From Planctomycetaceae bacterium (GTDB lineage Bacteria; Planctomycetota; Planctomycetia; Pirellulales; Pirellulaceae): 64,000 nucleotides of DNA. The notes below the pieces were generated by a model, which saw nothing but the letters and a program-made list of their open reading frames with translations, was not told where the DNA came from and ran no database searches. The stretch lies in assembly GCA_002862205.1 (NCBI GenBank), contig PKCN01000020.1:1-64000 (forward strand). Reading direction: 5' to 3'. Both the position numbers and the translations under genes were made by a program. This document shows, piece by piece, positions 1 to 64,000 of this stretch (positions are counted from its first letter, which is position 1; each line of letters begins with the position of its first letter).

Positions 1-120
1 ACGTTGCCGATTTAAACGTTGCCGATTTAAACGTTGCCGATTTAAACGTTGCCGATTTAAACGTTGCCGATTTAAACGTTGCCGATTTAAACGTTGCCGA
101 TTTAAACGTTGCCGATTTAA
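1..120. repeat. 15-bp tandem repeat, 8 exact copies
   Basis: The unit ACGTTGCCGATTTAA is repeated eight times without a mismatch, starting at the first base of the window, so the true array may be longer. The right edge joins directly to the C-terminal part of a decayed radical-SAM gene on the minus strand, whose reading frame stops at the junction (GTT TAA read on the minus strand). It may be a genuine minisatellite or an assembly artefact at a contig end; the sequence alone cannot decide. Confidence 0.9.
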
Positions 121-960
121 ACGCAGTGAAGGCCGGCTTGCATCGCGGTTTCGTATGCGATCGACAGGGTTTCATGGGAGGTAGCCGGGATGTTCTGCAT
201 GTGAAAGTTGGGATGAAAGGCAGTGAAGTGAATGGGCACATCACAATCCACTTCCTTGAGAATCCAATCGATCATTCGTTTCAGATCGTCGGGGTGATCA
301 TTTGCCCCGGGGATCAGCGGGTTGGTCACGCAACCCGGCATTCCGTTTCGTGGACCGCGTAGCGAATGGTGTCCATGATTGGTTTCAGTTGGGCGCCGGT
401 AACCGTGTGATAAAAATCCTCTGCAAATCCCTTGAGATTTATATCGGCCGCATCCATGAATGAAAAAATCTGGCCTCACGTTGTCTGTCAGATAACCGTG
501 CAGTCACGGCCGCAGTGCTGCCTCCAGGATCATGGCAGGCCTTGGTGGTGTCCAGAGCGTGCTCTGCCCAGATGATCGATTCGTTGTACGTGAACACAAC
601 GCTGTGGCATTGGTGGTTCAAAGCGGTCTACGTGATATCTGTTGGTGCGCGGTGTAGCTGATGTGAGACAGATCGCGGCTTTTTGAAATATCCCAGTTTT
701 GGCAGAATTTGCAGCCAAGATTGCATTCGGCCGTCCCGAAACGGAGAACCGGTGTCCCCGGTGAAAAATGGTTCAGAGTTTTCTTTTCGATTGGATCGAT
801 GCAGAAACCGGTGCTGCGACCATACGTGTTCAGCATTGTTTTTCCATTTTCGTTCTGTCACACAAAGCAAAAGCCTCGATCACCGACTTTCAAATGGCAC
901 ACGCGGAAACAGAGTTGGCTGAGGATTCGGCCATCGGATGGTGCGGTCCACCAACGCCGG
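121..960 (-). pseudogene. decayed radical-SAM enzyme of the AmmeMemoRadiSam type (AmrS-like)
   Basis: Pieces of one protein lie in order on the minus strand but in different frames. Near 948-953 a WW pair begins an N-terminal Cys-rich segment, which has an in-frame TGA at 858-860 where relatives carry Arg. Around 702-725 the radical-SAM cluster motif CNLGCKFC is intact, followed by QNWDISKSRD. Around 540-620 the segment VVFTYNES is readable, and from about 120 to 310 TNPLIPGANDHPDD and HFTAFHPNF. Several frame changes separate these, and the gene is cut at the 15-bp repeat before the expected C-terminal YTGN motif. The family is a radical-SAM protein usually found with Memo and AMMECR1 domains. 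The core calls are firm; whether the frameshifts are biological or sequencing errors is open. Confidence 0.8.
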
Positions 961-1141
961 GGAAATCACCGTTTGGGGTTTCAACAATAACGATCGGCAG
1001 AGCAGAATTGACCATTTCCGATAGTTTAGCGTGTGAACTGAAGAATGATCTCACTCATGCCATCTTTTCGGCAGCACCACCTTCGATAGACTTGGGGTTA
1101 AATCTACCAGCAATGTCATGTCCAGAGACGGTAAAGAACCA

Positions 1142-2260
1142 ATGACGACCGAGCTAGCCAAGACACCGCTCGATGCTTGGCATCGTGCTAATGGCGGAAA
1201 GATGGTCCCGTTTGCTGGCTATGAGATGCCCGTGCAGTACGAGTCGATCGTTTCTGAGCATCAGGCTTGCCGTCGTGCTGCTGCACTGTTTGATGTTTCC
1301 CACATGGGGCGTCTTCGCTTCGATGGTGATGGAAGCGAGCAGTTTTTGGATCATATCCTGACACGGAAAGTCGCGGACCTGCCGGTCGGCGGCGTGCGTT
1401 ACGGGCTGATTTGCAAGGAAGATGGGGGAATCCTGGACGACGTACTTGTGTCCCACGTCGAGACACCATCCCAGCGTCGCTTTCATCTGATGGTGGTCAA
1501 TGCGTCGAATCGAGACAAAATTCTCAAGTGGCTGACACCCATCCTGGACGAGTTTCCGACCGTTACGATGTCAGACCGAACGGAGTTAACCGCGATGATC
1601 GCTGTTCAGGGACCTGCGGCGATGGAAGCCTGCAAACGTTTGTTCTCTTTTGATCCGACACGTTTAAAGTATTATCGTGCCGTGATTACTGATCAATTTG
1701 CCAAGCCGGCAATCGTGAGTCGCACAGGCTATACAGGCGAAGACGGTTTGGAGCTGATCGTCAGAGCGGAGGAAGCAAACCGGATTTGGGAAAATTTGTT
1801 GCTCGCTGGTCGTAATGATGGTTTTGTCGCTGCGGGTTTGGGAGCTCGTGATACATTGCGTCTGGAAGCGGGAATGCCGCTTTATGGACATGAATTAAAC
1901 GAGTCAATTGATCCACTGTCGGCAGGATTGAAATTCGCGTGCACCTTGAAGGATCGATCCTTTCTAGGTAGCGAAGCGTTGGTGAAAATTGCAGAAACAG
2001 GGCCATCAACCGTGCGGATTGGGTTGCGACCCGAGGGGAAACGACCGGCTCGAGAAGGATGCCCTGTGCTTGACCGTGAGGGGCAGCGAATCGGAGTCGT
2101 CACGAGCGGCGGGCCGTCACCGACACTGGGATATCCGATCGCAATGGCTTACGTTGATAGATCACACGCAGCCGACAGTGAATTTAAGATTGATATTCGG
2201 GGCAAGCTGGTTGATGCAAAGCCAACCAAGTTGCCATTTTATAAACGCGCCCAAGCATGA
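1142..2260 (+). CDS. gcvT: glycine cleavage system T protein (aminomethyltransferase)
   Basis: Cytosolic enzyme of the glycine cleavage complex: it moves the methylene group from the aminomethyl-lipoyl H protein to tetrahydrofolate and releases ammonia. The 372-residue length fits the family. Recognisable parts are the N-terminal TPLDAWHRANGGKMVPFAGYEMP block, DVSHMGR, the RTGYTGEDGLEL segment and GLGARDTLRLEAGMPLYGHEL, followed by the C-terminal barrel with GVVTSGGPSPTLG. I start at the ATG of MTTELAKT; an ATG eight codons upstream is possible but adds a sequence not typical of the family. gcvH follows after 22 bp, so the two are probably co-transcribed. No gcvP is present in the window. Confidence 0.95.
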   Translation: MTTELAKTPLDAWHRANGGKMVPFAGYEMPVQYESIVSEHQACRRAAALFDVSHMGRLRFDGDGSEQFLDHILTRKVADLPVGGVRYGLICKEDGGILDDVLVSHVETPSQRRFHLMVVNASNRDKILKWLTPILDEFPTVTMSDRTELTAMIAVQGPAAMEACKRLFSFDPTRLKYYRAVITDQFAKPAIVSRTGYTGEDGLELIVRAEEANRIWENLLLAGRNDGFVAAGLGARDTLRLEAGMPLYGHELNESIDPLSAGLKFACTLKDRSFLGSEALVKIAETGPSTVRIGLRPEGKRPAREGCPVLDREGQRIGVVTSGGPSPTLGYPIAMAYVDRSHAADSEFKIDIRGKLVDAKPTKLPFYKRAQA

Positions 2261-2282
2261 ACCTCTTAGAAGGACTCCTTTG

Positions 2283-2684
2283 ATGTCACGTGATGAATCC
2301 AAACTGCTCTATGCCGAATCGCACGAGTGGGTTGATTTGGCCGAAGAAGACGGGAAAACCGTGGGAACCATTGGACTGTCAGGGTTCGCGCTGGAGCAGT
2401 TGAACGATCTCGTTTACATGGAATTGCCAGATCTCGGGCGGGAACTCACTGCTGGTGAGGAGTTCGGCGAGGTTGAATCCGTCAAAGCGGTCAGTCCGCT
2501 TTACAGTCCAGTAAGCGGGAAGGTCATCGCTGTCCACGAGGATCTTCCCGAGAGTTTGGAGAAGCTTAACGATGATCCCTACGAGTTTGGTTGGATTGTC
2601 AAAGTCGAGATCAGTGAGGCCAATACTGTCGATTCTCTGCTCGATCATGCTGCCTATCAAAAGCAGTGCGCTGAAGCGGGATGA
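2283..2684 (+). CDS. gcvH: glycine cleavage system H protein
   Basis: The lipoyl-carrying shuttle protein of the glycine cleavage system, 133 residues. The lipoyl-domain hallmark EVESVKAVSPLYSPVSG is present; its Lys is the lipoylation site. The SHEWV motif near the N terminus and the YEFGWIVKV segment near the C terminus are typical. The frame stays open far upstream into gcvT, but the ATG at 2283 has an AGAAGGA ribosome-binding site about 10 bases before it and gives a standard H protein. The stop codon overlaps the start of the lipoate-family gene downstream (ATGATGA), indicating translational coupling with the enzyme likely to modify it. Confidence 0.95.
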   Translation: MSRDESKLLYAESHEWVDLAEEDGKTVGTIGLSGFALEQLNDLVYMELPDLGRELTAGEEFGEVESVKAVSPLYSPVSGKVIAVHEDLPESLEKLNDDPYEFGWIVKVEISEANTVDSLLDHAAYQKQCAEAG

Positions 2685-3472
2685 TGAACACGCGAACAGG
2701 TGAGGGTGTTTCGACTAGTCCCCCAGTCGGCCGACTGATTTCCATCGTCACCGCAGCGGCCGCCGAAAATATGGCCGTAGATCAGGCGATTCTGGATTCT
2801 GTGACGCAGAATGGAGTACCTGTTTTGAGGTTTTACCAGTGGGCCGAGCCCACCTTATCGCTGGGATATTTTCAACGGCTTGCGGCACGCTCGAAACACG
2901 CACAAAGCAGTCAGATTCATTGTGTCAGGCGAACGACTGGGGGTGGTGCCATTGTTCATGACCGTGAGCTGACCTACAGCATTGCGATACCCGTGTCCGC
3001 TGGCCAAGCTGGTCCGCGTTCCACTCTCTACCAGCAGACTCATGCCGCAATCGCTGATGCACTGGCTTGTTTTGGTGCCAATGCTGTTCCGTTTCGTCTC
3101 ACCGGGGCTGATTCACGTCTGGAAAGTGAGAACTCGCAGTTCCTCTGTTTTCAGCGGCGTACCGCGGAGGATCTGATTGTCAGTGGTTACAAGGTTCTCG
3201 GTAGTGCCCAGCGAAAAAGTCGTACGGCGGTACTACAGCACGGCAGTCTGCTCATCCATAACAGTCCATTCGCCCCACAACTGCCAGGGGTCAGTGATTT
3301 GCTGTCCAAGCCACTGGCTGTCGACCAGCTGATTCCAATAATGGTTGAGAATCTTTCTGAACGCATCGGTGTGGATTGGCGGGTGGACGATCTTTCGGAG
3401 CAGGAAAAAAGTGCGGCGGAGAAAATTTCCAGCCAACGCTTTTCTCGTTCGGCTTGGACCGGCCGGCGTTAG
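2681..3472 (+). CDS. LipM-like octanoyltransferase (biotin/lipoate A/B ligase family)
   Basis: 263 residues of the BPL/LplA/LipB superfamily. Visible motifs are the RRTTGGGAIVHD substrate loop (about 83-94), NSQFLCFQRR with Cys156, and GYKVLGSAQRKSRTAVLQHGSLL with Lys171. In LipM octanoyltransferases a catalytic Cys stands just before the GKK-GSAQ segment, and the position of Cys156 matches this; LplA ligases lack that Cys. I infer transfer of octanoate from acyl carrier protein to GcvH rather than ATP-dependent ligation. The start overlaps the gcvH stop, supporting a role on that protein. The C terminus is short and basic. The family is firm; the exact activity is inference. Confidence 0.8.
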   Translation: MMNTRTGEGVSTSPPVGRLISIVTAAAAENMAVDQAILDSVTQNGVPVLRFYQWAEPTLSLGYFQRLAARSKHAQSSQIHCVRRTTGGGAIVHDRELTYSIAIPVSAGQAGPRSTLYQQTHAAIADALACFGANAVPFRLTGADSRLESENSQFLCFQRRTAEDLIVSGYKVLGSAQRKSRTAVLQHGSLLIHNSPFAPQLPGVSDLLSKPLAVDQLIPIMVENLSERIGVDWRVDDLSEQEKSAAEKISSQRFSRSAWTGRR

Positions 3473-3803
3473 GTGCTTGTTGCACCCCATTGGGTGGGTG
3501 TCCGGAACTTGTGCCAGAGCAGTGAGGAGTAATTGGCAGCGACAAAATATTGATTCGGCAGGATTTTGTAGACGAAAACAGATTGCATAACTGTTATAAT
3601 CCTTCTTACGTATCCAAGCTCTGAAAGATTCAGTGTGCGGCAACTTCTTGCGGTATGGTGTTCGTGCGTGTCGATACTCGTGCTAAGCCCGGTTTCAGGA
3701 ACATGTCGGTTTGCTTTGAGGATTGGTGCGCTCATCGCGGATTATGGCCCTTTGGCCCCGTCGACTCATGCAGTCCCTACCGACGAATAATCGGGAGCAA
3801 TTG
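3473..3803. other. intergenic region with a possible -10 element
   Basis: About 330 bp with no convincing gene. A perfect TATAAT is seen at 3595-3600 but no good -35 hexamer stands 16-18 bases before it, so a promoter for the FHA gene is only suggested. A short CACCC/GGGTG stem occurs near 3483-3496, just after the LipM-like gene; it lacks a T tract. Confidence 0.4.
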
Positions 3804-4529
3804 ATGCAGGTAATGCTAAAGGTCCTTAGTGGTAGTCACGAAGGACGTGAACTCAGTGTGTCGGGTGAGAAATTTCTTATCGGTCGTAGTGAGTCATGCC
3901 AGTTAAGACCCAAGAGTGAATCGGTTAGCCGAAAGCACTGCATTATCGTTCTCAAAGACAATCGTGTGCTCATTCAGGATCTTAAGAGTCGCAACGGAAC
4001 GTATGTCAACGATAAGCGATTGCCAACCGACAAGGCCAAGGTTCTGGCTGGTGGTGATAGATTACGAGTCGGCAAATTGAAGTTTGAAGTGGTAATCGAG
4101 CACGGGTTGCAGGCTCCGAAAAAACCGGAAGTCGCCGACATGAGCGATGCGGCGGCACGAACCGTTGAAGCTGGTTCACATGACAGTCGGTTCGAGGAAG
4201 TTGATGTTGACTCATGGCTGAATGAGGCCGATCAGATTGACCGAGTGCGTAAGCTTTCTGATCCGGAGACTCGCCAGTTTCAAATCAAGTCAGGTGTTAT
4301 CACGGAAGGTGACGCGGTCTCCGATACAGGTGATAGTGAAGATGACGGTGGGGGTGCAGGTGGTGACAGTACCGACTTGTCTGTAAGTGATGCCTCGGAC
4401 CCCAATGGCAAAAAGAAACGTGATAAAAAGAAGCCTGGGAAACTCCCCAAAGGCTTCCAGAAATCAATCACCGATAACTCGCGTGATGCCGCGGACACAG
4501 CATTGAAACGCTTTTTCAGTGGTCGTTGA
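3804..4529 (+). CDS. FHA-domain protein
   Basis: 241 residues. An N-terminal forkhead-associated domain (about 1-95) carries the phosphothreonine-binding signatures GRSESCQL, SVSRKHC and LKSRNGTYVND, so it should bind phosphorylated partners, plausibly substrates of Ser/Thr kinases common in this kind of bacterium. The middle is acidic and low in complexity (about 170-205, rich in Asp, Gly and Ser). The C terminus is Lys-rich, ending in a helix with FQKSITDNSRDAADTALKRFF. No membrane segment is seen. The ATG at 3804 follows GGGAG by six bases and starts the FHA fold directly; the frame is open further upstream but those residues are not domain-like. The exact partner is unknown. Confidence 0.85.
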   Translation: MQVMLKVLSGSHEGRELSVSGEKFLIGRSESCQLRPKSESVSRKHCIIVLKDNRVLIQDLKSRNGTYVNDKRLPTDKAKVLAGGDRLRVGKLKFEVVIEHGLQAPKKPEVADMSDAAARTVEAGSHDSRFEEVDVDSWLNEADQIDRVRKLSDPETRQFQIKSGVITEGDAVSDTGDSEDDGGGAGGDSTDLSVSDASDPNGKKKRDKKKPGKLPKGFQKSITDNSRDAADTALKRFFSGR

Positions 4530-4664
4530 TTTTCTTTGTCAATGATTATCCGTTGTAACACTTTCTGGTCAGCAGGCAAATCTTTACTGACTGTATCGTG
4601 GGAAGAACGGTGAACGCACGCAGCAGAAAGACTTTTTCAAGTTGCAAGTGATTGTGAGCGGACT

Positions 4665-5312
4665 ATGCAGGATTCAAACGCACTCCTCGTTCAGCAATTT
4701 CGCGAAAATGATGAAACCGCGTTTTCAAAGTTGGTGCGCAGGCACTACCCGCTCGTTTTTAGAGTCTGTCTTAAAATTCTGGGACATCGTCAAGATGCAG
4801 AGGATGTAACCCAGGAAACTTTTTCACGCTTTGCCAAGCATGTTGACCAGTGGGATGTGCGTCGACCACTTGAGCCATGGTTAGTGACCATTGCAGGAAA
4901 TCGCAGCAAGACGTTTCTCGCAAGGCGTCGCGCCCATCATTCACTTTCGACTACGTGGGAGCCTGTCACAGATGAGGCGAATGCTGTCAGGAGGGCTGAT
5001 GGGCTCCGCGAAGAATTGGCGTTGGCTCTGGCATCGGTGCCTGAACGGCAAAAGTTTGCTTTTCATTTGTTCCATGAGCATGGAATGAGTTACCTCCAGA
5101 TTGCTGCCGAGATGGATTGTCCTGTTGGAACAGTAAAAACATGGGTCCATCGTGCCCGCTCCAGTGTGATTCGCATTCTTCGACAGCGCGAGGTGCTCGC
5201 GGGTAGTGAGATATCGGGTTCCGAAGAAAGGCAAAGCTTGCATGAAGTGAATGCTCGGAATTTGCCGGCTCAACCACTGCAGCAATCAAGGAGGCTGGGC
5301 GATGCAATGTGA
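4665..5312 (+). CDS. ECF-type RNA polymerase sigma factor
   Basis: 215 residues with the two-domain plan of extracytoplasmic-function sigma factors. Sigma region 2 (about 10-80) includes FSKLVRRHYPLVFRVCLKILGH and the DAEDVTQETFSRFAK core helix. Region 4 (about 118-168) includes LASVPERQKFAFHLFHEHGMSYLQIAAEM and the DNA-reading helix GTVKTWVHRARS. A 45-residue tail of low conservation follows. The gene overlaps the anti-sigma gene by 11 bp, the usual arrangement for a regulated pair. The target promoter is not known; the third gene of the cluster at 5843 is a natural candidate. Confidence 0.92.
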   Translation: MQDSNALLVQQFRENDETAFSKLVRRHYPLVFRVCLKILGHRQDAEDVTQETFSRFAKHVDQWDVRRPLEPWLVTIAGNRSKTFLARRRAHHSLSTTWEPVTDEANAVRRADGLREELALALASVPERQKFAFHLFHEHGMSYLQIAAEMDCPVGTVKTWVHRARSSVIRILRQREVLAGSEISGSEERQSLHEVNARNLPAQPLQQSRRLGDAM

Positions 5313-5826
5313 TGACTTTCTCGAACGGATGCACGAGCGTCTGGATCAACGCTTGTCGCTCGGGGCAGATCCTGATTTAGCCCGTCATGCAGTCAACTGT
5401 GACGCTTGTCGGTCGCAAATGCAGATCTGGATTGAAATTGCTCCACTCGTCGAATCAGATTCCAAAGACTTCAGTGAATCGCCTGAATCCGTTTCTGGTT
5501 TTGCTACAAAGGGTTACCGCGCGATTCCACCAAGGCTCACGGCAGGCTTAGCCGTCGCGATTTTGATCGCAGTCGTCGGAATTTATCCCACAAAATCAGC
5601 TTCTAAGCCGATAATAACAGATGTATCGGCGTCTTCGGGCACGTTGGCACAGGCGGCAGGTGAACTCGATCCAGTCGTCTGGTGGCGAAGTGTGCAAGAC
5701 CGGGATTGGGTGGAAGAGACAATGCCCACTGTACGGTCTGTCGGGAAAGGTGTTGCTCCGCTGGGGCGAACACTGGTGCGCGCCGTAACGATTTTGACGA
5801 TCGGCGGTGAAGGCCGAACCTCCTGA
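5302..5826 (+). CDS. anti-sigma factor with zinc-finger and one membrane segment
   Basis: 174 residues. The N-terminal cytoplasmic domain carries an HxxxCxxC motif (His29, Cys33, Cys36), the signature of zinc-containing anti-sigma domains. One hydrophobic segment follows at about 77-94 (LTAGLAVAILIAVVGIYP), leaving about 80 residues outside the cytoplasm. A strong AAGGAGG site lies eight bases before the ATG, inside the end of the sigma gene. The start overlaps the sigma factor's stop region. It most likely sequesters the preceding sigma factor at the membrane until an envelope signal releases it. The C-terminal part has no recognisable sensor domain. Confidence 0.85.
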   Translation: MQCDDFLERMHERLDQRLSLGADPDLARHAVNCDACRSQMQIWIEIAPLVESDSKDFSESPESVSGFATKGYRAIPPRLTAGLAVAILIAVVGIYPTKSASKPIITDVSASSGTLAQAAGELDPVVWWRSVQDRDWVEETMPTVRSVGKGVAPLGRTLVRAVTILTIGGEGRTS

Positions 5827-5842
5827 CTGAAAAGTTTTGCCC

Positions 5843-8188
5843 ATGATCAAGTCAACTCTCGCACTCTGGGTTACTTGCGGCTGCGTGGCATGCGTGTTGC
5901 TGCCTTCAGTCGTGTCCGCCGAGCAGTTGTTCCGTCTGCGGAACAACATGGTCTTGCGGGGTTCGATGGCGAAAATCGCCACATTGAAAGATGGCTTTGG
6001 TGCTGCTTCGGCTGGCGAAACCCACCTCAGACCCATCTGGTTGATCGATGATGGTTTGCGGCGGATCTACCTGCATGGCAAAGGCATGATTGCTGTTGAA
6101 CCGGTTGATGTCGGTGAGATGGAACGAAATCTGGAGTTTTGGCAGCCAAAACCATTGGGCGGAAAAATTGTGGGAGGGTTGGGGACGATCCAAGGCGTTT
6201 CACCCTTCAACGACTACGGCAGAAGAATCTTGACGGTCCGGGGGCCTGATGGTGGGCAGGTGCGAATCATTCAGGGCATCGAGGAGGTCAATTCTCGGTA
6301 CGCCAAACTTGTCGCACTCAAAGGAAAGCCAAGCTTGAATTGGGATATGAGGATTTCCACAAGAACTCTGGACTCCTCGACGCTTGCCCGAATTTTCAAG
6401 AAGCGAACTGACCAGTCGGATTTGAACGCCCGGTTGGAGGTCGTGCGTTTCTTCATTGCTGCTGAACGTTACCGGGAGGCAAAGGAAGCGCTCCAGACAA
6501 CGATCGATGATTTTCCTGAAGAAGTCGATTTATTGCCGCAACTGGCTGCTCTGACAAAGCGTCAAGCGGAGCAGTTGTTGTTGGAAGCAAAAGATCGAGC
6601 AGATGCCGGGCAGTACCAACTTGCGAGGGGAATCCTGCAGGGGTTTCCGCTGCAAGAGGTGAGCCGTATCACCAAAATTCAGGTTGAGGACGCGTTCAAG
6701 ACGCTCAATGAACCTGTTCAAAAGTCAGCAGAGCTCATGCGTAAATTACGTCTGCAGGTAAGCAAATTGCAGGGCAATCAGCAGATGCGTTTGGCCACCA
6801 TTCTTGATGAGATGGAGGCTGGGTTATCAGCAGACACACTTTCAAGATTGAGTGATTATGAGCGACTGGGTGACGTTGCCAATCTTCCGATCGATAATCG
6901 AATTGCATTGGCCGTTGCTGGATGGATACTTGGTTCGGGTTCGGGCGAGCAAAACCTCAGCATTGCAATTTCATTGGTTCAGGTACGTGACCTTGTCGCG
7001 GAGTACCTCGCATCTGAAGACGCTGCCCGACGTCAGGCCATTCTCGAAGAACTGGGTAATATGGAGGGAAGTGAAGCTGAATATGTAGATCGGATCTTAC
7101 CCTTGCTGACGCCAGTGCTGCCTTGGCCAGAAGGCTCTCAGCATCCTGAAATCCCAAGAATGTTCGATGTCAGAACTGACTCGTTCCGGTACGTAATCCA
7201 GTTGCCGCCTGAGTACAACCCACTTCGGCAGTATCCGTGTGTGGTTGCTTTGCACGAATCGCGTTCGCCAATCGAAAATCAACTGGATTGGTGGTCTGGT
7301 GCGTACCGCAAGCAGATCCAGACGCGAATGGGCTATGGATCGCGCAGTGGTTTCATTGTCGTTGCTCCTGTCTGGTCACGTGCTGGCCAGCTTGCTTACG
7401 AGTACACACCGCAAGAACACCAACGCGTTCTGAAAGCCATGCGAGACGCGATGCGCCGAGCCTCGATTGATTCTGACCGTGTGTTCATCGCAGGTCATGG
7501 TGAGGGTGGTACTGCGGCTTGGGACATCGCCCTCGGACATCCCGATTTATGGGCCGGCATGATCTCCATGAGTGGGACTCCTGGCAAAACGGTTCCCCAT
7601 TATGAACCCAATTCGCGTTATGTCCCTCTCTACATGGTGATGGGCGAATTGGATGGAGCAAAAGCAGGCGGTGCTATCCTGAATGATTACATGACGTTCA
7701 ACCATGATGCGATGGTGGTCATGTACCGTGGTCGAGGGAGAGAGTATTTTTACGATGAGTTGCCAAGGCTATTCGAGTGGATGAGTGTGAGCTCACATCG
7801 ACGCCGGGATATGCCCCGTGAGATTGAAGTAGCAACGATACGAGAGGGCGACCAGTTCTTTTGGTGGCTGGAACTGGGCAGCCTCAAACCAGGTGTTCCG
7901 GTCGATCCAATTTTGTGGGAACAAGCTGAACGCATTCGTGCAGGCAAAGTAACGGCAGCGATCAACGTCGACAATCAGATTCGAGTGCAGCGTGGGCCGG
8001 CTGACAGGTTTCGACTGCTATTGCGACCAATGCCCGGCGTTCTTGATCTCAACCAGCAGATCGTAATCCGTGAGGGTACTCGATCAAAGCGTCTACAGTT
8101 CGATGGATCGCTTCAGGTCATGCTGGAAGATGTGCGGCAGCGAGCCGATCGCAAAAGAGCTTTCTGGATGACGGAAATGATTCCCTGA
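5843..8188 (+). CDS. exported alpha/beta-hydrolase-fold protein, nucleophile apparently lost
   Basis: 781 residues. A signal peptide (about 1-26, ending SVVSA) is followed by about 400 residues of unknown fold with a helical, repeat-like middle (REAKEALQTTIDDFPEEVDLLPQL). The C-terminal part (about 430-640) resembles esterase/PHB-depolymerase-type hydrolases: RYVIQLPPEYNPLRQYPCVVALH, then the elbow FIAGHGEGGTAAWDIALGHPDLWAG. In active relatives the elbow reads GxSxG; here it is Gly551-His-Gly-Glu-Gly555, with Gly in the serine place. The later GRGREYFYDE segment also lacks the His expected there. It may be a binding or structural pseudo-enzyme. The ATG at 5843 lies 16 bp after the anti-sigma gene, so it is probably in the same operon. 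Confidence 0.75.
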   Translation: MIKSTLALWVTCGCVACVLLPSVVSAEQLFRLRNNMVLRGSMAKIATLKDGFGAASAGETHLRPIWLIDDGLRRIYLHGKGMIAVEPVDVGEMERNLEFWQPKPLGGKIVGGLGTIQGVSPFNDYGRRILTVRGPDGGQVRIIQGIEEVNSRYAKLVALKGKPSLNWDMRISTRTLDSSTLARIFKKRTDQSDLNARLEVVRFFIAAERYREAKEALQTTIDDFPEEVDLLPQLAALTKRQAEQLLLEAKDRADAGQYQLARGILQGFPLQEVSRITKIQVEDAFKTLNEPVQKSAELMRKLRLQVSKLQGNQQMRLATILDEMEAGLSADTLSRLSDYERLGDVANLPIDNRIALAVAGWILGSGSGEQNLSIAISLVQVRDLVAEYLASEDAARRQAILEELGNMEGSEAEYVDRILPLLTPVLPWPEGSQHPEIPRMFDVRTDSFRYVIQLPPEYNPLRQYPCVVALHESRSPIENQLDWWSGAYRKQIQTRMGYGSRSGFIVVAPVWSRAGQLAYEYTPQEHQRVLKAMRDAMRRASIDSDRVFIAGHGEGGTAAWDIALGHPDLWAGMISMSGTPGKTVPHYEPNSRYVPLYMVMGELDGAKAGGAILNDYMTFNHDAMVVMYRGRGREYFYDELPRLFEWMSVSSHRRRDMPREIEVATIREGDQFFWWLELGSLKPGVPVDPILWEQAERIRAGKVTAAINVDNQIRVQRGPADRFRLLLRPMPGVLDLNQQIVIREGTRSKRLQFDGSLQVMLEDVRQRADRKRAFWMTEMIP

Positions 8189-8425
8189 GAACGATCGTGA
8201 CTGCTTACAGGTGCAATAGCTCAACGTGCCGGAGCCTTGAGTGAGTCGTACGATTTTTCGCGTTGATTTTGTTTCCCTGCCCGTTCATCTCAACCGCAGG
8301 TTGATTTTCTCCCCCAAAGCTCTGCTGCCCTGCCCCATTTCTGGCCACCACAAGACACCCACCCTGGTCAACAACCATTTATAATGTGATCGCTTTCCTA
8401 CCATTCAATCTCTCGAGGTATTCCC

Positions 8426-9319
8426 GTGAAACGCCGTGACTTTCTGACTTCGAATGTTGTGCTCGCTGGTGCTGCCATCTCCGCTAACAATCAACTTTGT
8501 CAAAATTCAGCCGTTGCTCAGGAAGGTGTTGCTGAGCCCGCAGGACGCAGGGTCCGACAATCTGTCATGGGTTGGTGTTTCAAGCCCATGGATACTATCA
8601 CGCTGGCGAAACATTGCAAAGAAATCGGTTTGGAAGCAATGGAGGGGATCCCGAATGATCAATATGGCGCGGTGACCGACTTGGGGCTGAAGATTTCACT
8701 TGTCTCCAGCCACGGCTTTGCCAAAGGACCGCTTGATTCTGGGAACCACGCCGAAGTCGAACGAAAATTGAGGGCAGGAATTGATCTGGCGGTTCAGTAC
8801 GGGGCTCCCAATGTCATCACGTTTACCGGGATGAAAAAGGCAGGGATCTCGGATGCAGCAGCCCGGAAAAACTGTCTTGACTGCTGGAAACGTGTCATGC
8901 CCTACGCGGAAGAAAAGAATATCGGGATTGTGCTGGAGCACCTCAACAGTAAAGACGATTCACATCCCATGAAGGGACACCCTGGTTATTGGGGTGATGA
9001 TTTGCATCAATGTGCCGAATTGGTCTCCGATGTGGGCTCTGCCAACTTCAAGTTGCTTTTTGATGTGTATCACGTGCAAATAATGAACGGAGACTTGATC
9101 CGGAATATTCGCCGTTACAGCGATATTGTGGGGCATTATCACACTGCGGGGAATCCTGGCCGTGGTGAACTGGACGATTCGCAGGAAATCAATTATCCAG
9201 CTGTGATTCGTGCGATAATGCAAACGGGCTATTCGGGATTCATTGCACAGGAATTCATTCCTACCAAGAAGGATCCTGTGGGCTCGTTAAAAGAGGCATT
9301 TGATGTTTGCGACGTTTAG
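8426..9319 (+). CDS. Tat-exported hydroxypyruvate-isomerase-like TIM-barrel protein
   Basis: 297 residues. The N terminus MKRRDFLTSNVVLAGAA is a twin-arginine signal, so the protein should be exported folded. The rest is a xylose-isomerase-like TIM barrel of the hydroxypyruvate isomerase group: VMGWCFKP, SSHGF, an IVLEHLNSKDD metal-site strand, LLFDVYHVQIMNGD, GHYHTAGNPGRGELDD and FIAQEFIPTKKDP. Glu and His residues in these strands are those that bind the divalent metal in the family. The substrate cannot be told from sequence; a sugar or keto-acid isomerase or epimerase is likely. The start is GTG at 8426, preceded by CGAGGT. A TATAAT at 8380-8385 may be part of a promoter. It stands alone. 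Confidence 0.85.
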   Translation: MKRRDFLTSNVVLAGAAISANNQLCQNSAVAQEGVAEPAGRRVRQSVMGWCFKPMDTITLAKHCKEIGLEAMEGIPNDQYGAVTDLGLKISLVSSHGFAKGPLDSGNHAEVERKLRAGIDLAVQYGAPNVITFTGMKKAGISDAAARKNCLDCWKRVMPYAEEKNIGIVLEHLNSKDDSHPMKGHPGYWGDDLHQCAELVSDVGSANFKLLFDVYHVQIMNGDLIRNIRRYSDIVGHYHTAGNPGRGELDDSQEINYPAVIRAIMQTGYSGFIAQEFIPTKKDPVGSLKEAFDVCDV

Positions 9320-9435
9320 CGGCATTCAGGGAACCCGGCGTCAGGGGGATGTGTCTCACAAGAGGTGGTTCAACTGCATTGGCTGTTGATCACTTGCTGA
9401 ATTCAGACGATAAGCTGCCCAGTGATTGATTTTAC

Positions 9436-11568
9436 GTGTCCGACATGACATCAGACTCTCATTCAACGTTAGACCTTCGGGTCGAAGATTTTGAGCGTCT
9501 AGGCGTGCGCCCTGATGAAATCCGGTTAACCGTGATTCGGAGGGCTGCCACAAAGACCTCGCGAGACCTCGCGGAAAATCAACTCACCAAACCGTCGGAT
9601 ACAGCGGCCCTGCAATTATCAAGAGTTACGACTTCGGCTTATCGACTACTTGATCCTCGTAACCGTGGTGATGCTCACCAGCGGGTCCATGTTGGCAGGA
9701 TTTTGCCCACGGTTTTGATGTGGGCAGGTCAAACCAAGTTTCAGAATCAGCATGCAGGCGGCCAAAAGTCTTCCTTGGCAAACGTGTGCATCTCGGAAGC
9801 AACCATTTCCGGCGACACCGATGCAAGCATGCCTTTTCAGGGTGGAGGGTTCAGTGAGGCAGATTTAATCGAACTGATGGAATTGGATTCGACGCCTTTG
9901 ATGGCTGGGCAACCAATCTGGGCTCAAAGCTTGAGTGACGTTGATATTCTTGGACGTTCGCACTGGTTGAAGCGTTGGAATCGCTGTAAGCGAGTATTGC
10001 TGAAACGCTGGTATTCGATTGGTTTGGCTGTCGTCTTGCTGATATTGTTGGTTACCGCTCTTGCCTTTCCAGAGCGTGATGAGTCGATCGTCATGGAAGA
10101 GGTTGAACCTGCTACTTTGGTTGAGTCGGGTGTTCGAAATTCCCAAAAAAGTCTTTCTAAATCTTCCAGAAGTCTGTCTGAGCAGAATGTCACGACAGGC
10201 AATGCAGTTGCTCGTGGTCAGAGATTGAAACAGATCGATGAATCAGATTTGCGACTCACTGACGATTCCGGATCCGATGATCAAGGCTCGAAATCAGAAC
10301 CCCTCGTTCCATTGGACGATGTTCCTGGGATGATTTTCGAAATCGAAAATCCTATTGCGAATCTGCAATCCAGTGGACTTTCGTCTGAGAAGCGGGAGGA
10401 CATGGTGCCAACGGCAGACAGTGAATTGCCGGGGAGAGGGGAATCAGGGTTTTTGCCGGATCCGTTCAGTTCTACTACTGACGAAACGCCAGCCCAGTCA
10501 TTAGGTTCGGGAAGCACATCTGCTAGTGAGTCCGAGTCAATTGCGTCCCAACTTGTTCCGAAACAAGACGGGATGACCGTCAAGCAAGACGTCAAGCCAG
10601 TCTCAGGCAGGGGGGCCGAAGAAGGGCCGGGAATTACAAAGCTTGTTGTTCCGGAAAGCAATGCAGTGGCTGATGCGAGAGAGTCGATCTTGTCAAGTGA
10701 TTCTGCTTCTTTTGCTCCGGGTAACGCAGACAAGCTTGCTAAACGCATTGTTTCTCTGCAACAGGCCAGAGAGCCACTTCGGTTGGCATCCGCTGAGTAC
10801 TGGGCAGTTTCTGTTTTATTGATGGAAAGCGTCTGGCAGACGAGCGGGACTTCCGATCTCAGCAGAATCCTGATCGATCTGCAGCACCATTATGAATTTG
10901 CACCTGCATCATTTTTGGTTGAGACTTATCTTGCTGCCAATGTTCGATCTGCCCTGCCCGAAATACAACAGGAACTGCTTGCTAATGGGTTGGTGTTATT
11001 GGATCAATTGGTGGTCTCAGCCCGGTTTGAACTGGCGAAGCAGATCCTTGGCTCTGTTGGACCACTTGCGCGCATTTTGCAGGATGCAGATACCACCGAG
11101 TATTTGCAGGGGTATGAACGAGCCATTGGGCAGGTGAGTCGGCAGAGTGGACGATTTGAATCTCTGCTGGGAAGTAATCCTGATACTTGGTCCCGTTCAA
11201 ATCGAGGGCTGCTAGGTCGTTATTATTGTTTGATTCTACGTCGTTGGAGCGACGGTTTGCCATTGTTATGCAGTGCATCGGATCCACGCATTGCCTCAGC
11301 AGCAAAAAGCGAACTTGGCTTGGCGGCGAATTCCGGGTGCGAGGAATGGGTTGCCATTGCCCGACGCTGGCATCTCAATGCACAGCGAGCCTCCGGGCTG
11401 GCAGGGGATGCCATGCATTTACATGCAGTCTCCTTATTCAAAAAAGCAATCAAAGAGGCATCAGAAAGTCAGCGTCTGGAGTTTGGCGCGGAGTTGCGTG
11501 AGATGAGTGAAGCTCTTCCCGATCACCTTCGTAAAGCTGATTTGAAGCTGGTCAGCATGAGGCCTTGA
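9436..11568 (+). CDS. large single-pass membrane protein of unknown function
   Basis: 710 residues, not recognised as a named family. The N-terminal 100 residues (VEDFERLGVRPDEIRLTVIRRAATKTS, then TTSAYRLLDPRNRGDAH) look like a degenerate J-like helical module, without the HPD triplet of true J-domains. One membrane segment stands at about 194-213 (IGLAVVLLILLVTALAF). A long Ser/Asp/Glu-rich linker (about 220-430) leads to a helical C-terminal domain (about 435-700) that could be a TPR-like solenoid. The start is GTG at 9436, with ATG at 9445 as an alternative. The AAA ATPase/VWA pair follows in the same direction after 186 bp, so a link is possible but not shown. Confidence 0.7.
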   Translation: MSDMTSDSHSTLDLRVEDFERLGVRPDEIRLTVIRRAATKTSRDLAENQLTKPSDTAALQLSRVTTSAYRLLDPRNRGDAHQRVHVGRILPTVLMWAGQTKFQNQHAGGQKSSLANVCISEATISGDTDASMPFQGGGFSEADLIELMELDSTPLMAGQPIWAQSLSDVDILGRSHWLKRWNRCKRVLLKRWYSIGLAVVLLILLVTALAFPERDESIVMEEVEPATLVESGVRNSQKSLSKSSRSLSEQNVTTGNAVARGQRLKQIDESDLRLTDDSGSDDQGSKSEPLVPLDDVPGMIFEIENPIANLQSSGLSSEKREDMVPTADSELPGRGESGFLPDPFSSTTDETPAQSLGSGSTSASESESIASQLVPKQDGMTVKQDVKPVSGRGAEEGPGITKLVVPESNAVADARESILSSDSASFAPGNADKLAKRIVSLQQAREPLRLASAEYWAVSVLLMESVWQTSGTSDLSRILIDLQHHYEFAPASFLVETYLAANVRSALPEIQQELLANGLVLLDQLVVSARFELAKQILGSVGPLARILQDADTTEYLQGYERAIGQVSRQSGRFESLLGSNPDTWSRSNRGLLGRYYCLILRRWSDGLPLLCSASDPRIASAAKSELGLAANSGCEEWVAIARRWHLNAQRASGLAGDAMHLHAVSLFKKAIKEASESQRLEFGAELREMSEALPDHLRKADLKLVSMRP

Positions 11569-11754
11569 CCCATTACAGTTGTGGGCTGGATTCAATTGCA
11601 GAGGTTGTTGAGTGGAGAATCATCTGAGCCAATCTCTGGCATTTCGATGGGGTGAAAGCCGAGACAACGCAATCTTGCCTATTTCCGTTTGCCGATCTGT
11701 TCATCGCACTACAATCTGGCGTATGAACTTGCACACCTCACGAGGAATGAACGC

Positions 11755-13179
11755 ATGAAGGCCATTCTGGCAGCCCCCCAGCCAACAACTCTGCAGGCCC
11801 TCTTGGACAGTGGTTGGAAATCAAAAACGGTGAAGCAGGAGGTCCGCGATAATTTCACTCGGATGCTGGCAGCAGGTGAGGAGCTGTTTCCCGGAATTGT
11901 CGGTTACGACGACACAGTGATACCGGAAATCAATTTGGCTCTTTTGGCCGGGCATGACATGCTGTTCCTCGGCGAAAAAGGTCAGGCCAAGAGTCGTATC
12001 ATGCGGATGTTGACGCGATTTTTGGATGAGTGGCTCCCTTACATCGACCATCCGGATCTGGCTGTTCATGAAGACCCGACAAATCCGATTACATCGCTTG
12101 GTAAGAGACTTGTTGCTGATCAGGATGCGACCAATGTCAAAATCGCGTGGTGGGGACGCGATCATCGTTATGCCGAGCGACTCAGTCCTGGGACGAAATT
12201 TGCAGACATCATCGGCGAGATTGATCCAGCAAAACTGACAGGAGGGGTCAGTATGAGTGCTGAGGAGGCCTTGTCGTTTGGCTTGATACCGCGTTTGCAT
12301 CGTGGCATTTTCGCCATGAATGAACTGCCAGAGCTTGATGATCTGGTTCAAGTGGGTCTGTTCAATATCCTGGAGGAACGAGATGTTCAGATCCGCGGAT
12401 ATCCGATTCAATTTGATTTGGATCTCATGATTTTGTTCTCTGCCAATCCGTCGACTTATAACCGCAGCGGAAAGGTGATCCCACAATTAAAGGACCGTAT
12501 CGGAACCATTGTGCAGACGCACTATCCCGAAGAACGTGATCAGGGAATTGAGATTCTCCAGCAGGAATTGGGGGACCAGCTCGAGGGCGACTACCCCGTG
12601 GTTGTTCCTTATTTCATGTACCAGATCATTGAAGAGATCACCAACCAGGCTCGCCATAGCAAGTACATCGATCAGGATTCGGGTGTTTCTGCCCGCTTCT
12701 CGTTGGCGAATTTCAGGACTCTGATTGCGTCTGCTCGCCACCGTGGAATTATCCACGGCGAGCGGCCTGCGGCGCCGCGGATCAGCGATTTTGGGCACCT
12801 GCATTCCAGTTCGTTGGGCAAGCTGGAACTCGATTTGATGGGCACACATCAGATGAGTGAGCGTCAGGTTTTAGAGGCGGTGACCGCAGAAGCGATCAAA
12901 ATTGTCTTCAACGAATATGTTGAAGAACACGGTTTGGGAACGATCGCTGAGATCTTTCGTGGAGGGGTTCGTGTCGAAGTTGGCGACTTGCTGCCAAGTC
13001 AGGAATACGCGGAGCGTTTGAAAAAAGTGCCACCGGCGTGGGATATGGCATTCGAAGTGAACGCGAGCGAGAGCGAGGCGGTGCGAGCAAGTTGCGTTGA
13101 GTTTGTGCTCGCAGGTTTGTATAGCATGGAACGAATCAGTCGAAGTCAGCGGCACGGTAAGATTGAATATGAAATTTAA
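11755..13179 (+). CDS. MoxR/ChlI-like AAA+ ATPase
   Basis: 474 residues. The ATPase core includes a P-loop variant [11 protein letters not shown], in which Ala replaces the usual second Gly, a Walker B-like strand [11 protein letters not shown] in which Asn replaces Asp, the segment [15 protein letters not shown] typical of magnesium-chelatase-type ATPases, and a sensor strand [15 protein letters not shown] (read as [16 protein letters not shown]). It is a cytosolic chaperone-like ATPase of the MoxR/ChlI class. The following gene encodes a VWA protein and overlaps it by 11 bp, as in other MoxR-VWA couples. The ATG at 11755 has GAGGAA six bases upstream; the frame is open earlier. No tetrapyrrole or cobalamin gene is nearby, so chelatase function is unlikely. 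Confidence 0.85.
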
Positions 13180-14905
13180 GGGAAAACGCAGTGGCAATGA
13201 TGCGATCTACCGTCCGGGTGGCGTGATCCATGCCTACCAAAAGTATGATCCGGCTCAGTTTCCGCCACCAAACCAGCCACCGCCCGATCTGGTTTCGCCG
13301 GCGTTTGAGCAGGCGTTGATGTATGGCAGCTATCAGGAATTGACCGAAGAAGAGTTGGCACGAGCAGTCCGATTGGATCCCAGCCAGATCGCTGGAATGG
13401 GACCCAGTCTGGATATGCTTCGAGCCATGTTGGAGGAGCGGAAACGGAAGATTCTGGAGACCTACGAATGTCGCAGTGTTCAAAAAAAGGCGAGGAAGGC
13501 GTTTCGAGGATCTGCTCAGAATCTTCGCGTTCCCAAGGACTTGGAGAAAACGTTCAAAGAGGCGGTTGTTCACGAGCAGCAATACTTGATTGAGAGACTT
13601 TGGTATCGCGTCGATGATGACACTGGTCCGTTAGCTCGTGGTTTGCTGCAAGTTGGGCAGCGAATGGAGGACAAACACAGCATTGAGGAACTCGCAAGCA
13701 AGTATGACTTCACCGGTAATGAATCGATGTCGATCAACAAGGCATTGGAAGTGAAGGAGGAGCTTGAGCAAATCGATGAGCTCTTGAAGCAGATTGATGA
13801 GGCATCCAAAACAGCCCAAATCGGTATCATTGATATGGATTTGCTCGGTGAGTTTGCTCAGCCATCAGATATGCAGCAGCTTGAAGAAATGAGGAATCAG
13901 GTGGAGAACTTGATTCGTGAGCAAGCGGAAAGGCAGGGGCTCGAGAAAGATCCCGGGAAAGATGGCGTATTCCGGCTCACACCGCAGGCTTATCGAGTTT
14001 TTCAGGGAAGACTACTTGAGCGGATTTTCAGTGAGTTGCAGGAATCCCGAAGTGGTCGTCATGAGGGAGATGTGATTGGCGAGGGAGCTGTCGAGTTACA
14101 GCAGACGAAGCCTTACGAGTTTGGAGATAGTGTCGCTAACATCGATCTTCCACAAACTGTGATCAATGCACTGTTGCGTCAGGGAGACACTCGTCCAATT
14201 CGTCTACGTCCGGATGACATTGAAGTTCACAAAACACGGAACCACCCGAAGTGCGCGACTTGCGTCATCATGGACATGAGTGGTTCCATGCGATACGACG
14301 GACAATACATCAATGTGAAACGGATGGCATTAGCGCTGCAGGGACTCATTCAAACAGAGTATCCCGGCGACTTTTTGCGATTCATAGAGATGTACACATT
14401 TGCAAAGCTTCGGGCACCGGGCGAAATCATCAATATGATGCCCAAACCGGTCACAATTCATGATCCGTGGGTCCAGCTTTGGGCAGATATGAGCGATCCG
14501 AATATCAGTGAGCACGAAGTGCATCCACACTTCACGAACATCCAGCACTCCTTGCAACTTGCACGTAAGAATCTTGCAAATTGCGATACTCCGAATCGAC
14601 AGATTGTTTTGATCACGGATGGTCTGCCAACAGCACACTTTGAAGAGGAAAAACTCTACATGCTTTATCCGCCTGATCCACGGACCGAGCAGGCGACAAT
14701 GCGGGAAGCAATGCTATGCAGCAAGAATGACATTACAATCAACATCTTTCTGATTCCGAGTTGGTCACAAAGTCAGGAAGATGTTCGTTTTGCGCAACGA
14801 CTGGCGCAAACCACCAAGGGGCGGGTGTTTTTTACCAGCGGGCGTGACCTCGATCGTTTCGTCGTGTGGGACTACGTGCAAAATCGACGCGATATTCTCA
14901 CCTGA
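13169..14905 (+). CDS. VWA-domain protein paired with the AAA+ ATPase
   Basis: 578 residues. The N-terminal two thirds are charged and helical, with a Glu/Lys-rich coiled-coil region at about 185-270 ([32 protein letters not shown]). The C-terminal part (about 350-560) is a von Willebrand factor A domain with the metal-site motif DMSGSM, and [13 protein letters not shown] further on. No signal peptide or membrane segment is visible. Its start lies within the end of the ATPase gene, so the two are translated together and very likely form one complex. The VWA protein probably brings a client to the ATPase. The client is unknown. Confidence 0.85.
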
Positions 14906-14924
14906 TTGATGAGAGTCTCGCCAC

Positions 14925-15191
14925 TCAAATTGACTTTGTGGTCTGGTGAAAACCGAGCCAGAAAATGACGGTGGAAATGCCAAAGCCAATGAATGAGCAT
15001 AGCAATTCGCCGCGATTTGAATCCCACGCGTTGGTGTCGGATCCCCAACCCTCATCTTGGAGGTTCAATCCCATGGCATGGCAGAACAGAATCAGGGAAG
15101 CGATCCCAATGACCACGCCAATGCCGCTGTACACAGCACCGCGAAGCCATGGGTATGGATTCGAATCGGATGGATCTTCGGGGGTGCTCAT
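14925..15191 (-). CDS. small two-pass membrane protein
   Basis: 88 residues, no family recognised. An N-terminal Pro/Asp-rich stretch (MSTPEDPSDSNPYPW) is followed by two hydrophobic segments, about 20-42 (VYSGIGVVIGIASLILFCHAMG) and 65-81 (LCSFIGFGISTVIFWLG), joined by an acidic polar loop. It ends 20 bp from the VWA gene on the opposite strand and begins 18 bp after the end of rsgA, with which it is co-directional, so it may be translated from the rsgA message. The amino-acid pattern looks like a real membrane protein rather than chance, but there is no family support. Confidence 0.6.
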   Translation of the reverse strand: MSTPEDPSDSNPYPWLRGAVYSGIGVVIGIASLILFCHAMGLNLQDEGWGSDTNAWDSNRGELLCSFIGFGISTVIFWLGFHQTTKSI

Positions 15192-15209
15192 TGTTGTGTC
15201 TCGCTGATC

Positions 15210-16334
15210 TTATCTGGATTCATTCATGAGGTCGCCTTCCAGTAAATGGCAATACGCATCGTAGCGGCGTGCATCGATACGCCCATCGGCGACGGCATCT
15301 TTGACAGCACAATCGTCTTCACTGAGATGAAGGCAATCAGGGTAGCGACAAACGCTCACGTAGGGTCGCAGGTCCGGCATCAGGCCGGCAACTTCACTGG
15401 CCGAAATGTCCCACAGTTGGAATTGCCGGATGCCTGGGGTATCAAAAACTGCACCACCACCCTGCAGCGGAATCAATCGGGCCGCTGTGGTGGTATGTCG
15501 GCCTTTGTCGTTGTCCTGACTGACGGTTGCCACCGCCAGGCCAAGGCCGGGTTGGATTGCATTGAGTAAACTACTTTTGCCCACCCCGCTCTGCCCTGTT
15601 ACAGCAGTTTGCTTGCCTTCCAGAAGGCAACGCAGATAGGGAATGTTGACGCCTGTTTCTGCTGAAGTCATCAAGACCCGAAAGCCCATTGCCGCATAAA
15701 CACCCAGCATCGGTTGCAACTTCACACTGTCCACCAAGTCGATCTTGTTGACCACAACGACAGGCTTGAGATCACATTGTTGTGCTGTAAGCAGAAAGCG
15801 ATCAATCAAGGCTGGTTTGAGTCCTGGTTCTGCTGCGCTTGTGATGATCAGCAGGTAGTCGACGTTGGCGACCAGAACGTGTTGTTGCCCACGACTGGTT
15901 CGGCTAATCACGCCGCGCCTGGGTTTGACTTCTTCGATCACACCGTCCAACTGCGATGCTGCTCTTATCAAGACGTGATCTCCTGCAACAACAATGCTGC
16001 GTTGCGCGATGCTGAGGGATTTCAACACTTGCCTGACGGCGCACTCATATATCTCGCCATCGTCCGCCAGTACACGACTCTTCAGGCCATGGACGCTGAC
16101 AACCCGGCCGGTTTTCAACTCCCCGCTATTGACCTGCTGTTCGTGATTGCCTTTTGTCTGAATTGTTCGCTTACGCGTCAAATCACCTTTGCCACTGACG
16201 CGTTCACTTTGTGAGACGTCTGCCAAGCTATCCGTATCGCCCGTCCGAAATTCGCGAGTCAGGTCGCCTTTTCGGACGCGGCCCTGATACTTCTTGCGAA
16301 AATCAGTTCGCTGCTTTTGACGCTTTTTTCCCAT
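15210..16334 (-). CDS. rsgA: ribosome small-subunit-dependent GTPase RsgA
   Basis: 374 residues. A circularly permuted GTPase that checks and releases late 30S subunits. Order of motifs: a basic N-terminal tail (1-70), an OB fold (about 72-140), the G4 motif NKIDLV at 196, the P-loop GQSGVGKSS at 247-255, the G2-like region [11 protein letters not shown] near 278, the G3 motif DTPG at 298-301, then a zinc knuckle with Cys329, Cys334, His336 and Cys342 ([14 protein letters not shown]). This G4-G1-G3 order is diagnostic. The N-terminal tail, rich in Lys, Arg and repeated GDLTR segments, is longer than usual and probably contacts rRNA. It lies 50 bp downstream of ftsH on the same strand. Confidence 0.95.
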
Positions 16335-16384
16335 GAAATATCAGTGACGCCACCACGTTCGAGTTCGTTGCGTCAATCGCTGTC

Positions 16385-18448
16385 TCACGACTGCTGATCC
16401 TGTTTCGTGACAACATCAGGCTCGGGAGCATCGGTGCCGTCCGGGGCATGTGTCTTGGCTTCTTCAGAGTCCTCACTCTTTGATTGAGTGCGTGACTGGA
16501 TTGAAGGGCCGATCAACTCAGTCAATTCTGCTTCACCAAGTTCTTCGTGTTCCAGCAGTGATCGCGTGATGCTCTCGAGATCATTCCTATGTTCGCGAAG
16601 CAGTTGCTCAGCCTTCTGGTCAGCTTCGAGGAGAATTCTACCTACTTCTTCATCAATCAGTTCCTGGGTGTGTTCACTGAACTGCCGTGATTGGTGAATC
16701 TCCCGGCCAAGGAATGGATCTTCGTCGCTGGTCTTGTAGCTGACAGGCCCGATTTTGGGACTCATTCCCCAATGTGTCACCATTCTGCGAGCGATACTGG
16801 TGGCACGTTCCAAATCATTTTCTGCGCCAACGCAAGTTTCGTTATAGATGATCTTCTCTGCCGCTCGTCCGCCAAGCAGGACGATCAACTGGTGGTCCAG
16901 TTCGCGTTTGCTGATGCTGAGCCGATCTTCATTGGGAACGTACTGCGTCACCCCGAGAGCACGACCACGGGGAATGATCGTGACTTTGTGGACGATGTGC
17001 GCACCATCGAGATACCACGCGGTCAAAGTGTGGCCTGCTTCGTGATAGGCCGTTTTTTCTTTCTCGCTATCCTGCAGAACCTCCTCACGTTTCGCGCCCA
17101 TCAGGATTTTGTCACGCGCGTTGTCAAAGTCACTCATGTCCACGATTTTTTTATCGTGTCGAGCGGCCCATAGTGCAGCCTCGTTCACCATATTTCGGAT
17201 ATCAGCACCCGTCAGTCCGACGGTGCCTGCGGCAAGACGTCTCAAGTCAACATCGTCGGCCAATGGTACATCATGAACATGGACTTTAAAGATTGCCTCC
17301 CGACCTTTCATCGTGGGACGGCCAACTGTGATATGTCGATCAAATCGGCCTGGACGCAAGAGAGCAGGATCAAGCACATCAGGGCGGTTGGTGGCAGCGA
17401 CCACGATGACCGCCTGATTACCGGCGAAACCATCCATCTCGCCGAGGATCTGATTCAATGTCTGCTCTCGCTCATCATGTCCGCCACCAAGACCTGCACC
17501 CCTCTGTCGCCCAACCGCATCAATTTCATCGATGAAGATAATTGCAGGGCTCTGCTCCTTGGCCGTTTTGAACAGATCACGAACTCGACTTGCACCCACA
17601 CCGACGAACATTTGGATGAACTCGCTACCGTTCACCGAGAAAAATGGGACATCAGCCTCGCCAGCCACCGCTCTGGCAAGCAGAGTTTTTCCAGTTCCAG
17701 GGGGGCCATTGAGCAGAACACCTTTTGGAACTCGACCTCCAAGTTTCTGGAACTTGTCGGGAGTCTTGAGGAAGTCAACGATTTCCTGCAAATCTGCTTT
17801 TACCCCGTCGAGACCGGCAACGTCATCAAAGGTGACCATCTTCTCATTCGCTTCAAACTTCTTGGCCGGGCTCTTGCTGAATCCGGATAGGAATCCACCT
17901 CCCATGATGTCACTTTTGGTACGACGTAACATCATGAACAGGAAGAAGAGAATGGCCAAAGGCAGACCAATCAATGCAATGAAGTAAATGATCTGCTGCG
18001 TGTTGTCAGGCTCCAGGTATCTGTACTCGACCTTTGCGGCTTTCAATTGATTTTCGAGCTCAACTGCGGCACCTGCATCGGTCGAGCGATTGAAGTAGAA
18101 CTGCTTTTGGTACTTCTTGTCTTCGGTCAATGCGGGAGTTTTTTCGGTCGCTTTGTCTGACTCCTCAACGACTTTTGCATCAGCCTCCTTCGCAGGTGGC
18201 GCCTCGGGAGCCGTTTTGAACGTTCCGGAAACCCGCCTCTCGCCAATACTGACTTCTTCGACATTTCCGCGCGCCAGTTCAGTCTGGAAGAAACTCGCTG
18301 ACACGACGGAGCGGTCCTCTCCCCTGTTGTAAAACAAGAGGACCAGTGAACCTGCAAGCAGCAAGGCAATGATCAGTGAGTTGTTGCCACGCCTGCCTTC
18401 CTGAGGCTCGGACTTTGGCGCTTCGTTTTTCTCAGACTTCTTATCCAT
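16385..18448 (-). CDS. ftsH: ATP-dependent zinc metalloprotease FtsH
   Basis: 687 residues. A membrane-anchored AAA+ protease that extracts and degrades membrane and short-lived cytosolic proteins. A cytosolic N tail is followed by the first membrane segment (about 24-41), a roughly 110-residue periplasmic part rich in Lys, Ala and Glu, and a second segment (about 150-172). The AAA domain has GPPGTGKT (about 247-254), [13 protein letters not shown] and the second region of homology with RPGRFDRH. The protease domain has the zinc motif HEAGH (about 467-471). I start at MDKKSEKNE, which has an AGGCAGGA site; the frame stays open upstream without family similarity. The C terminus is an Asp/Glu-rich tail. 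Confidence 0.95.
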
Positions 18449-18572
18449 TTCCTGCCTTTTTGGCCGTTGCTGATGGTGTGATGGGCTCGTCTTTACCCGA
18501 GCCACATCAGGGCTCCCGCCCACTGCCTGTGAAGGGTGCCCTCTAGATTGTAGTGAGTCGTGGCGAAAGTGA

Positions 18573-21443
18573 CTAACCGCCCACTGACGGGCGTGTACTG
18601 GACTTACGAAGTTGTTCAGCCGCCTGTTCGTCGCTGATCCAGCTAGGATCAACAACCAGGCCATTTTCCGCTGCCAACAACAGTTGAGAGGCCAATTCGC
18701 TTGGATCGCAGTGCCTGATCGCCATCACCTCTGCTTCCGAGTATCCGTCGCTGAACAGCCTCCATGTCCAATATCCGACAGTTTTCTCAGACGTCACATT
18801 GTCACCGGTTGGCAACTCAGAACTTGGCTTGTTTTCCGAGTTGGACTCGGAATTGGACTCGGAGTTGGCGGATTTGGGATCGGAAATGTTGATTGGACTG
18901 GTTGCTGAGCCTGAATTCGCTACGGATTCGGCCTGATTGATGGTTTCAGCCCCGGGGGTAGTTGCTTGCGATCCTGCGTTGGTGGAGTCATTTTTGGAGG
19001 ATGGGCGGGTTGAATCTGGGACAAATGATTCGACCAGCTCAAGAATGTCATCGCCAAACTGGTTCATCGTTGCCGGACCTACCCCTGAAATCGACTCCAG
19101 ATCTTCCCTTGTGGTTGGACATGATTCGGCAATGCGGTCGATCGTCGCATTGGTAAGGACGCGGTAGACCGGAATTCCCAGTGCAGCTGAATTTTTTCGG
19201 CGCCAACGCTTCAGCTTTTCTGCGATTTCAGAAATTTGGTTGCTGGAGCCTTCGGTAGCCCCGCCATTGGAGTCAGCGGGTATTGAATCGGATTGGACGT
19301 CGGCTGCTTCGATCTTGCCTGTTGCTTTGGCAAGCCGTTTGGCGAGGGGCAGAGGAAGTTGTAGTCCTGCTGGCAAAGGTGTTAGGGAACGCATGACTTG
19401 GCGACCTTCTTCGGTCATATGCAGCGTGGGACGCCTTTCATCAACTTCTTTCTGTTGCAGTAGCCCCGTTTCGATTAGTGCATCCATGATCCCGACTACT
19501 TCTGTTTGACGCAGACCTGACAGAAGACCATAAGTGCTCAGTTGATGTAATTTCCATTGCTGCAATTTCTTGTTTCGTGATCCGCAGAGCATTTGAGCCA
19601 CCATGTTCTTGCCAAAGCGACCGTGCATACGAGTGACACCACTGAGGACGACTTGGATGCCTCGGAGAAGTGCGTTGGAATCCAGTCCTTGGATTTCACT
19701 GGCAATGGAGATATCCGAGGCTCGTCCGACGGATCCATCATTGGGTTGGCAACGATCACAGAGACCGCAATTTGTTGCGTCTGCTTCGCCAAAATACTGC
19801 AGGATTACTCGTTGGCGACAACCTGCCGTTCTCGCAAATTTGATGACCGATTCCAGTTTGTCGAATTCAGCACATTTCCGAGTGTTGAGGTCTTCAAAAT
19901 CTATCTCAAGTTGTTCAAACGTGAGATCGCGCTGCACCAAATGAACTGCTCGCCCTCGAAATGGCGGAATGTAATCAAATGAACGGAGCCGATTCAATTC
20001 ACGTAGAGTTCGAGTGAGTTGATCGCGATCGACATTTGCCATGTCAGCCAAACGAGGCAGACGCACATAGATGTCTTCGCCACGCTGTCTGCCTACCATG
20101 CGTTCAATGGCCTGCATGACTTTGCGGCGAATCTTTGCCTCTTTTGGCAAAAAGTCCAACAGTGTTGGGGCCTCACTTTCGATTCGCACGATGGCGTGAT
20201 TCGAAGTACTATCAAGCCGTCGCAGAACACCCGCTTTGGCGAGCAGTGTCAGAGCAGTACCGATGGCTTCGGTGCCTTCTTTTACGCCGATTTGCTCGCG
20301 TATTTGTTCGAGTGTCAGCTCGATGGGGTCTTCTTCCCGCGTCAGTAGAAATTCATAAACGCTTTTGACCGTTTCGCGTTGTGGATAACGGTTCTCAATG
20401 AAGAATTCCTGAATGTAGCGATCGCTGTAAGAAAACATCAATCGGCATTCGCTATTTTTCCCATCGCGTCCAGCACGACCTGCTTCCTGGTAGTAAGCCT
20501 CCAAACTTCCAGGGATGTTGTAATGAATGACGAAACGAATGTCCGACTTGTCGATTCCCATGCCGAAAGCGTTGGTCGCAACGATCGCGGATAACTTGCC
20601 CGACATGAAGTCGTCCTGGACTCGCTGCCGTTGACCGGGTTCAAGACCCGCGTGGTAAGCACCAATGGGACGTCTGGTCTTTTCGGGTAACCATTGAGCT
20701 AACTCTTCGCAACGTTTACGGGTTGCGGCATAGATGATGCCCGATCCCTGTTGCGAACTTACATAGCGAGTGAGTTCTTCATCTTTTTCTCGATCAGATT
20801 TGGCATGCGTGACAGTGAATCGGAGATTGGTTCGAGCGAATCCAGTCACAAACACCAGGGGAGATTTTAATCGCAGGATGTCCGAGATGTCTTGCCTGAC
20901 CACGGGCGTTGCCGTGGCAGTTAAAGCGATTGTCTGTACGTCTTTCAGATAGCGTTCACGGAATCTGCCTAAGCGAGAGTAGTCAGGACGAAAATCGTGG
21001 CCCCACTCACTGACGCAGTGGGCCTCATCAATCGCTAACAGATTGATATTGACGTTGGATATAGCATCGAGAAAGCGACTGTTGCGAAGTCGTTCCGGAG
21101 CAACGTAGACCAGACTCAGGTTGCCACTTGCCATCTCGTTGAGTACCTCGCTCTGCTCAGCCGCAGAGAGGCTGCTATTGATCAAGCTTGCTCGGATTCC
21201 AAGTTTTTGAAGCCCGTCCACTTGGTCCTTCATCAAGGCGATGAGAGGTGAAACGACAATCGTAGTGCCTTGTCGGGACAGGCTTGGCAGCTGATAGCAG
21301 AGACTCTTGCCACCTCCGGTGGGCATCACGCACATCACGTCGTCACCAGCCGCAACCGCATCGACTACTTCTCGCTGGCCCGGGCGAAATTCGCTCAAGC
21401 CAAAGGTCGTGAGTAGAGTTGTCGGGTCCGTCTTGTCCGCCAT
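18573..21443 (-). CDS. recQ: ATP-dependent DNA helicase RecQ
   Basis: 956 residues, longer than typical RecQ (about 600). The helicase core has FRPGQREVV, the Walker A MPTGGGKS (about 40-47) and the DEAH box in AIDEAHCVSEWGHDFRPDYSRLG. The RQC part carries the zinc-site region CRQRVILQYFGEADATNCGLCDRC and a winged helix. An HRDC domain follows (about 775-850; ISGVGPATMNQFGDDIL). A Ser/Asn/Glu-rich linker (with repeated SESN) leads to a final helical module with YWTWRLFSDGYSEAEVMAIRHCDPSELASQLL-like spacing, resembling the HTH_40 domain found at the end of some RecQ proteins. It unwinds DNA in recombination repair. The start at MADKTDP is by family fit. Confidence 0.93.
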   Translation of the reverse strand: MADKTDPTTLLTTFGLSEFRPGQREVVDAVAAGDDVMCVMPTGGGKSLCYQLPSLSRQGTTIVVSPLIALMKDQVDGLQKLGIRASLINSSLSAAEQSEVLNEMASGNLSLVYVAPERLRNSRFLDAISNVNINLLAIDEAHCVSEWGHDFRPDYSRLGRFRERYLKDVQTIALTATATPVVRQDISDILRLKSPLVFVTGFARTNLRFTVTHAKSDREKDEELTRYVSSQQGSGIIYAATRKRCEELAQWLPEKTRRPIGAYHAGLEPGQRQRVQDDFMSGKLSAIVATNAFGMGIDKSDIRFVIHYNIPGSLEAYYQEAGRAGRDGKNSECRLMFSYSDRYIQEFFIENRYPQRETVKSVYEFLLTREEDPIELTLEQIREQIGVKEGTEAIGTALTLLAKAGVLRRLDSTSNHAIVRIESEAPTLLDFLPKEAKIRRKVMQAIERMVGRQRGEDIYVRLPRLADMANVDRDQLTRTLRELNRLRSFDYIPPFRGRAVHLVQRDLTFEQLEIDFEDLNTRKCAEFDKLESVIKFARTAGCRQRVILQYFGEADATNCGLCDRCQPNDGSVGRASDISIASEIQGLDSNALLRGIQVVLSGVTRMHGRFGKNMVAQMLCGSRNKKLQQWKLHQLSTYGLLSGLRQTEVVGIMDALIETGLLQQKEVDERRPTLHMTEEGRQVMRSLTPLPAGLQLPLPLAKRLAKATGKIEAADVQSDSIPADSNGGATEGSSNQISEIAEKLKRWRRKNSAALGIPVYRVLTNATIDRIAESCPTTREDLESISGVGPATMNQFGDDILELVESFVPDSTRPSSKNDSTNAGSQATTPGAETINQAESVANSGSATSPINISDPKSANSESNSESNSENKPSSELPTGDNVTSEKTVGYWTWRLFSDGYSEAEVMAIRHCDPSELASQLLLAAENGLVVDPSWISDEQAAEQLRKSSTRPSVGG

Positions 21444-21549
21444 GACGCTAAAATCCAGTCGAAAGTCTATCGAAGGGGATCGCTGTAGGCGGATTATACG
21501 ACCGCTGGCTCTTGTCCCACACCGCATTCACTCCCACAGGAGCCGAAAA

Positions 21550-22515
21550 TTGAGAGCAATCTGTCTTGACCAGAATGACGTCCAATTTCACCCTGATTTT
21601 CCATCACCCGTTCCCCTCCAGGGGGAGGTGCTTATTGATGTGATTGTCGCCGGCATTTGTGAGACGGACTTGCAGCTTGCCCAAGGATACATGGGATTTT
21701 CCGGAGTTCTTGGCCACGAATTTGTCGGTCTGGCGACCTCCGGACCTTTGACGGGCGCTCGCGTTGTGGGAGAAATCAACTGCAACTGTCGTAACTGCCC
21801 TCGTTGTCGATCCGGATTAGGTAACCACTGTGTTGAGCGTACCGTTGTTGGTATCCATCAGCATGACGGTGCATTCGCTGATCAGGTTGCGATTCCCCAA
21901 TCAAGCTTGCACCTTGTGCCCGATACGATCAGCGATGATCAGGCCGTTTTAATCGAACCCCTTGCAGCCGCTTTGCAAATCCAGCAGCAAATCGAACTCG
22001 GCGAGGTACAAAATGCAATTATTTTGGGAGATGGACGGCTGGCGAACTTGTGCGCTCAAGCCATCTCGCAACAAGTCGAGAATATTCTTGTGGTTGGCAA
22101 ACACGAGCTGAAACTGGCGAGGTTTCGAAGGTTAGGTATCAAAACGACTCTACTGAATGACATGATTACCGAAAAAGACTACGATCTGGTCGTCGATTGC
22201 ACGGGATCCGTGACGGGGTTACCACTGGCGTTACAATTGGTGAAACCGCGAGGCACGATCGTGATGAAAACCACCGTTGCCGCTGATCATCAGGTTGCTC
22301 TGGCTCCTGTGGTGATCGATGAAATTCGTGTGGTGGGTTCCAGGTGTGGTCCCTTCGGTCTGGCAATCGAATTGCTGCAAGCGGGACGATTTGATTTGTC
22401 AGGGTTGGTCACGCACAGATTTGGATTAGAGGAAGCAGAACAAGCTTTCCAAATGGCTGTTGATCCCGCCGCTTTCAAAGTGGTCTTTGATGTCATTAGC
22501 ACCAGTGAAAATTGA
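21550..22515 (+). CDS. zinc-dependent medium-chain alcohol dehydrogenase family protein
   Basis: 321 residues. N-terminal catalytic domain with the zinc ligands Cys37 (GICETD) and His56-Glu57 (LGHEFVG), and a structural-zinc lobe with four Cys in CNCRNCPRCRSGLGNHC. The cofactor domain follows (ILGDGRLANLCAQAI), where the Rossmann Gly-rich turn is GDGRLA. The oxidoreductase substrate is unknown; polyols or sugars are common in this group. The only good start is TTG at 21550 with AGGAG eight bases before it; upstream codons are open but not family-like and overlap recQ's divergent start. It diverges from recQ and is followed after 32 bp by the CPXCG gene. Confidence 0.88.
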   Translation: MRAICLDQNDVQFHPDFPSPVPLQGEVLIDVIVAGICETDLQLAQGYMGFSGVLGHEFVGLATSGPLTGARVVGEINCNCRNCPRCRSGLGNHCVERTVVGIHQHDGAFADQVAIPQSSLHLVPDTISDDQAVLIEPLAAALQIQQQIELGEVQNAIILGDGRLANLCAQAISQQVENILVVGKHELKLARFRRLGIKTTLLNDMITEKDYDLVVDCTGSVTGLPLALQLVKPRGTIVMKTTVAADHQVALAPVVIDEIRVVGSRCGPFGLAIELLQAGRFDLSGLVTHRFGLEEAEQAFQMAVDPAAFKVVFDVISTSEN

Positions 22516-22547
22516 AACTACTCAATCATCGGAAGCGTAGAAACGTA

Positions 22548-22739
22548 ATGGATCAAGATGGTGAATACATCTGCGACAGTTGTGGTGAAGAAATTATCAT
22601 CCCACTGGATCCGGCGGCTGGACGCTCACAGAGTTACGTTGAAGATTGTCCGGTTTGCTGCAATCCGAGCGTGATTCATGTTGATTGGGATGATGATGGA
22701 CCACGTGTTTGGGCTGAGCCCGAACAGGATCGCTACTGA
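22548..22739 (+). CDS. CPXCG-motif cysteine-rich mini-protein
   Basis: 63 residues. Two Cys pairs stand at Cys9/Cys12 (ICDSCGEE) and Cys34/Cys37/Cys38 (VEDCPVCCNP), with the QSYVEDC segment that marks the small CPXCG family. The protein should fold around one zinc ion. Function is not known. It is acidic at the C terminus (HVDWDDDGPRVWAEPEQDRY). The ATG at 22548 gives the family's usual length; an upstream in-frame ATG at 22512 would overlap the dehydrogenase stop. Likely in one transcript with the dehydrogenase. Confidence 0.85.
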   Translation: MDQDGEYICDSCGEEIIIPLDPAAGRSQSYVEDCPVCCNPSVIHVDWDDDGPRVWAEPEQDRY

Positions 22740-23100
22740 TTCGCCTCAACGCGGGATACCTAATCTGATTTCGACGCACGCATTGCTCGGTGCGCGATCC
22801 AGTGAACCCCCGCCATCACATCAAAGCCATTGCGCCAATGAGTTCTGGATCACAGCGTGAGGTTTCTTTTCGACGTCGCTCAGGCTGTGGACTGCAACCA
22901 GAACTGGGTTGCAGTCGGAGCAGCGATGCATCATTTGCTGTCATAAGCCGCTGCGAGTTTTTTTGGTTTTTCGAATAGAAAACGATTGACGCGTTCCTTG
23001 CCTGGCCTATCTTGCACTCTCTTTGGTGGTGAACGCTTGAACACCGCCTGGGGGTATGTGAGGGCACTGAGAAATCAAATTGGGTTACACGGGGGCAACA
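22740..23100. other. intergenic region with a hairpin
   Basis: About 360 bp without a credible gene between the CPXCG gene and the DUF1573 gene. It contains the perfect inverted repeat listed separately and, 30 bp further, runs of T near 22960-22970 that are too far off to form a standard terminator with it. A promoter for the downstream exported-protein cluster must lie here but no clear hexamers were seen. Confidence 0.5.
22890..22916. terminator. perfect 10-bp inverted repeat, terminator-like hairpin without T tract
   Basis: GACTGCAACC (22890-22899), a seven-base loop, and GGTTGCAGTC (22907-22916) pair perfectly. No T tract follows on either strand, so an intrinsic terminator is not complete. 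It could protect the 3' end of the dehydrogenase-CPXCG message or bind a dimeric regulator. Confidence 0.45.
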
Positions 23101-24168
23101 ATGCAACTCTGGCGATTGATTTTGATGCAGGCATGCATTGGCTTTGTGATCATAGGACCTGTTGATGGCCAAAGTCCGGGTCAATTGGACAGCACAGGCC
23201 CCATGCTTTTGAGTGAGGCTGTTGTGCTGAAGTCGATTCCGTCGCGCGTGAGAACCCACTTGGGAAATCACCCCATTGGTCGAGAAGTCCGTGCGAGGGT
23301 CAGTCTGAAAAATTCGACGGGCTTGCCGTTGAATGTGCGATTCATTGATCCTGATTGTGGTTGTTTGTCCGTTGTGCCAAAACAACGATCCCTGGCAACT
23401 GACGGGACTTTAAGCCTGTCGCTCAAGTTGGCACCATCGAACAAAATTGCAAATGTTCGACGTTCGATTCGTATTTTCTTCCAGGAATCAGAATCTCCGC
23501 TTGTGTTGGATGTCGACGTGCGGATCCGTGGTCCGTTGGGACTCTCTCAAACCACCGTGCATCTTTCAAAACCCGATTCACCATTCACTGTTTTTGGAAG
23601 AATCCACGAGTTGGGTGGACAGATCGAGCGGGTCGAGAGCGTGCGGGGAGCTTTCTTGACAAGTGAATCCTTTGTACAGACCTCCAAAAGCTTCAAGTTT
23701 AGTGCAACACCGACTTTTTCGTTTGGTGATGTTGAGGATCTGGTACGCATTCATTATCGGGATTCAAGTGCGCAGAGAAAGATTGTTGATCTTCCAATCA
23801 TTTTACGTTTCACCACGCCAGTGCGATTTCTACCGTCAACTTTGAATCTTGATCAGAAAGGAAGCAGTTGGGTTGGAACTGCTCGCATGATTGTGGTGCC
23901 TGGCAAGTTGAAAATGCCTGTGAATCAACTGGAGTTTGCGCTCGAGGCCACACCGGACGTCAATACACCGTTCTCAGATGTCACAGTTCAGGTGCAGCGT
24001 GTTTCAAGTGTCATGTCCAAGATTGAGGTCGTCATTGCAAAAGTTAAACACGACCAAACCCATGAAAAAAAAATGATCCAGGCCCCTTTTCCGCCCCAGT
24101 TACTCGTGCGTGGCTCTGATAGTCAAGTCGTTGGAATTCTAAAGCTTGTTCGTAATGGAGAAGAATAG
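23101..24168 (+). CDS. exported DUF1573-like protein
   Basis: 355 residues. A signal peptide (MQLWRLILMQACIGFVIIGPVDG) is followed by an immunoglobulin-like domain of the DUF1573 type, seen from VSLKNSTGLPLNVRFIDPDCGCLSVVP: the strand before a CGC dipeptide motif is the family mark. The rest (about 150-355) is beta-rich and may hold a second such domain. It should lie in the periplasm or on the cell surface. The ATG at 23101 has a GGGGG stretch before it; TTG at 23080 is an alternative. The next gene starts right at its stop codon (TAGATG), so the two are co-translated. Confidence 0.7.
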   Translation: MQLWRLILMQACIGFVIIGPVDGQSPGQLDSTGPMLLSEAVVLKSIPSRVRTHLGNHPIGREVRARVSLKNSTGLPLNVRFIDPDCGCLSVVPKQRSLATDGTLSLSLKLAPSNKIANVRRSIRIFFQESESPLVLDVDVRIRGPLGLSQTTVHLSKPDSPFTVFGRIHELGGQIERVESVRGAFLTSESFVQTSKSFKFSATPTFSFGDVEDLVRIHYRDSSAQRKIVDLPIILRFTTPVRFLPSTLNLDQKGSSWVGTARMIVVPGKLKMPVNQLEFALEATPDVNTPFSDVTVQVQRVSSVMSKIEVVIAKVKHDQTHEKKMIQAPFPPQLLVRGSDSQVVGILKLVRNGEE

Positions 24169-24795
24169 ATGAAATTGCAAAAATGGTTGGTGGTGATTGT
24201 TGGTTTGTTACTGGGGAATTGGAATTGCGGATTTGCGGATTCACCGGAACCAACACGCACCAGTCCTCACGACTGGGAATGTACTTATGCGTTCAGTGAT
24301 ACAACGTGTCGGGAAATGATTTCAGCGTGGGCACAAGACGTGGGACTGACTTCTACAAGCGTGGCAGAATTTAAACAATGCAGTGACTGTAAACGAAAGG
24401 AGGTCCTGGGTGCTTACGCAACGCGTTATCTCGTCGGCTATGACTGCACCAACCGTGACGGACATGATCGGAGATTTTCATCTCTTGACGCATTGGTTGG
24501 TGTCTATCGTGAGGCGGAAAACGAGGGTGAAGGCTGGCGTGTTACCAGCTGGAGATTTCACCGCTGTTTGCTGAGTTGGCGTTGTGCAGGGAGTTGTGCC
24601 ATCGATTTTGACCGCGCGGTTTGTGTTCCACTGAGCGGATATTACATCGGCCGATGGGTACCCGAGATGGGAACGCAGTGCCAGGCGGATGCTGCTGACA
24701 GCGAAGTGGGAGAATCGGATCCGACGCGTCAAACTGTTCCTAATCGCGAGACGCACTGGCATGGCATTAATGATCTGCCAAGAAATTATCGCTGA
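24169..24795 (+). CDS. exported cysteine-rich protein of unknown function
   Basis: 208 residues, family not recognised. The N terminus is a signal peptide (MKLQKWLVVIVGLLLGNWNCGFA). The mature part has many Cys (WECTYAFSDTTCREM, QCSDCKRKE, GYDCTN, HRCLLSWRCAGSCAIDFDRAVC), suggesting disulfides or a metal site, and is rich in Trp and Arg. It abuts the DUF1573-like gene and is followed after 78 bp by another exported protein, so it likely belongs to a three-gene envelope operon. Function cannot be stated. Confidence 0.7.
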   Translation: MKLQKWLVVIVGLLLGNWNCGFADSPEPTRTSPHDWECTYAFSDTTCREMISAWAQDVGLTSTSVAEFKQCSDCKRKEVLGAYATRYLVGYDCTNRDGHDRRFSSLDALVGVYREAENEGEGWRVTSWRFHRCLLSWRCAGSCAIDFDRAVCVPLSGYYIGRWVPEMGTQCQADAADSEVGESDPTRQTVPNRETHWHGINDLPRNYR

Positions 24796-24873
24796 AGGAG
24801 TGCTGGCAGCGAGCATGAGTTCGTATGTCATTGCAATCTGTTCTCAGCAAATCTTTGTCCAAGGGAGTTGGTT

Positions 24874-25941
24874 ATGAATCTGACAAGACGGATTTTCTTT
24901 GTGTGTTGCCTTCCAGCTATTTCCGGATTGGCACCGCAAAGCACCAGTCATGGTGAAAAACCTGCGACTGCAAGCGAATCGGCAGACACAAATCATCCAA
25001 AAGTTGATTTGCGAAGACTCAAGGTTCCCACTCAACGGGAACGTAAGTTGATTCGCGATTGGATCGTTGATTTGCAGTCGCGAAACTTGCTCGTTGATCG
25101 ACTCTCTGTCGACGTGACCGGGGAAAAATACATTGGAGCAAAGGTCGGCGGGACGGAACGGATTGTTGCCCGCAGGTTTGCGTTCACTTGGATCGTTGAC
25201 CATCCAGGTGATCGTGAACGGTTGATCTTTGCAGACCAAAGCCTGCTAGGCACCTTCATGAAACCGATGCAGGGTGCTTATCTGATTGATTCGCAGGCGT
25301 CGGCATATGACCAACTGAGAATTGAACATTGGTTTCATGGTGCGACCGGTAAGCAAGTGCACGCACCTTCGAAGAGCAAGTCATTGAATGAACGCTTTAA
25401 ACTGTGTGGTGTCTTCGATCCCATTTGTGCGACCACGGGTGGGGTAATCAGTATCACTACCGGGAATGCTTTTCATCGGGGTAAATGCCAGTTGCACGTG
25501 AAGAATCTGATTGGTCTTTACAGGAAAGGTGACCTTACCGTTGCAGCATTTGAGTATCACCCTGTGCCTGATTTGATTTTCGTTCGGGCTGCAATGTTTC
25601 GTCGTGCGTCGCCTGTGCAGATTGATGATTTTGTGTCGTTGGGTAGTGACTTGGTGCAAGTGTCAGAGTTGGGCGATCAACGCGGGCAGCAAGAATTGTC
25701 CTCGCTTCATAAAATCCTGAAACCACACGCTCGAACCAAGTCCACCTGGGCTGACGTGAGGGGTATGGAGGGGATGCAGTTGCCGGTGAAATTGCACGCC
25801 TTGACACTTGGTGGTGTTCAGGATTTTGAAGTGAGCGCCAAATTCCAATGGAGGCTTGATTCGCAAATCCCTGATTCGGTATTCGCGGTTGAGAAACTTG
25901 GTGTCGTGAGTCCACTCGCAGTCTGGGCAGATGAACGTTGA
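24874..25941 (+). CDS. exported protein of unknown function, third gene of the cluster
   Basis: 355 residues. The start MNLTRRIFFVCCLPAISGLAPQSTSHG is a signal peptide; AAGGGAG lies seven bases before the ATG. The mature part is beta-rich and basic, with WIVDLQSRNLLVDRLSVDVTG near residue 60 and a single domain with no motif I can name (AFTWIVDHPGDRERLIFADQ, later PVKLHALTLGGVQDFEVSAKFQW). Nothing catalytic is evident. Proximity and the shared export signal suggest it works with the two preceding proteins at the envelope. Confidence 0.65.
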   Translation: MNLTRRIFFVCCLPAISGLAPQSTSHGEKPATASESADTNHPKVDLRRLKVPTQRERKLIRDWIVDLQSRNLLVDRLSVDVTGEKYIGAKVGGTERIVARRFAFTWIVDHPGDRERLIFADQSLLGTFMKPMQGAYLIDSQASAYDQLRIEHWFHGATGKQVHAPSKSKSLNERFKLCGVFDPICATTGGVISITTGNAFHRGKCQLHVKNLIGLYRKGDLTVAAFEYHPVPDLIFVRAAMFRRASPVQIDDFVSLGSDLVQVSELGDQRGQQELSSLHKILKPHARTKSTWADVRGMEGMQLPVKLHALTLGGVQDFEVSAKFQWRLDSQIPDSVFAVEKLGVVSPLAVWADER

Positions 25942-26004
25942 GCAAAGCTGCCGATGCTTGGAAAGCTGGCAGAGATCCGATGGCAGGCAACATTTCACCG
26001 AGGA

Positions 26005-26985
26005 TCAGGAACCAAGCTGTCGCATCACACGCTGAACAATCTTTTCGATGGCTTCCGGAGGCATCACGAGCGTCTCATCAAGTTCGGCTACTTCCGCAAC
26101 CAGATTGTCAATTTCGCGTTGGGTGCGTGCGACCGCATCTTTTTGCTGTTCCGAAAGTGGGACTCGCCCCGAACCCAGATTCCAGCCTCTTGATCTGGCG
26201 CCAGCGCGAAAACCTTCGGGGAATTCCCCTAGCGAGATCATCGCATCGAATAGTGGTAGCAATTGGTACTGTAAACGCATCGCCTCTTTGAAGTTGCCAG
26301 AAACCACGCTGCGATGGATCGCGCGGGTGAGTTCCGGTACAACGCCACTCGTTGCATTGGTGCCACCATCTGCTCCAGCAATCAACATTGGAGCAAGCGC
26401 CGCGTCCCAACCTGTCAGGAAAGTGAAGTCTTCGCGGATGGGTCGGATTGCAGCGATCATTCGCAACATGTTCGGCAGGTCACCCGAAGAGTCTTTGATT
26501 CCTACCACGCGAGGGCATTCAGAGGCCAAGCGAATGACGGTGTCGACTTCAATGGGTGAAGCGAATAGCGGGATATTGTAAAGAGTGACATCGATGGAGA
26601 CGTGGTCTGCGATTTCGCGGAAGTATGCATAAACTCCTTCGCTACTAAGTCTGTAGTAAAAGGGTGCGACAATTGCGACGGCTCGAGCACCCATGGCACC
26701 ATAGGCATCACACGCTTCGATCGTAGCCTTGACATTGGCTTCTGCAGCGCCTGCCAGTACCGGAACGCGGCCGCCAGCCTGCTCAACCACAATGTGGACA
26801 ATTCGTCGACGTTCCTCGGCAGTGAAACGTACAAATTCTCCTGTGCTTCCGTTGGGGTACAGCCCATCGACACCACGCTCAATCAGCCAGTCGACATAGC
26901 CTCGTAGACGTTCCTCATCCACACGACCTGAATCATCGACCGGCGTGATGTTGGGCGTTAGAATCCCGGTGATTGGCTGTGGCAT
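26005..26985 (-). CDS. dihydrodipicolinate synthase / N-acetylneuraminate lyase family aldolase
   Basis: 326 residues, a class I aldolase TIM barrel. The signature NGSTGEF (about 45-51), the Tyr of LYNIP (Tyr136) and the Schiff-base Lys164 in GIKDSSGD are all present. The enzyme should cleave or form a pyruvate-derived C-C bond. The true dapA substrate set is not assured, since the family also includes sialic acid and sugar-acid aldolases; the C-terminal tail (about 300-326) is longer than in E. coli DapA. It converges with the exported-protein cluster and stands alone on this strand before hppA, so a catabolic role is as likely as lysine synthesis. Confidence 0.8.
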
Positions 26986-27075
26986 GAGCTGTGTTCAGCG
27001 AATAGCGTCAGTGATGAATGTCAGGCGAACAGAATGCTTCTCGGCAAACCTGCTCTGGCACTGTAATCCAAACGA

Positions 27076-29490
27076 CTAAATAAGCGAGGCAATTACAAGG
27101 GCTACCACGCTCATCAGTTTCAGGAGGATATTGAGTGACGGCCCTGATGTATCCTTGAACGGGTCCCCCACGGTATCACCCACGACGGCAGCTTTGTGAG
27201 CTTCGCTACCTTTGGACAACATCACACCGTCGACCTCAAATCCTTCCTCAATCATCTTCTTGGCGTTGTCCCACGCCCCACCAGCATTCGACTGGAAGAG
27301 TGCCATCAGCACACCGCTGACGGTGACGCCAGCGAGCAGACCACCAAGCATCAGGGCATTGGTGTTTCCACTGAGACCCAAAAGTTTTGGAACAAATCCG
27401 AATGCGACTGGTACAAGAATAGCCACGAGTCCGGGAAGGATCATCTCGCGAATCGACGCACGCGTTGAAATGGCAACGCACTTACCATATTCAGCTTTTC
27501 CGTCGGCTTTTTGAAAGGTTTTCTGGTCGGCTTCTGGCCAGTCAGAGAACTCTTCGTTCTCGTGTTTCTGCATCACCTGCAATGCATCCTTAAGCTCTGG
27601 AATATCTCTGAACTGGCGTCTTACTTCTTCGATCATTGCCATCGCTGCGCGGCCAACGGCGTTCATCGAAAGAGCCGAGAACAGGAACGGCAGCATGGCT
27701 CCAATGAAAAGCGATGCCATCACGTAAGGATTGATGATGTCGATACTGTCGATAAGGCTGTCAGGATGACTCTCGTTGTAAGTCACCTTGAACGCAGCAA
27801 ACAAGGCGAGTGCCGTGAGAGCGGCTGAACCGATGGCAAATCCTTTTCCGATGGCCGCCGTGGTGTTTCCCACCGCATCGAGCTTGTCGGTTCTCTCCCG
27901 GACTTCTGGCGGTAATTCGGCCATCTCAGCAATGCCACCAGCGTTATCTGAAATAGGTCCATAAGCGTCAACAGCGAGTTGAATTCCAGTATTGGAAAGC
28001 ATCCCAACGGCGGCAATCGCGATGCCGTACAAACCGGCACAGTTGTAAGCACCAATGATGGCGACAGCCATGATCAGGATTGGAATTGCTGTCGACATCA
28101 TGCCAACCCCCAATCCCGCGATGATCGTCGTGGCCGACCCGGTCACCGATTGACGGACAATCGACTTTACTGGTCCCTTGCCAGTTCCGGTGTAATACTC
28201 CGTGATCTTTCCGATTCCAAGTCCGGCACCCAGCCCAAACAGAATTGCGAAGAAAACTCCATTGCTGCTGTAAGTGATGTCACCGTAAGTCCATGTTGCA
28301 GGAAGCATGATGTAGATGATTGCGTAGGTGAGCAACAGCAGAAGACCTGCTGACGAAAATTCCCCAAGATTCAGTGCGTGATGTGGGTCACCACCGTCCT
28401 TCACTTTCACCAGAAAAGTACCAGCGATCGATGTCATGATGCCAACACCAGCAAGTACCAGAGGTAGCATCACAGCGGACAAACCACTCATGCCGTGTCC
28501 AGCAAATTCTGGCAGGGCAACGAATGCTGCTCCCAAAACCATGGTGCCGATGATTGAGCCGACATAAGATTCGAAGAGGTCTGCTCCCATGCCCGCAACA
28601 TCACCTACATTATCGCCAACATTGTCCGCGATGGTGGCTGGGTTCAGTGGATGATCTTCCGGAATACCTGCCTCGACCTTCCCTACAAGGTCCGCTCCAA
28701 CGTCTGCTGCCTTGGTGTAGATTCCTCCACCCACGCGAGCGAACAACGCGATCGATGAGGCACCAAACGAGAATCCAGTCAGGATGGTGATAATTTGAGT
28801 GATGTTTTCGATGCCGAAAATGCTGCTGTAGATGACTAGCAAGGTGCTTAGCCCCAAAACGCCCAGTCCAACCACCCCCATTCCCATCACGGAACCGCCT
28901 GCAAAAGCGACTTCCAATGCTTGACCGAGGCCAGTTCGTGCAGCGTGCGTCGTGCGGACATTCGCCTTCGTTGCAACTCGCATCCCGACAAATCCTGCCA
29001 GCCCCGAGCACAGGGCACCTAACACGAATGATACTGCGATCAAAGGTGACGAATTGGTTTCCTGAGTGCTGCCCGCGTAGCCAAGCAGGGCCGCTACCAC
29101 GACAACGAAAAATGCGAGTATCGAGTACTCCGCCCTGAGAAAGGACATTGCCCCCTCTGTGATGTTAGCGGCAATTCCGACCATTCGTTCATTTCCGACC
29201 TCCTGCTTCGCGACCCACGAAGATTTCCAGAAAGTGAAAACCAAGCCGGCAATTCCGAGAAACGGAATCAGGTAGGCGATCCATGGCAGGCTGGCATCTC
29301 CCGATACGCCTGGAGCGGGGTCAGTCGGAGCGGTTCCTGCTGAGGTCCTGTCACCTGAAGTTTCCGCTTCTGCAGTCTCTTGGCTCCCTGTTGGCCCTTG
29401 ATTCTCCTGCGGAACCATGGCGAGGACCGTTGAACCAAGTACACCAATTACCAAAAACATCGCAAAAAAGCGTCTAAACGCCAACATCAT
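27076..29490 (-). CDS. hppA: membrane-bound proton/sodium-translocating pyrophosphatase, K+-dependent type
   Basis: 804 residues with about 16 membrane segments. It pumps H+ or Na+ across the membrane using pyrophosphate hydrolysis. The substrate-binding signature [18 protein letters not shown], then [22 protein letters not shown], is intact, and the C-terminal metal-site region is present. The NTTAAIGKG segment has Ala where K+-independent enzymes carry Lys, so I infer the K+-dependent type; whether it moves H+ or Na+ is not clear. An N-terminal signal-like hydrophobic segment (about 5-25) plus a 45-residue Thr/Glu-rich tail precedes the usual first helix. AAGGA lies eight bases before the first of two ATGs. 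Confidence 0.95.
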
Positions 29491-29844
29491 GGGTAATCCT
29501 TCGTATCACGGTTGCTGATTTCACTAGGCTTGGTCGAGCCTGTGTCGCTGGTCAAAGTAGCTGAACGGGAACATTATTATGCTATTAAGGAGACGAGTGT
29601 GACCACAGGGCTGACTGGTTCGCAAGCCAATAATTTGCGATTCGATTTCTACGTTTTGTTTGGGGAGCGGATTTCTCTTTCGCTTTTGCAAATGAACGCA
29701 GTGTGTTGGGGTGGAGAGCAGGTGCTTGGGCTCGTCAACGAAACCTGCTTTTGACGACGGCTAGCATGGATTTTTGATCGTGGCAGGGGCTTTACTCCAC
29801 TGGTTTGGTGGATCACAGGCCCCCTGCTTGTTGGTTCATTGGAA
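29491..29844. other. intergenic region between hppA and sulfatase
   Basis: About 350 bp. The hppA gene starts at its left edge and the sulfatase gene ends at its right edge, both on the minus strand. It contains the nested hairpin listed separately. An 80-codon frame on the plus strand lacks protein-like composition and a ribosome-binding site and was not called. Confidence 0.5.
29783..29827 (-). terminator. nested hairpin downstream of the sulfatase gene
   Basis: GCAGGGG (29783-29789) pairs with CCCCTGC (29821-29827); inside the loop CCAC (29797-29800) pairs with GTGG (29808-29811). It lies just after the sulfatase stop codon on the minus strand. There is no following T tract, so this is at best a weak terminator or an RNA-protecting structure. 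Confidence 0.35.
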
Positions 29845-31335
29845 TCATTCGCGGCTGATTTCGTTATCTTTCTGCGATGGCTGCCAAGGAACCTGTCCGC
29901 CCTGTTGAACGTGAAGTTGTAGACGGCGGGCTAGTTCACGTCGCTTTTTAGGCAGTTTCTGGGCGAGGTCGGTACTTTCAGCGGGGTCTGTCTCAAGATC
30001 GAACAGCTCAAACTGCTTGGTTGGCAAGTCATGCACGAGTTTGTAACGCCCGTGAAGAAGAGCTTGGCTGGTAAGTCCAGAATAGGCAGGGCCGCCCTCG
30101 CGGCGGACAAAGTAGATTTCGCGTGTTGGCCACAAGTTATGACCGTTGGCACTCAGCGGCTGTTCGATAATGGGCAGCAGCGATTGACCGTCGAGTCCGT
30201 CTAATATATTGATACCAGCCAGGTCAGCGATGGTTGGGAAAAAGTCTGCCGTGCAACACACGGTATGACTTGTCGCACCTGCTTTCGTTCGTCCGGGGAC
30301 TCGAACGCAGCCCGGGATTCTCAGACCGCCTTCGTACATCTGCTGCTTTTCACCTCGGAGAGGGCCATTGTTGGCTCCAACATTTGCTTGCCCACCATTG
30401 TCGCTGGTGAACACGATGACCGTGTTCTCGTACTGTCCCGATTCCTTCAAGGCATTCAGTACTTCTCCAATTCCTGCATCCATGTGCTCAATCAACGCCA
30501 CAATTTTTGCACGTTTGTCACTGATTGCATGTCCCCTGTCGGTTCGTTCCCGTTGCTTTACCTTCTCGTACCAGTCTTGTGGTGGTTGGATCGGCGTGTG
30601 CGGTGCGTTGTAGGCCAGATAAAGGAACCATGGTTTGCCCTTCGACCCGGTTTCTCGTGGGGCTGAAACATCTGCATCAATTGACTTGGATTGTTGTGCA
30701 TGGCCATTGATGTAATCGACCGCCCATTGAGTAAATAGATCTGTTGCATGCCCCTTGGGATCGATTTCTTTGCGGTCGTCACGCATGTAGTTGATGCCAT
30801 GACGCCGGTGTTTGTAGTAATCGTCCATCATGTCACCAAGATAACCTTGAAAGCGTTCGAAGCCCTGACTCAGTGGGTGCGTTTCAGGTGACAGACCGAG
30901 ATGCCATTTACCGATGGCGACGGTCTCGTAGCCATTTTCTTGCAGTTGGTGTGGAAGTGTCTGTGTGAAAGGTTGGTAATAACCCCAGTTATTTTCGGGA
31001 TGCGTGCGAATCACACCCGGAACTCCAACCCGATCTGGATAGCAACCTGTGAGCACAGAAGCGCGAGTAGGTGAGCAAACCGGGCAATTCGCGTAGAGCC
31101 TTTCCAGCTTCAAAGAATCGGAGTAGAGCTGATCAAGATTTGGAGTTTGCATGTCGTCGCTGCCGAGGCAGGACAGATCGGCGAAGCCGAGGTCATCAAC
31201 GATGACGAGCAGCACATTCGAGTGCTTTAGCGTGGGCGCCGTTTCAGCTGGGCAAGGGTTCGCGAAATAGTTCGCAAAAAAAAGAGAAAGGCAAGTAGCT
31301 AGAAGACGATGTTTTTCTACGGAGCTGTGAGGCAT
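29845..31335 (-). CDS. arylsulfatase A-family sulfatase, Cys type
   Basis: 496 residues. A signal peptide (about 1-30) precedes the sulfatase fold. The metal site starts in VIVDDLGFADL (Asp47/Asp48), and the formylglycine site is CSPTRAS (Cys87-Arg91), the C-x-P-x-R form needing an anaerobic- or oxygen-dependent maturase that is not in this window. The C-terminal metal-binding strand is FTSDNGG. Such enzymes are abundant in planctomycetes that degrade algal sulfated polysaccharides, which is the likely use. The substrate cannot be told. No carbohydrate-degradation gene is adjacent. Confidence 0.92.
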   Translation of the reverse strand: MPHSSVEKHRLLATCLSLFFANYFANPCPAETAPTLKHSNVLLVIVDDLGFADLSCLGSDDMQTPNLDQLYSDSLKLERLYANCPVCSPTRASVLTGCYPDRVGVPGVIRTHPENNWGYYQPFTQTLPHQLQENGYETVAIGKWHLGLSPETHPLSQGFERFQGYLGDMMDDYYKHRRHGINYMRDDRKEIDPKGHATDLFTQWAVDYINGHAQQSKSIDADVSAPRETGSKGKPWFLYLAYNAPHTPIQPPQDWYEKVKQRERTDRGHAISDKRAKIVALIEHMDAGIGEVLNALKESGQYENTVIVFTSDNGGQANVGANNGPLRGEKQQMYEGGLRIPGCVRVPGRTKAGATSHTVCCTADFFPTIADLAGINILDGLDGQSLLPIIEQPLSANGHNLWPTREIYFVRREGGPAYSGLTSQALLHGRYKLVHDLPTKQFELFDLETDPAESTDLAQKLPKKRRELARRLQLHVQQGGQVPWQPSQKDNEISRE

Positions 31336-31596
31336 CGGAAGTTGATTCGGTGAGTAACGCGGATTTTGGGGATTAGTGGGGCACCATCGTAACCTGACGT
31401 TCCATCGTTTTGTTGACCAAAGGAGGGTAGGAAACTAAACTATGAAGATGCTTTTCTCGGGTATTGCTAAACTATTGGTGGATAATCACTTACGGGCAGT
31501 GACTGGTTGACGGTCGCGGTTTGGACGTGACGAGTCCCCGTGGCGCAGGTTGTCGGTACCAGCCATCCCCACCGCTTTCACAATCCACTGATCATC

Positions 31597-34356
31597 ATGA
31601 CATCGGAAGACCCGATTCGAATCGATGCGTCGACGGTACATCGTTCCGTGCATCCCAGTACTGAACAAGACGTTTCAGGTGAGATCATCGGAGGCGGTCA
31701 AAGTTTAGAAACTGCTGATGGATCTAAAGGCTCCGTCGGAACGGGCGGCGTTGAAGAAATCGCCGAAGCCAACACGGTAATACGAGGTTCATCTCGGGTT
31801 GAAAAACCGAAGTCGGTTGCCGCTATCATCGATCGCACTCCTGCTGCAGTCACGAAAGGCTTGCTGGGAACGCAGCTGAATCATTTCCATCTTGAAGCCT
31901 TCATAGGAGGTGGTGGAATGGGAGCAGTATTCAGAGGGCTTGATGAGCAGCTGGATCGCACGGTTGCAATCAAGGTCATTCCATTTGTTGGCGATGATCC
32001 CGATTTGCAGCGACGTTTTCGAAATGAAGCGCAAAGTGCAGCCAAGCTGGATCACCCTCGAATAGCCAGAGTGTTTGATGTAGGAAGCCATGGTGATTGG
32101 CACTACATCGTTTTTGAATATATCGAAGGCACGAACATCCGTGATCTGGTAACCAGAAATACGGTGCTACCCATTGATGATGCCGTTTTTTACACGTGCG
32201 AATTGGCAGATGCTCTACAGCATGCTGCGGACCGCGGTATTGTGCATCGGGATATCAAACCTTCAAACATTTTGATTGGTCAAGATAGCAAGATCAAACT
32301 CGTCGATATGGGATTGGCGAGATCAGAGAATCTCGACTTGAGCGAAGACATGACAGCCAGTGGTGTCACGCTTGGAACGTTTGATTACATTTCGCCCGAG
32401 CAGGCGAAGGACCCTCGTGACGCTGATTTGCGAAGCGACATTTATTCCTTAGGTTGCACGCTTCATTTCATGTTGACGGGAAGCCCACCCTACCCGGGTG
32501 GCACCATGTTGCAAAAGTTATTGAGCCACGGCAATGCGCCGCCGCCTGACGCTCGCGCGATGCGTCCCGAGGTCAGCGATCATCTGGTTGCAGTGATTCA
32601 AAAGATGTTGGCCAAGAGTCCTGCTGACCGTTACCAAACCGGTTTTGATTTGGTTGCTGATTTACGTGAGGTTGCTCTGCGTGATGGTTTGTCGCGTTCA
32701 CAGGCTCTCAACCCTGTCTCAATCTCACAGCCAAATCTTGTCGGTGTTTGGTTGGAAAAACATGCTCCTTGGATCGCGGCTTTGCTGGTTTTAGTCTTGA
32801 TTGCTGCTTGGCTGCAGTTGCAATCAGCCACTTCCTGGGACAATGTCGTGATCCCGGGCACGGCCGTGTTACCAGAAATAGGGACCGTGAGGGAGGTGCC
32901 CGCAGAGGAGTTGCCAACGACCAAAAAACCAATAGATATGGAACTTGACGTCACTCCTGAATGGAATGTGAATCCGCGAAGCAGTCGCTCTAACGATACC
33001 GATTCTTCCAACGACCCAACAAAAAAAAGCTTGGTGGAAAACAAGGAAGACTCAAATGGTTTCACGCCCTTTCTGATTCCAAATGAAGCTGACGAGCAAA
33101 ATCTGCGGTCCGAGTCCGGCAGATCAGATCGTGGTGATGCAGATTCCAATGAGGCGTCAGGGCAGGTCACTCCTCAGACAATCCGGATTGTTGCTGAACT
33201 GAACGCAGATGCTGGGGCCAGTGATGTCTTGAATGCCACAACACTGCGAGACGCTTTGGTGATGGCAAGGGAAAATAAGGTCAATCTCATTGAAATCACA
33301 GTGCCGGAAGTCGTCAGTGAGCCTGTTGACTTTCAGGTTGAGGACTTGTGGATTCGGTCGACTGTCAGCGGTGGCACGATAATCCGATTCGAGGCCGGTA
33401 ATACCAGTGCTCGCGTCCAGGGAAGTATGCTTGATGTGGGATCAAGTGATGTCGTGATGGAAGATATCAACTTTGTGTGGCAGGTCCCCAGTGATCGTGT
33501 TTCTGGCGGTTCTCTATTTGAGGTCCATGAGAATACGCTGCTACGTCTTACCGATTGCAGCATTACGGTCAGTAACCCAAATCCAGATCTTCTCGAAAGG
33601 TTGTATGCTTTTGATGTGATTGCTGCGGCAAGCCGTTTTGGTGATGCCACTGTGGGTGAGCCAGAGGTGCACATCGAACTCAATAATGTTGTTGTCCGGG
33701 GTGAAATGACAATGTTGCATATGGGGGAGGCAGTAAGACTGGAGTTGGATTGGGACAATGGATTACTTGCCGTGTCGGGAAATATGATCGACACGGGTGG
33801 CACGCGTGCAGAAGATGTTGAGGAACGCAGCCGTATCGAGCTTGAGTTTTGGCGAGTGACTGTGCATGCATCAGCCGGGATTTTTCGGATGAGTGCAGCC
33901 GTTGATACCCCCTACCCTGCTGTGGTTGATCGCCAGGCCCGTCAAAGTGTTTTTATCGTCGACCAGAATCGGCCGCATTTTCAGTTTTCAGGCTTTCCAA
34001 AACGCTTTCAAGGCAGCGAATTGCTCCTGCTGAGAGGAAGCTCAAACCTTTATCAGGTGGGGCCCGATTTTCGTGATGTCATGCTCCGCGTTGTGGCAGA
34101 TGATGGTGTTGCCACGGTGACACAGATGATGGATCTTGAAGAAAGTCCTCCCGAATGGGTCACGGAGAAATCGCCGCGGCGATCCTCAAGTGTCGTGCGA
34201 ATTCCGCGAGAATGGCCGCCAGCAGGTGAACGCATTCCGGCAGTTTATCAACAAACCGATGCCTCTCCGCGAGGTTTCACCCCCGATTCGTTACCAACGC
34301 TGCCTGTACCGAAAAACAACGAAAATGAGGGATTGTCCATTGGGCGAACGCTCTGA
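31597..34356 (+). CDS. membrane Ser/Thr protein kinase with large ectodomain
   Basis: 919 residues. A cytosolic N-terminal tail leads to a complete Hanks-type kinase domain (about 97-365): Gly-rich loop FIGGGGMGAVFRG near 102-112, VAIKVIP Lys, HRDIKPSN near 217-224, DMG (237-239; DFG in most), SPEQAKD, DIYSLGC. One membrane segment (about 391-411) follows. The remaining 500 residues lie outside and are acidic at first (Ser/Asp/Asn-rich), then beta-rich (about 530-760) with repeated strands like VEDLWIRSTVSGGTIIRFE, resembling a right-handed beta-helix. I begin at ATG 31597; GTG at 31540 is an alternative with 19 extra residues. The ligand is unknown. Confidence 0.88.
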   Translation: MTSEDPIRIDASTVHRSVHPSTEQDVSGEIIGGGQSLETADGSKGSVGTGGVEEIAEANTVIRGSSRVEKPKSVAAIIDRTPAAVTKGLLGTQLNHFHLEAFIGGGGMGAVFRGLDEQLDRTVAIKVIPFVGDDPDLQRRFRNEAQSAAKLDHPRIARVFDVGSHGDWHYIVFEYIEGTNIRDLVTRNTVLPIDDAVFYTCELADALQHAADRGIVHRDIKPSNILIGQDSKIKLVDMGLARSENLDLSEDMTASGVTLGTFDYISPEQAKDPRDADLRSDIYSLGCTLHFMLTGSPPYPGGTMLQKLLSHGNAPPPDARAMRPEVSDHLVAVIQKMLAKSPADRYQTGFDLVADLREVALRDGLSRSQALNPVSISQPNLVGVWLEKHAPWIAALLVLVLIAAWLQLQSATSWDNVVIPGTAVLPEIGTVREVPAEELPTTKKPIDMELDVTPEWNVNPRSSRSNDTDSSNDPTKKSLVENKEDSNGFTPFLIPNEADEQNLRSESGRSDRGDADSNEASGQVTPQTIRIVAELNADAGASDVLNATTLRDALVMARENKVNLIEITVPEVVSEPVDFQVEDLWIRSTVSGGTIIRFEAGNTSARVQGSMLDVGSSDVVMEDINFVWQVPSDRVSGGSLFEVHENTLLRLTDCSITVSNPNPDLLERLYAFDVIAAASRFGDATVGEPEVHIELNNVVVRGEMTMLHMGEAVRLELDWDNGLLAVSGNMIDTGGTRAEDVEERSRIELEFWRVTVHASAGIFRMSAAVDTPYPAVVDRQARQSVFIVDQNRPHFQFSGFPKRFQGSELLLLRGSSNLYQVGPDFRDVMLRVVADDGVATVTQMMDLEESPPEWVTEKSPRRSSSVVRIPREWPPAGERIPAVYQQTDASPRGFTPDSLPTLPVPKNNENEGLSIGRTL

Positions 34357-34391
34357 AAGTGCCGAAATTAGCTAGTAATTGAAGTTGGGAT

Positions 34392-34421
34392 TTGACAATC
34401 GATGGCTTCTTAGACTTAATT
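34392..34421 (+). promoter_or_regulatory. possible sigma-70-type promoter
   Basis: A perfect TTGACA stands at 34392-34397. Eighteen bases on is TTAATT (34416-34421), a weak -10. It precedes the small CxxCH-protein gene by about 130 bases, long enough for a leader. Read by eye only. Confidence 0.4.
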
Positions 34422-34547
34422 ATAGGGGCGGGAACTTCTTTTCTGCCTTTGAAACGACCCACCTGAACCAGTCTCGATAGACCTTTCCATGTGCAAAGGT
34501 TCGCTTCGAGAAACATGGGACCATTTGCAACCTCCGGAGAAGATTGA

Positions 34548-34940
34548 ATGAAACGATTGGCAATTCTTTTTGCGTGCCTCATGTTGGCGACTCCCGTCAT
34601 GGCGATCAGCGAATTTGGCAAGCAGTGGAAAAACGAGTTCCTCGGCGGTGAGGATGTGGATGAGGATTTCAAAAGAGCTGGTCGTAAGGCCGGTTGTTAC
34701 GTCTGCCACGTCAAAGGCGAAGATAAAAAGAAAGTGCGTAACGAGTATGGAGACGCAGTCCACAAGTTGTTGAAATCAGAGGACTTCTCCAGAGAGTACG
34801 TCAAAGCGAATCCAGACGAAGCCAAGAAGAAAATTCTGGAAGGTTTCAAAAAAGCTGGTGAAGCCAAAAGCAAAGATGGAAAAACTTTCGCCGACAAACT
34901 CAAGAACAATGAGTTGCCAGCTACCGACGCAGGTCTGTAG
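34548..34940 (+). CDS. small exported protein with a CxxCH haem-type motif
   Basis: 130 residues. A signal peptide (MKRLAILFACLMLATPVMA) precedes a very basic and acidic, Lys-rich helical protein. One CYVCH motif (Cys50-Cys53-His54) is the attachment site for c-type haem. No clear Met axial ligand motif follows in the short sequence; the C-terminal half is Lys/Glu-rich (EAKKKILEGFKKAGEAKSKDGKTFADKL). It may be a monohaem electron carrier or a haem-free thiol protein. A strong terminator lies 30 bases after the stop, so it is a separate transcription unit. Confidence 0.7.
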   Translation: MKRLAILFACLMLATPVMAISEFGKQWKNEFLGGEDVDEDFKRAGRKAGCYVCHVKGEDKKKVRNEYGDAVHKLLKSEDFSREYVKANPDEAKKKILEGFKKAGEAKSKDGKTFADKLKNNELPATDAGL

Positions 34941-34972
34941 GAATTCAAACAAGACTTTGGTATCGTGATGAA

Positions 34973-35007
34973 CCGCTTGTCAACGCATTTTGACAAGCGG
35001 TTTTTTT
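34973..35007 (+). terminator. intrinsic terminator
   Basis: CCGCTTGTCAA (34973-34983) pairs perfectly with TTGACAAGCGG (34990-35000) around a six-base loop, followed directly by seven T. This is a textbook rho-independent terminator for the CxxCH-protein gene on the plus strand. It is the clearest regulatory element of the window. Confidence 0.95.
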
Positions 35008-35069
35008 GCGCCTTGCGAAGTTTACATTACCGTTTTCGACTCTCGTTTTTCTCCTACCTCCTCTCCCCC

Positions 35070-35726
35070 ATGAAGATCACGATGAACTCCAAATTTAAAA
35101 CCGTCTTTGTCTGTTTCTTGCTAGTAGCGTGTGCGGAATTCAATGCACAAGGGCAGGATTCAAAAAATGGATTTGTACCACTGTTTGATGGCAAATCACT
35201 TGATGGTTGGAAGGTGGCGGAAGAGAATCCGCAGAGTTGGAAAGTGGTCGATGGTGAGTTGGTCTGCGAAGGACCAAGATGTCATCTTTTTTACGATGGT
35301 AACCTTGCTCCTTTCAAGAACTTTCATTTTATCGCTGAGGTAAAAACCGCTCCCGGCAGCAACGCGGGAATTTACTTCCACACAAAGTATCAGGCGACCG
35401 ATTGGCCAAAGCAGGGCTTTGAGTGCCAAGTGAATGTTTCTCACAAAGATCCTAAGAAGACGAGTAGCCTTTATGCCGTCGTGAACGTTGCTGATCCTGG
35501 AGTCAAAGACAACGAGTGGTACACTCAGGAGATCATCGTTCAAGGCAAGAATGTCGTTCTCAAGGTCAATGGAAAGACAATGGTTGACTACACCGAAGCC
35601 GAGGGCCAAGCTGCGGCAAGTAAGCAGTTCGAGCGTCTGCTTGGTGAAGGGACATTTGCGTTACAAGCTCACGACCCAGACAGCAAAGTCCATTTCAAGA
35701 ATCTTCGAGTCAAGAAGCTCGATTGA
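35070..35726 (+). CDS. exported DUF1080 (3-keto-disaccharide hydrolase-like) protein
   Basis: 218 residues. After a signal peptide (MKITMNSKFKTVFVCFLLVACAEFNAQG) comes a DUF1080/concanavalin-like beta sandwich: FVPLFDGKSLDGWKV, the GELVCEG turn, FIAEVKTAPGSNAGIYFHTKY, NEWYTQEIIVQGKNVVLKVNG and ALQAHDPDSKVHFKNLRVK. These match the family order closely. It is probably a carbohydrate-binding or glycoside-acting protein outside the cytoplasm; the family includes 3-keto-glycoside hydrolases. Start chosen at 35070 (ATG), with ATG 35082 four codons later an alternative; no good ribosome-binding site is visible, and the preceding terminator means it has its own promoter. Confidence 0.85.
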   Translation: MKITMNSKFKTVFVCFLLVACAEFNAQGQDSKNGFVPLFDGKSLDGWKVAEENPQSWKVVDGELVCEGPRCHLFYDGNLAPFKNFHFIAEVKTAPGSNAGIYFHTKYQATDWPKQGFECQVNVSHKDPKKTSSLYAVVNVADPGVKDNEWYTQEIIVQGKNVVLKVNGKTMVDYTEAEGQAAASKQFERLLGEGTFALQAHDPDSKVHFKNLRVKKLD

Positions 35727-35795
35727 TTTCCCCATCCAGTTGGCTGGTTTCGTTCCAGCACGTGGCCGACTGTTCTGCTGTCAATCATGGATTTT

Positions 35796-35822
35796 CGGTT
35801 CGATGTTGTTGACATCGAGCCG
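35796..35822. terminator. hairpin between convergent genes
   Basis: CGGTTCGATGT (35796-35806) and ACATCGAGCCG (35812-35822) pair over 11 positions with one T-G wobble on the plus strand, loop TGTTG. It sits between the DUF1080 gene (plus) and the lipoprotein gene (minus) that end toward it. No T tract follows, so its role as a terminator is uncertain. Confidence 0.4.
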
Positions 35823-35887
35823 GGAATGCAGTGGCTGCGGTTCCAGATATTCTCGACTTTACAGCCACATCGGCTCTGTCCTTCTGG

Positions 35888-36424
35888 CTAGCGTCCCAGA
35901 AAAGCGTTGTACAACTGGCCGATAGCGGGATTTGCTGTTTTCCAGACTCGCAACCGGTCGCCCGCTTGAAGCGCGTAGTCACTCTCGGGCCGTACTGCGG
36001 TGCAGGAGTCGATCATCTGTACTTCCATGGGCACTCCATTCACGGTTCCCGGGGTGTAGCGATAAAGTGTCGCACCTACCGTTTCCAGCTTGTCCATGAC
36101 CCCGGTTTCTTTAAGGAGATCACTGACGTAGACGGCTTGCTTGCCGTCTGGCAAGGGCATGACTCGGGCCAGGTTGTTATCGCCGACGACTTCCAGCACC
36201 ACGCCATTTTCGGCTTTCGCCTGACGCACAGCGTAATAAGCTTTTTCCTGGACGGCGTGATCGAGATCCAGCGAGGAACTGACGCTCTGGTAATCAGGGT
36301 TGGATGGCAGGTAAAACGCCGTGCCGGGCAATTTGAGTGAGGTGCAGCCCGCCAACATGAGGCAGGCCAAAATAGGCCATGACATGCCGATTAAGGTTCG
36401 TTTTTGAGCGTGATTCGGAATCAT
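35888..36424 (-). CDS. lipoprotein of unknown function
   Basis: 178 residues. The N terminus MIPNHAQKRTLIGMSWPILACLMLAGC ends in a lipobox (LAGC, Cys27), so it should be lipid-anchored. The rest is beta-rich with VRPESDYALQAGDRLRVWK near the C terminus, and a helix with LDHAVQEKAYYAVRQAKAEN. No domain was recognised; the final part slightly recalls SLBB-like export domains but the match is too weak to use. Divergent from the rpmB gene, separated from it by 279 bp. Confidence 0.7.
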   Translation of the reverse strand: MIPNHAQKRTLIGMSWPILACLMLAGCTSLKLPGTAFYLPSNPDYQSVSSSLDLDHAVQEKAYYAVRQAKAENGVVLEVVGDNNLARVMPLPDGKQAVYVSDLLKETGVMDKLETVGATLYRYTPGTVNGVPMEVQMIDSCTAVRPESDYALQAGDRLRVWKTANPAIGQLYNAFLGR

Positions 36425-36703
36425 TTGGGAGGAATCCGTTGGAAAATGTTGTGCTGCCGGCCCCGATGTTAAACTTTGCTGATTAGGCTGACTTTTCGCT
36501 CAATCGGCATTTTAAGGTGGCGTCTTGAAGGTAAAATCCCCGCTTTTGCGAAGAAACTTCACTTTTCGCTGGGCCATCCAATTGAGTTCAGATTGGCGAG
36601 ATGAAAGAAAACAGCTGATATCCTGCTTTCGGATTCTTGTCCGGATCTGTATATTACCGAGCTTCCCGTAACAGATCACCCGAGAAAAACGACAGAGAAT
36701 CCG

Positions 36704-36973
36704 ATGGCACGGCAATGTGAAGTGTGTGGCAAGAGCGTCCAAATGGGCAATCGTGTCGAAACACGCGGTAAAGCCAAATACTTAGGCGGTGTGGGTACCA
36801 AAATCACCGGTATTACACGTCGCAAGTTCGTTCCCAACTTGCAGAAAGTGCACGTCACCCTGCCGAATGGTCAAAACAAGTCGATGCGGGTCTGCACCCA
36901 ATGCATTCGCAGTGGCGCCGTAAGAAAGACGGTGAAGACCAAGCCGTTTGATGTTAGTGGATCGAAAAAGTAA
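36704..36973 (+). CDS. rpmB: 50S ribosomal protein L28
   Basis: 89 residues. Ribosomal large-subunit protein with the start MARQCEVCGKSVQMGNRVE, where Cys5 and Cys8 pair with Cys64 and Cys67 (VCTQC) in the zinc-binding form of L28, so it is the C+ variant. The basic middle KITGITRRKFVPNLQKVHVTLPNG is standard. The gatC gene starts five bases later. Confidence 0.95.
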   Translation: MARQCEVCGKSVQMGNRVETRGKAKYLGGVGTKITGITRRKFVPNLQKVHVTLPNGQNKSMRVCTQCIRSGAVRKTVKTKPFDVSGSKK

Positions 36974-36978
36974 CCGTC

Positions 36979-37287
36979 GTGTCTCTCTCTGCTGACGAAG
37001 TTCGAAAACTGGCTTTGCTCGCAAGGCTTGACTTGTCTGATGATGAGGTCGCGAATGTGAGGCCTCAGCTGGATAGCATTCTTGCTTTTGTGGAGCAGTT
37101 GACGGAGCTCGACACGACAGATGTCGAGCCCATGACGACGGCGTTGGATGTGGACAATCGTTGGCGTGAAGATCGCCAACTGGAGGGTCTCACCAATCAA
37201 GAGGCTTTGGCAAATGCGCCGTCGCGAAGCGAGGGCTGCTTTCTTGTGCCGCCCGTTTTGGGAGTTGTCGCCTCCAAAAAATCGTGA
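36979..37287 (+). CDS. gatC: aspartyl/glutamyl-tRNA amidotransferase subunit C
   Basis: 102 residues. Small subunit of the GatCAB complex that amidates mis-charged Glu-tRNA(Gln) and Asp-tRNA(Asn). The start MSLSADEVRKLALLARLDLSDDEV and the PQLDSILAFVEQLTELDTTDVEPM segment match the family closely. The start codon is GTG at 36979, five bases after rpmB, with which it is likely co-transcribed. gatA and gatB are not in the window. Confidence 0.93.
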   Translation: MSLSADEVRKLALLARLDLSDDEVANVRPQLDSILAFVEQLTELDTTDVEPMTTALDVDNRWREDRQLEGLTNQEALANAPSRSEGCFLVPPVLGVVASKKS

Positions 37288-37366
37288 CCCTCGCGCAGCC
37301 TAAGGTGCGTCAACGCAGGCGGTCTGTTCTGAACACAATCATTCAAACTTGTGGCGAGGGATAACG

Positions 37367-39391
37367 ATGGAATTTGGATTTCTGAGCCTGCTGCCACCTC
37401 TGGTTGCAATCGTCTTGGCCGTGGCTACCCGAAGAGTCGTTGTGCCTTTGGCTGCTGGCGTAGCGGTCGGAGCTCTCGTCTTGGCATTCGGACGTGTTGA
37501 GTTGGTAACCGACTTTGGCACCAATGACGCGGTTCGAGTCAGGTTCGTGGCGCCATCACCGTGGGTTTCTGGAAACAAAACCCGACTTGTTCTGATTCGA
37601 AGAGACTACGGGGAATCGCGGTTGCCGTTCGTCTCTGCGCCGCAGTTTTTCATTGACAATGAGCCATCGCTTGACAGCCTCGAGATCACACTCAATAGCA
37701 CTTCCGGAAGTGAATCTACTGTTCAAGATTTAATCGACGCGCTGGAGAAAAGCAGCGCTCGAGCACAAGCGATTGCGTCCATCTCCCTGGAGAAAGGTGA
37801 GCCGAGTACGCTCATCGCATCAAGCCTGCCAAGCAACTTGGAGATTCTTGATTTTGAACCTCAATGGAAAATCATCCCCAAGTTGGGTATCTCATTTCCA
37901 AGTGCTGCTTGGTGGAATGCGCTGGTGATTTTTGTCACCACCGTTTACGAATCCATTTCTTCGATATCTCACATTCAAGCTTTGATATTCAGCCTGTTGT
38001 TGGGGGCAATGGTAGGAACATTGGAATCAGGTGGGGGAATGCGTGTTTTGATTCAGCGAGTTTCCAGCAAGATCAAGTCCCGCCGCGGGGCACAGACACT
38101 GATAGCCACTTCGGGGCTGGCCGTTTTCTTTGATGATTATGCCAATACCCTCTTGTTGGGCGGAACCATGCGTTCAACAGCCGATCGTTATCGGCTGTCA
38201 CGCCAAAAACTTGCGTACCTGGTTGATTCGACCGCGGCTCCAGTTGCAGGGCTTGCGGTTGTCAGTACATGGGCAGCAATTGAAATCAGCTACATGGCTG
38301 ATGGTTTGGCTGTTGCTGGAATCAAAGACAATCAAGCTGCATTTGAGATGTTCATCCAGTCCATCCCTTATCGTTTTTATCCGTGGCTTGCCTTGGTGAT
38401 GGTCTACTGCATCACTGTTTCTCAGCGGGATTTTGGACCGATGTTGAAAGCTGAGCAGGCGGCCCTGACGTCAGATTCTGATGGTGATTTTGAAGCTGAT
38501 GAAAATGCAGTGGAACCGTATCCACGTTTATGGTGGGCCGCGGTTGTCCCTGTCGTGCTTTGCGTGGTATCTGTGATGTTGGTGCTCGTCTACACCGGGC
38601 TGGAAGCACGTGCCTCCGTCCCGGAATCGGCGGTCGTGGATCAGGCTGAAAATGGTTTGCTGAGGCAGGCAGGCCAGATCATTGGCAATGGTGATTCTTA
38701 TGTTGCTTTGATGGTGGGCGGCGCCGTGGGGCTGCTAACCGCAGTATTGATGCACATGGCGTTGGGTGGCTGCCGTTTTGTCGAATGCATGAAAGGAGCG
38801 TGGGGTGGGGCCCGCCAGATGGGACCCGCCCTATTGATTCTTTGGTTTGCGTGGGCTCTGTCCGCAATGACAGAGAAAAACGCGCTCGACACCGGAGGCT
38901 ATCTCTCCAGTATTCTTTCCGATCGTCTCGATGTTCATCTGCTACCAACCGTTGTTTTTCTAATCGCTGGGGCTATGGCTTTTTCCACAGGTACCAGTTG
39001 GGGGACGATGGCCATTCTCACGCCACTTTCCATTGGATTAGCTCTGCAATTGGATGTCACAGGTGGGCCTGAGGGCGCGATCGCACTGGCAACCTGTGGA
39101 TCTGTTCTGGCGGGAGCTATTTTTGGTGATCACTGCTCCCCCATTTCTGACACGACCGTGTTGTCGAGCCGTGCGAGTGGTTGTGACCATGTCGCTCATG
39201 TCCGTACGCAAATGCCTTATGCGATGGTGGTTGGCGTGGTCTGTGTGCTCTGCGGAACCCTGCCAGCAGCGTTTGGTGTCTCGCCCTGGATCAGTCTTTT
39301 TGTCGGGACAGCCGCGCTTGTTGCCATCGTCCGCGGCCTTGGGAAACTGCCGCGGGAAACTCAGGCTGCCGATGCTGTTGCGCAAGATTGA
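37367..39391 (+). CDS. NhaC-family Na+/H+ antiporter with a soluble insertion
   Basis: 674 residues with about 12 membrane segments. Family marks are SRRGAQTLIATSGLAVFFDDYANTLLLGGTMR (conserved FFDDYAN), KLAYLVDSTAAPVAGLAVVSTW and DHCSPISDTTVLSS. It should exchange Na+ for H+ or take up another solute with Na+. Unusual: between the second and third predicted membrane helices lies a soluble stretch of about 120 residues (about 44-170) rich in Ser and beta-prone (VRVRFVAPSPWVSGNKTRLVLI), which typical members lack. The ATG at 37367 follows GAGGG by six bases. It comes 79 bp after gatC. The insert may be a regulatory or ligand-binding domain. Confidence 0.88.
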   Translation: MEFGFLSLLPPLVAIVLAVATRRVVVPLAAGVAVGALVLAFGRVELVTDFGTNDAVRVRFVAPSPWVSGNKTRLVLIRRDYGESRLPFVSAPQFFIDNEPSLDSLEITLNSTSGSESTVQDLIDALEKSSARAQAIASISLEKGEPSTLIASSLPSNLEILDFEPQWKIIPKLGISFPSAAWWNALVIFVTTVYESISSISHIQALIFSLLLGAMVGTLESGGGMRVLIQRVSSKIKSRRGAQTLIATSGLAVFFDDYANTLLLGGTMRSTADRYRLSRQKLAYLVDSTAAPVAGLAVVSTWAAIEISYMADGLAVAGIKDNQAAFEMFIQSIPYRFYPWLALVMVYCITVSQRDFGPMLKAEQAALTSDSDGDFEADENAVEPYPRLWWAAVVPVVLCVVSVMLVLVYTGLEARASVPESAVVDQAENGLLRQAGQIIGNGDSYVALMVGGAVGLLTAVLMHMALGGCRFVECMKGAWGGARQMGPALLILWFAWALSAMTEKNALDTGGYLSSILSDRLDVHLLPTVVFLIAGAMAFSTGTSWGTMAILTPLSIGLALQLDVTGGPEGAIALATCGSVLAGAIFGDHCSPISDTTVLSSRASGCDHVAHVRTQMPYAMVVGVVCVLCGTLPAAFGVSPWISLFVGTAALVAIVRGLGKLPRETQAADAVAQD

Positions 39392-39579
39392 TCAACAGGG
39401 TGTACTGACCCTGATCACGATTGCTGATCAGTGGCATGAGTGATTTCACTCAACTCAGCAGCATCGATCTTGCGTTCGGACTGCAGAACAGTTTACCGAT
39501 TGTTTTCGGACAACAAGATTCGGTTTTGCAATGAATGGAGCAAAGCCAGTTGAACATCGGGCTGGATAAGGTTTTCCAA

Positions 39580-40578
39580 ATGCGCATCAATGTAAGCAAT
39601 CGCTGTTGGTTGGGGTGCCTTGCTCTCATCGTACTCGCTTTGCCGGTATGGCAGCATTCGGTTGCGGCTCAAGGGAATGGCACCTGGTTGACTGGCCATC
39701 ATGGACTTAGCAACGGAACGTCAGTTGCTGCGGCAAATGTTGGGGCACGACCACACTTCGTTCCGCTTGGTACGCGCAGTCTCGTCGATCAATACCGGTC
39801 GGGCCGTGTGGGCCAAACTTCCGGTGGTAAAGCCGTAGCCCGCGAATATCGAGATGGGCAAGATAGCAAAAGGCATTTGGTTCGTTTGCAGCAAAACGGT
39901 TTCGCGGCGCCGCCGCTTCCCGCAACCGGTGCTGCACCGATGGCGTTTCCTGATAACGGGGCCATGGGATTCCCCTCACAACCGTCTTCACCGCAAACGG
40001 GTTTTCAAGAGCCGACCGTTGGGGCACCTTTTGGGCTGCCGTCCAGCAGCGTCGACCCCGCCCTGATGTCCAATCCCGTGAATTCACCAGTCGTCGTTGC
40101 CCCACCCACAGGTCCCCCACCTGCGTTACCGACGAACCCTCCTCTTTCAAACAATCAGCCGGTTGCATCTTTTCCTTCGACTCAGGCACTCCCTGCCCAG
40201 GCCGATATGTTTCCCATCGCTCGCCCCCAATTGAATGATGGTTTCGCGACGGTTGGCAATAGCTGCTGCGTGTCGCCGCCGAGTAATTATGTAGCTGCGA
40301 TGGGCTTGGGAAACTGCGTGGGCTATCAGCCGACGGCTTCTCAGGGCTACATCGCGACCGGTCCGCAAGCTGCGAATCCACCGCAGGCAGCTTCCAGTGT
40401 TCCATCGGGCTTGGTACCCGTGACCAGGCCTTCTGCTCGAGGAGTTCCCAAAAAGCCGTTAATCAACCTCGGACAGGATAAAAATGCGGTGGTGGTGGGT
40501 CAGGGGCTGATTGGTCAGCCAGTCGCATATGTTCCCGGGCAATGTGTTCGGAACTGGATTCGCTACATTTTCCCCTGA
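39580..40578 (+). CDS. exported Pro/Gln-rich protein of unknown function
   Basis: 332 residues. A signal peptide (MRINVSNRCWLGCLALIVLALPVWQHSVAA) is followed by a low-complexity sequence rich in Pro, Gly, Gln and Ser (PSQPSSPQTGFQEP, PPTGPPPALPTNPP). No domain seen. The C-terminal end is more ordered (KKPLINLGQDKNAVVVGQGLIGQPVAYVPGQCVRNWIRYIFP), with the final hydrophobic patch. It may be a surface or envelope protein. Start at 39580 is preferred because GATAAGG stands eight bases before it; an in-frame ATG at 39535 is possible. Confidence 0.6.
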   Translation: MRINVSNRCWLGCLALIVLALPVWQHSVAAQGNGTWLTGHHGLSNGTSVAAANVGARPHFVPLGTRSLVDQYRSGRVGQTSGGKAVAREYRDGQDSKRHLVRLQQNGFAAPPLPATGAAPMAFPDNGAMGFPSQPSSPQTGFQEPTVGAPFGLPSSSVDPALMSNPVNSPVVVAPPTGPPPALPTNPPLSNNQPVASFPSTQALPAQADMFPIARPQLNDGFATVGNSCCVSPPSNYVAAMGLGNCVGYQPTASQGYIATGPQAANPPQAASSVPSGLVPVTRPSARGVPKKPLINLGQDKNAVVVGQGLIGQPVAYVPGQCVRNWIRYIFP

Positions 40579-40725
40579 TACGAGCGGTCCAAGGTGAGTT
40601 CTCTGCATTGCAGTTTGCGAAATTGCAGCTTGCGAATTTCGCCGTCCCTGGTTTAGATGGTAATCACGGGCGAATTCCCGTTATTCCTATTGGCGAAAAT
40701 CATCTTCCTGGTGGCAGTCCACAGC

Positions 40726-41535
40726 ATGCGAATCGTAACTTCATTGCTACCGGACCTCATCGTCGATAAATCGGCTGGGGCGGATGTTGCGGTCGTGGTC
40801 GATGTTTTGCGGGCCACGTCTGTCATGACCACAGCGTTGGATTCTGGAGCGAAGCAGATTTTTACCTGTTGTCAGGTCGCAGAAGCGTTTTCCCTTGCTG
40901 ATCGACTTGCGGACGTTAATCAAGCGAGTTTGCGACCTTTGCTTTGTGGTGAGCGGAAGTGCCAGCCAATCGCTGGTTTTGACTGCGGAAATTCACCGTC
41001 CGAGTACACACCTGAAAAGGTTCGTGGTCAGATGCTGATCATGACCACGACCAATGGCACAAAAGCCATCGAAGCTGCCGCTCCAGCCAAGCAACTGATA
41101 GCAGCCAGTTTTTTGAATCTGCCCAAGGTGGTTGAATTCCTGTGTGGTTTTGGATTGGTGCATCTGGTCTGCGCTGGCACGGACGGTCGGATCACGGCTG
41201 AAGATGTATTGCTTGCTGGCGCAATCGTCGACGCTTGCAGTGTGGAATATCAAGCCACGATGGAGGACGATGAGTCGCGGATAGCCCAAAATTTCTGGTC
41301 GTCATGTTTACCAGTGGCAGAGAGCACGCCGTGGGTGAGCCTGAAAAATGGTAATGGGCTCCAGCTTTCAGATGGGCTAAACAAGTGCTTTTCTCACACG
41401 CTTGGAGGCACAAACTTGCGAAAATTGGGTTTTGAGCAAGATCTGCAACGTTGTGCTCAAATTGGGACTACAGCGGTGATTGCGGCACGCTCACAGCGAA
41501 ATCCAACCGCTTTTGAGTTGCTAGCTAATGATTGA
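40726..41535 (+). CDS. comB: 2-phosphosulfolactate phosphatase family protein (ComB-like)
   Basis: 269 residues. Family marks: the ADVAVVVDVLRATSVMTTALDSGA core, GFDCGNSPSEYT, the TTTNGTKAI motif and the LVCAGTDGRITAEDVLLAGAIV segment. ComB hydrolyses phosphosulfolactate in coenzyme M biosynthesis in methanogens; in bacteria of this sort the physiological substrate is not known and a homologue is common. I use the family name only. The start at 40726 is supported by length and by GGTGG upstream. It precedes the flagellar cluster by 63 bp and may be co-transcribed with its first gene, but shares no clear function. Confidence 0.8.
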   Translation: MRIVTSLLPDLIVDKSAGADVAVVVDVLRATSVMTTALDSGAKQIFTCCQVAEAFSLADRLADVNQASLRPLLCGERKCQPIAGFDCGNSPSEYTPEKVRGQMLIMTTTNGTKAIEAAAPAKQLIAASFLNLPKVVEFLCGFGLVHLVCAGTDGRITAEDVLLAGAIVDACSVEYQATMEDDESRIAQNFWSSCLPVAESTPWVSLKNGNGLQLSDGLNKCFSHTLGGTNLRKLGFEQDLQRCAQIGTTAVIAARSQRNPTAFELLAND

Positions 41536-41598
41536 AGGTCTTGCTTTACAGCCGGGGGTCCTGTTAACACCGCGAATAAGTTTGGGAGGTTCCGCACA

Positions 41599-44283
41599 TT
41601 GGCTGAAGCAGAAGACACAGAAGACACAGAAGACGAGGTGAAGAGCAAACCGGTCGGGCGTCGTGATTTGGTCACGATAGGCTTGTTGTTAGGTGCTGCG
41701 CTGGCGTCGGTTGGTGGCTTTGCGATTCTTTTTTCGATGTGGTGGACGACGGACGTTACTGAGCCTGAATCGTTATTGCGTTTGGCATCACGCGAGTTCG
41801 TGGACGGTCGCCCGATCGTGGCAGGAAAGCTTGCTGAACTTGCCGAGTTGGAGTCAGCTGATTCCCCCATCGAACCTCGTGAAATGCCGCTGGACACGTC
41901 AGACGAGGATCTTGACGCACAGCGTTTGCGTGAAGCTGCCGATGATCAGGTGCGACTTGAGCGATTGGATCTGATTCGTTTGCGAGATTTTCTCATCGGT
42001 GTGGGAAAGGCATACGAGGCTAAACGCGCCCCAATGGATCGGGAAAAACGGCAGCTGTACTTTGCTGCTGTGCCCTACTTGGAACTGACTCGAGACCATG
42101 GTTTTCCTCAGGGGCGGCGCACGCAGGGGTATCAAACACTCGGCGAGGCCTACTTTCATTTGGGACGTTTTGATGATGCGGTCATCAACTTGAACCAGGC
42201 GATTGAAAATGAGCCGCTGCTCAGACGCCAACTCTTGCCGATGATTGCCGAATCACAATACCGTGCGAGAAAAGATCAAAAAGATGATGCGTTAGCCAGC
42301 GTTGATGAGTATCTGGCTGATCCAGCGTTGACCGCTGCGGCAAGAAAGGTTGTTGGAATTTTGCGTATCAAGATCTTGATGGAACTGGGGCTTTGGGATG
42401 AGTTGAAAGACGCCTTAGAGGAGCATCAGAATCGACAAGAAGAAGGTGATGTATTGAAGAATCGTGCAATCTTTCTGCGCACGGTTTCGAATATCAAAAA
42501 GATCACTTCTGAGTCCAGTTTGCAGACCAAGAATGATGAGAATGATGAGGATGATCGCAAGAGAATAAAAGTGGACCTGGCAAGTGCGTTGCAGGTTCTT
42601 AATGCATTGAACCAGAAGTCAGAAAAATCGAGTGAGATAGGGTTGTGGATTGGGCGTGTCAAATTGATGCAAGGAGATGTCACGGGAGCCACCAATGCGT
42701 TTCATAGTGTGATGCGCAAAGACCAAGCATCAAGTGCAGCACGGATTGGTGCTGCTGAGATCCTCGGTGGGCTTCAGGAAATTGAGTTGTTGGCCCAGAG
42801 CACGGATGGTGAGCAGGCAGTACAGGCCATTCGCTATCTGATGAATGAAATTGGCAGCCGTGAAGGATTTGACCACGAGTTGGTTTCCTTTCGCGAATTT
42901 AACACAAGAATGAGTCAGGCTCTCAATCAGTTGCGGCAGGCAGGCGAGTACCAGGCTGCCATTGATGCAGCACGCAGCTTGCCACCTGTGTTCGATCTCG
43001 GTGAAGCGTTGGTTCAGGAGGGCAAAGGTTATCAGGCTTGGGCTGAACAGACATTGCAGGACGGGGCCGATTTTAATGGCCAGGTGTCCGATACAATTGC
43101 GGAGGTAGTGCGACAGCGATACCGTGCTGCTGGAGATGCGTTTGCGGAGGCGGCACAGCTGCGATTCAACAGCGAAGAATATATCCCGACTCTCTGGTCA
43201 GCCATTGATGCCTATCAAAATGGCAACCATTTTTCCCAAAGCATACGGCTTCTCGAACCCTATCTTCAGCAGGAGGACAAAAGCCGTCAGTCACAGGGTT
43301 TGATCGCTTATGGAAAAGCGCTCCTGGCAGTTGGCAAGCCTGCGGAAGCCATCAATGCATTTGAGCAGTGCATTTACGAATACCAAAAAGATCCTCTGCG
43401 ATATTCTGCCCGCTACTACGGTGCTTTGGCCTATGCGGAGTCAGGCGATATCGATACTGCGCGTCAGCTATTGCGACAAAATGTAGATAGTGAGGGCCGA
43501 GATCTGGATGATCAAACTCCTGATCTTAAACCTGAGAGCGCAGAGTGGCAGGACTCATTGTTTGCTCTTGGATCGCTGCTTTATGAACTGGGTTACCGAA
43601 ATTATCTCGAGGCAGAACAGGCCGATGCGGTAAAGCGGTTGGAGTTGTTGCGTGAGAATCAGCCCATCCTGGAGTCTGCGATTCGTCGATTGGAAGTCGC
43701 TGACCAGCGCTGGTGGGATGAACATGATGATGCCCGGTCAAAGCAGAACGCCTACTTTACCGCGCGGACGCATGTGATGGCTTCTGAATTGCCTCGCATG
43801 GAAGCCACATTGCCTGATACTCTGAGTGCGGCACAAAGAGCATCACTCAGGGAAGCGGAGGTGCATTTACAAAAGGCTTTGGTGGGCTTTCGGCGATTGG
43901 GACAGTATCTTGCAACGCTTGACGAAGAAAAAGATTTATCCAAAACAGATCAAGCAATGCAGCGAAACTGCATGATATTTGAGGCTGATGTTTTGAAGAG
44001 TATGAATAAGTATCGGGAGGCTGCTGATGTCTATCGAACCATCGAATCTTTGTACATCGGGCAACCCGCTGCGATCGAAGCTATCGTTGGTCGAGCGACT
44101 TGCGCGAGGCAATTAGGGAATGATCGTGAATTCGAAATTTTGCTCCGTCAAGCAAGTGAAATGTTGAAACAAATCCCTGTCGAGTCAGATCCCGAATTTG
44201 CGGAAACGACACGGTACGACCGAGAGGGATGGCAGCAGTTGTTGGACTGGATTATCCAGGATTTTGATAAGCAGAAGGCGTGA
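41599..44283 (+). CDS. large TPR membrane protein heading the flagellar cluster
   Basis: 894 residues. It starts with TTG at 41599, with GGGAGG nine bases before it; the opening residues are Glu/Asp-rich through three near-identical 9-bp units (41611-41637). One membrane segment lies near 22-45 (LVTIGLLLGAALASVGGFAILFSMWW). The rest is nearly all helical with TPR-like pairs such as GYQTLGEAYFHLGRFDDAVINLNQAIENEP, LIAYGKALLAVGKPAEAINAFEQCI and AYAESGDIDTARQLLRQ. It is likely an assembly scaffold outside or at the membrane. Its distance of 20 bp from the FlgN-like gene ties it to the flagellar operon, but its flagellar role is inferred from position only. Confidence 0.7.
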   Translation: MAEAEDTEDTEDEVKSKPVGRRDLVTIGLLLGAALASVGGFAILFSMWWTTDVTEPESLLRLASREFVDGRPIVAGKLAELAELESADSPIEPREMPLDTSDEDLDAQRLREAADDQVRLERLDLIRLRDFLIGVGKAYEAKRAPMDREKRQLYFAAVPYLELTRDHGFPQGRRTQGYQTLGEAYFHLGRFDDAVINLNQAIENEPLLRRQLLPMIAESQYRARKDQKDDALASVDEYLADPALTAAARKVVGILRIKILMELGLWDELKDALEEHQNRQEEGDVLKNRAIFLRTVSNIKKITSESSLQTKNDENDEDDRKRIKVDLASALQVLNALNQKSEKSSEIGLWIGRVKLMQGDVTGATNAFHSVMRKDQASSAARIGAAEILGGLQEIELLAQSTDGEQAVQAIRYLMNEIGSREGFDHELVSFREFNTRMSQALNQLRQAGEYQAAIDAARSLPPVFDLGEALVQEGKGYQAWAEQTLQDGADFNGQVSDTIAEVVRQRYRAAGDAFAEAAQLRFNSEEYIPTLWSAIDAYQNGNHFSQSIRLLEPYLQQEDKSRQSQGLIAYGKALLAVGKPAEAINAFEQCIYEYQKDPLRYSARYYGALAYAESGDIDTARQLLRQNVDSEGRDLDDQTPDLKPESAEWQDSLFALGSLLYELGYRNYLEAEQADAVKRLELLRENQPILESAIRRLEVADQRWWDEHDDARSKQNAYFTARTHVMASELPRMEATLPDTLSAAQRASLREAEVHLQKALVGFRRLGQYLATLDEEKDLSKTDQAMQRNCMIFEADVLKSMNKYREAADVYRTIESLYIGQPAAIEAIVGRATCARQLGNDREFEILLRQASEMLKQIPVESDPEFAETTRYDREGWQQLLDWIIQDFDKQKA

Positions 44284-44302
44284 GCAGGCGAGGATATCAA
44301 TC

Positions 44303-44752
44303 ATGAACGGAAAACAAGTTGCTGCCTTAATTGGACAAAGGTGGGAGATTCTCAATCGCCTGCTCGGTATCAGCCGTTTGCAAATGGCGGCCATCGAGCA
44401 GGGACAGATGAGTGACTTGATGCGTCTGCTATCGGAAAAACAGCAGCCGTTGAATCAGCTCATTGAACTCGGTGATCAAATTGGGGCAGCCAATGAAGAT
44501 CGTTCACGAGAGCGGCATTGGGATAGCGATGATGTTCGAGAGCGGTGCAGGGAGCAGCAGGCTGAGTGTGAGAAAATGAATCTCGAACTTTTGGCCATTG
44601 AAGCAGCATGCGAGTCCAAATTAAGCCATAACCGTGACGAACTACGCCAACGACTGGAACGTGTTGACTCCGGATGGCAAGCCGTCTCGGGGTATGCTGA
44701 TCACTCAGTCAAAAGCACCACCGGTGGATCCCTCGATCTGTCCAGTGACTGA
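44303..44752 (+). CDS. FlgN-like flagellar export chaperone candidate
   Basis: 149 residues, almost all helical. The start MNGKQVAALIGQRWEILNRLLGISRLQMAAIEQGQMSDLMRLLSEKQQPLNQLIELGDQI has the long N-terminal helix and QQP-type turn of FlgN-type chaperones, which bind late export substrates such as FlgK and FlgL. The identification is by helical pattern and by operon place, not by a firm motif. GCGAGGA stands nine bases before the ATG. Its last codons (DLSSD, stop) are read from the first copies of the 16-bp tandem repeat, so the C terminus seems to have been replaced or extended by the repeat. Confidence 0.55.
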   Translation: MNGKQVAALIGQRWEILNRLLGISRLQMAAIEQGQMSDLMRLLSEKQQPLNQLIELGDQIGAANEDRSRERHWDSDDVRERCREQQAECEKMNLELLAIEAACESKLSHNRDELRQRLERVDSGWQAVSGYADHSVKSTTGGSLDLSSD

Positions 44753-44812
44753 TCTGTCCAGTGACTGATCTGTCCAGAGACTGATCTGTCCAGAGACTGA
44801 TCTGTCCGGGAA
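44733..44812. repeat. 16-bp tandem repeat, five copies, overlapping a stop codon
   Basis: Units at 44733, 44749, 44765, 44781 and 44797, each near CTGATCTGTCCAGTGA; the third and fourth read AGAGA at the end and the fifth diverges into CCGGGAA. Each unit can form a small ACTG/CAGT hairpin. The array begins inside the last codons of the FlgN-like gene and covers its stop. Confidence 0.9.
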
Positions 44813-45063
44813 TTGGCTGCTTGGACTCAATCCTGTGCACGCCATGTTTGGTAGGGTTCCTGCCCTGTCTGTTAGAGGTGCCCCCAAGTGTTCCGGACAG
44901 AGCGTGTTCCGGACAGAGCAACTGCTCTGGGTGCGTGCGAAAGGGCAATGCTAGCAGACGCGATTTTACTGAATCCGTCTTGCATCGCGCAACAGCTTGC
45001 TGCTATGCACTTTGGTTGTGTCTTTCATTTTGACCGCTGCACCGAACACATCGGGAGCGTACC
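44753..45063. other. intergenic region with repeats in both orientations
   Basis: About 310 bp interrupting the flagellar cluster. It holds most of the 16-bp array, and at 44888-44903 and 44904-44919 two exact copies of GTGTTCCGGACAGAGC. The core CTGTCCGG of the fifth array unit is inverted as CCGGACAG in these copies, so the two blocks can fold on each other over about 75 bases. No gene seen. Confidence 0.7.
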
Positions 45064-45486
45064 ATGCCCAATCATTGGATCGATCCAAGCCAGTGCCAAT
45101 CTTTAGCCGTTCTTGTGGAATCGGTGACGGCACCTCTTTTAATTGAACATCAGGCGGCGATTTGCCTTGAACTGGACATTGATACTTCATTTGAAGTGCC
45201 AGCTGATTCAGAGCGGACGGTTGACCTCCTGCAGGCGTTGGTCAACCAGTCACTCTCAGAAATGCCCGAGGGAGGTGATTTGACGATCACTGCGTGTGAG
45301 ACGGCACAGGGACTCGAGTTGGAACTTGCTGACACGGGCTGTGACATCGAAAATCGTCTGCAACGTATTCCCATTGCGGCAGCCGCTCTGGGAGTAGAAT
45401 TGGTCTGGCAGAACTGTCCTCAGGGTGGGGCAGCAGTCACAATGACATTTCATCGACAAAGCGGTACTGGTCGCATTGCAGCATGA
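45064..45486 (+). CDS. orphan GHKL (histidine-kinase-type) ATPase-domain protein in the flagellar cluster
   Basis: 140 residues. The segment LLQALVNQSLSEMPEGGDLTITACE (N-box with Asn61) and LELELADTGCDIENR (G1 box with Asp90 and Gly92) match the ATP-binding domain of histidine kinases, and the C-terminal strand GGAAVTMTFH closes the fold. There is no phospho-acceptor His domain, no sensor and no membrane segment, and the G2 box is not clear. It could be an anti-sigma-like kinase, a partner for an unlinked protein, or a non-catalytic binder. GGGAGCG lies before the ATG. Position 29 bp before flgB ties it to flagellar assembly. This makes it the best candidate for an undescribed part in the window. 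Confidence 0.65.
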   Translation: MPNHWIDPSQCQSLAVLVESVTAPLLIEHQAAICLELDIDTSFEVPADSERTVDLLQALVNQSLSEMPEGGDLTITACETAQGLELELADTGCDIENRLQRIPIAAAALGVELVWQNCPQGGAAVTMTFHRQSGTGRIAA

Positions 45487-45514
45487 ACAACGGCTTATTG
45501 GGGAGACCCATTTG

Positions 45515-45913
45515 ATGTTTGGTATTTTCAACACAACAACGATTCCAGCGTTGGAGCAGACGTTAAGTTTTGCCCAGAAACGTCATGAACTACTTGCTGG
45601 AAATCTGGCGAACCTTGATACCCCAGGCTACCGGGCGAAAGATCTCGATGTTGGCGATTTTCAAAATGCACTTGCAGAGTCAATTGACACGCATCAGAAG
45701 GCGATCGATTCGGGGCAACCACTTACAAGGGATGACATTCGATCGGGTCCGCGAGACGCGATGGAGCAGGTAGTTTATCACGATCAGAGCGATGTATCAC
45801 TGGAACAACAGGTTTCAGAAGTGGCAAAGAACGAACACATGCATGCTTTGGCAATCACAACGATGCGAAGTCAGTTTGCTTTATTAAGAGCCGCAATCAC
45901 TGAACGTGCGTAG
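45515..45913 (+). CDS. flgB: flagellar basal-body rod protein FlgB
   Basis: 132 residues. Proximal rod subunit exported by the flagellar secretion system. The N-terminal motif LLAGNLANLDTPGYRAKDLDVGDFQ and the C-terminal helix EVAKNEHMHALAITTMRSQFALLRAAI are typical of FlgB. GGGGAG stands nine bases before the ATG. It precedes flgC by 67 bp, the normal order flgB-flgC-fliE. Confidence 0.93.
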   Translation: MFGIFNTTTIPALEQTLSFAQKRHELLAGNLANLDTPGYRAKDLDVGDFQNALAESIDTHQKAIDSGQPLTRDDIRSGPRDAMEQVVYHDQSDVSLEQQVSEVAKNEHMHALAITTMRSQFALLRAAITERA

Positions 45914-45980
45914 GGTTTTGAAATCTGGACGAGCGTGTCGGCTTGCCTGACATGTCGTGTAGGAACGAACAGGAAAGATC

Positions 45981-46400
45981 ATGTTACGAGCACTTGATAT
46001 AAGTACATCTGCCCTTGTGGCAGAACGAACTCGATTGAATGCGGTGGCAGGGAACATTGCGAATATCTCGACGCTCAAAAATGAAAAGGGTGAGGCAGAG
46101 CCTTATCGAGCACGAGAAGTCGTGTTTCAGGTAGATGATGAAATTTCCACGCAAGGTGCTTCGGGTGTGAAGGTGGAAGAGATTCGGTCGAGTGATGCCG
46201 AGCCGCTGTACCGTTACCAGCCCCAACATCCATTGGCAATCAAAGATGGCAAATGGAAGGGATATGTCGCCTACCCGAATATTGACCTTACGACACAGAT
46301 GGTAGATGCCCTCGAATCGACACGAGCCTACGAGGCAAATGTTGGTGTGATGGAGATTACAAAAAATCTGAGTCGCGAAACGTTGACAATCTTGGCTTAG
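45981..46400 (+). CDS. flgC: flagellar basal-body rod protein FlgC
   Basis: 139 residues. Rod subunit next to FlgB. The start MLRALDISTSALVAERTRLNAVAGNIANIST and the C-terminal YVAYPNIDLTTQMVDALESTRAYEANVGVMEITKNLSRETLTIL match FlgC closely. Follows flgB on the same message. Confidence 0.94.
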   Translation: MLRALDISTSALVAERTRLNAVAGNIANISTLKNEKGEAEPYRAREVVFQVDDEISTQGASGVKVEEIRSSDAEPLYRYQPQHPLAIKDGKWKGYVAYPNIDLTTQMVDALESTRAYEANVGVMEITKNLSRETLTILA

Positions 46401-46523
46401 TCGTGGAAAGCCTGCTGTGTGGGGCCCCTGCCCTGCTCCGCCTTGGTGCGTCGTACTGCGGCATGCAGTCAACCTTTAACACTTTGAAGAATGAATTTGG
46501 CACGGGCTAAATCGACCTGAATC

Positions 46524-46841
46524 ATGCGACCTATTAACGGAATCCAACCGCCACTTCGTCTCGAGCCACTCAACGGTGGTGCAGCTGCAAAATCGGGAAA
46601 GGTGGATTTTCAATCCGGGATCGATGAATTCGCCAAAGTGCTCACCAATGAAGTCAATGATGTCAATTCGATGCAGATTGATGCCAATGATATGGTTCAT
46701 TCACTGTTGACTGGCGGTGATGTTAATGAGGCTGAGGTGCTGACTGCGGTGCAGAAAGCGGATCTTGCGTTTCGCATGCTATTGCAGGTACGTAATAAGC
46801 TGGTTGAGGCGTATCGGGAAGTCCAGCAAATTCAAATCTGA
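46524..46841 (+). CDS. fliE: flagellar hook-basal body protein FliE
   Basis: 105 residues. It joins the MS ring to the rod. The C-terminal helix ADLAFRMLLQVRNKLVEAYREVQQIQI is the family hallmark, and the middle VNDVNSMQIDANDMVHSLLTGGDVNEAEVLTAVQK fits. It follows flgC and precedes fliF, the usual order. Confidence 0.93.
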   Translation: MRPINGIQPPLRLEPLNGGAAAKSGKVDFQSGIDEFAKVLTNEVNDVNSMQIDANDMVHSLLTGGDVNEAEVLTAVQKADLAFRMLLQVRNKLVEAYREVQQIQI

Positions 46842-46921
46842 CTCCATCGCTCTTTGCTTCTCAATGAATTTGACCACTTGAGCATCCAATTCACTTCCAT
46901 TGCGGCACCATCTGAACATTC

Positions 46922-48553
46922 ATGAATTTTCTGAGACAATCAACTGATCAGGCGCGGCAGGTGTTTTTATCAATGCCGATGCAGTCGCGCGTTATAGCGG
47001 CGATGTTGGTCGCAGTGATCGCGATTGGTCTGGCATTTCTGGTTCGTGGTTCTGATACAAAATCCACGGAGTACCTGTTTGGTGGTCGCTCAATGGGCGA
47101 GCAGGAGATGGATTCCATCGAGGTCGCCTTGAGTGCAGCGGGTTTGAATGAATGGGAACGGGAAGGACGTCGGATCAAGGTCCCCAAGGAGTCCAAGTCT
47201 GCTTATTTGGCTGCGTTGGGAGATGCGACCAGTTTGCCGATCGCCTTGAGGACAGAGGTCGATCAGGCCATCAAGTCGAGCAGCCCTTTTGACTCTTCTG
47301 ATTTGAGGCACGCGCGTGAGATGCATGCCAAGGAGAAGGATCTCGGGAATAAAATCTCCGCCTTTCCAGATGTCCGCTGGGCCAGTGTCGAATACGATCG
47401 TGGGGAACGTATTGGGTTGTCACGCGTCGTAGCACAATCCGCAAGCGTGATGGTGCAACCAGAAGGCGGTCGTGCCCTGTCACGTCAACGGATCATTGCA
47501 ATTCAGGAATTGATACGTGGTTCCTACGCTAGCATGGCGACCGATGATGTTGTTGTTATTGATACCAATAGTACGACAGTCAGCGTGGGTGTTGAAGACG
47601 AAGATCCGCTGCTCACGAAGCAACGTGAGGCTGAAAAGCACATTGAGTACAAACTGCGGAAACTACTGGTCGAATATCCAGCCCAGATTGCAGTTTTTGC
47701 CGAGATTGATCCGACGATGGACTCTGAATTGGCATCGTTGAAATTCGATCCAGAGCCGACCAATCTGAGGAACAGCTCCAAGAAAATTGAAACCACACGG
47801 AATCAACAAGTCGCAAGTGGTGTCCCCGGTGCGGATCCCAATGCAATTGGTAATCGAGCCCAAAGCATTGGCAAAGAAATGGAAGTCCTGAACACGACTG
47901 AGGATGAACGGGACACCAGCGGAGTGGCGGGGCAACAGTTTGAGAGTTCAAAGTTAGCGGATTTGCAGGTCAAGACGATTCGGGTTTCGATCATGTTGCC
48001 AACCAGCTACTACGAACAACTCAACCAAAAGAATGTTCAAACAAGTGATCCGACAAAAAAGAAAGAGGACATTGTGCTTGATGATGCGACCTTGGAGAGT
48101 TTGCGAGTCAAGACAGAGAAAAAGATTCAGGAAATCGTCAGTCCTCTATTACCTCAGGTTGCAGCCGGAGCTGATCCTGTTTCGCTGGTGACGGTGCGCG
48201 ACGCTCCTAATTTGCAGGTTGCTGCGACAACAGAAGAGCTGGCAACCAGCCAGACTTTGACGTGGTTGGCTGACTCCTGGCAAACATTGGCGCTGATATT
48301 TTTGGGACTCGTTGCCCTGCTCGTCGCTCGTTCAGCGGCGAAATCCACGGGGAATGCCACACCACCGGATTTTCAAGAGGGTTTCGGCCTGGAAATGCCA
48401 CGGCCGCCCCAGTCCGAGCAGGAACTGGAGGAAGAGTCAGAGCGGATGACAATCACCGGTGGATCTCTCAAAGACGAATTACTGCATCTGGTTGAGGACA
48501 ATCCTGAGGTTGCAGCGAATGTGATTCGCGGGTGGGTTGGGGACGCCGCCTGA
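46922..48553 (+). CDS. fliF: flagellar MS-ring protein FliF
   Basis: 543 residues. MS-ring protein in the inner membrane. Two membrane segments at about 22-41 (VIAAMLVAVIAIGLAFLV) and 456-475 (TLALIFLGLVALLVARSA) flank the periplasmic ring-building domains, with the expected KEKDLGNKISAFPDVRWASVEYD. The C-terminal cytosolic tail SLKDELLHLVEDNPEVAANVIRGWVGDAA is the FliG-binding helix. Size and layout are normal. Confidence 0.95.
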   Translation: MNFLRQSTDQARQVFLSMPMQSRVIAAMLVAVIAIGLAFLVRGSDTKSTEYLFGGRSMGEQEMDSIEVALSAAGLNEWEREGRRIKVPKESKSAYLAALGDATSLPIALRTEVDQAIKSSSPFDSSDLRHAREMHAKEKDLGNKISAFPDVRWASVEYDRGERIGLSRVVAQSASVMVQPEGGRALSRQRIIAIQELIRGSYASMATDDVVVIDTNSTTVSVGVEDEDPLLTKQREAEKHIEYKLRKLLVEYPAQIAVFAEIDPTMDSELASLKFDPEPTNLRNSSKKIETTRNQQVASGVPGADPNAIGNRAQSIGKEMEVLNTTEDERDTSGVAGQQFESSKLADLQVKTIRVSIMLPTSYYEQLNQKNVQTSDPTKKKEDIVLDDATLESLRVKTEKKIQEIVSPLLPQVAAGADPVSLVTVRDAPNLQVAATTEELATSQTLTWLADSWQTLALIFLGLVALLVARSAAKSTGNATPPDFQEGFGLEMPRPPQSEQELEEESERMTITGGSLKDELLHLVEDNPEVAANVIRGWVGDAA

Positions 48554-48576
48554 TCCGTGGCGGCACGGGTGAAATC

Positions 48577-48590
48577 GGTCCCATGGGACC
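48577..48590. repeat. 14-bp perfect palindrome after fliF
   Basis: GGTCCCATGGGACC reads the same on both strands and lies 24 bases after the fliF stop codon, in the 240-bp gap before fliG. It may be a dimeric protein-binding site or a chance palindrome; no T tract or hairpin loop. Confidence 0.4.
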
Positions 48591-48793
48591 TCCCTCCTGA
48601 ATCTGGTTGATCAGGGTGTAAGAAATGCTCGGGATTTTCCTTCGTTGCATGCAGAAAACTGCAGTGAACTGATTTCCTCTTCCCATGTAAGCTCAAGTTC
48701 GACTACAAGAGTGACACTGAGGGCTGATGGCAAAGGATTGCTGGCCTTTGGGGAACGATTTAGATTTTGCATGGCACGAGGGAGCGGCCCCAA

Positions 48794-50128
48794 ATGGCAA
48801 ACGGATGGGACTCAGGATTAGAGCGCGAAGCGATGTTGCGTCGCGTTGCAATCGTACTGAGTAACCTGCCTGCGCCGGTTGCTGCTAATCTGCTTGGCGA
48901 GATCGATGCTGACACCAAGGTGGCTGTGCGACGCACAATGAGGTCACTGACAGATGTCGATCCACTCGAGCAGAAACGCGCTCTCCATGCTTTTAAAGTC
49001 TCCGTTCAGAAACCTGAGGCTTCACCTGATAAGTTTCAGGCATCCAGCGATCGCAAGCCAGCTTCGCCAGCTGCAGAGCAGACGAAAGCACCAGGCAATG
49101 CTGGTTCGCGAGCCGTAAGGTCAAGTCCTGGCAACTCCGGGACAACTACTGTCGCCGATGCAGCCACTCAAGTGACGGATGATGAACATCCGTTGGCGTT
49201 TCTTGAACAGGTTGATGAGCAGGTCCTGGTTGACTTGTTGAAGATGGAGCGTCCACAGATCGTTGCCACTGTATTGGCATCGATCAGACCGGAACATGCA
49301 GCTCGTGTGCTTGCGAAGCATGGCAGCGGGTTGGAAGACATGCTCGGGCGAATAGGAAAGATCGAAGCAATTCCCTCGGCTTCGCTTGCAGAGCTGGCAG
49401 ATCATTTTCGAAAATCGCTCGGCAAGCGGATCGTTGGTGCCAGTGATACATTGGGACGCCGAGCCTTGGATGCCATTCTGGCTGCGATGCCTGGGGAGCA
49501 AGATCAACACACTACTCTGCACCCTGAAAACAATCTGCACCCTGAAAACAATCGGCAGGCTGCTGCTAGAGCTCATTCATCCGAAGACAAAACACTTGAC
49601 GAGTACCCCCAACGGCAGTCTGGTTTTCCATCTGCGGTAGCCGCAGCGGAAAATTTGAGTTCCAGACTGCGCATTGCTGAAGGAACTTCGCCACCGCACA
49701 GAGGCAATGCATCGCCCGACGCTGAGTTCGGGCATCGACACGGTAATGAAGCATCCCTGGTTTCTCGACATGCTGCGACGGATGCCGTTGTTTCGACACC
49801 GCCTGAATCTGCTAATCCAGTTGAGAATCCAGTACGGTTCCCGTCCACAGACTCGATTCATCAGCACCTGCTGGAGCTGTCACCGCAGCATCTTTGTGAA
49901 ACGCTTGGCAAGGTCCAAGCCAGAGTCGCAATGTTAGCCCTTTGTGGCCTTCCCAATCCGGTCACCTCGGCGGTGCTGGCGCTGCTTCCCAAGGCAGAAT
50001 CACGGAAGGTGCGTGAAGCGATGAATTCGCTTGGTGCATTGCAATTGCGGGAGATTGATGAGGCGAAAGAAACTGTTGCCCACGCGTCGCTTGAAGTGGT
50101 CGACGCACCGATTCCCAATGCTGCCTGA
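48794..50128 (+). CDS. fliG: flagellar motor switch protein FliG, divergent
   Basis: 444 residues, longer than the usual 330-350. An N-terminal domain (about 1-70) binds FliF. A low-complexity linker (70-130) leads to a FliG middle domain (about 130-215) with HPLAFLEQVDEQVLVDLLKMERPQIVATVLASIRPEHAARVLA, the ERPQ in place of the classic EHPQ. A second, 130-residue disordered linker with a duplicated LHPENN follows, and then a C-terminal FliG-like domain (about 355-430; LCETLGKVQARVAMLALCGLPNPVTSAVLALLPKAESRKVREAMNSLGALQLREIDEAK). The charged torque-generating residues are not recognisable. Start from GAGGGAG upstream. Order fliF-fliG-fliH is standard. Confidence 0.8.
   Translation: MANGWDSGLEREAMLRRVAIVLSNLPAPVAANLLGEIDADTKVAVRRTMRSLTDVDPLEQKRALHAFKVSVQKPEASPDKFQASSDRKPASPAAEQTKAPGNAGSRAVRSSPGNSGTTTVADAATQVTDDEHPLAFLEQVDEQVLVDLLKMERPQIVATVLASIRPEHAARVLAKHGSGLEDMLGRIGKIEAIPSASLAELADHFRKSLGKRIVGASDTLGRRALDAILAAMPGEQDQHTTLHPENNLHPENNRQAAARAHSSEDKTLDEYPQRQSGFPSAVAAAENLSSRLRIAEGTSPPHRGNASPDAEFGHRHGNEASLVSRHAATDAVVSTPPESANPVENPVRFPSTDSIHQHLLELSPQHLCETLGKVQARVAMLALCGLPNPVTSAVLALLPKAESRKVREAMNSLGALQLREIDEAKETVAHASLEVVDAPIPNAA
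49517..49552 (+). repeat. 18-bp in-frame tandem duplication in fliG
   Basis: CTGCACCCTGAAAACAAT occurs twice in succession within fliG and encodes LHPENN twice. It keeps the frame and falls in the disordered linker between the middle and C-terminal domains. Confidence 0.9.
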
Positions 50129-50143
50129 ATAGAGGTGTGATTC

Positions 50144-50830
50144 ATGGCCACCGTCTTGAAATCAGGCGATCGCGACAAGCAGCAAACGGCTGCTCAAAAG
50201 ACATCAGCCATCGCGGGATTCAATCTGAGCGATCTTGCTGATGAGGGACGTGCGCGTCTGGATCAATGTCGCTTGCAGGTGCAGGAAATGCTGGCGAAAG
50301 CCGAACGCGATGTGCAAGCCATTCACAAAGCTGCTCATGAACGCGGATATCAGCAAGGCCTCGAGCAGGCCGCTACCGATTCAGAGAAGAAGCTTCAGGT
50401 TAAAGCTGAGCAGCAAGCAAAATCCAGTACGCAGGTCATGCAACAGGCAGTCAAGCAGATCCATGACACTTATTCCCAATGGATGACGCACTACGGAGAC
50501 GTACTCACGCAAACCTCATTGGCTGCTGCTGAAAAAATTGTTCAACGGAAACTCGAGGTTGAGCCGGAATTGATGGTCACGTGGGCAAAAGAAGCATTGC
50601 ACAGCACACGGACAGCTTCGAGTTTGACGCTCGTGTTGCATCCAGAAACGCTTGCTCGAGCTGGAACAGCATTTGAAACGATGGTTTTGGCACCCGGATT
50701 GCCCGAGAAGACCCACATCGAAACAGACGAAACCCTGGCTCGAGATGAAGTAGTTGTTCGTCAGAATGGCGGTGAAATTCAAGCCGGCCTGACTGCGCAA
50801 CTACAACGACTCAAGGAGTTGTTGCAGTGA
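50144..50830 (+). CDS. fliH: flagellar export regulator FliH
   Basis: 228 residues. FliH controls the FliI ATPase. A long helical N half with QEMLAKAERDVQAIHKAAHERGYQQGLEQA is followed by the FliH/V-ATPase E-type domain (YGDVLTQTSLAAAEKIVQRKLEVEPELM, LVLHPETL, GEIQAGLTAQLQRLKELL). The stop overlaps the fliI start by one base. Confidence 0.88.
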   Translation: MATVLKSGDRDKQQTAAQKTSAIAGFNLSDLADEGRARLDQCRLQVQEMLAKAERDVQAIHKAAHERGYQQGLEQAATDSEKKLQVKAEQQAKSSTQVMQQAVKQIHDTYSQWMTHYGDVLTQTSLAAAEKIVQRKLEVEPELMVTWAKEALHSTRTASSLTLVLHPETLARAGTAFETMVLAPGLPEKTHIETDETLARDEVVVRQNGGEIQAGLTAQLQRLKELLQ

Positions 50831-52272
50831 TGGACAAAGCAACGAAAGTATTTGAGTTTTCAACTCCAAGCTTGCCTGATCCCAAGGTGACCAAGGCATT
50901 GATTGAACAAGCTGTTGCACACCAGGTACGAGGGCGCGTCTCAGCTGTTGCGGGTGAGTCTGTCGAAATCGAAGGCATGACAGCACCGATTGGGGCAATC
51001 TGCGAACTGCAGTCACAGGATGGAGCGATTTCGCGTTCACGTGTGATTGGATTCCGTGGTGTGCGTCCCATTCTTGCTCCATTGGAACGACTCAATGCAC
51101 TCTCAGCTGGTGACTCGGTTCGACTGGTTGATACCACATTGAAGTTGCGGGTAGGTCCTGATCTTTGTGGTCGTGTCATTGATGCTTTTGGACAGCCCGT
51201 CGATGGTAAACCTCTGCCAAATGATTTGATGATCGTTGATGCAGAACGTGAACCGCCTGAATCTCTGGCACGTCCCTCAATCGATACCCCCTTGCAAACT
51301 GGAATTCGAGCAATTGACACGATGTTGACCTGCGGCCAAGGTCAGCGATTGGGTATCTTCGCTGGCTCCGGAGTCGGAAAGAGCACTTTGTTGGGAATGC
51401 TGGCACGCGGTTCCAACGCCGACCGGATCGTGATTGGGATGGTAGGTGAACGTGGCAGAGAGGTACAGGAATTTCTCGATCGAGCTCTCGGTGAAAGTGG
51501 CTTTGCGAGAAGTGTTGTTGTGGTGGCCACCAGTGACCGACCAGCGGCACAACGCGTGTCCGCAGCATGGACGGCTACCGCCGTCGCCGAAGCGTTCCGT
51601 GATCAGGGCGAGAACGTGCTGTTGTTACTTGATTCTGTGACACGATTCGCAATGGCACAACGCGAACTGGGCTTGGCTGCTGGTGAACCACCCACCACAC
51701 GCGGTTATCCGCCCAGTGTTTTTAATCTATTGCCAAGGCTCGTCGAACGGGCTGGACGGACCGAACGAGGCTCTATCACCGCCTTTTATACGGTGCTGGT
51801 CGAGGGAGATGATCACAATGAACCCATCGCCGATGCGCTTCGAGGATTACTCGACGGGCACCTCGTGCTCAGTCGAGATCTGGCGGCCAGTGCACATTGG
51901 CCCCCGATCGATGTTCTCCATAGTCTGAGTCGTTTGCAGCCGCATCTCGTCTCTCGCGAGGCTTTGCAGGCCACCGCTATCGCTCGCCAGCACCTCAGTG
52001 AGTACCAACGGCATGCGGATCTGATCTCCATCGGCGCTTACCGCCATGGTAGTGATCCCAAAGTTGATGCGGCGATTGCCATGCGAGATCCGCTCAATCT
52101 GTTCTTGCGGCAAGAGGCGACCCAAATCACGAAACTCGAAGATTCCAACCGGATGCTGGCACAGATTGTCACCACACAACCCGTAAATCCTCAGGCAAAT
52201 GTCGACGTTTCAGCGCAAAGTGCTCCCGCAGATAGTATGGTTGAGGAGAGTCCGGGGGTCGTGACGAGCTGA
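50830..52272 (+). CDS. fliI: flagellar export ATPase FliI
   Basis: 480 residues. ATPase that drives protein export, related to the F1 beta subunit. Walker A is GSGVGKST (179-186), followed by MVGERGREVQEFLDRALGESGFARSVVVVATSD and LLLLDSVTRFAMAQRELGLAAGEPPTTRGYPPSVF, and YRHGSDPKVDAAI near the C terminus. All key catalytic segments are intact. Start ATG 50830 inside TGATG with fliH; a GTG just before is possible. Confidence 0.96.
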   Translation: MDKATKVFEFSTPSLPDPKVTKALIEQAVAHQVRGRVSAVAGESVEIEGMTAPIGAICELQSQDGAISRSRVIGFRGVRPILAPLERLNALSAGDSVRLVDTTLKLRVGPDLCGRVIDAFGQPVDGKPLPNDLMIVDAEREPPESLARPSIDTPLQTGIRAIDTMLTCGQGQRLGIFAGSGVGKSTLLGMLARGSNADRIVIGMVGERGREVQEFLDRALGESGFARSVVVVATSDRPAAQRVSAAWTATAVAEAFRDQGENVLLLLDSVTRFAMAQRELGLAAGEPPTTRGYPPSVFNLLPRLVERAGRTERGSITAFYTVLVEGDDHNEPIADALRGLLDGHLVLSRDLAASAHWPPIDVLHSLSRLQPHLVSREALQATAIARQHLSEYQRHADLISIGAYRHGSDPKVDAAIAMRDPLNLFLRQEATQITKLEDSNRMLAQIVTTQPVNPQANVDVSAQSAPADSMVEESPGVVTS

Positions 52273-52315
52273 TTTTTTCATGCGTTTCACCGATTCATGA
52301 CCGTGAGGATCTATC

Positions 52316-52762
52316 TTGCCTGCCGAATTTCGATTTAAAGCGCTGCTCGATCTGCGACGTCAGCAACGCGATGAGGCGGGGGCGGCTTTGGGACAGGCCA
52401 ATGAGGCCATCGACAAAGTGAATGCGCAAATTGACCAAATCAAGACTGAACGTGTTGCTCTACGCAATACCGATGATGTCAGGCGGCAAGGCGATGTTTC
52501 CGTCGATGCGTTGTTGGCACACGGACGTTATGACTTGCAGTTGCAGGCAGATGTCGGGGCCTTGCAGGCCACCATTGCTGAGTTGACCGCCGAGATGGAA
52601 AAACGGCGAGCCACCTTGGTCGAGGCAGAAGCTGAACTCAAACGCTTTGAAAAATTGAAAGAAAACGATGAAGCCGAATTTCGGGCTTTGCAATCCAAAC
52701 GAGACAACGCAGAGGCCGACGAAGTGTCAACACGCCGGTATACCCTCCAGCGACAACGGTAA
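52316..52762 (+). CDS. fliJ: flagellar export protein FliJ
   Basis: 148 residues of a single antiparallel coiled coil, typical of the FliJ general chaperone (FRFKALLDLRRQQRDEAGAALGQANEAIDKVNAQIDQIKTER). The start is TTG at 52316, after GAGGA by seven bases. It follows fliI and precedes the MotE-like gene by six bases. Confidence 0.85.
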   Translation: MPAEFRFKALLDLRRQQRDEAGAALGQANEAIDKVNAQIDQIKTERVALRNTDDVRRQGDVSVDALLAHGRYDLQLQADVGALQATIAELTAEMEKRRATLVEAEAELKRFEKLKENDEAEFRALQSKRDNAEADEVSTRRYTLQRQR

Positions 52763-52768
52763 CAGATC

Positions 52769-53425
52769 ATGATTTCAAATCTTCTTCGAGGACTGACCGC
52801 CTTTTGCGTGGCAACCGTTCTGACCCAAGTTATTCTGCTGAGTTACTTCCTGATTCAGGGAACACTCAATCGTAATTCTGCGATCCAGTTGGTTGCATTG
52901 GTCAACGGGATCGATGTCTCTGGAAATCGTTTGCAGGAATTCCTGCGAAAAAGTAAAGACGTCGAACAGCCAAGTTTTGACGAAATTCTTGACCAGCGAA
53001 AAATGAAGAGCTTGGACATGGACATTCGACTGAGAAGTCAGCAAGAGTTTCGAGACGAGCTTAGCATCATGCTGGCGGAGTTGCGGGATGATCAGGATCG
53101 CTTTAGCGATCGCTTGCTAGCATTTCGAACTGAGCTCAAAGAACTCAACGAAGAAGCTCAGGAAAATGGACTCCAGGAAGTGCAACGCACTCTTCAATCA
53201 CTGGATCCAGAGCAGGCCAAAGAGCAATTGCTGATAATGTATGACGATAAAAGAATTGATGACGTTGTCACAATCCTTCAAGCCATGTCGACAGATGCAC
53301 GAAAAGACATATTGGCAGAGTTCACAACGCCGGCAGATATAGACATCCTTGCGGATGTACTGCGGCGTATCAGTGAAGGCATGCCAGTTTCATCATTGAT
53401 CAAAGAAACGAACGATAAACTGTAG
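52769..53425 (+). CDS. MotE-like membrane protein with MgtE-N-type C-terminal domain
   Basis: 218 residues. One membrane helix (about 8-28), then a long coiled coil (about 70-130: ELSIMLAELRDDQDRFSDRLLAFRTELKELNEEA) and a C-terminal helical domain AKEQLLIMYDDKRIDDVVTILQAMSTDARKDILAEFTTPADIDILADVLRRI, the kind called MgtE intracellular N domain. This plan matches MotE, which chaperones the MotC stator in some bacteria. It lies between fliJ and fliK. No motA or motB is in the window. Confidence 0.7.
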   Translation: MISNLLRGLTAFCVATVLTQVILLSYFLIQGTLNRNSAIQLVALVNGIDVSGNRLQEFLRKSKDVEQPSFDEILDQRKMKSLDMDIRLRSQQEFRDELSIMLAELRDDQDRFSDRLLAFRTELKELNEEAQENGLQEVQRTLQSLDPEQAKEQLLIMYDDKRIDDVVTILQAMSTDARKDILAEFTTPADIDILADVLRRISEGMPVSSLIKETNDKL

Positions 53426-53506
53426 GCTTCGGTTGGCTAGCATGGCATGATCATGCTGCGTTTCCCTGAAGTACACGGCATCGGACGTTACTGGGGGGAG
53501 CCAGAG

Positions 53507-55054
53507 ATGAGTGATTTGGAATCGGTCCGTCATGCGCGTGACGCGACCATTACCGAAGTTGCCGGAGGAAAACTGCGTTCGCTTGGGCGGAGTGTCGGCC
53601 AACAGACGCCCAACGAGGGCCTGTTGGACGCATTTGCTGAAGTGTTTGCCCGTATGTCTGCGGCAAAGATGGCTGAGCCCAGCCATGAACAGCCCGATTT
53701 GCCCGAAGATTCAATTCAGGCCTCTGACGAGGCTGATCAGGATTCGGAAGGCGACTCGCGGAGTGACGAGAACCGCACGCACTGTATCGCCCTGAAACAG
53801 GATGATGGAACAGCCGAGGAGGTTGCGCCTGCGTCGACATCCGTTGCAGAAATTGCTGCATTCAAGGAGATTGAGCCTCAGCAGGTTCAGGAAGCAGAAC
53901 CATTGGAGACAGCTGAGCCGGAAATGATTTTGGCAGCGGCCCTTGATGCCGACCTTCCGGATGCGGAAGTCACGGCTGAGGAAGTCATCGAACAGGAAGT
54001 GCGTCAGGTTTTGCCTCGTGAGAATGCTGAAGACGGCTGGGGGAGGCGACGCAAAACGAAGCCAACAAGTGAGGCCAAGCCGGCCGAGGTGAAGCCGCTT
54101 GAAGATGCTCCCCTTCGCGATGTGACGAGGCCGGAAGATTCTGAGGCCCAATTGGGTTCCACCGAGCTGGAAGACGAGTCAGAACAGCTACTTGAGGATT
54201 CGGGTGGTCCGAAACGGCGGGCCGGCAGAAATCGGCATCGCAATGGTCGTGATCTTGAGCAAAACCAGACACCGGTTTCTCAGAGTGGTCAGCGGAACTC
54301 AGCTGTAAAAGCTGATTTGCCAATAAATCCAGAGGTTTTGGAAGCAGCTGGAATCACGGAGCGGACTTCGCATAGCGGTCAGCAGCCCACCCCTACGGCT
54401 GTCAATCGTTCTGCACAGGCAGCCGTTGCTAGTTCGGTTGCCTCGACTGGTATTTCGAGTGCATCGCGATCTGCAGCAACGGTGGGCGGCGGAGCCCGCG
54501 AAGCCGCGTTCAATCCCTCGCTTGATGTAGCGACCAAGGCCGTCGACCGGCCGGTATCAGGGTCACGTACGAAAAAGGCAGAAACTACCGATACCTTGGC
54601 GAGAGTCAAGCTGATTCAACGTGTCAGCAAAGCATTTCAACATCTCGGTCCAGAGGGCGGAGTGATACGTCTGCGATTGGCTCCTGCTGAAATGGGATCG
54701 GTACGCGTGGAAATGCGAATCCAGCAACGCACAGTCGCAGCACGAGTTATTGCAGAGACCGAAGCAGCCAGTGCCGCTCTTCGCGAGCATCTTCCTGATT
54801 TGCGTGCCAAGCTGGAATCGTTTGGCATGCAAGTGGAACAACTTGAAATTGAGACAGAAAGTCTCGATCAGGAGAGGGGCTCTCATTTTGAGGACCCTGG
54901 TTCACGTGATGAAAAATGGCAGGAACCACAGCGTGGACAGCAACGTGAAAGTTTTAAACAGATCCAGACCCCGAGTGCTGCTGATGTTTCACAACATGTT
55001 TCACTTGGGGGCACTGCTGCGGCCCTGACGGAAGGGATTGATGTGCGTCTGTGA
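53507..55054 (+). CDS. fliK: flagellar hook-length control protein FliK
   Basis: 515 residues. The first 370 are an acidic, disordered ruler of the FliK kind (Glu/Ala/Ser-rich). The C-terminal domain has HLGPEGGVIRLRLAPAEMGSVRVEMRIQQRTVAARVIAETEAASAALREHLPDLRAKLESFGMQVEQLEIETE in FliK order, including the LxPxxxGxV core and LRxxL. GGGGGGAG lies six bases before ATG 53507. It ends the export switch of hook length, in line with flgD and flgE next. Confidence 0.88.
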   Translation: MSDLESVRHARDATITEVAGGKLRSLGRSVGQQTPNEGLLDAFAEVFARMSAAKMAEPSHEQPDLPEDSIQASDEADQDSEGDSRSDENRTHCIALKQDDGTAEEVAPASTSVAEIAAFKEIEPQQVQEAEPLETAEPEMILAAALDADLPDAEVTAEEVIEQEVRQVLPRENAEDGWGRRRKTKPTSEAKPAEVKPLEDAPLRDVTRPEDSEAQLGSTELEDESEQLLEDSGGPKRRAGRNRHRNGRDLEQNQTPVSQSGQRNSAVKADLPINPEVLEAAGITERTSHSGQQPTPTAVNRSAQAAVASSVASTGISSASRSAATVGGGAREAAFNPSLDVATKAVDRPVSGSRTKKAETTDTLARVKLIQRVSKAFQHLGPEGGVIRLRLAPAEMGSVRVEMRIQQRTVAARVIAETEAASAALREHLPDLRAKLESFGMQVEQLEIETESLDQERGSHFEDPGSRDEKWQEPQRGQQRESFKQIQTPSAADVSQHVSLGGTAAALTEGIDVRL

Positions 55055-55174
55055 TGCAGTCTCAGCAAAGCAAGGTGATTGCTCTCGCGTTCGGTGGTTC
55101 TCACGTCGTACAAGAGAAGCGTCAGAGGTGTCTTGAGGCATCGCGATGGAATGCTGCGATCTTGGGAGAGAATC

Positions 55175-55621
55175 ATGTCGCAAATCGGACAGCCAGCTAC
55201 TTCGAGTGCTGCTGCGCAACAAAATGCTGCAACCACCAGTCAATCGAGTGGCAGCTACAACGAACTCGATATCGATGATTTCTTGAAGTTACTGATCAGC
55301 GAATTGCAAAATCAGGATCCTCTTGATCCGATGGACAATAGTGAAATGGTCCAGCAGATCGGTCAAATTCGAGAAATTGGGGCTACTGATGAACTGACGA
55401 AAACACTCTCTTCACTCTCATCAAGCCAAGAATTGGTGACCGCCAGTAGTCTGATTGGCAAGTCTGTAGAGGGGTTGGCAGAGGATGCCAGCGCTGTTGA
55501 TGGCATTGTCGATCGCATCACTGTTGAGACAAGTGATAGAAACGATGCACGAACAGTCAAAGTTCACGTGGGTGGAAAGACGATGGATATTAAAAACATC
55601 AGGGAAATACAGACTGGGTAA
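55175..55621 (+). CDS. flgD: flagellar hook cap / assembly protein FlgD
   Basis: 148 residues, near the short form of FlgD. It scaffolds hook assembly. The core DIDDFLKLLISELQNQDPLDPMDNSEMVQQIGQIREIGATDELTKTL is diagnostic. It lacks the second Ig-like and Tudor-type domains of the enterobacterial protein. Start at 55175 has GGGAGAG nine bases before it; the frame is open upstream. Confidence 0.92.
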   Translation: MSQIGQPATSSAAAQQNAATTSQSSGSYNELDIDDFLKLLISELQNQDPLDPMDNSEMVQQIGQIREIGATDELTKTLSSLSSSQELVTASSLIGKSVEGLAEDASAVDGIVDRITVETSDRNDARTVKVHVGGKTMDIKNIREIQTG

Positions 55622-55738
55622 ATTCTGCCGATTGTTGATTGCCAGCATTAAATCATTTTTAAGCTGGCAATTGATCTCATCGCTTGCGATGAGCCATCGA
55701 AAGAATTCATCCGGTCACATAATCGGAGTTCAAATTCG

Positions 55739-58174
55739 ATGGGTCTTACATCCGCTCTTACTACCGCACTGACTGGATTGAACGCTGCGGAAACGCAGAT
55801 TGATGTGATAGGCAATAATCTTGCCAACTCACAAACGGTTGGATTCAAGTCGTCAGATGTGATCTTTGGAACCCAATTTCTGCAGACTCTCTCGTTGGGT
55901 GCAGGACCGTCAGACAATAGTGGTGGTATCAACCCCCGGCAAATTGGATTAGGCGTGCAGGTTGCCGAGATAGCGGCGAATCACAACCAGGGCACGATTG
56001 AAATCAGCAGCAGTTCTTCTGATCTGGCGATCCAGGGTGATGGATTTTTCATTGTGGAGGGTGGCGAGGGTGAACGCCTCTATACTCGCAACGGCATTTT
56101 CAAGCTCAATAGCGATGCTGAGCTGGTCAGTGTGACCGGACAGCGGTTGCTGGGATACGGCGTCGACGAGCAGTTCCGATTGCAAAAAACCGAATTAGTT
56201 CCACTTTCGGTGCCGTTGGGCAGTGAGAGCGTTGCCAAGGCGACGGAGAATGTCACGTTCGAGGGGACACTGACACCTGAGGGTGATCTGGCAACGGTTT
56301 CTCAGGTCATTCAATCGAGTCGATTGGGTGATTCCAAGGTCCCACGCCCTGAATCCACCAGTGTTGGTATTGCTGCTGCTCCACTTTCTGATGCCAACGC
56401 TGTGGTGGTGAACAATGGTGGGGTTGGTACTTTGGCGGCCGGAGCCTACCAGTACCGATTCACTTTGGTCGACGCAGCAGGTGCCGAAGCAACTCCCAGC
56501 GTGTCTATCACTTCAACAGTGGGAGCGGGAGGACGGATCCAACTCAGTAGTCTTCCGCAAGAAGGCACCGGGAATTTTCCTACCGTCAATATCTACCGAA
56601 CGGGCCCTGATGGCAACGACTTTTTCCTGCTCGGATCAGCTGCTGCTGGCGGCGCCTTCGACGATGACGGATCAACCGCGCTATCAGCGACGCCTTTGGA
56701 TGATACTACGCTGACAGGAAACTATTCCTACATGGTGACGTATCATCGTAGCGGTGAGGTTGAGAGTCGCCCCAGCGAATTGGTTGGTCCACAGAATGTG
56801 GTCAATGGCCGGATTTCGTTGACCAACTTGCCGGTACCACCCGTACCCGGACCCGAAAGTGGTTTTCCTGCCTATGATGAAATCCGCATTTACCGGAATT
56901 TATCTGGTGACCAAAATAATTATTATCTGGTCGATACGGTCGCACCGGGGTCTGACTACACCGATTCAAAGTCAGATGAAGATATTGCAGACTTATCGGC
57001 GCCAGGAAATAAATTGGTAGATCTTGATGGTCCTACCATCACCAGTAACACACTTTTGACAGATGTTCTCAAGCGTGATGGTTTGACGTACCAAAATGCG
57101 TTTGAAGTAGGAACTCTCAATTACAGTGGTCGGAAAGGTGGACGTGCGTTAGGAACCAAACAGCTTGAAATTGAACAAACGACGACGGTGCAGGATTTTG
57201 TTGACTTCTTGGAGTCAGCATCAGGACTTCAGAGTTTGCTGATTGATTCGCAGAATCCCATCCTCGCGTCCGAGAACAATATTCCCGGAGAAAGCGGTGA
57301 ACTGGTTCCCGGTGGATATATTCAGGATGGAACGATTCGTTTTGTCAGTAATACCGGAGAGTTGAATGCTCTCGAAATTGATCTATCCGCATTCAGAGTT
57401 GAAAATGCTGTTGGTGAGGTGACCACACCAAACCTTGCCTTTGGAACTTTACAGGAAGCAACAGGTCAGAGCGCGGTCAGTGATTTCATCGTTTACGACT
57501 CACTTGGTGTGCCGTTGAATGTGCGAGTGACAGCAACACTTGAGGGACGGACCAATGAGCAGACCATTTATCGCTGGTATGCAGACAGTCCGGAAAATCA
57601 ACCCATCTCTGGAACGGACATTGCTGTTGGAACTGGTTTGCTGCGTTTTGATGGAAATGGAAACTTCGTTTCGGCGACCAACGACAGCATCGCGATTGAT
57701 CGTGTGGGCGTACCCAGCGTTAATCCATTGCAATTAAATCTTGACTTCAGTCAAGTCTCTGGTTTGGCGACGCAGGAAGCAAGTTTGGCAGCAACCCGGC
57801 AGGATGGTAGCCCTCCGGGCGTGCTGACCAGTTTTGTGGTTGGTGAAGATGGAACGTTGCGAGGCGTGTTTGGAAACGGAGTGACACGTGATCTCGGACA
57901 ACTGCAATTGGCCAGATTTGCCAACCCGGTCGGATTGGAATCTCGAGGTCTGAACGTCTTCGCCAAAGGGGTCAATACGGGATTGCCGGTTCAAGGTGCC
58001 CCGGGGGAAAACGGTATTGGCGGTGTGATTGGTGGTGCCCTTGAATTGAGCAACACCGATATCGGTAAGGACCTGGTCGAATTGGTCATGGCAAGTACCC
58101 AGTATCGTGGGAACAGTCGTGTCATCACCACTAGCCAGCAATTGCTTGATGAATTGTTGAATCTGCGACGTTAG
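55739..58174 (+). CDS. flgE: flagellar hook protein FlgE with inserted domains
   Basis: 811 residues, about double typical FlgE. The N end MGLTSALTTALTGLNAAETQIDVIGNNLANSQTVGFKSSDVIFG and the C end GKDLVELVMASTQYRGNSRVITTSQQLLDELLNL form the D0 coiled coil. Between residues about 221 and 424 lies an insert with two similar Ig/Fn3-type repeats: GAYQYRFTLVDAAGAEATPSVS, VNIYRTGPDGNDFFLLG, and GNYSYMVTYHRSGEVESRPSELVGP, IRIYRNLSGDQNNYYLVD. These should project from the hook surface. GGAG before the ATG. Last flagellar gene here; a repeat-rich gap follows. Confidence 0.93.
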   Translation: MGLTSALTTALTGLNAAETQIDVIGNNLANSQTVGFKSSDVIFGTQFLQTLSLGAGPSDNSGGINPRQIGLGVQVAEIAANHNQGTIEISSSSSDLAIQGDGFFIVEGGEGERLYTRNGIFKLNSDAELVSVTGQRLLGYGVDEQFRLQKTELVPLSVPLGSESVAKATENVTFEGTLTPEGDLATVSQVIQSSRLGDSKVPRPESTSVGIAAAPLSDANAVVVNNGGVGTLAAGAYQYRFTLVDAAGAEATPSVSITSTVGAGGRIQLSSLPQEGTGNFPTVNIYRTGPDGNDFFLLGSAAAGGAFDDDGSTALSATPLDDTTLTGNYSYMVTYHRSGEVESRPSELVGPQNVVNGRISLTNLPVPPVPGPESGFPAYDEIRIYRNLSGDQNNYYLVDTVAPGSDYTDSKSDEDIADLSAPGNKLVDLDGPTITSNTLLTDVLKRDGLTYQNAFEVGTLNYSGRKGGRALGTKQLEIEQTTTVQDFVDFLESASGLQSLLIDSQNPILASENNIPGESGELVPGGYIQDGTIRFVSNTGELNALEIDLSAFRVENAVGEVTTPNLAFGTLQEATGQSAVSDFIVYDSLGVPLNVRVTATLEGRTNEQTIYRWYADSPENQPISGTDIAVGTGLLRFDGNGNFVSATNDSIAIDRVGVPSVNPLQLNLDFSQVSGLATQEASLAATRQDGSPPGVLTSFVVGEDGTLRGVFGNGVTRDLGQLQLARFANPVGLESRGLNVFAKGVNTGLPVQGAPGENGIGGVIGGALELSNTDIGKDLVELVMASTQYRGNSRVITTSQQLLDELLNLRR

Positions 58175-58509
58175 TGAACCATCGGGCAGGGGTGCGAGAG
58201 CCACAGCTATGGAGCAGTTGGATTGCTGGGTGCTGGGTGCTGGTGCTGGTGCTGGGTGCTGGTGCTGGGTGCTGGTGCTGGGTGCTGGGTGCTGGTGCTG
58301 GGTGCTGCCATGATGTGATGAGAGTCATTTTCTCGGCAGCCTGACCGCATGTGCCCTAGATTGTGCAGCTTAAATCAGCACAATTTGAATCCATTGGATC
58401 ACAGCTTGTGATGGTTGCTGACTTTCCCAGTCGCAATGGCCCCACCTTCGTGGAATCAGTGTCTTTCATGTTTTCCAAGCTTATCCCCACCCAATCGTAG
58501 AATTTTCAG
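58175..58509. other. intergenic region between flgE and proS
   Basis: About 335 bp without a gene. It holds the GCTGGGT/GCTGGT repeat listed separately; the rest shows no clear terminator or promoter. Confidence 0.6.
58225..58303. repeat. mixed 7/6-bp microsatellite GCTGGGT / GCTGGT
   Basis: Twelve units alternate irregularly between GCTGGGT (seven) and GCTGGT (five) over 79 bases, beginning 51 bases after the flgE stop. G-rich on the plus strand with runs of GG and GGG, so G-quadruplex-like structure is conceivable. It lies between two co-directional genes. Confidence 0.93.
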
Positions 58510-60018
58510 ATGGCAAAAGCTCCCAAAAACGCGATCAGTCCGTCTCGTGCCCAAGACTACCCAGAATGGTATCAGCAGGTCATTCGCGCATCTGATTTGG
58601 CGGAAAACAGTCCTGTCCGAGGTTGCATGGTGATCAAGCCATGGGGCTACCGATTGTGGGAAAATATGCAACGCGCTTTGGATGACATGTTCAAGGCGAC
58701 TGGCCACCAGAATGCTTACTTTCCCCTCTTCATTCCGATGAGCTTCCTCGAAAAGGAAGCGGAGCACGTGGAGGGGTTTGCCAAGGAATGTGCGGTGGTA
58801 ACCCATCACCGCCTTGAACCAGATCCTGACGGTGGATTGCGGCCTGCTGGTAAGCTTGAGGAACCGTTGATCGTACGCCCAACCAGCGAGACGATCATCG
58901 GGGCGACTTATGCAAAATGGGTTCAAAGTCATCGCGATCTTCCCATTCTTATCAATCAGTGGGCGAATGTCGTGCGGTGGGAAATGCGCACACGAATGTT
59001 TTTGCGAACAGCGGAGTTTCTTTGGCAGGAAGGTCACACGGTGCATGCCACGAGTGAAGAAGCAATGGCTGAAACCGAACAGATGATAGATGTCTACGCG
59101 GATTTCGCCCAAAATTGGATGGCAATGCCGGTGATCATCGGTAGCAAGACTGCTGACGAGAGGTTTCCGGGAGCCGTGGAGACGCTTTCCATCGAGGCCA
59201 TGATGCAGGATCGCAAAGCTCTGCAGGCGGGAACGAGCCATTTTCTGGGGCAGAATTTTTCGAAAGCACAGGAAATTGTGTTTCAGGCTGAGAATGGTGA
59301 GCGTGAGTATGCATGGACCACAAGTTGGGGTGTCTCAACGCGGTTGGTGGGTGCTTTGATCATGAGCCATAGTGATGATGACGGTCTCGTGATGCCGCCT
59401 CGCTTAGCACCTGCCCAAGTGGTGATTCTGCCGATCTATCGTGATGATTCACAGCGTGCATCTGTGCTGCAGTACGTTGAAAAGCTCAAAGCTGAGTTGT
59501 CGGCACAGCAGTATGCAGGTAGCCCGATTCGAGTAGAAGTGGATGACCGCGACATCCGCGGTGGGGAAAAGAAATGGCACCACGTCAAACGTGGCGTTCC
59601 CATTCGTTTGGAGGTTGGACCGAAGGACATCGAGAAGGATGCCGTCTTTCTTGGACGCAGAGATCAGCCCAAGAGTGCTCCCATGGGTCGGGCAGAGTTG
59701 ATTGCGGGAATTGCTGCCTTACTTGCCGAAATGCAACAAGGACTGTTTGATGCCGCCGAGAAATTGCGGGATGACAATTCACGTGTGATCACGAACGAGT
59801 CAGATTTTCGTGACTTCTTTACGCCAGAGAATGAACAGGATATTCATGGCGGATTCGCACATTGCCACTTCTCATCCGAAGAAGAACTTCAGCCTCTGCT
59901 GAAGGAGCTGAAAGTTACAATCCGGTGTATCCCCCGAGAAGGAAACGACGAGCCTGGAATCTGTTTCTTGACAGGAAAAACGGCAGCCAAGAAAGCGATT
60001 TTTGCCAAGTCCTATTAG
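58510..60018 (+). CDS. proS: prolyl-tRNA synthetase (archaeal/eukaryotic-type, ProS type 3)
   Basis: 502 residues. Class II synthetase without the bacterial editing insert. Motif-bearing segments: RGCMVIKPWGYRLWENMQRALDDMFKATGHQNAYFPLFIP, EEPLIVRPTSETIIG, WANVVRWEMRTRMFLRTAEFLWQEGHTVHAT (class II motif 2), and TTSWGVSTRLVGALIMSHSDDDGLVMPPRLAPAQVVILPI (motif 3 region). The C-terminal anticodon-binding domain and the zinc-like end domain follow, ending in the Tyr typical of this type (FAKSY). Confidence 0.96.
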   Translation: MAKAPKNAISPSRAQDYPEWYQQVIRASDLAENSPVRGCMVIKPWGYRLWENMQRALDDMFKATGHQNAYFPLFIPMSFLEKEAEHVEGFAKECAVVTHHRLEPDPDGGLRPAGKLEEPLIVRPTSETIIGATYAKWVQSHRDLPILINQWANVVRWEMRTRMFLRTAEFLWQEGHTVHATSEEAMAETEQMIDVYADFAQNWMAMPVIIGSKTADERFPGAVETLSIEAMMQDRKALQAGTSHFLGQNFSKAQEIVFQAENGEREYAWTTSWGVSTRLVGALIMSHSDDDGLVMPPRLAPAQVVILPIYRDDSQRASVLQYVEKLKAELSAQQYAGSPIRVEVDDRDIRGGEKKWHHVKRGVPIRLEVGPKDIEKDAVFLGRRDQPKSAPMGRAELIAGIAALLAEMQQGLFDAAEKLRDDNSRVITNESDFRDFFTPENEQDIHGGFAHCHFSSEEELQPLLKELKVTIRCIPREGNDEPGICFLTGKTAAKKAIFAKSY

Positions 60019-60031
60019 TCGTTGCCCATGC

Positions 60032-60058
60032 GTCAATTCTTGCCCGAATTGAATTGAC
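60032..60058. terminator. hairpin between convergent proS and ruvA
   Basis: GTCAATTC (60032-60039) pairs with GAATTGAC (60051-60058). CAATTC can also pair with the earlier GAATTG (60046-60051), so two folds compete. It lies just after proS and before the end of ruvA, where transcription from both sides meets. No T tract, so only a weak candidate. Confidence 0.35.
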
Positions 60059-60160
60059 CTCTGAAATGGCTTTTCCGAATACGACTCGTTAGGTTCTCAG
60101 CCAACGATGGTTCTGAGTGACCGCAGGAATTCAACTCCCAAGCAAGGAGTCCTGTCCTGC

Positions 60161-60796
60161 TTATGCTGAACGCTGGTAGATTGCCGTGAGAAGAGATTCG
60201 GTATCTTTGAATTTTTTTCCGCCTGCCATCGTTTCGTCGATCAGTTTCCGGGCATCCGTTTCACTGTGGCCCAAGGTGATCAGAGCATCAAATGTTTCAC
60301 TGATAACGGCTGACGCTGCGGTCCCCTGGCCGGCATTTTCACTGGTGACCGCCTGTCTTTCGACCATCAAAGCGAAACGTGGCATTTTACGCCGCAACTT
60401 GGCGATCACCCGTTCGCTTGTCGCTGGCCCAACTCCGGGTAAGGCCGAAAGCCCTTTGGCATCCTGTTCCTCGATGAGTACGGCAAGCTCTTTGACTGGA
60501 CGCACCATGGCGCGAAGCGCTTTTTTGACTCCGACACCGTCGACGCTGCAGAATAGATCAAAGAACTGTCGTTCGGGTTCTGTCATAAAGCCGATCAGGC
60601 GTGGAGTGAGACGCCCACCTTGGGCATTTCCCTCAATGTAGTCCAAGGTATGAAGACGTGTCTGCTGACCGATGCTGTTTTGCAGCATGCGACGTGTGTA
60701 GTCTGCGACCAGCACTTCATATTCGAACGGGGCGGCTTCAATGGTGACAGCAGTTTCACTGACGCGTGTCAGTGTTCCAGAGATGGTGACGATCAA
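60161..60796 (-). CDS. ruvA: Holliday junction branch migration protein RuvA
   Basis: 211 residues. It binds four-way DNA junctions. The N-terminal OB fold, helix-hairpin-helix LSALPGVGPATSERVIAKLRRK and the C-terminal flexible domain (TFDALITLGHSETDARKLID) are all in place. Start is TTG at 60796, preceded by AGGAG nine bases earlier. It is downstream of ruvC on the same strand; ruvB is not in the window. Confidence 0.93.
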   Translation of the reverse strand: MIVTISGTLTRVSETAVTIEAAPFEYEVLVADYTRRMLQNSIGQQTRLHTLDYIEGNAQGGRLTPRLIGFMTEPERQFFDLFCSVDGVGVKKALRAMVRPVKELAVLIEEQDAKGLSALPGVGPATSERVIAKLRRKMPRFALMVERQAVTSENAGQGTAASAVISETFDALITLGHSETDARKLIDETMAGGKKFKDTESLLTAIYQRSA

Positions 60797-60954
60797 GAGG
60801 GAATGCTCCTGGGCTAATGAAATTCGGATTCGACGGCAATGCGATTGTGTGGCAGATTCCTGTGCACGAAAAGATGGAGGTTTGCAGACACGGGGTCAAG
60901 CGTAGCGATAAAATCTGGCTGGGCCCGAGTTGGGGCACACAAAAAACACTGATT

Positions 60955-61034
60955 CTCTGCACTCCTGCTTCAGGCTCTGCACTCCCGCTTCAGGCTCTGC
61001 ACTCCCGCTTCAGGCTCTGCACTCCCGCTTCAGG
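60955..61034. repeat. 20-bp tandem repeat, four copies, next to the ruvC stop
   Basis: Unit CTCTGCACTCCCGCTTCAGG, four times from 60955 to 61034, with one T/C difference in the first copy. The array ends one base before the ruvC stop codon (read on the minus strand) and lies between ruvC and ruvA. No gene covers it. Confidence 0.93.
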
Positions 61035-61035
61035 C

Positions 61036-61587
61036 TCATGGGGTTTGGGTCAAGGCTGACATGGAACTGCCATCTCCAAGGTGGTAACCGCATAGCGCAA
61101 TCGCGAGGGCATCAGCCACATCTGCAGGTTCAGGCATGGTTGCCAGACCCAGTTGAATTTTGACGGCAAGTTGAATTTGGCTCTTGGGAGCGTGCCCATT
61201 GCCCGTCATGACTTTCTTGACACGAGTGGGTTCAAAGTGAAGCACGTGGATGTTGGACTGTGCCGCTGCAAGGCAGATGACGCCACGTGCGTGTCCCATC
61301 AGGATCGCGGTGCGTGGGCGTTCGTAGTGGGAGAAAAGTTGTTCCAACGCCAGCACATCTGGTTGGTGTGCTTCAATCACCTCTCGCAGCCCGCTGTGAA
61401 TTTCATTCAGCCGCATTTCGATGCTGTCCTTGGGTTTGCTGCGGATGATACCAGCTTCGATCAATCTGATTTTTCCCGCAAGTGCCATTGAACCACTTCC
61501 CGATCCGACTTCAATCACACCGTAACCGGTGGTGTTCAAGCCGGGATCAACTCCCAAAAGACGGCGTGTGGCAGAACTCGACTTCAC
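61036..61587 (-). CDS. ruvC: Holliday junction resolvase RuvC
   Basis: 183 residues from the GTG at 61587 (a TTG at 61602 would add five). It cuts Holliday junctions. The acidic catalytic residues are seen in [13 protein letters not shown] (Asp), [12 protein letters not shown] (Glu) and [11 protein letters not shown] (Asp pair). The GTG overlaps the cysS stop by four bases (GTGA), so cysS and ruvC are translationally coupled. The stop lies next to the 20-bp tandem repeat. Confidence 0.93.
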
Positions 61588-63209
61588 GAGCTGCGTTCCC
61601 AACTTGTGCCTTCTTTCTTGTCCAGTAGAGCGACACCCAGCTCAGTCAAACGATCACGGATCGCATCACCGGTTGCATAGTCCTTACGCTCCCGAGCCTC
61701 CTTGCGAAGGTCGATCAGCAAATTGACCACGCCATCGAGTAAATCGGTGTCTGCTTCGTCTCCACCACTTCCACCAAGTGCTGGTTTGACGAAAATTCCC
61801 AACACGCTGGTCAATTCGCGAATGACACAGGCCGCTTTGATCAGTGACACTACCGCAGGCGAATCGAGTGACGCAGCTGGCCCTAATCCGTGTTGATCAA
61901 TATGTCGATTCAACGCACGTAGTGAATCGAACAATACGCTGATCGCTGCACCCGTGTTGAAGTCATCATCCATTGAGGACAGGAACTTTGCTCGTGCTGC
62001 ATGCATCTCCTGCAGCAGAGGTTCTTCTCCGGGATCAAATTCACCCTGGTTTCGACAGGTGCCCAGCGGCAAGTCATAGAAATATTGCCCCGGGTATTGG
62101 GTGCTTTCCTGAAGAGACGTGATCTCATTGAAACGGTCAAAGAAGCGATAGAAAGCTTCTAATGATGTGCCTGCTTCCTGCAAACCCTCTTCGTTGTAGA
62201 CAATGGTCGACCGATAATGTGTTCTCAGAAGAAAGAAGCGGATCCGTTCTCCCGTATGCCTGCGGATTACGGTCGACAGTCCACCGTCTCCCTTACTGCG
62301 GCTGATTTTTCCAGCCGATGCCTCTTCTGCTGATTCTTCACGGTCACTCTTGCCGCCTACTTTGCCTTTTTCACCGGCTCGCATCAAACCATTGTGCATC
62401 CAATATTTGACCATCGGGGCAGCGTGGCAGCAGCCGCTTTGTGCAAGCTCGTTCTCATGGTGAGGGAACAGCAGGTCCAATCCCCCGCCATGAATATCAA
62501 ACGTGTTGCCGAGGATTTCATGGCTCATCGCGGAGCATTCGATGTGCCACCCTGGACGCCCCGGACCCCATGGGCTGTCCCAGGCAATCGAATCATCTTT
62601 CGCGCTTTTCCAAAGAGCAAAGTCACCGGGTGAACGTTTTTTGGCCGCAGCTTCACCTCCTTCACCTTGTTGTGAATCCAAGCTTCGATTGGATAGCTGG
62701 CCGTAATGGCTGTCCTTGGCGACATCAAAAAAAACATCGCCATCTACCGCGTACGCATAATCCTTGTCTTCCAGAGCCTTGATGAAGGAGATGATCTGAG
62801 GCATGTGATCGGTGGCACGAGGCAGGTAGTCGATTTGACTGACCCCCAATTCACGCAGATTTGAGAGATAATCTGCGGTCATTTCACATGCAATCTGGCT
62901 CACGGGAATGCCACGTTCCCGGCTCTTGGCGATCAGCTTGTCATCCACGTCCGTGATGTTCACGACCCATGTCACCTCATAGCCGCTGTAACTTAGATAA
63001 CGCTTGATTGTGTCGAAGATGACAGGACCGACCATGTGTCCAATATGCGACTCAGCGTAAACCGTTGGACCGCACAAATAGATGCCAACCTTCGGGGGGT
63101 GAAGCGGTTCGAACGGTTCCTTGGTCTTGCTAAGTGTGTTGTAAACACGAATCGTGGGATTGTTGGTTGACGCGTCAGAGTCGTTTTGGCTTGCAGTCGC
63201 GGTGCTCAT
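61584..63209 (-). CDS. cysS: cysteinyl-tRNA synthetase
   Basis: 541 residues. Class I synthetase. Motifs: [19 protein letters not shown] (HIGH), the zinc-site region, [38 protein letters not shown] (second Cys and His ligands). The usual KMSKS signature appears only as KISRSKGD, and is preceded by a charged insert of some 30 residues (EKGKVGG through EEASAG), not present in E. coli CysRS. The C-terminal part ([40 protein letters not shown]) is typical. Start [10 protein letters not shown] selected; the frame is open upstream. Confidence 0.93.
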
Positions 63210-63593
63210 CTTTATCGTCTGATGGAGAATGGATCGCAGGTGGAATTTGTTTTCAATCACCGAGTAGAAATTTCCAAATCCAGTGCCTGATTCGAAATCA
63301 ATTGATAGCAAATCAGGCCGAATGGTTGGTGGTTCTGCCCGTCAAGCTGGGGATTATAGGGTCTGATCGTTTTCATGCAGAGGGCGATTTTCAGCACCCT
63401 ATGTCGAGCGTGCTCACTGTACCATGCTTGAGCCGATTGACCGTTCGATGCTGCCCGATGCGGGACAGCTGGCAGCCGGATGGGGGTCACGTCAGTCATT
63501 CCTGTTGGAATCCAATTGGCTTGTCGAAATCCAGCCAGATGGAGCCGGGAGCGAACCAAAAGAGTAGGACCGAACCAAAAAACATCGTGCGGA
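63210..63593. other. intergenic region between ispF and cysS
   Basis: About 380 bp on which only overlapping low-quality frames are open on both strands. The cysS promoter should lie here. GAACCAAAAGAGTA and GAACCAAAAAAC form a short direct repeat near 63553-63583, just after ispF. No structure of note otherwise. Confidence 0.5.
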
Positions 63594-64000
63594 TCAGACT
63601 TTGTAGACCAGAACGACGGCTCTGGCCGAGATTGCTTCTCCCTGCCCAATGGGGCCAATCCCCTCTCCTGTCTTGGCTTTGATACCAATACGGTCGATGG
63701 GGGTCTCAGTGATTTTTGAAATCGCTGCTTTCATGGCGTCAATATGGCCAGCCATTTTGGGCCGTTCTGCCAAGATCACACAGTCCATATTCGCTATTTC
63801 CATTCCATGGCTCCGCAGACGTTGGATCGCTTCGTGCAAGAAGTCTGCACTATTGCGATCATGGTTTTCCGCAGCGTTGTCCGGAAAAAGTCGTCCAATG
63901 TCTTCCTCAGCGATCGAGCCCAGGATGGCGTCCGTCACTGCATGCAACAGAACATCCGCATCGCTGTGTCCAATGCTATGGATCTGGCAATCCAGATTGA
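63594..64000 (-). CDS. ispF: 2-C-methyl-D-erythritol 2,4-cyclodiphosphate synthase, N-terminus beyond the window
   Basis: Partial; the first residues lie past the window end. Visible is the sequence from IGHSDADVLLHAVTDAILGSIAEEDIGRLFPDN on, with one of the metal-site His residues, and the later LRSHGMEIANMDCVILAERPKM and IGIKAKTGEGIGPIGQGEAISARAVVLVYKV. This is the MEP-pathway enzyme that closes the cyclodiphosphate of isoprenoid synthesis. It is on the minus strand, like cysS, from which it is separated by about 380 bp. Confidence 0.93.
   Translation of the reverse strand, partial: NLDCQIHSIGHSDADVLLHAVTDAILGSIAEEDIGRLFPDNAAENHDRNSADFLHEAIQRLRSHGMEIANMDCVILAERPKMAGHIDAMKAAISKITETPIDRIGIKAKTGEGIGPIGQGEAISARAVVLVYKV

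Follow-up and report, generated by a model that had tools for sequence, protein, structure and literature searches.

The window, that is, the whole 64,000-nt stretch of DNA that was analysed, belongs to the genus that holds Rubripirellula obstinata (Pirellulaceae, Pirellulales) in the genome set. According to Pfam, it contains the gene run flgN-orphan-flgB-flgC-fliE-fliF-fliG-fliH-fliI-fliJ-(unknown)-fliK-flgD-flgE-like. The orphan gene (45064..45486, + strand) encodes a protein of 140 aa, which is a residual kinase ATP domain without the DHp domain, the N-box Asn and the ATP lid. Its upstream neighbour on the same strand is flgN (44306..44752; Pfam FlgN 3.2e-8). The downstream neighbour flgB (45512..45913, +; Pfam Flg_bb_rod 2.2e-4, TIGR01396 9.2e-14) begins after a gap of 25 nt, the gene calls of all loci being longest ORFs with uncertain start codons and gap lengths. 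Further along the + strand are flgC (45981..46400; Pfam Flg_bbr_C and Flg_bb_rod), fliE (46524..46841; Pfam FliE 7.6e-23), the MS-ring gene fliF (46922..48553; Pfam YscJ_FliF 3.7e-15), a divergent fliG (48767..50128; Pfam FliG_M 1.3e-15, FliG_C 9.3e-9, FliG_N 1.8e-8), and fliH, fliI and fliJ (50144..52762; Pfam). The initial annotation had placed a gene just before flgB in the flagellar operon, and this position was confirmed. Clear orthologs in 60 of 199 genomes and a dN/dS of 0.05–0.10 show that the gene is real, and the orthologs ruled out a chance ORF. The nearest genus-named records for the protein were from Rhodopirellula MAGs (86–88% identity). A literature search, which covered open-licence papers only, yielded no report of the gene or, for planctomycetes, of flagellar bases that lack a filament.

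Several other features were observed in the region. Tandem repeats of 16 bp are located at 44735-44807 (4.6 copies, where flgN ends) and at 44888-44919 (2.0 copies, in the gap before the orphan gene). A TPR protein is encoded upstream of flgN (41599-44283), and flgN likewise has a TPR protein as its neighbour both in orphan loci (L057, L059, L061-L063 and L073) and in kinase loci (L074-L076 and L078). The region between fliJ and fliK (52769-53425) had no Pfam match at 0.01; homologs of its protein adjoin fliJ in five loci (L053, L055, L056, L057 and L061), and it presumably resembles a MotE/MgtE_N-type protein.

Fold and conserved residues of the orphan domain

Profile searches, which had been proposed as a check of the GHKL fold, gave a divided answer. 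NCBIfam kinase profiles matched the protein with E values down to 4.6e-5, whereas Pfam HATPase_c reached 16.3 bits (E 0.014), below its gathering cut-off of 26.4 bits. The best E value in a phmmer search of the PDB was 0.033, and as judged from sequence only, the relation to histidine-kinase ATP domains was weak. The AlphaFold model, which was built on 45 orthologs, had a pLDDT of 85.8 and a pTM of 0.80. It matched the catalytic domain of PhoQ (3cgz) with a Foldseek value of 8e-7 and a VIA Z of 16.3 over 122 residues (rmsd 2.4), and DivL (4q20) was also among the structural matches (Z 14.8). Because the model was good and matched kinase catalytic domains, the earlier call of an orphan histidine-kinase-like ATPase domain was right; as modelled, the protein is an alpha/beta sandwich of the HATPase_c/GHKL superfamily.

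The DHp/phospho-acceptor His domain is missing, as judged from the length of the protein and its alignment with kinases, and the same evidence agreed with the initial statement that it has no phospho-acceptor, sensor or membrane part. The Pfam search gave no HisKA, HATPase_c_2 or HPTransfase match. In the model, the first long helix is preceded by only 13 residues, which together with the missing HPTransfase match does not agree with a histidine phosphotransferase of the ChpT/Spo0B type, with its helical hairpin and phospho-acceptor His before a degenerate ATPase domain.

The N- and G1-box signatures noticed earlier were only partly retained: the G1-box Asp is present in 45/45 orthologs, but of the N box only the frame is left, with Asn in 0/45. 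Residues 62–78 (45247..45297, +) comprise, by alignment and column counts, the end of the N-box helix and the strand PEGGDLTITAC, with Gln62 at the position of the kinase N-box Asn; the orthologs have Gln (40), Gly (2), Glu (1), Asp (1) or Ser (1) at this position. The subfamily signature E85-x-E87-x-x-D90 (45316..45333, +), in which D90 is the G1-box Asp, is invariant in all 45. A second subfamily signature is found at residues 115–126 (WQNCPQGGAAVT, 45406..45441, +), where P119, Q120, G121, G122 and T126 are likewise invariant. Apart from the start Met, the only other invariant residues were L14, G71 and R98, while position 118 was Cys in 44 and position 124 was Ala in 40 of the 45 sequences. 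The spacing between D90 and P119 was 29 in every ortholog, compared with 48–49 in 18 of 19 comparison sequences from the loci; the remaining one, which belongs to the reduced forms, had a spacing of 45. On account of this difference, the ATP lid with the F and G2 boxes, about 20 residues, was considered missing. Because the DHp domain, the N-box Asn and the ATP lid have been lost, the protein should not act as an ordinary ATP-dependent kinase.

In a 22-row alignment that included six divergent short forms, the form of G001 and four full kinases, the invariant positions were G71, E85, E87, C118, P119, G121, G122 and A124. ExExxD was found in 20/20 locus kinases or reduced kinases and CPxGGxA in 19/20, with RPRGG in L124. 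Neither motif is present in two other, paralogous kinases of the window genome. The alignments show that the remaining GHKL sandwich carries two conserved motifs which were already present in the full kinase.

Kinase and regulator at the same slot in relatives

The initial annotation had stated that model flagellar systems have no subunit of this kind at the position, which overlooks the complete kinase-regulator pair that stands there in relatives. In L074, L075, L076 and L078, the slot reads flgN - full kinase - NtrC-type regulator - flgB, with kinases of 282–313 aa followed by a regulator frame of 475–497 aa; the L074 kinase (L074:6356-7246), for example, matched Pfam HisKA (2.9e-7) and HATPase_c (1.8e-26). 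A kinase-length match to the orphan was located 1,453–2,099 nt from flgB in at least 32 Pirellulaceae genomes, a set compiled, within 139 genomes without the strict orphan, where both positions were seen on one contig; for G157 and G165, the genome's best match to the orphan was a different one from that near flgB. Of the loci L108-L126, 19 in all, 12 likewise show the arrangement flgN - kinase - regulator (families f2, f5 and f10; nine are f5), and the pair therefore spans several families of the order. In the other seven loci (L108, L109, L110, L118, L119, L122 and L125), fliF comes next, and the 3.4 kb read contained no recognised regulator. By sequence and tree, the nearest relatives of the orphan are the sensor kinases of the same locus, and these comparisons show it to be the surviving catalytic-type (CA) domain of the cytoplasmic flagellar histidine kinase found at the same slot in relatives, where its sigma-54-dependent response regulator comes after it.

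Intermediate forms were also observed. G411 has a kinase-like protein of 302 aa with an AHE motif before fliF, without a neighbouring regulator and without a Pfam HisKA match at E 0.01. In G001 and G355, a DHp-less domain that still has an N-box precedes fliF (HATPase_c 4.7e-23 in G001). Living relatives thus present a series from a signalling enzyme to a non-catalytic part, which runs from the full kinase with its regulator, through the kinase-like form of G411 and the DHp-less ATP domain of G001 and G355, to the lidless pseudo-domain.

The regulator was followed in 47 genomes, which were chosen to cover the classes and not at random (32 with the strict orphan, 8 with other reduced forms and 7 with the full kinase). 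The same set was used for FlhA, FliF, flagellin, FliM/N and FliG_C, and 23 of its members for FliP and Flg_bbr_C. An ortholog of the L074 regulator (62–100% identity) was present in 7/47 genomes, the query's own included, and all seven had the full kinase. Among the candidates scored, at most 34 per genome, it was absent from 40/40 reduced-form genomes, where the best match had at most 45% identity, and this speaks against the simple partnership with a response regulator that had been envisaged earlier. In the window genome, the best match lay on another contig (C51) with 41% identity and 325 bits, compared with at least 570 bits in full-kinase genomes. A sigma-54 promoter before flgB was considered as a possible vestige of the lost regulator. 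With the promoter consensus as the scan pattern, a strict match was observed in the gap between regulator and flgB in 2/4 kinase loci (L074 and L078) and in 0/3 window stretches, and the sample was too small for this to serve as evidence.

Distribution, selection and genomes without rod, hook or filament

Loss of the gene from the clusters of most relatives, which the initial annotation would have taken as a refutation, was not seen within the genera that have the gene. Strict orthologs (E ≤ 9.4e-18) were found in 60/199 genomes of the family searched, but in 60/61 listed genomes of the 11 genera that have it, a count outside which fall 17 genomes without a match, for nine of which the genus was not read. 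The exception, G126, is 82% complete. No listed match contained an internal stop. The dN/dS of the orphan was 0.05–0.10 across nine measurable pairs; it was 0.05–0.09 between the window and six relatives, the seventh pair being saturated, and 0.05–0.10 for three pairs within g37, a genus with no flgB in its native cluster. The values were low alike in the flagellated genus g1 and in g37, and by this measure the orphan is retained under strong selection, for a function.

In a tree of 60 ATP domains, the 25 strict orphans included (those of L098, G045 and G091 were not in the tree) formed one clade with support of 95/99. Eleven divergent short forms grouped with this clade weakly (84/81) and on long branches. 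From the tree, the strict clade looks like the result of a single reduction event. Among the divergent short forms repeated reduction is likely, because they are weakly grouped and long-branched and their family also contains full kinases.

It was found that nine orphan-bearing genomes (G116, G167, G038, G045, G088, G113, G127, G156 and G091) were rodless, with no FlgB, flagellin or Flg_bbr_C (rod/hook) match; the FlgB search had matches in 144 genomes, and these nine were not among them. FliF, FlhA and FliP were present in 9/9, FliM/N in eight (not G127) and a FliG_C match in eight (not G113, which has a FliF-FliG fusion with borderline FliG_C). FliE is still present in G045. No flgN was recognised in any of the stretches read from these nine genomes. 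The orphan lies directly before fliF in the rodless genomes, with fliE between the two in G045, so that by synteny fliF is the gene that still adjoins it where flgB has been lost; fliG was not recognised in the stretch read of G138, G045 or G091. Across 39 loci without the kinase-regulator pair (31 with the strict orphan and 8 with other reduced forms), the flagellar gene recognised next was fliF in 24, flgB in 14 and fliE in one. In six g37 loci (L042, L045, L046, L048, L049 and L098), the orphan stop was separated from the longest-ORF start of fliF by 2 nt. Because nine rodless genomes keep the orphan together with FliF, FlhA and FliP, a role in the rod, hook or filament is unlikely as judged from gene content. 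What remains is that the orphan would be needed by, or would at least travel with, the FliF/FlhA base.

A native orphan locus without flgB was also seen in 13 g37 genomes and in G055, in stretches of 11–15 kb for 12 of them and of only 3.4 kb for G191 and G197. A second FliF and FlhA with flagellins, that is, another flagellar system, was present in 12 of these 14 genomes, and the orphan was still there. In 11/13 g37 genomes, G055 and G168, the genome holds both a native flagellar base system with divergent FliF/FlhA and one with a high-scoring FliF and flagellin; the latter was perhaps acquired. Because genera g1, g39 and g46 each hold flagellated and rodless members, to which g37/g55 is added, there look to have been at least four separate rod losses, provided that these genera are natural groups and that no lineage regained its flagella; the losses in G045 and G091 were counted by genus membership.

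The conservation of FliF differed from that of the orphan. Compared with the window, G167, G116, G055, G156, G138 and G148 had 59–62% identity in the orphan but only 27–46% in FliF, whereas in the rodless genus g39 the contrast was small (48–54% and 39–43%, respectively). The identity of the FliF cytoplasmic tail to that of the window was 24–40% in eight FliF proteins of rodless loci and 42–73% in five flagellated orphan genomes. Residues 251–350 of FliF had 4–16% identity in G055, G156, G138 and G148, while the other four of the eight aligned rodless-locus sequences still had 35–39%, which does not support a loss of the rod-side region in all rodless loci.

FliG was also variable. In G038 (L060:4634-7114, 827 aa) and G113 (L072:7508-10219, 904 aa), FliF and FliG form one open frame, a natural fusion, that carries YscJ_FliF and FliG_M, with FliG_C borderline in G113, and both genomes are without a flagellin match. 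All 11 flagellated strict-orphan genomes searched for FliG_C encode two FliG proteins, of which one is divergent and the other, encoded elsewhere, is canonical (G000:C33:37443-37757, FliG_C 2.8e-41 in G000). The divergent FliG lies in the fliF operon where this was read (48767-50128 in the window) but elsewhere in G072, G130 and G141. The nine rodless genomes have weak FliG_C matches only (1.8e-12 or weaker), two in G156 and none in G113.

Proposed role and comparison with known systems

An ATP-binding regulator, e.g. an anti-sigma kinase of the SpoIIAB/RsbW type as the initial annotation had suggested, would agree with the GHKL fold and with the G1 Asp kept in 45/45 orthologs. It is nevertheless very improbable, with the N-box Asn replaced and the lid, F and G2 boxes included, missing in 45/45, with the sensor kinases of the same locus as closest relatives and with no HATPase_c_2 match; to judge by the aligned residues, the lost Asn and lid led us to reject the anti-sigma and split-kinase readings and argue against any other ATP-dependent role. 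Loss of the catalytic parts, and the strong divergence and long branches of some lineages, could also be expected of a functionless kinase relic pending deletion. That the gene is such a relic is hardly credible in view of its dN/dS of 0.05–0.10, its retention without internal stop in 60/61 listed genomes and its survival of what seem to be no fewer than four separate rod losses, and for the strict clade the dN/dS refuted it. A location between flgN and flgB, 25 nt before the latter in the window, might suggest an export chaperone or accessory to their products (rod or hook-junction substrates); this is improbable since the nine genomes without FlgB, flagellin and Flg_bbr_C matches keep the orphan.

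The remnant might instead bind another kinase or regulator and tune the expression of flagellar (or other) genes, as a non-catalytic regulator like DivL or RetS; RetS is an example of a non-catalytic regulator of another signalling protein. Possible partners exist, as 47/47 surveyed genomes hold several NtrC-type paralogs (7 to 26 matches, with at most 34 candidates scored per genome), and DivL (4q20, Z 14.8) is itself a structural match. The orphan is, however, without the DHp domain, where the docking surface for a regulator is usually located. It adjoins fliF, flgB or fliE and never a regulator in the 39 reduced loci, and it is kept where the usual targets, the rod, hook and flagellin genes, were not found. 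Although GHKL pseudokinases of this sort are known, the catalytic domains of DivL being described as repurposed into a DivK~P sensor (PMC4211667), we regard such a role for the orphan as unlikely.

On balance, our analysis slightly favours a pseudokinase domain with an inherited binding surface for FliF, FliG or the export base, where it would serve without phosphotransfer. An ancestral Pirellulales kinase would have docked on the flagellar base through a surface on its ATP domain, for which the binding of assembled FliF-FliG by the analogous Campylobacter kinase FlgS is a precedent (PMC7064773). The lineage leading to the clade of the window lost its regulator, the dimerisation domain with the His, some 20 residues of the ATP lid and the N-box Asn, and the docking surface would have been kept once signalling was dropped. 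The ExExxD and CPxGG motifs may form this surface, through which the protein would contact the MS-ring/export base from the cytoplasm (FliF, together with FlhA and the FliG of the operon). The remnant would act stoichiometrically at the base, either as a subunit that helps to assemble or stabilise it or by gating export, and would take no part in phosphotransfer. In this model, the orphan still adjoins fliF after flagellum loss because its product docks on the MS-ring/export base. An operon position beside fliF can reflect inherited order only. Against the model also count the lower conservation of the FliF cytoplasmic tail, the likeliest contact, in rodless loci, the small contrast between orphan and FliF in g39, the undetected FliF/FliG binding of the flagellar kinases FlrB and FleS, and the low FlgS score of the L074 kinase.

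We further suggest, tentatively and as a possibility we would not ourselves bet on, that a filament-less export or membrane machine in Pirellulaceae outlives the rod, hook and filament, with the orphan as one of its constant cytoplasmic subunits. Its parts would be FliF, the divergent FliG, FlhA and FliP, usually FliM/N, and often FliH and FliI. The findings point to a filament-less flagellar base retained in several planctomycete genera; if the machine is real, a signalling domain became a machine part. The docking model also makes a claim on how flagellar kinases sense assembly, namely that the part kept after the loss of signalling should touch the flagellar base.

It is already known that a kinase fold can be reused after catalysis has been lost (DivL) and that base proteins can be kept without flagella (Chlamydia). 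In Chlamydia, a FliF-FlhA-FliI set is retained without a flagellum and interacts with type III secretion proteins, which the organism also has; in contrast to the orphan genomes, no orphan kinase domain is mentioned in the abstract of that report (PMC2830194). A bacteria-wide survey noted rotor proteins without filament, possibly with another function, and its main text contains no word starting with 'Planctomyc' (PMC12199754). Flagellar export proteins are reported to be reused in non-flagellated Lysobacter (PMC7277350).

FlgS of Campylobacter and Helicobacter is likewise a flagellum-associated cytoplasmic kinase, but it is catalytically active with FlgR as its regulator, whereas the orphan is not a kinase. 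Campylobacter FlgS detects and physically binds FliF and FliG once these are assembled round the export core; FlrB and FleS need the same base parts, although their direct binding to FliF/FliG was undetected, and the contact surfaces of FlgS are stated not to be known (PMC7064773). The full kinase of L074 scored 80.8 bits against NCBIfam FlgS (cut-off 600) and is not FlgS by that cut-off. DivL of Caulobacter is similar to the orphan in that the kinase fold is kept, catalysis is lost and the catalytic part is reused for binding (PMC4211667), although for the orphan the reuse for binding is an assumption of the model; DivL differs in keeping its DHp, lid and PAS domains, in binding DivK~P, and in organelle and partners. 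The nearest full kinase is the AtoS/ZraS-like one of the Pirellulales flgN-flgB locus (L074:6356-7246), whose N-terminus looks coiled by eye. It shares the slot, ExExxD and CPxGGxA with the orphan, and differs in having the HisKA domain, the whole set of boxes (N, G1, F and G2) and an NtrC-type regulator next to it, where the orphan has the sandwich only.
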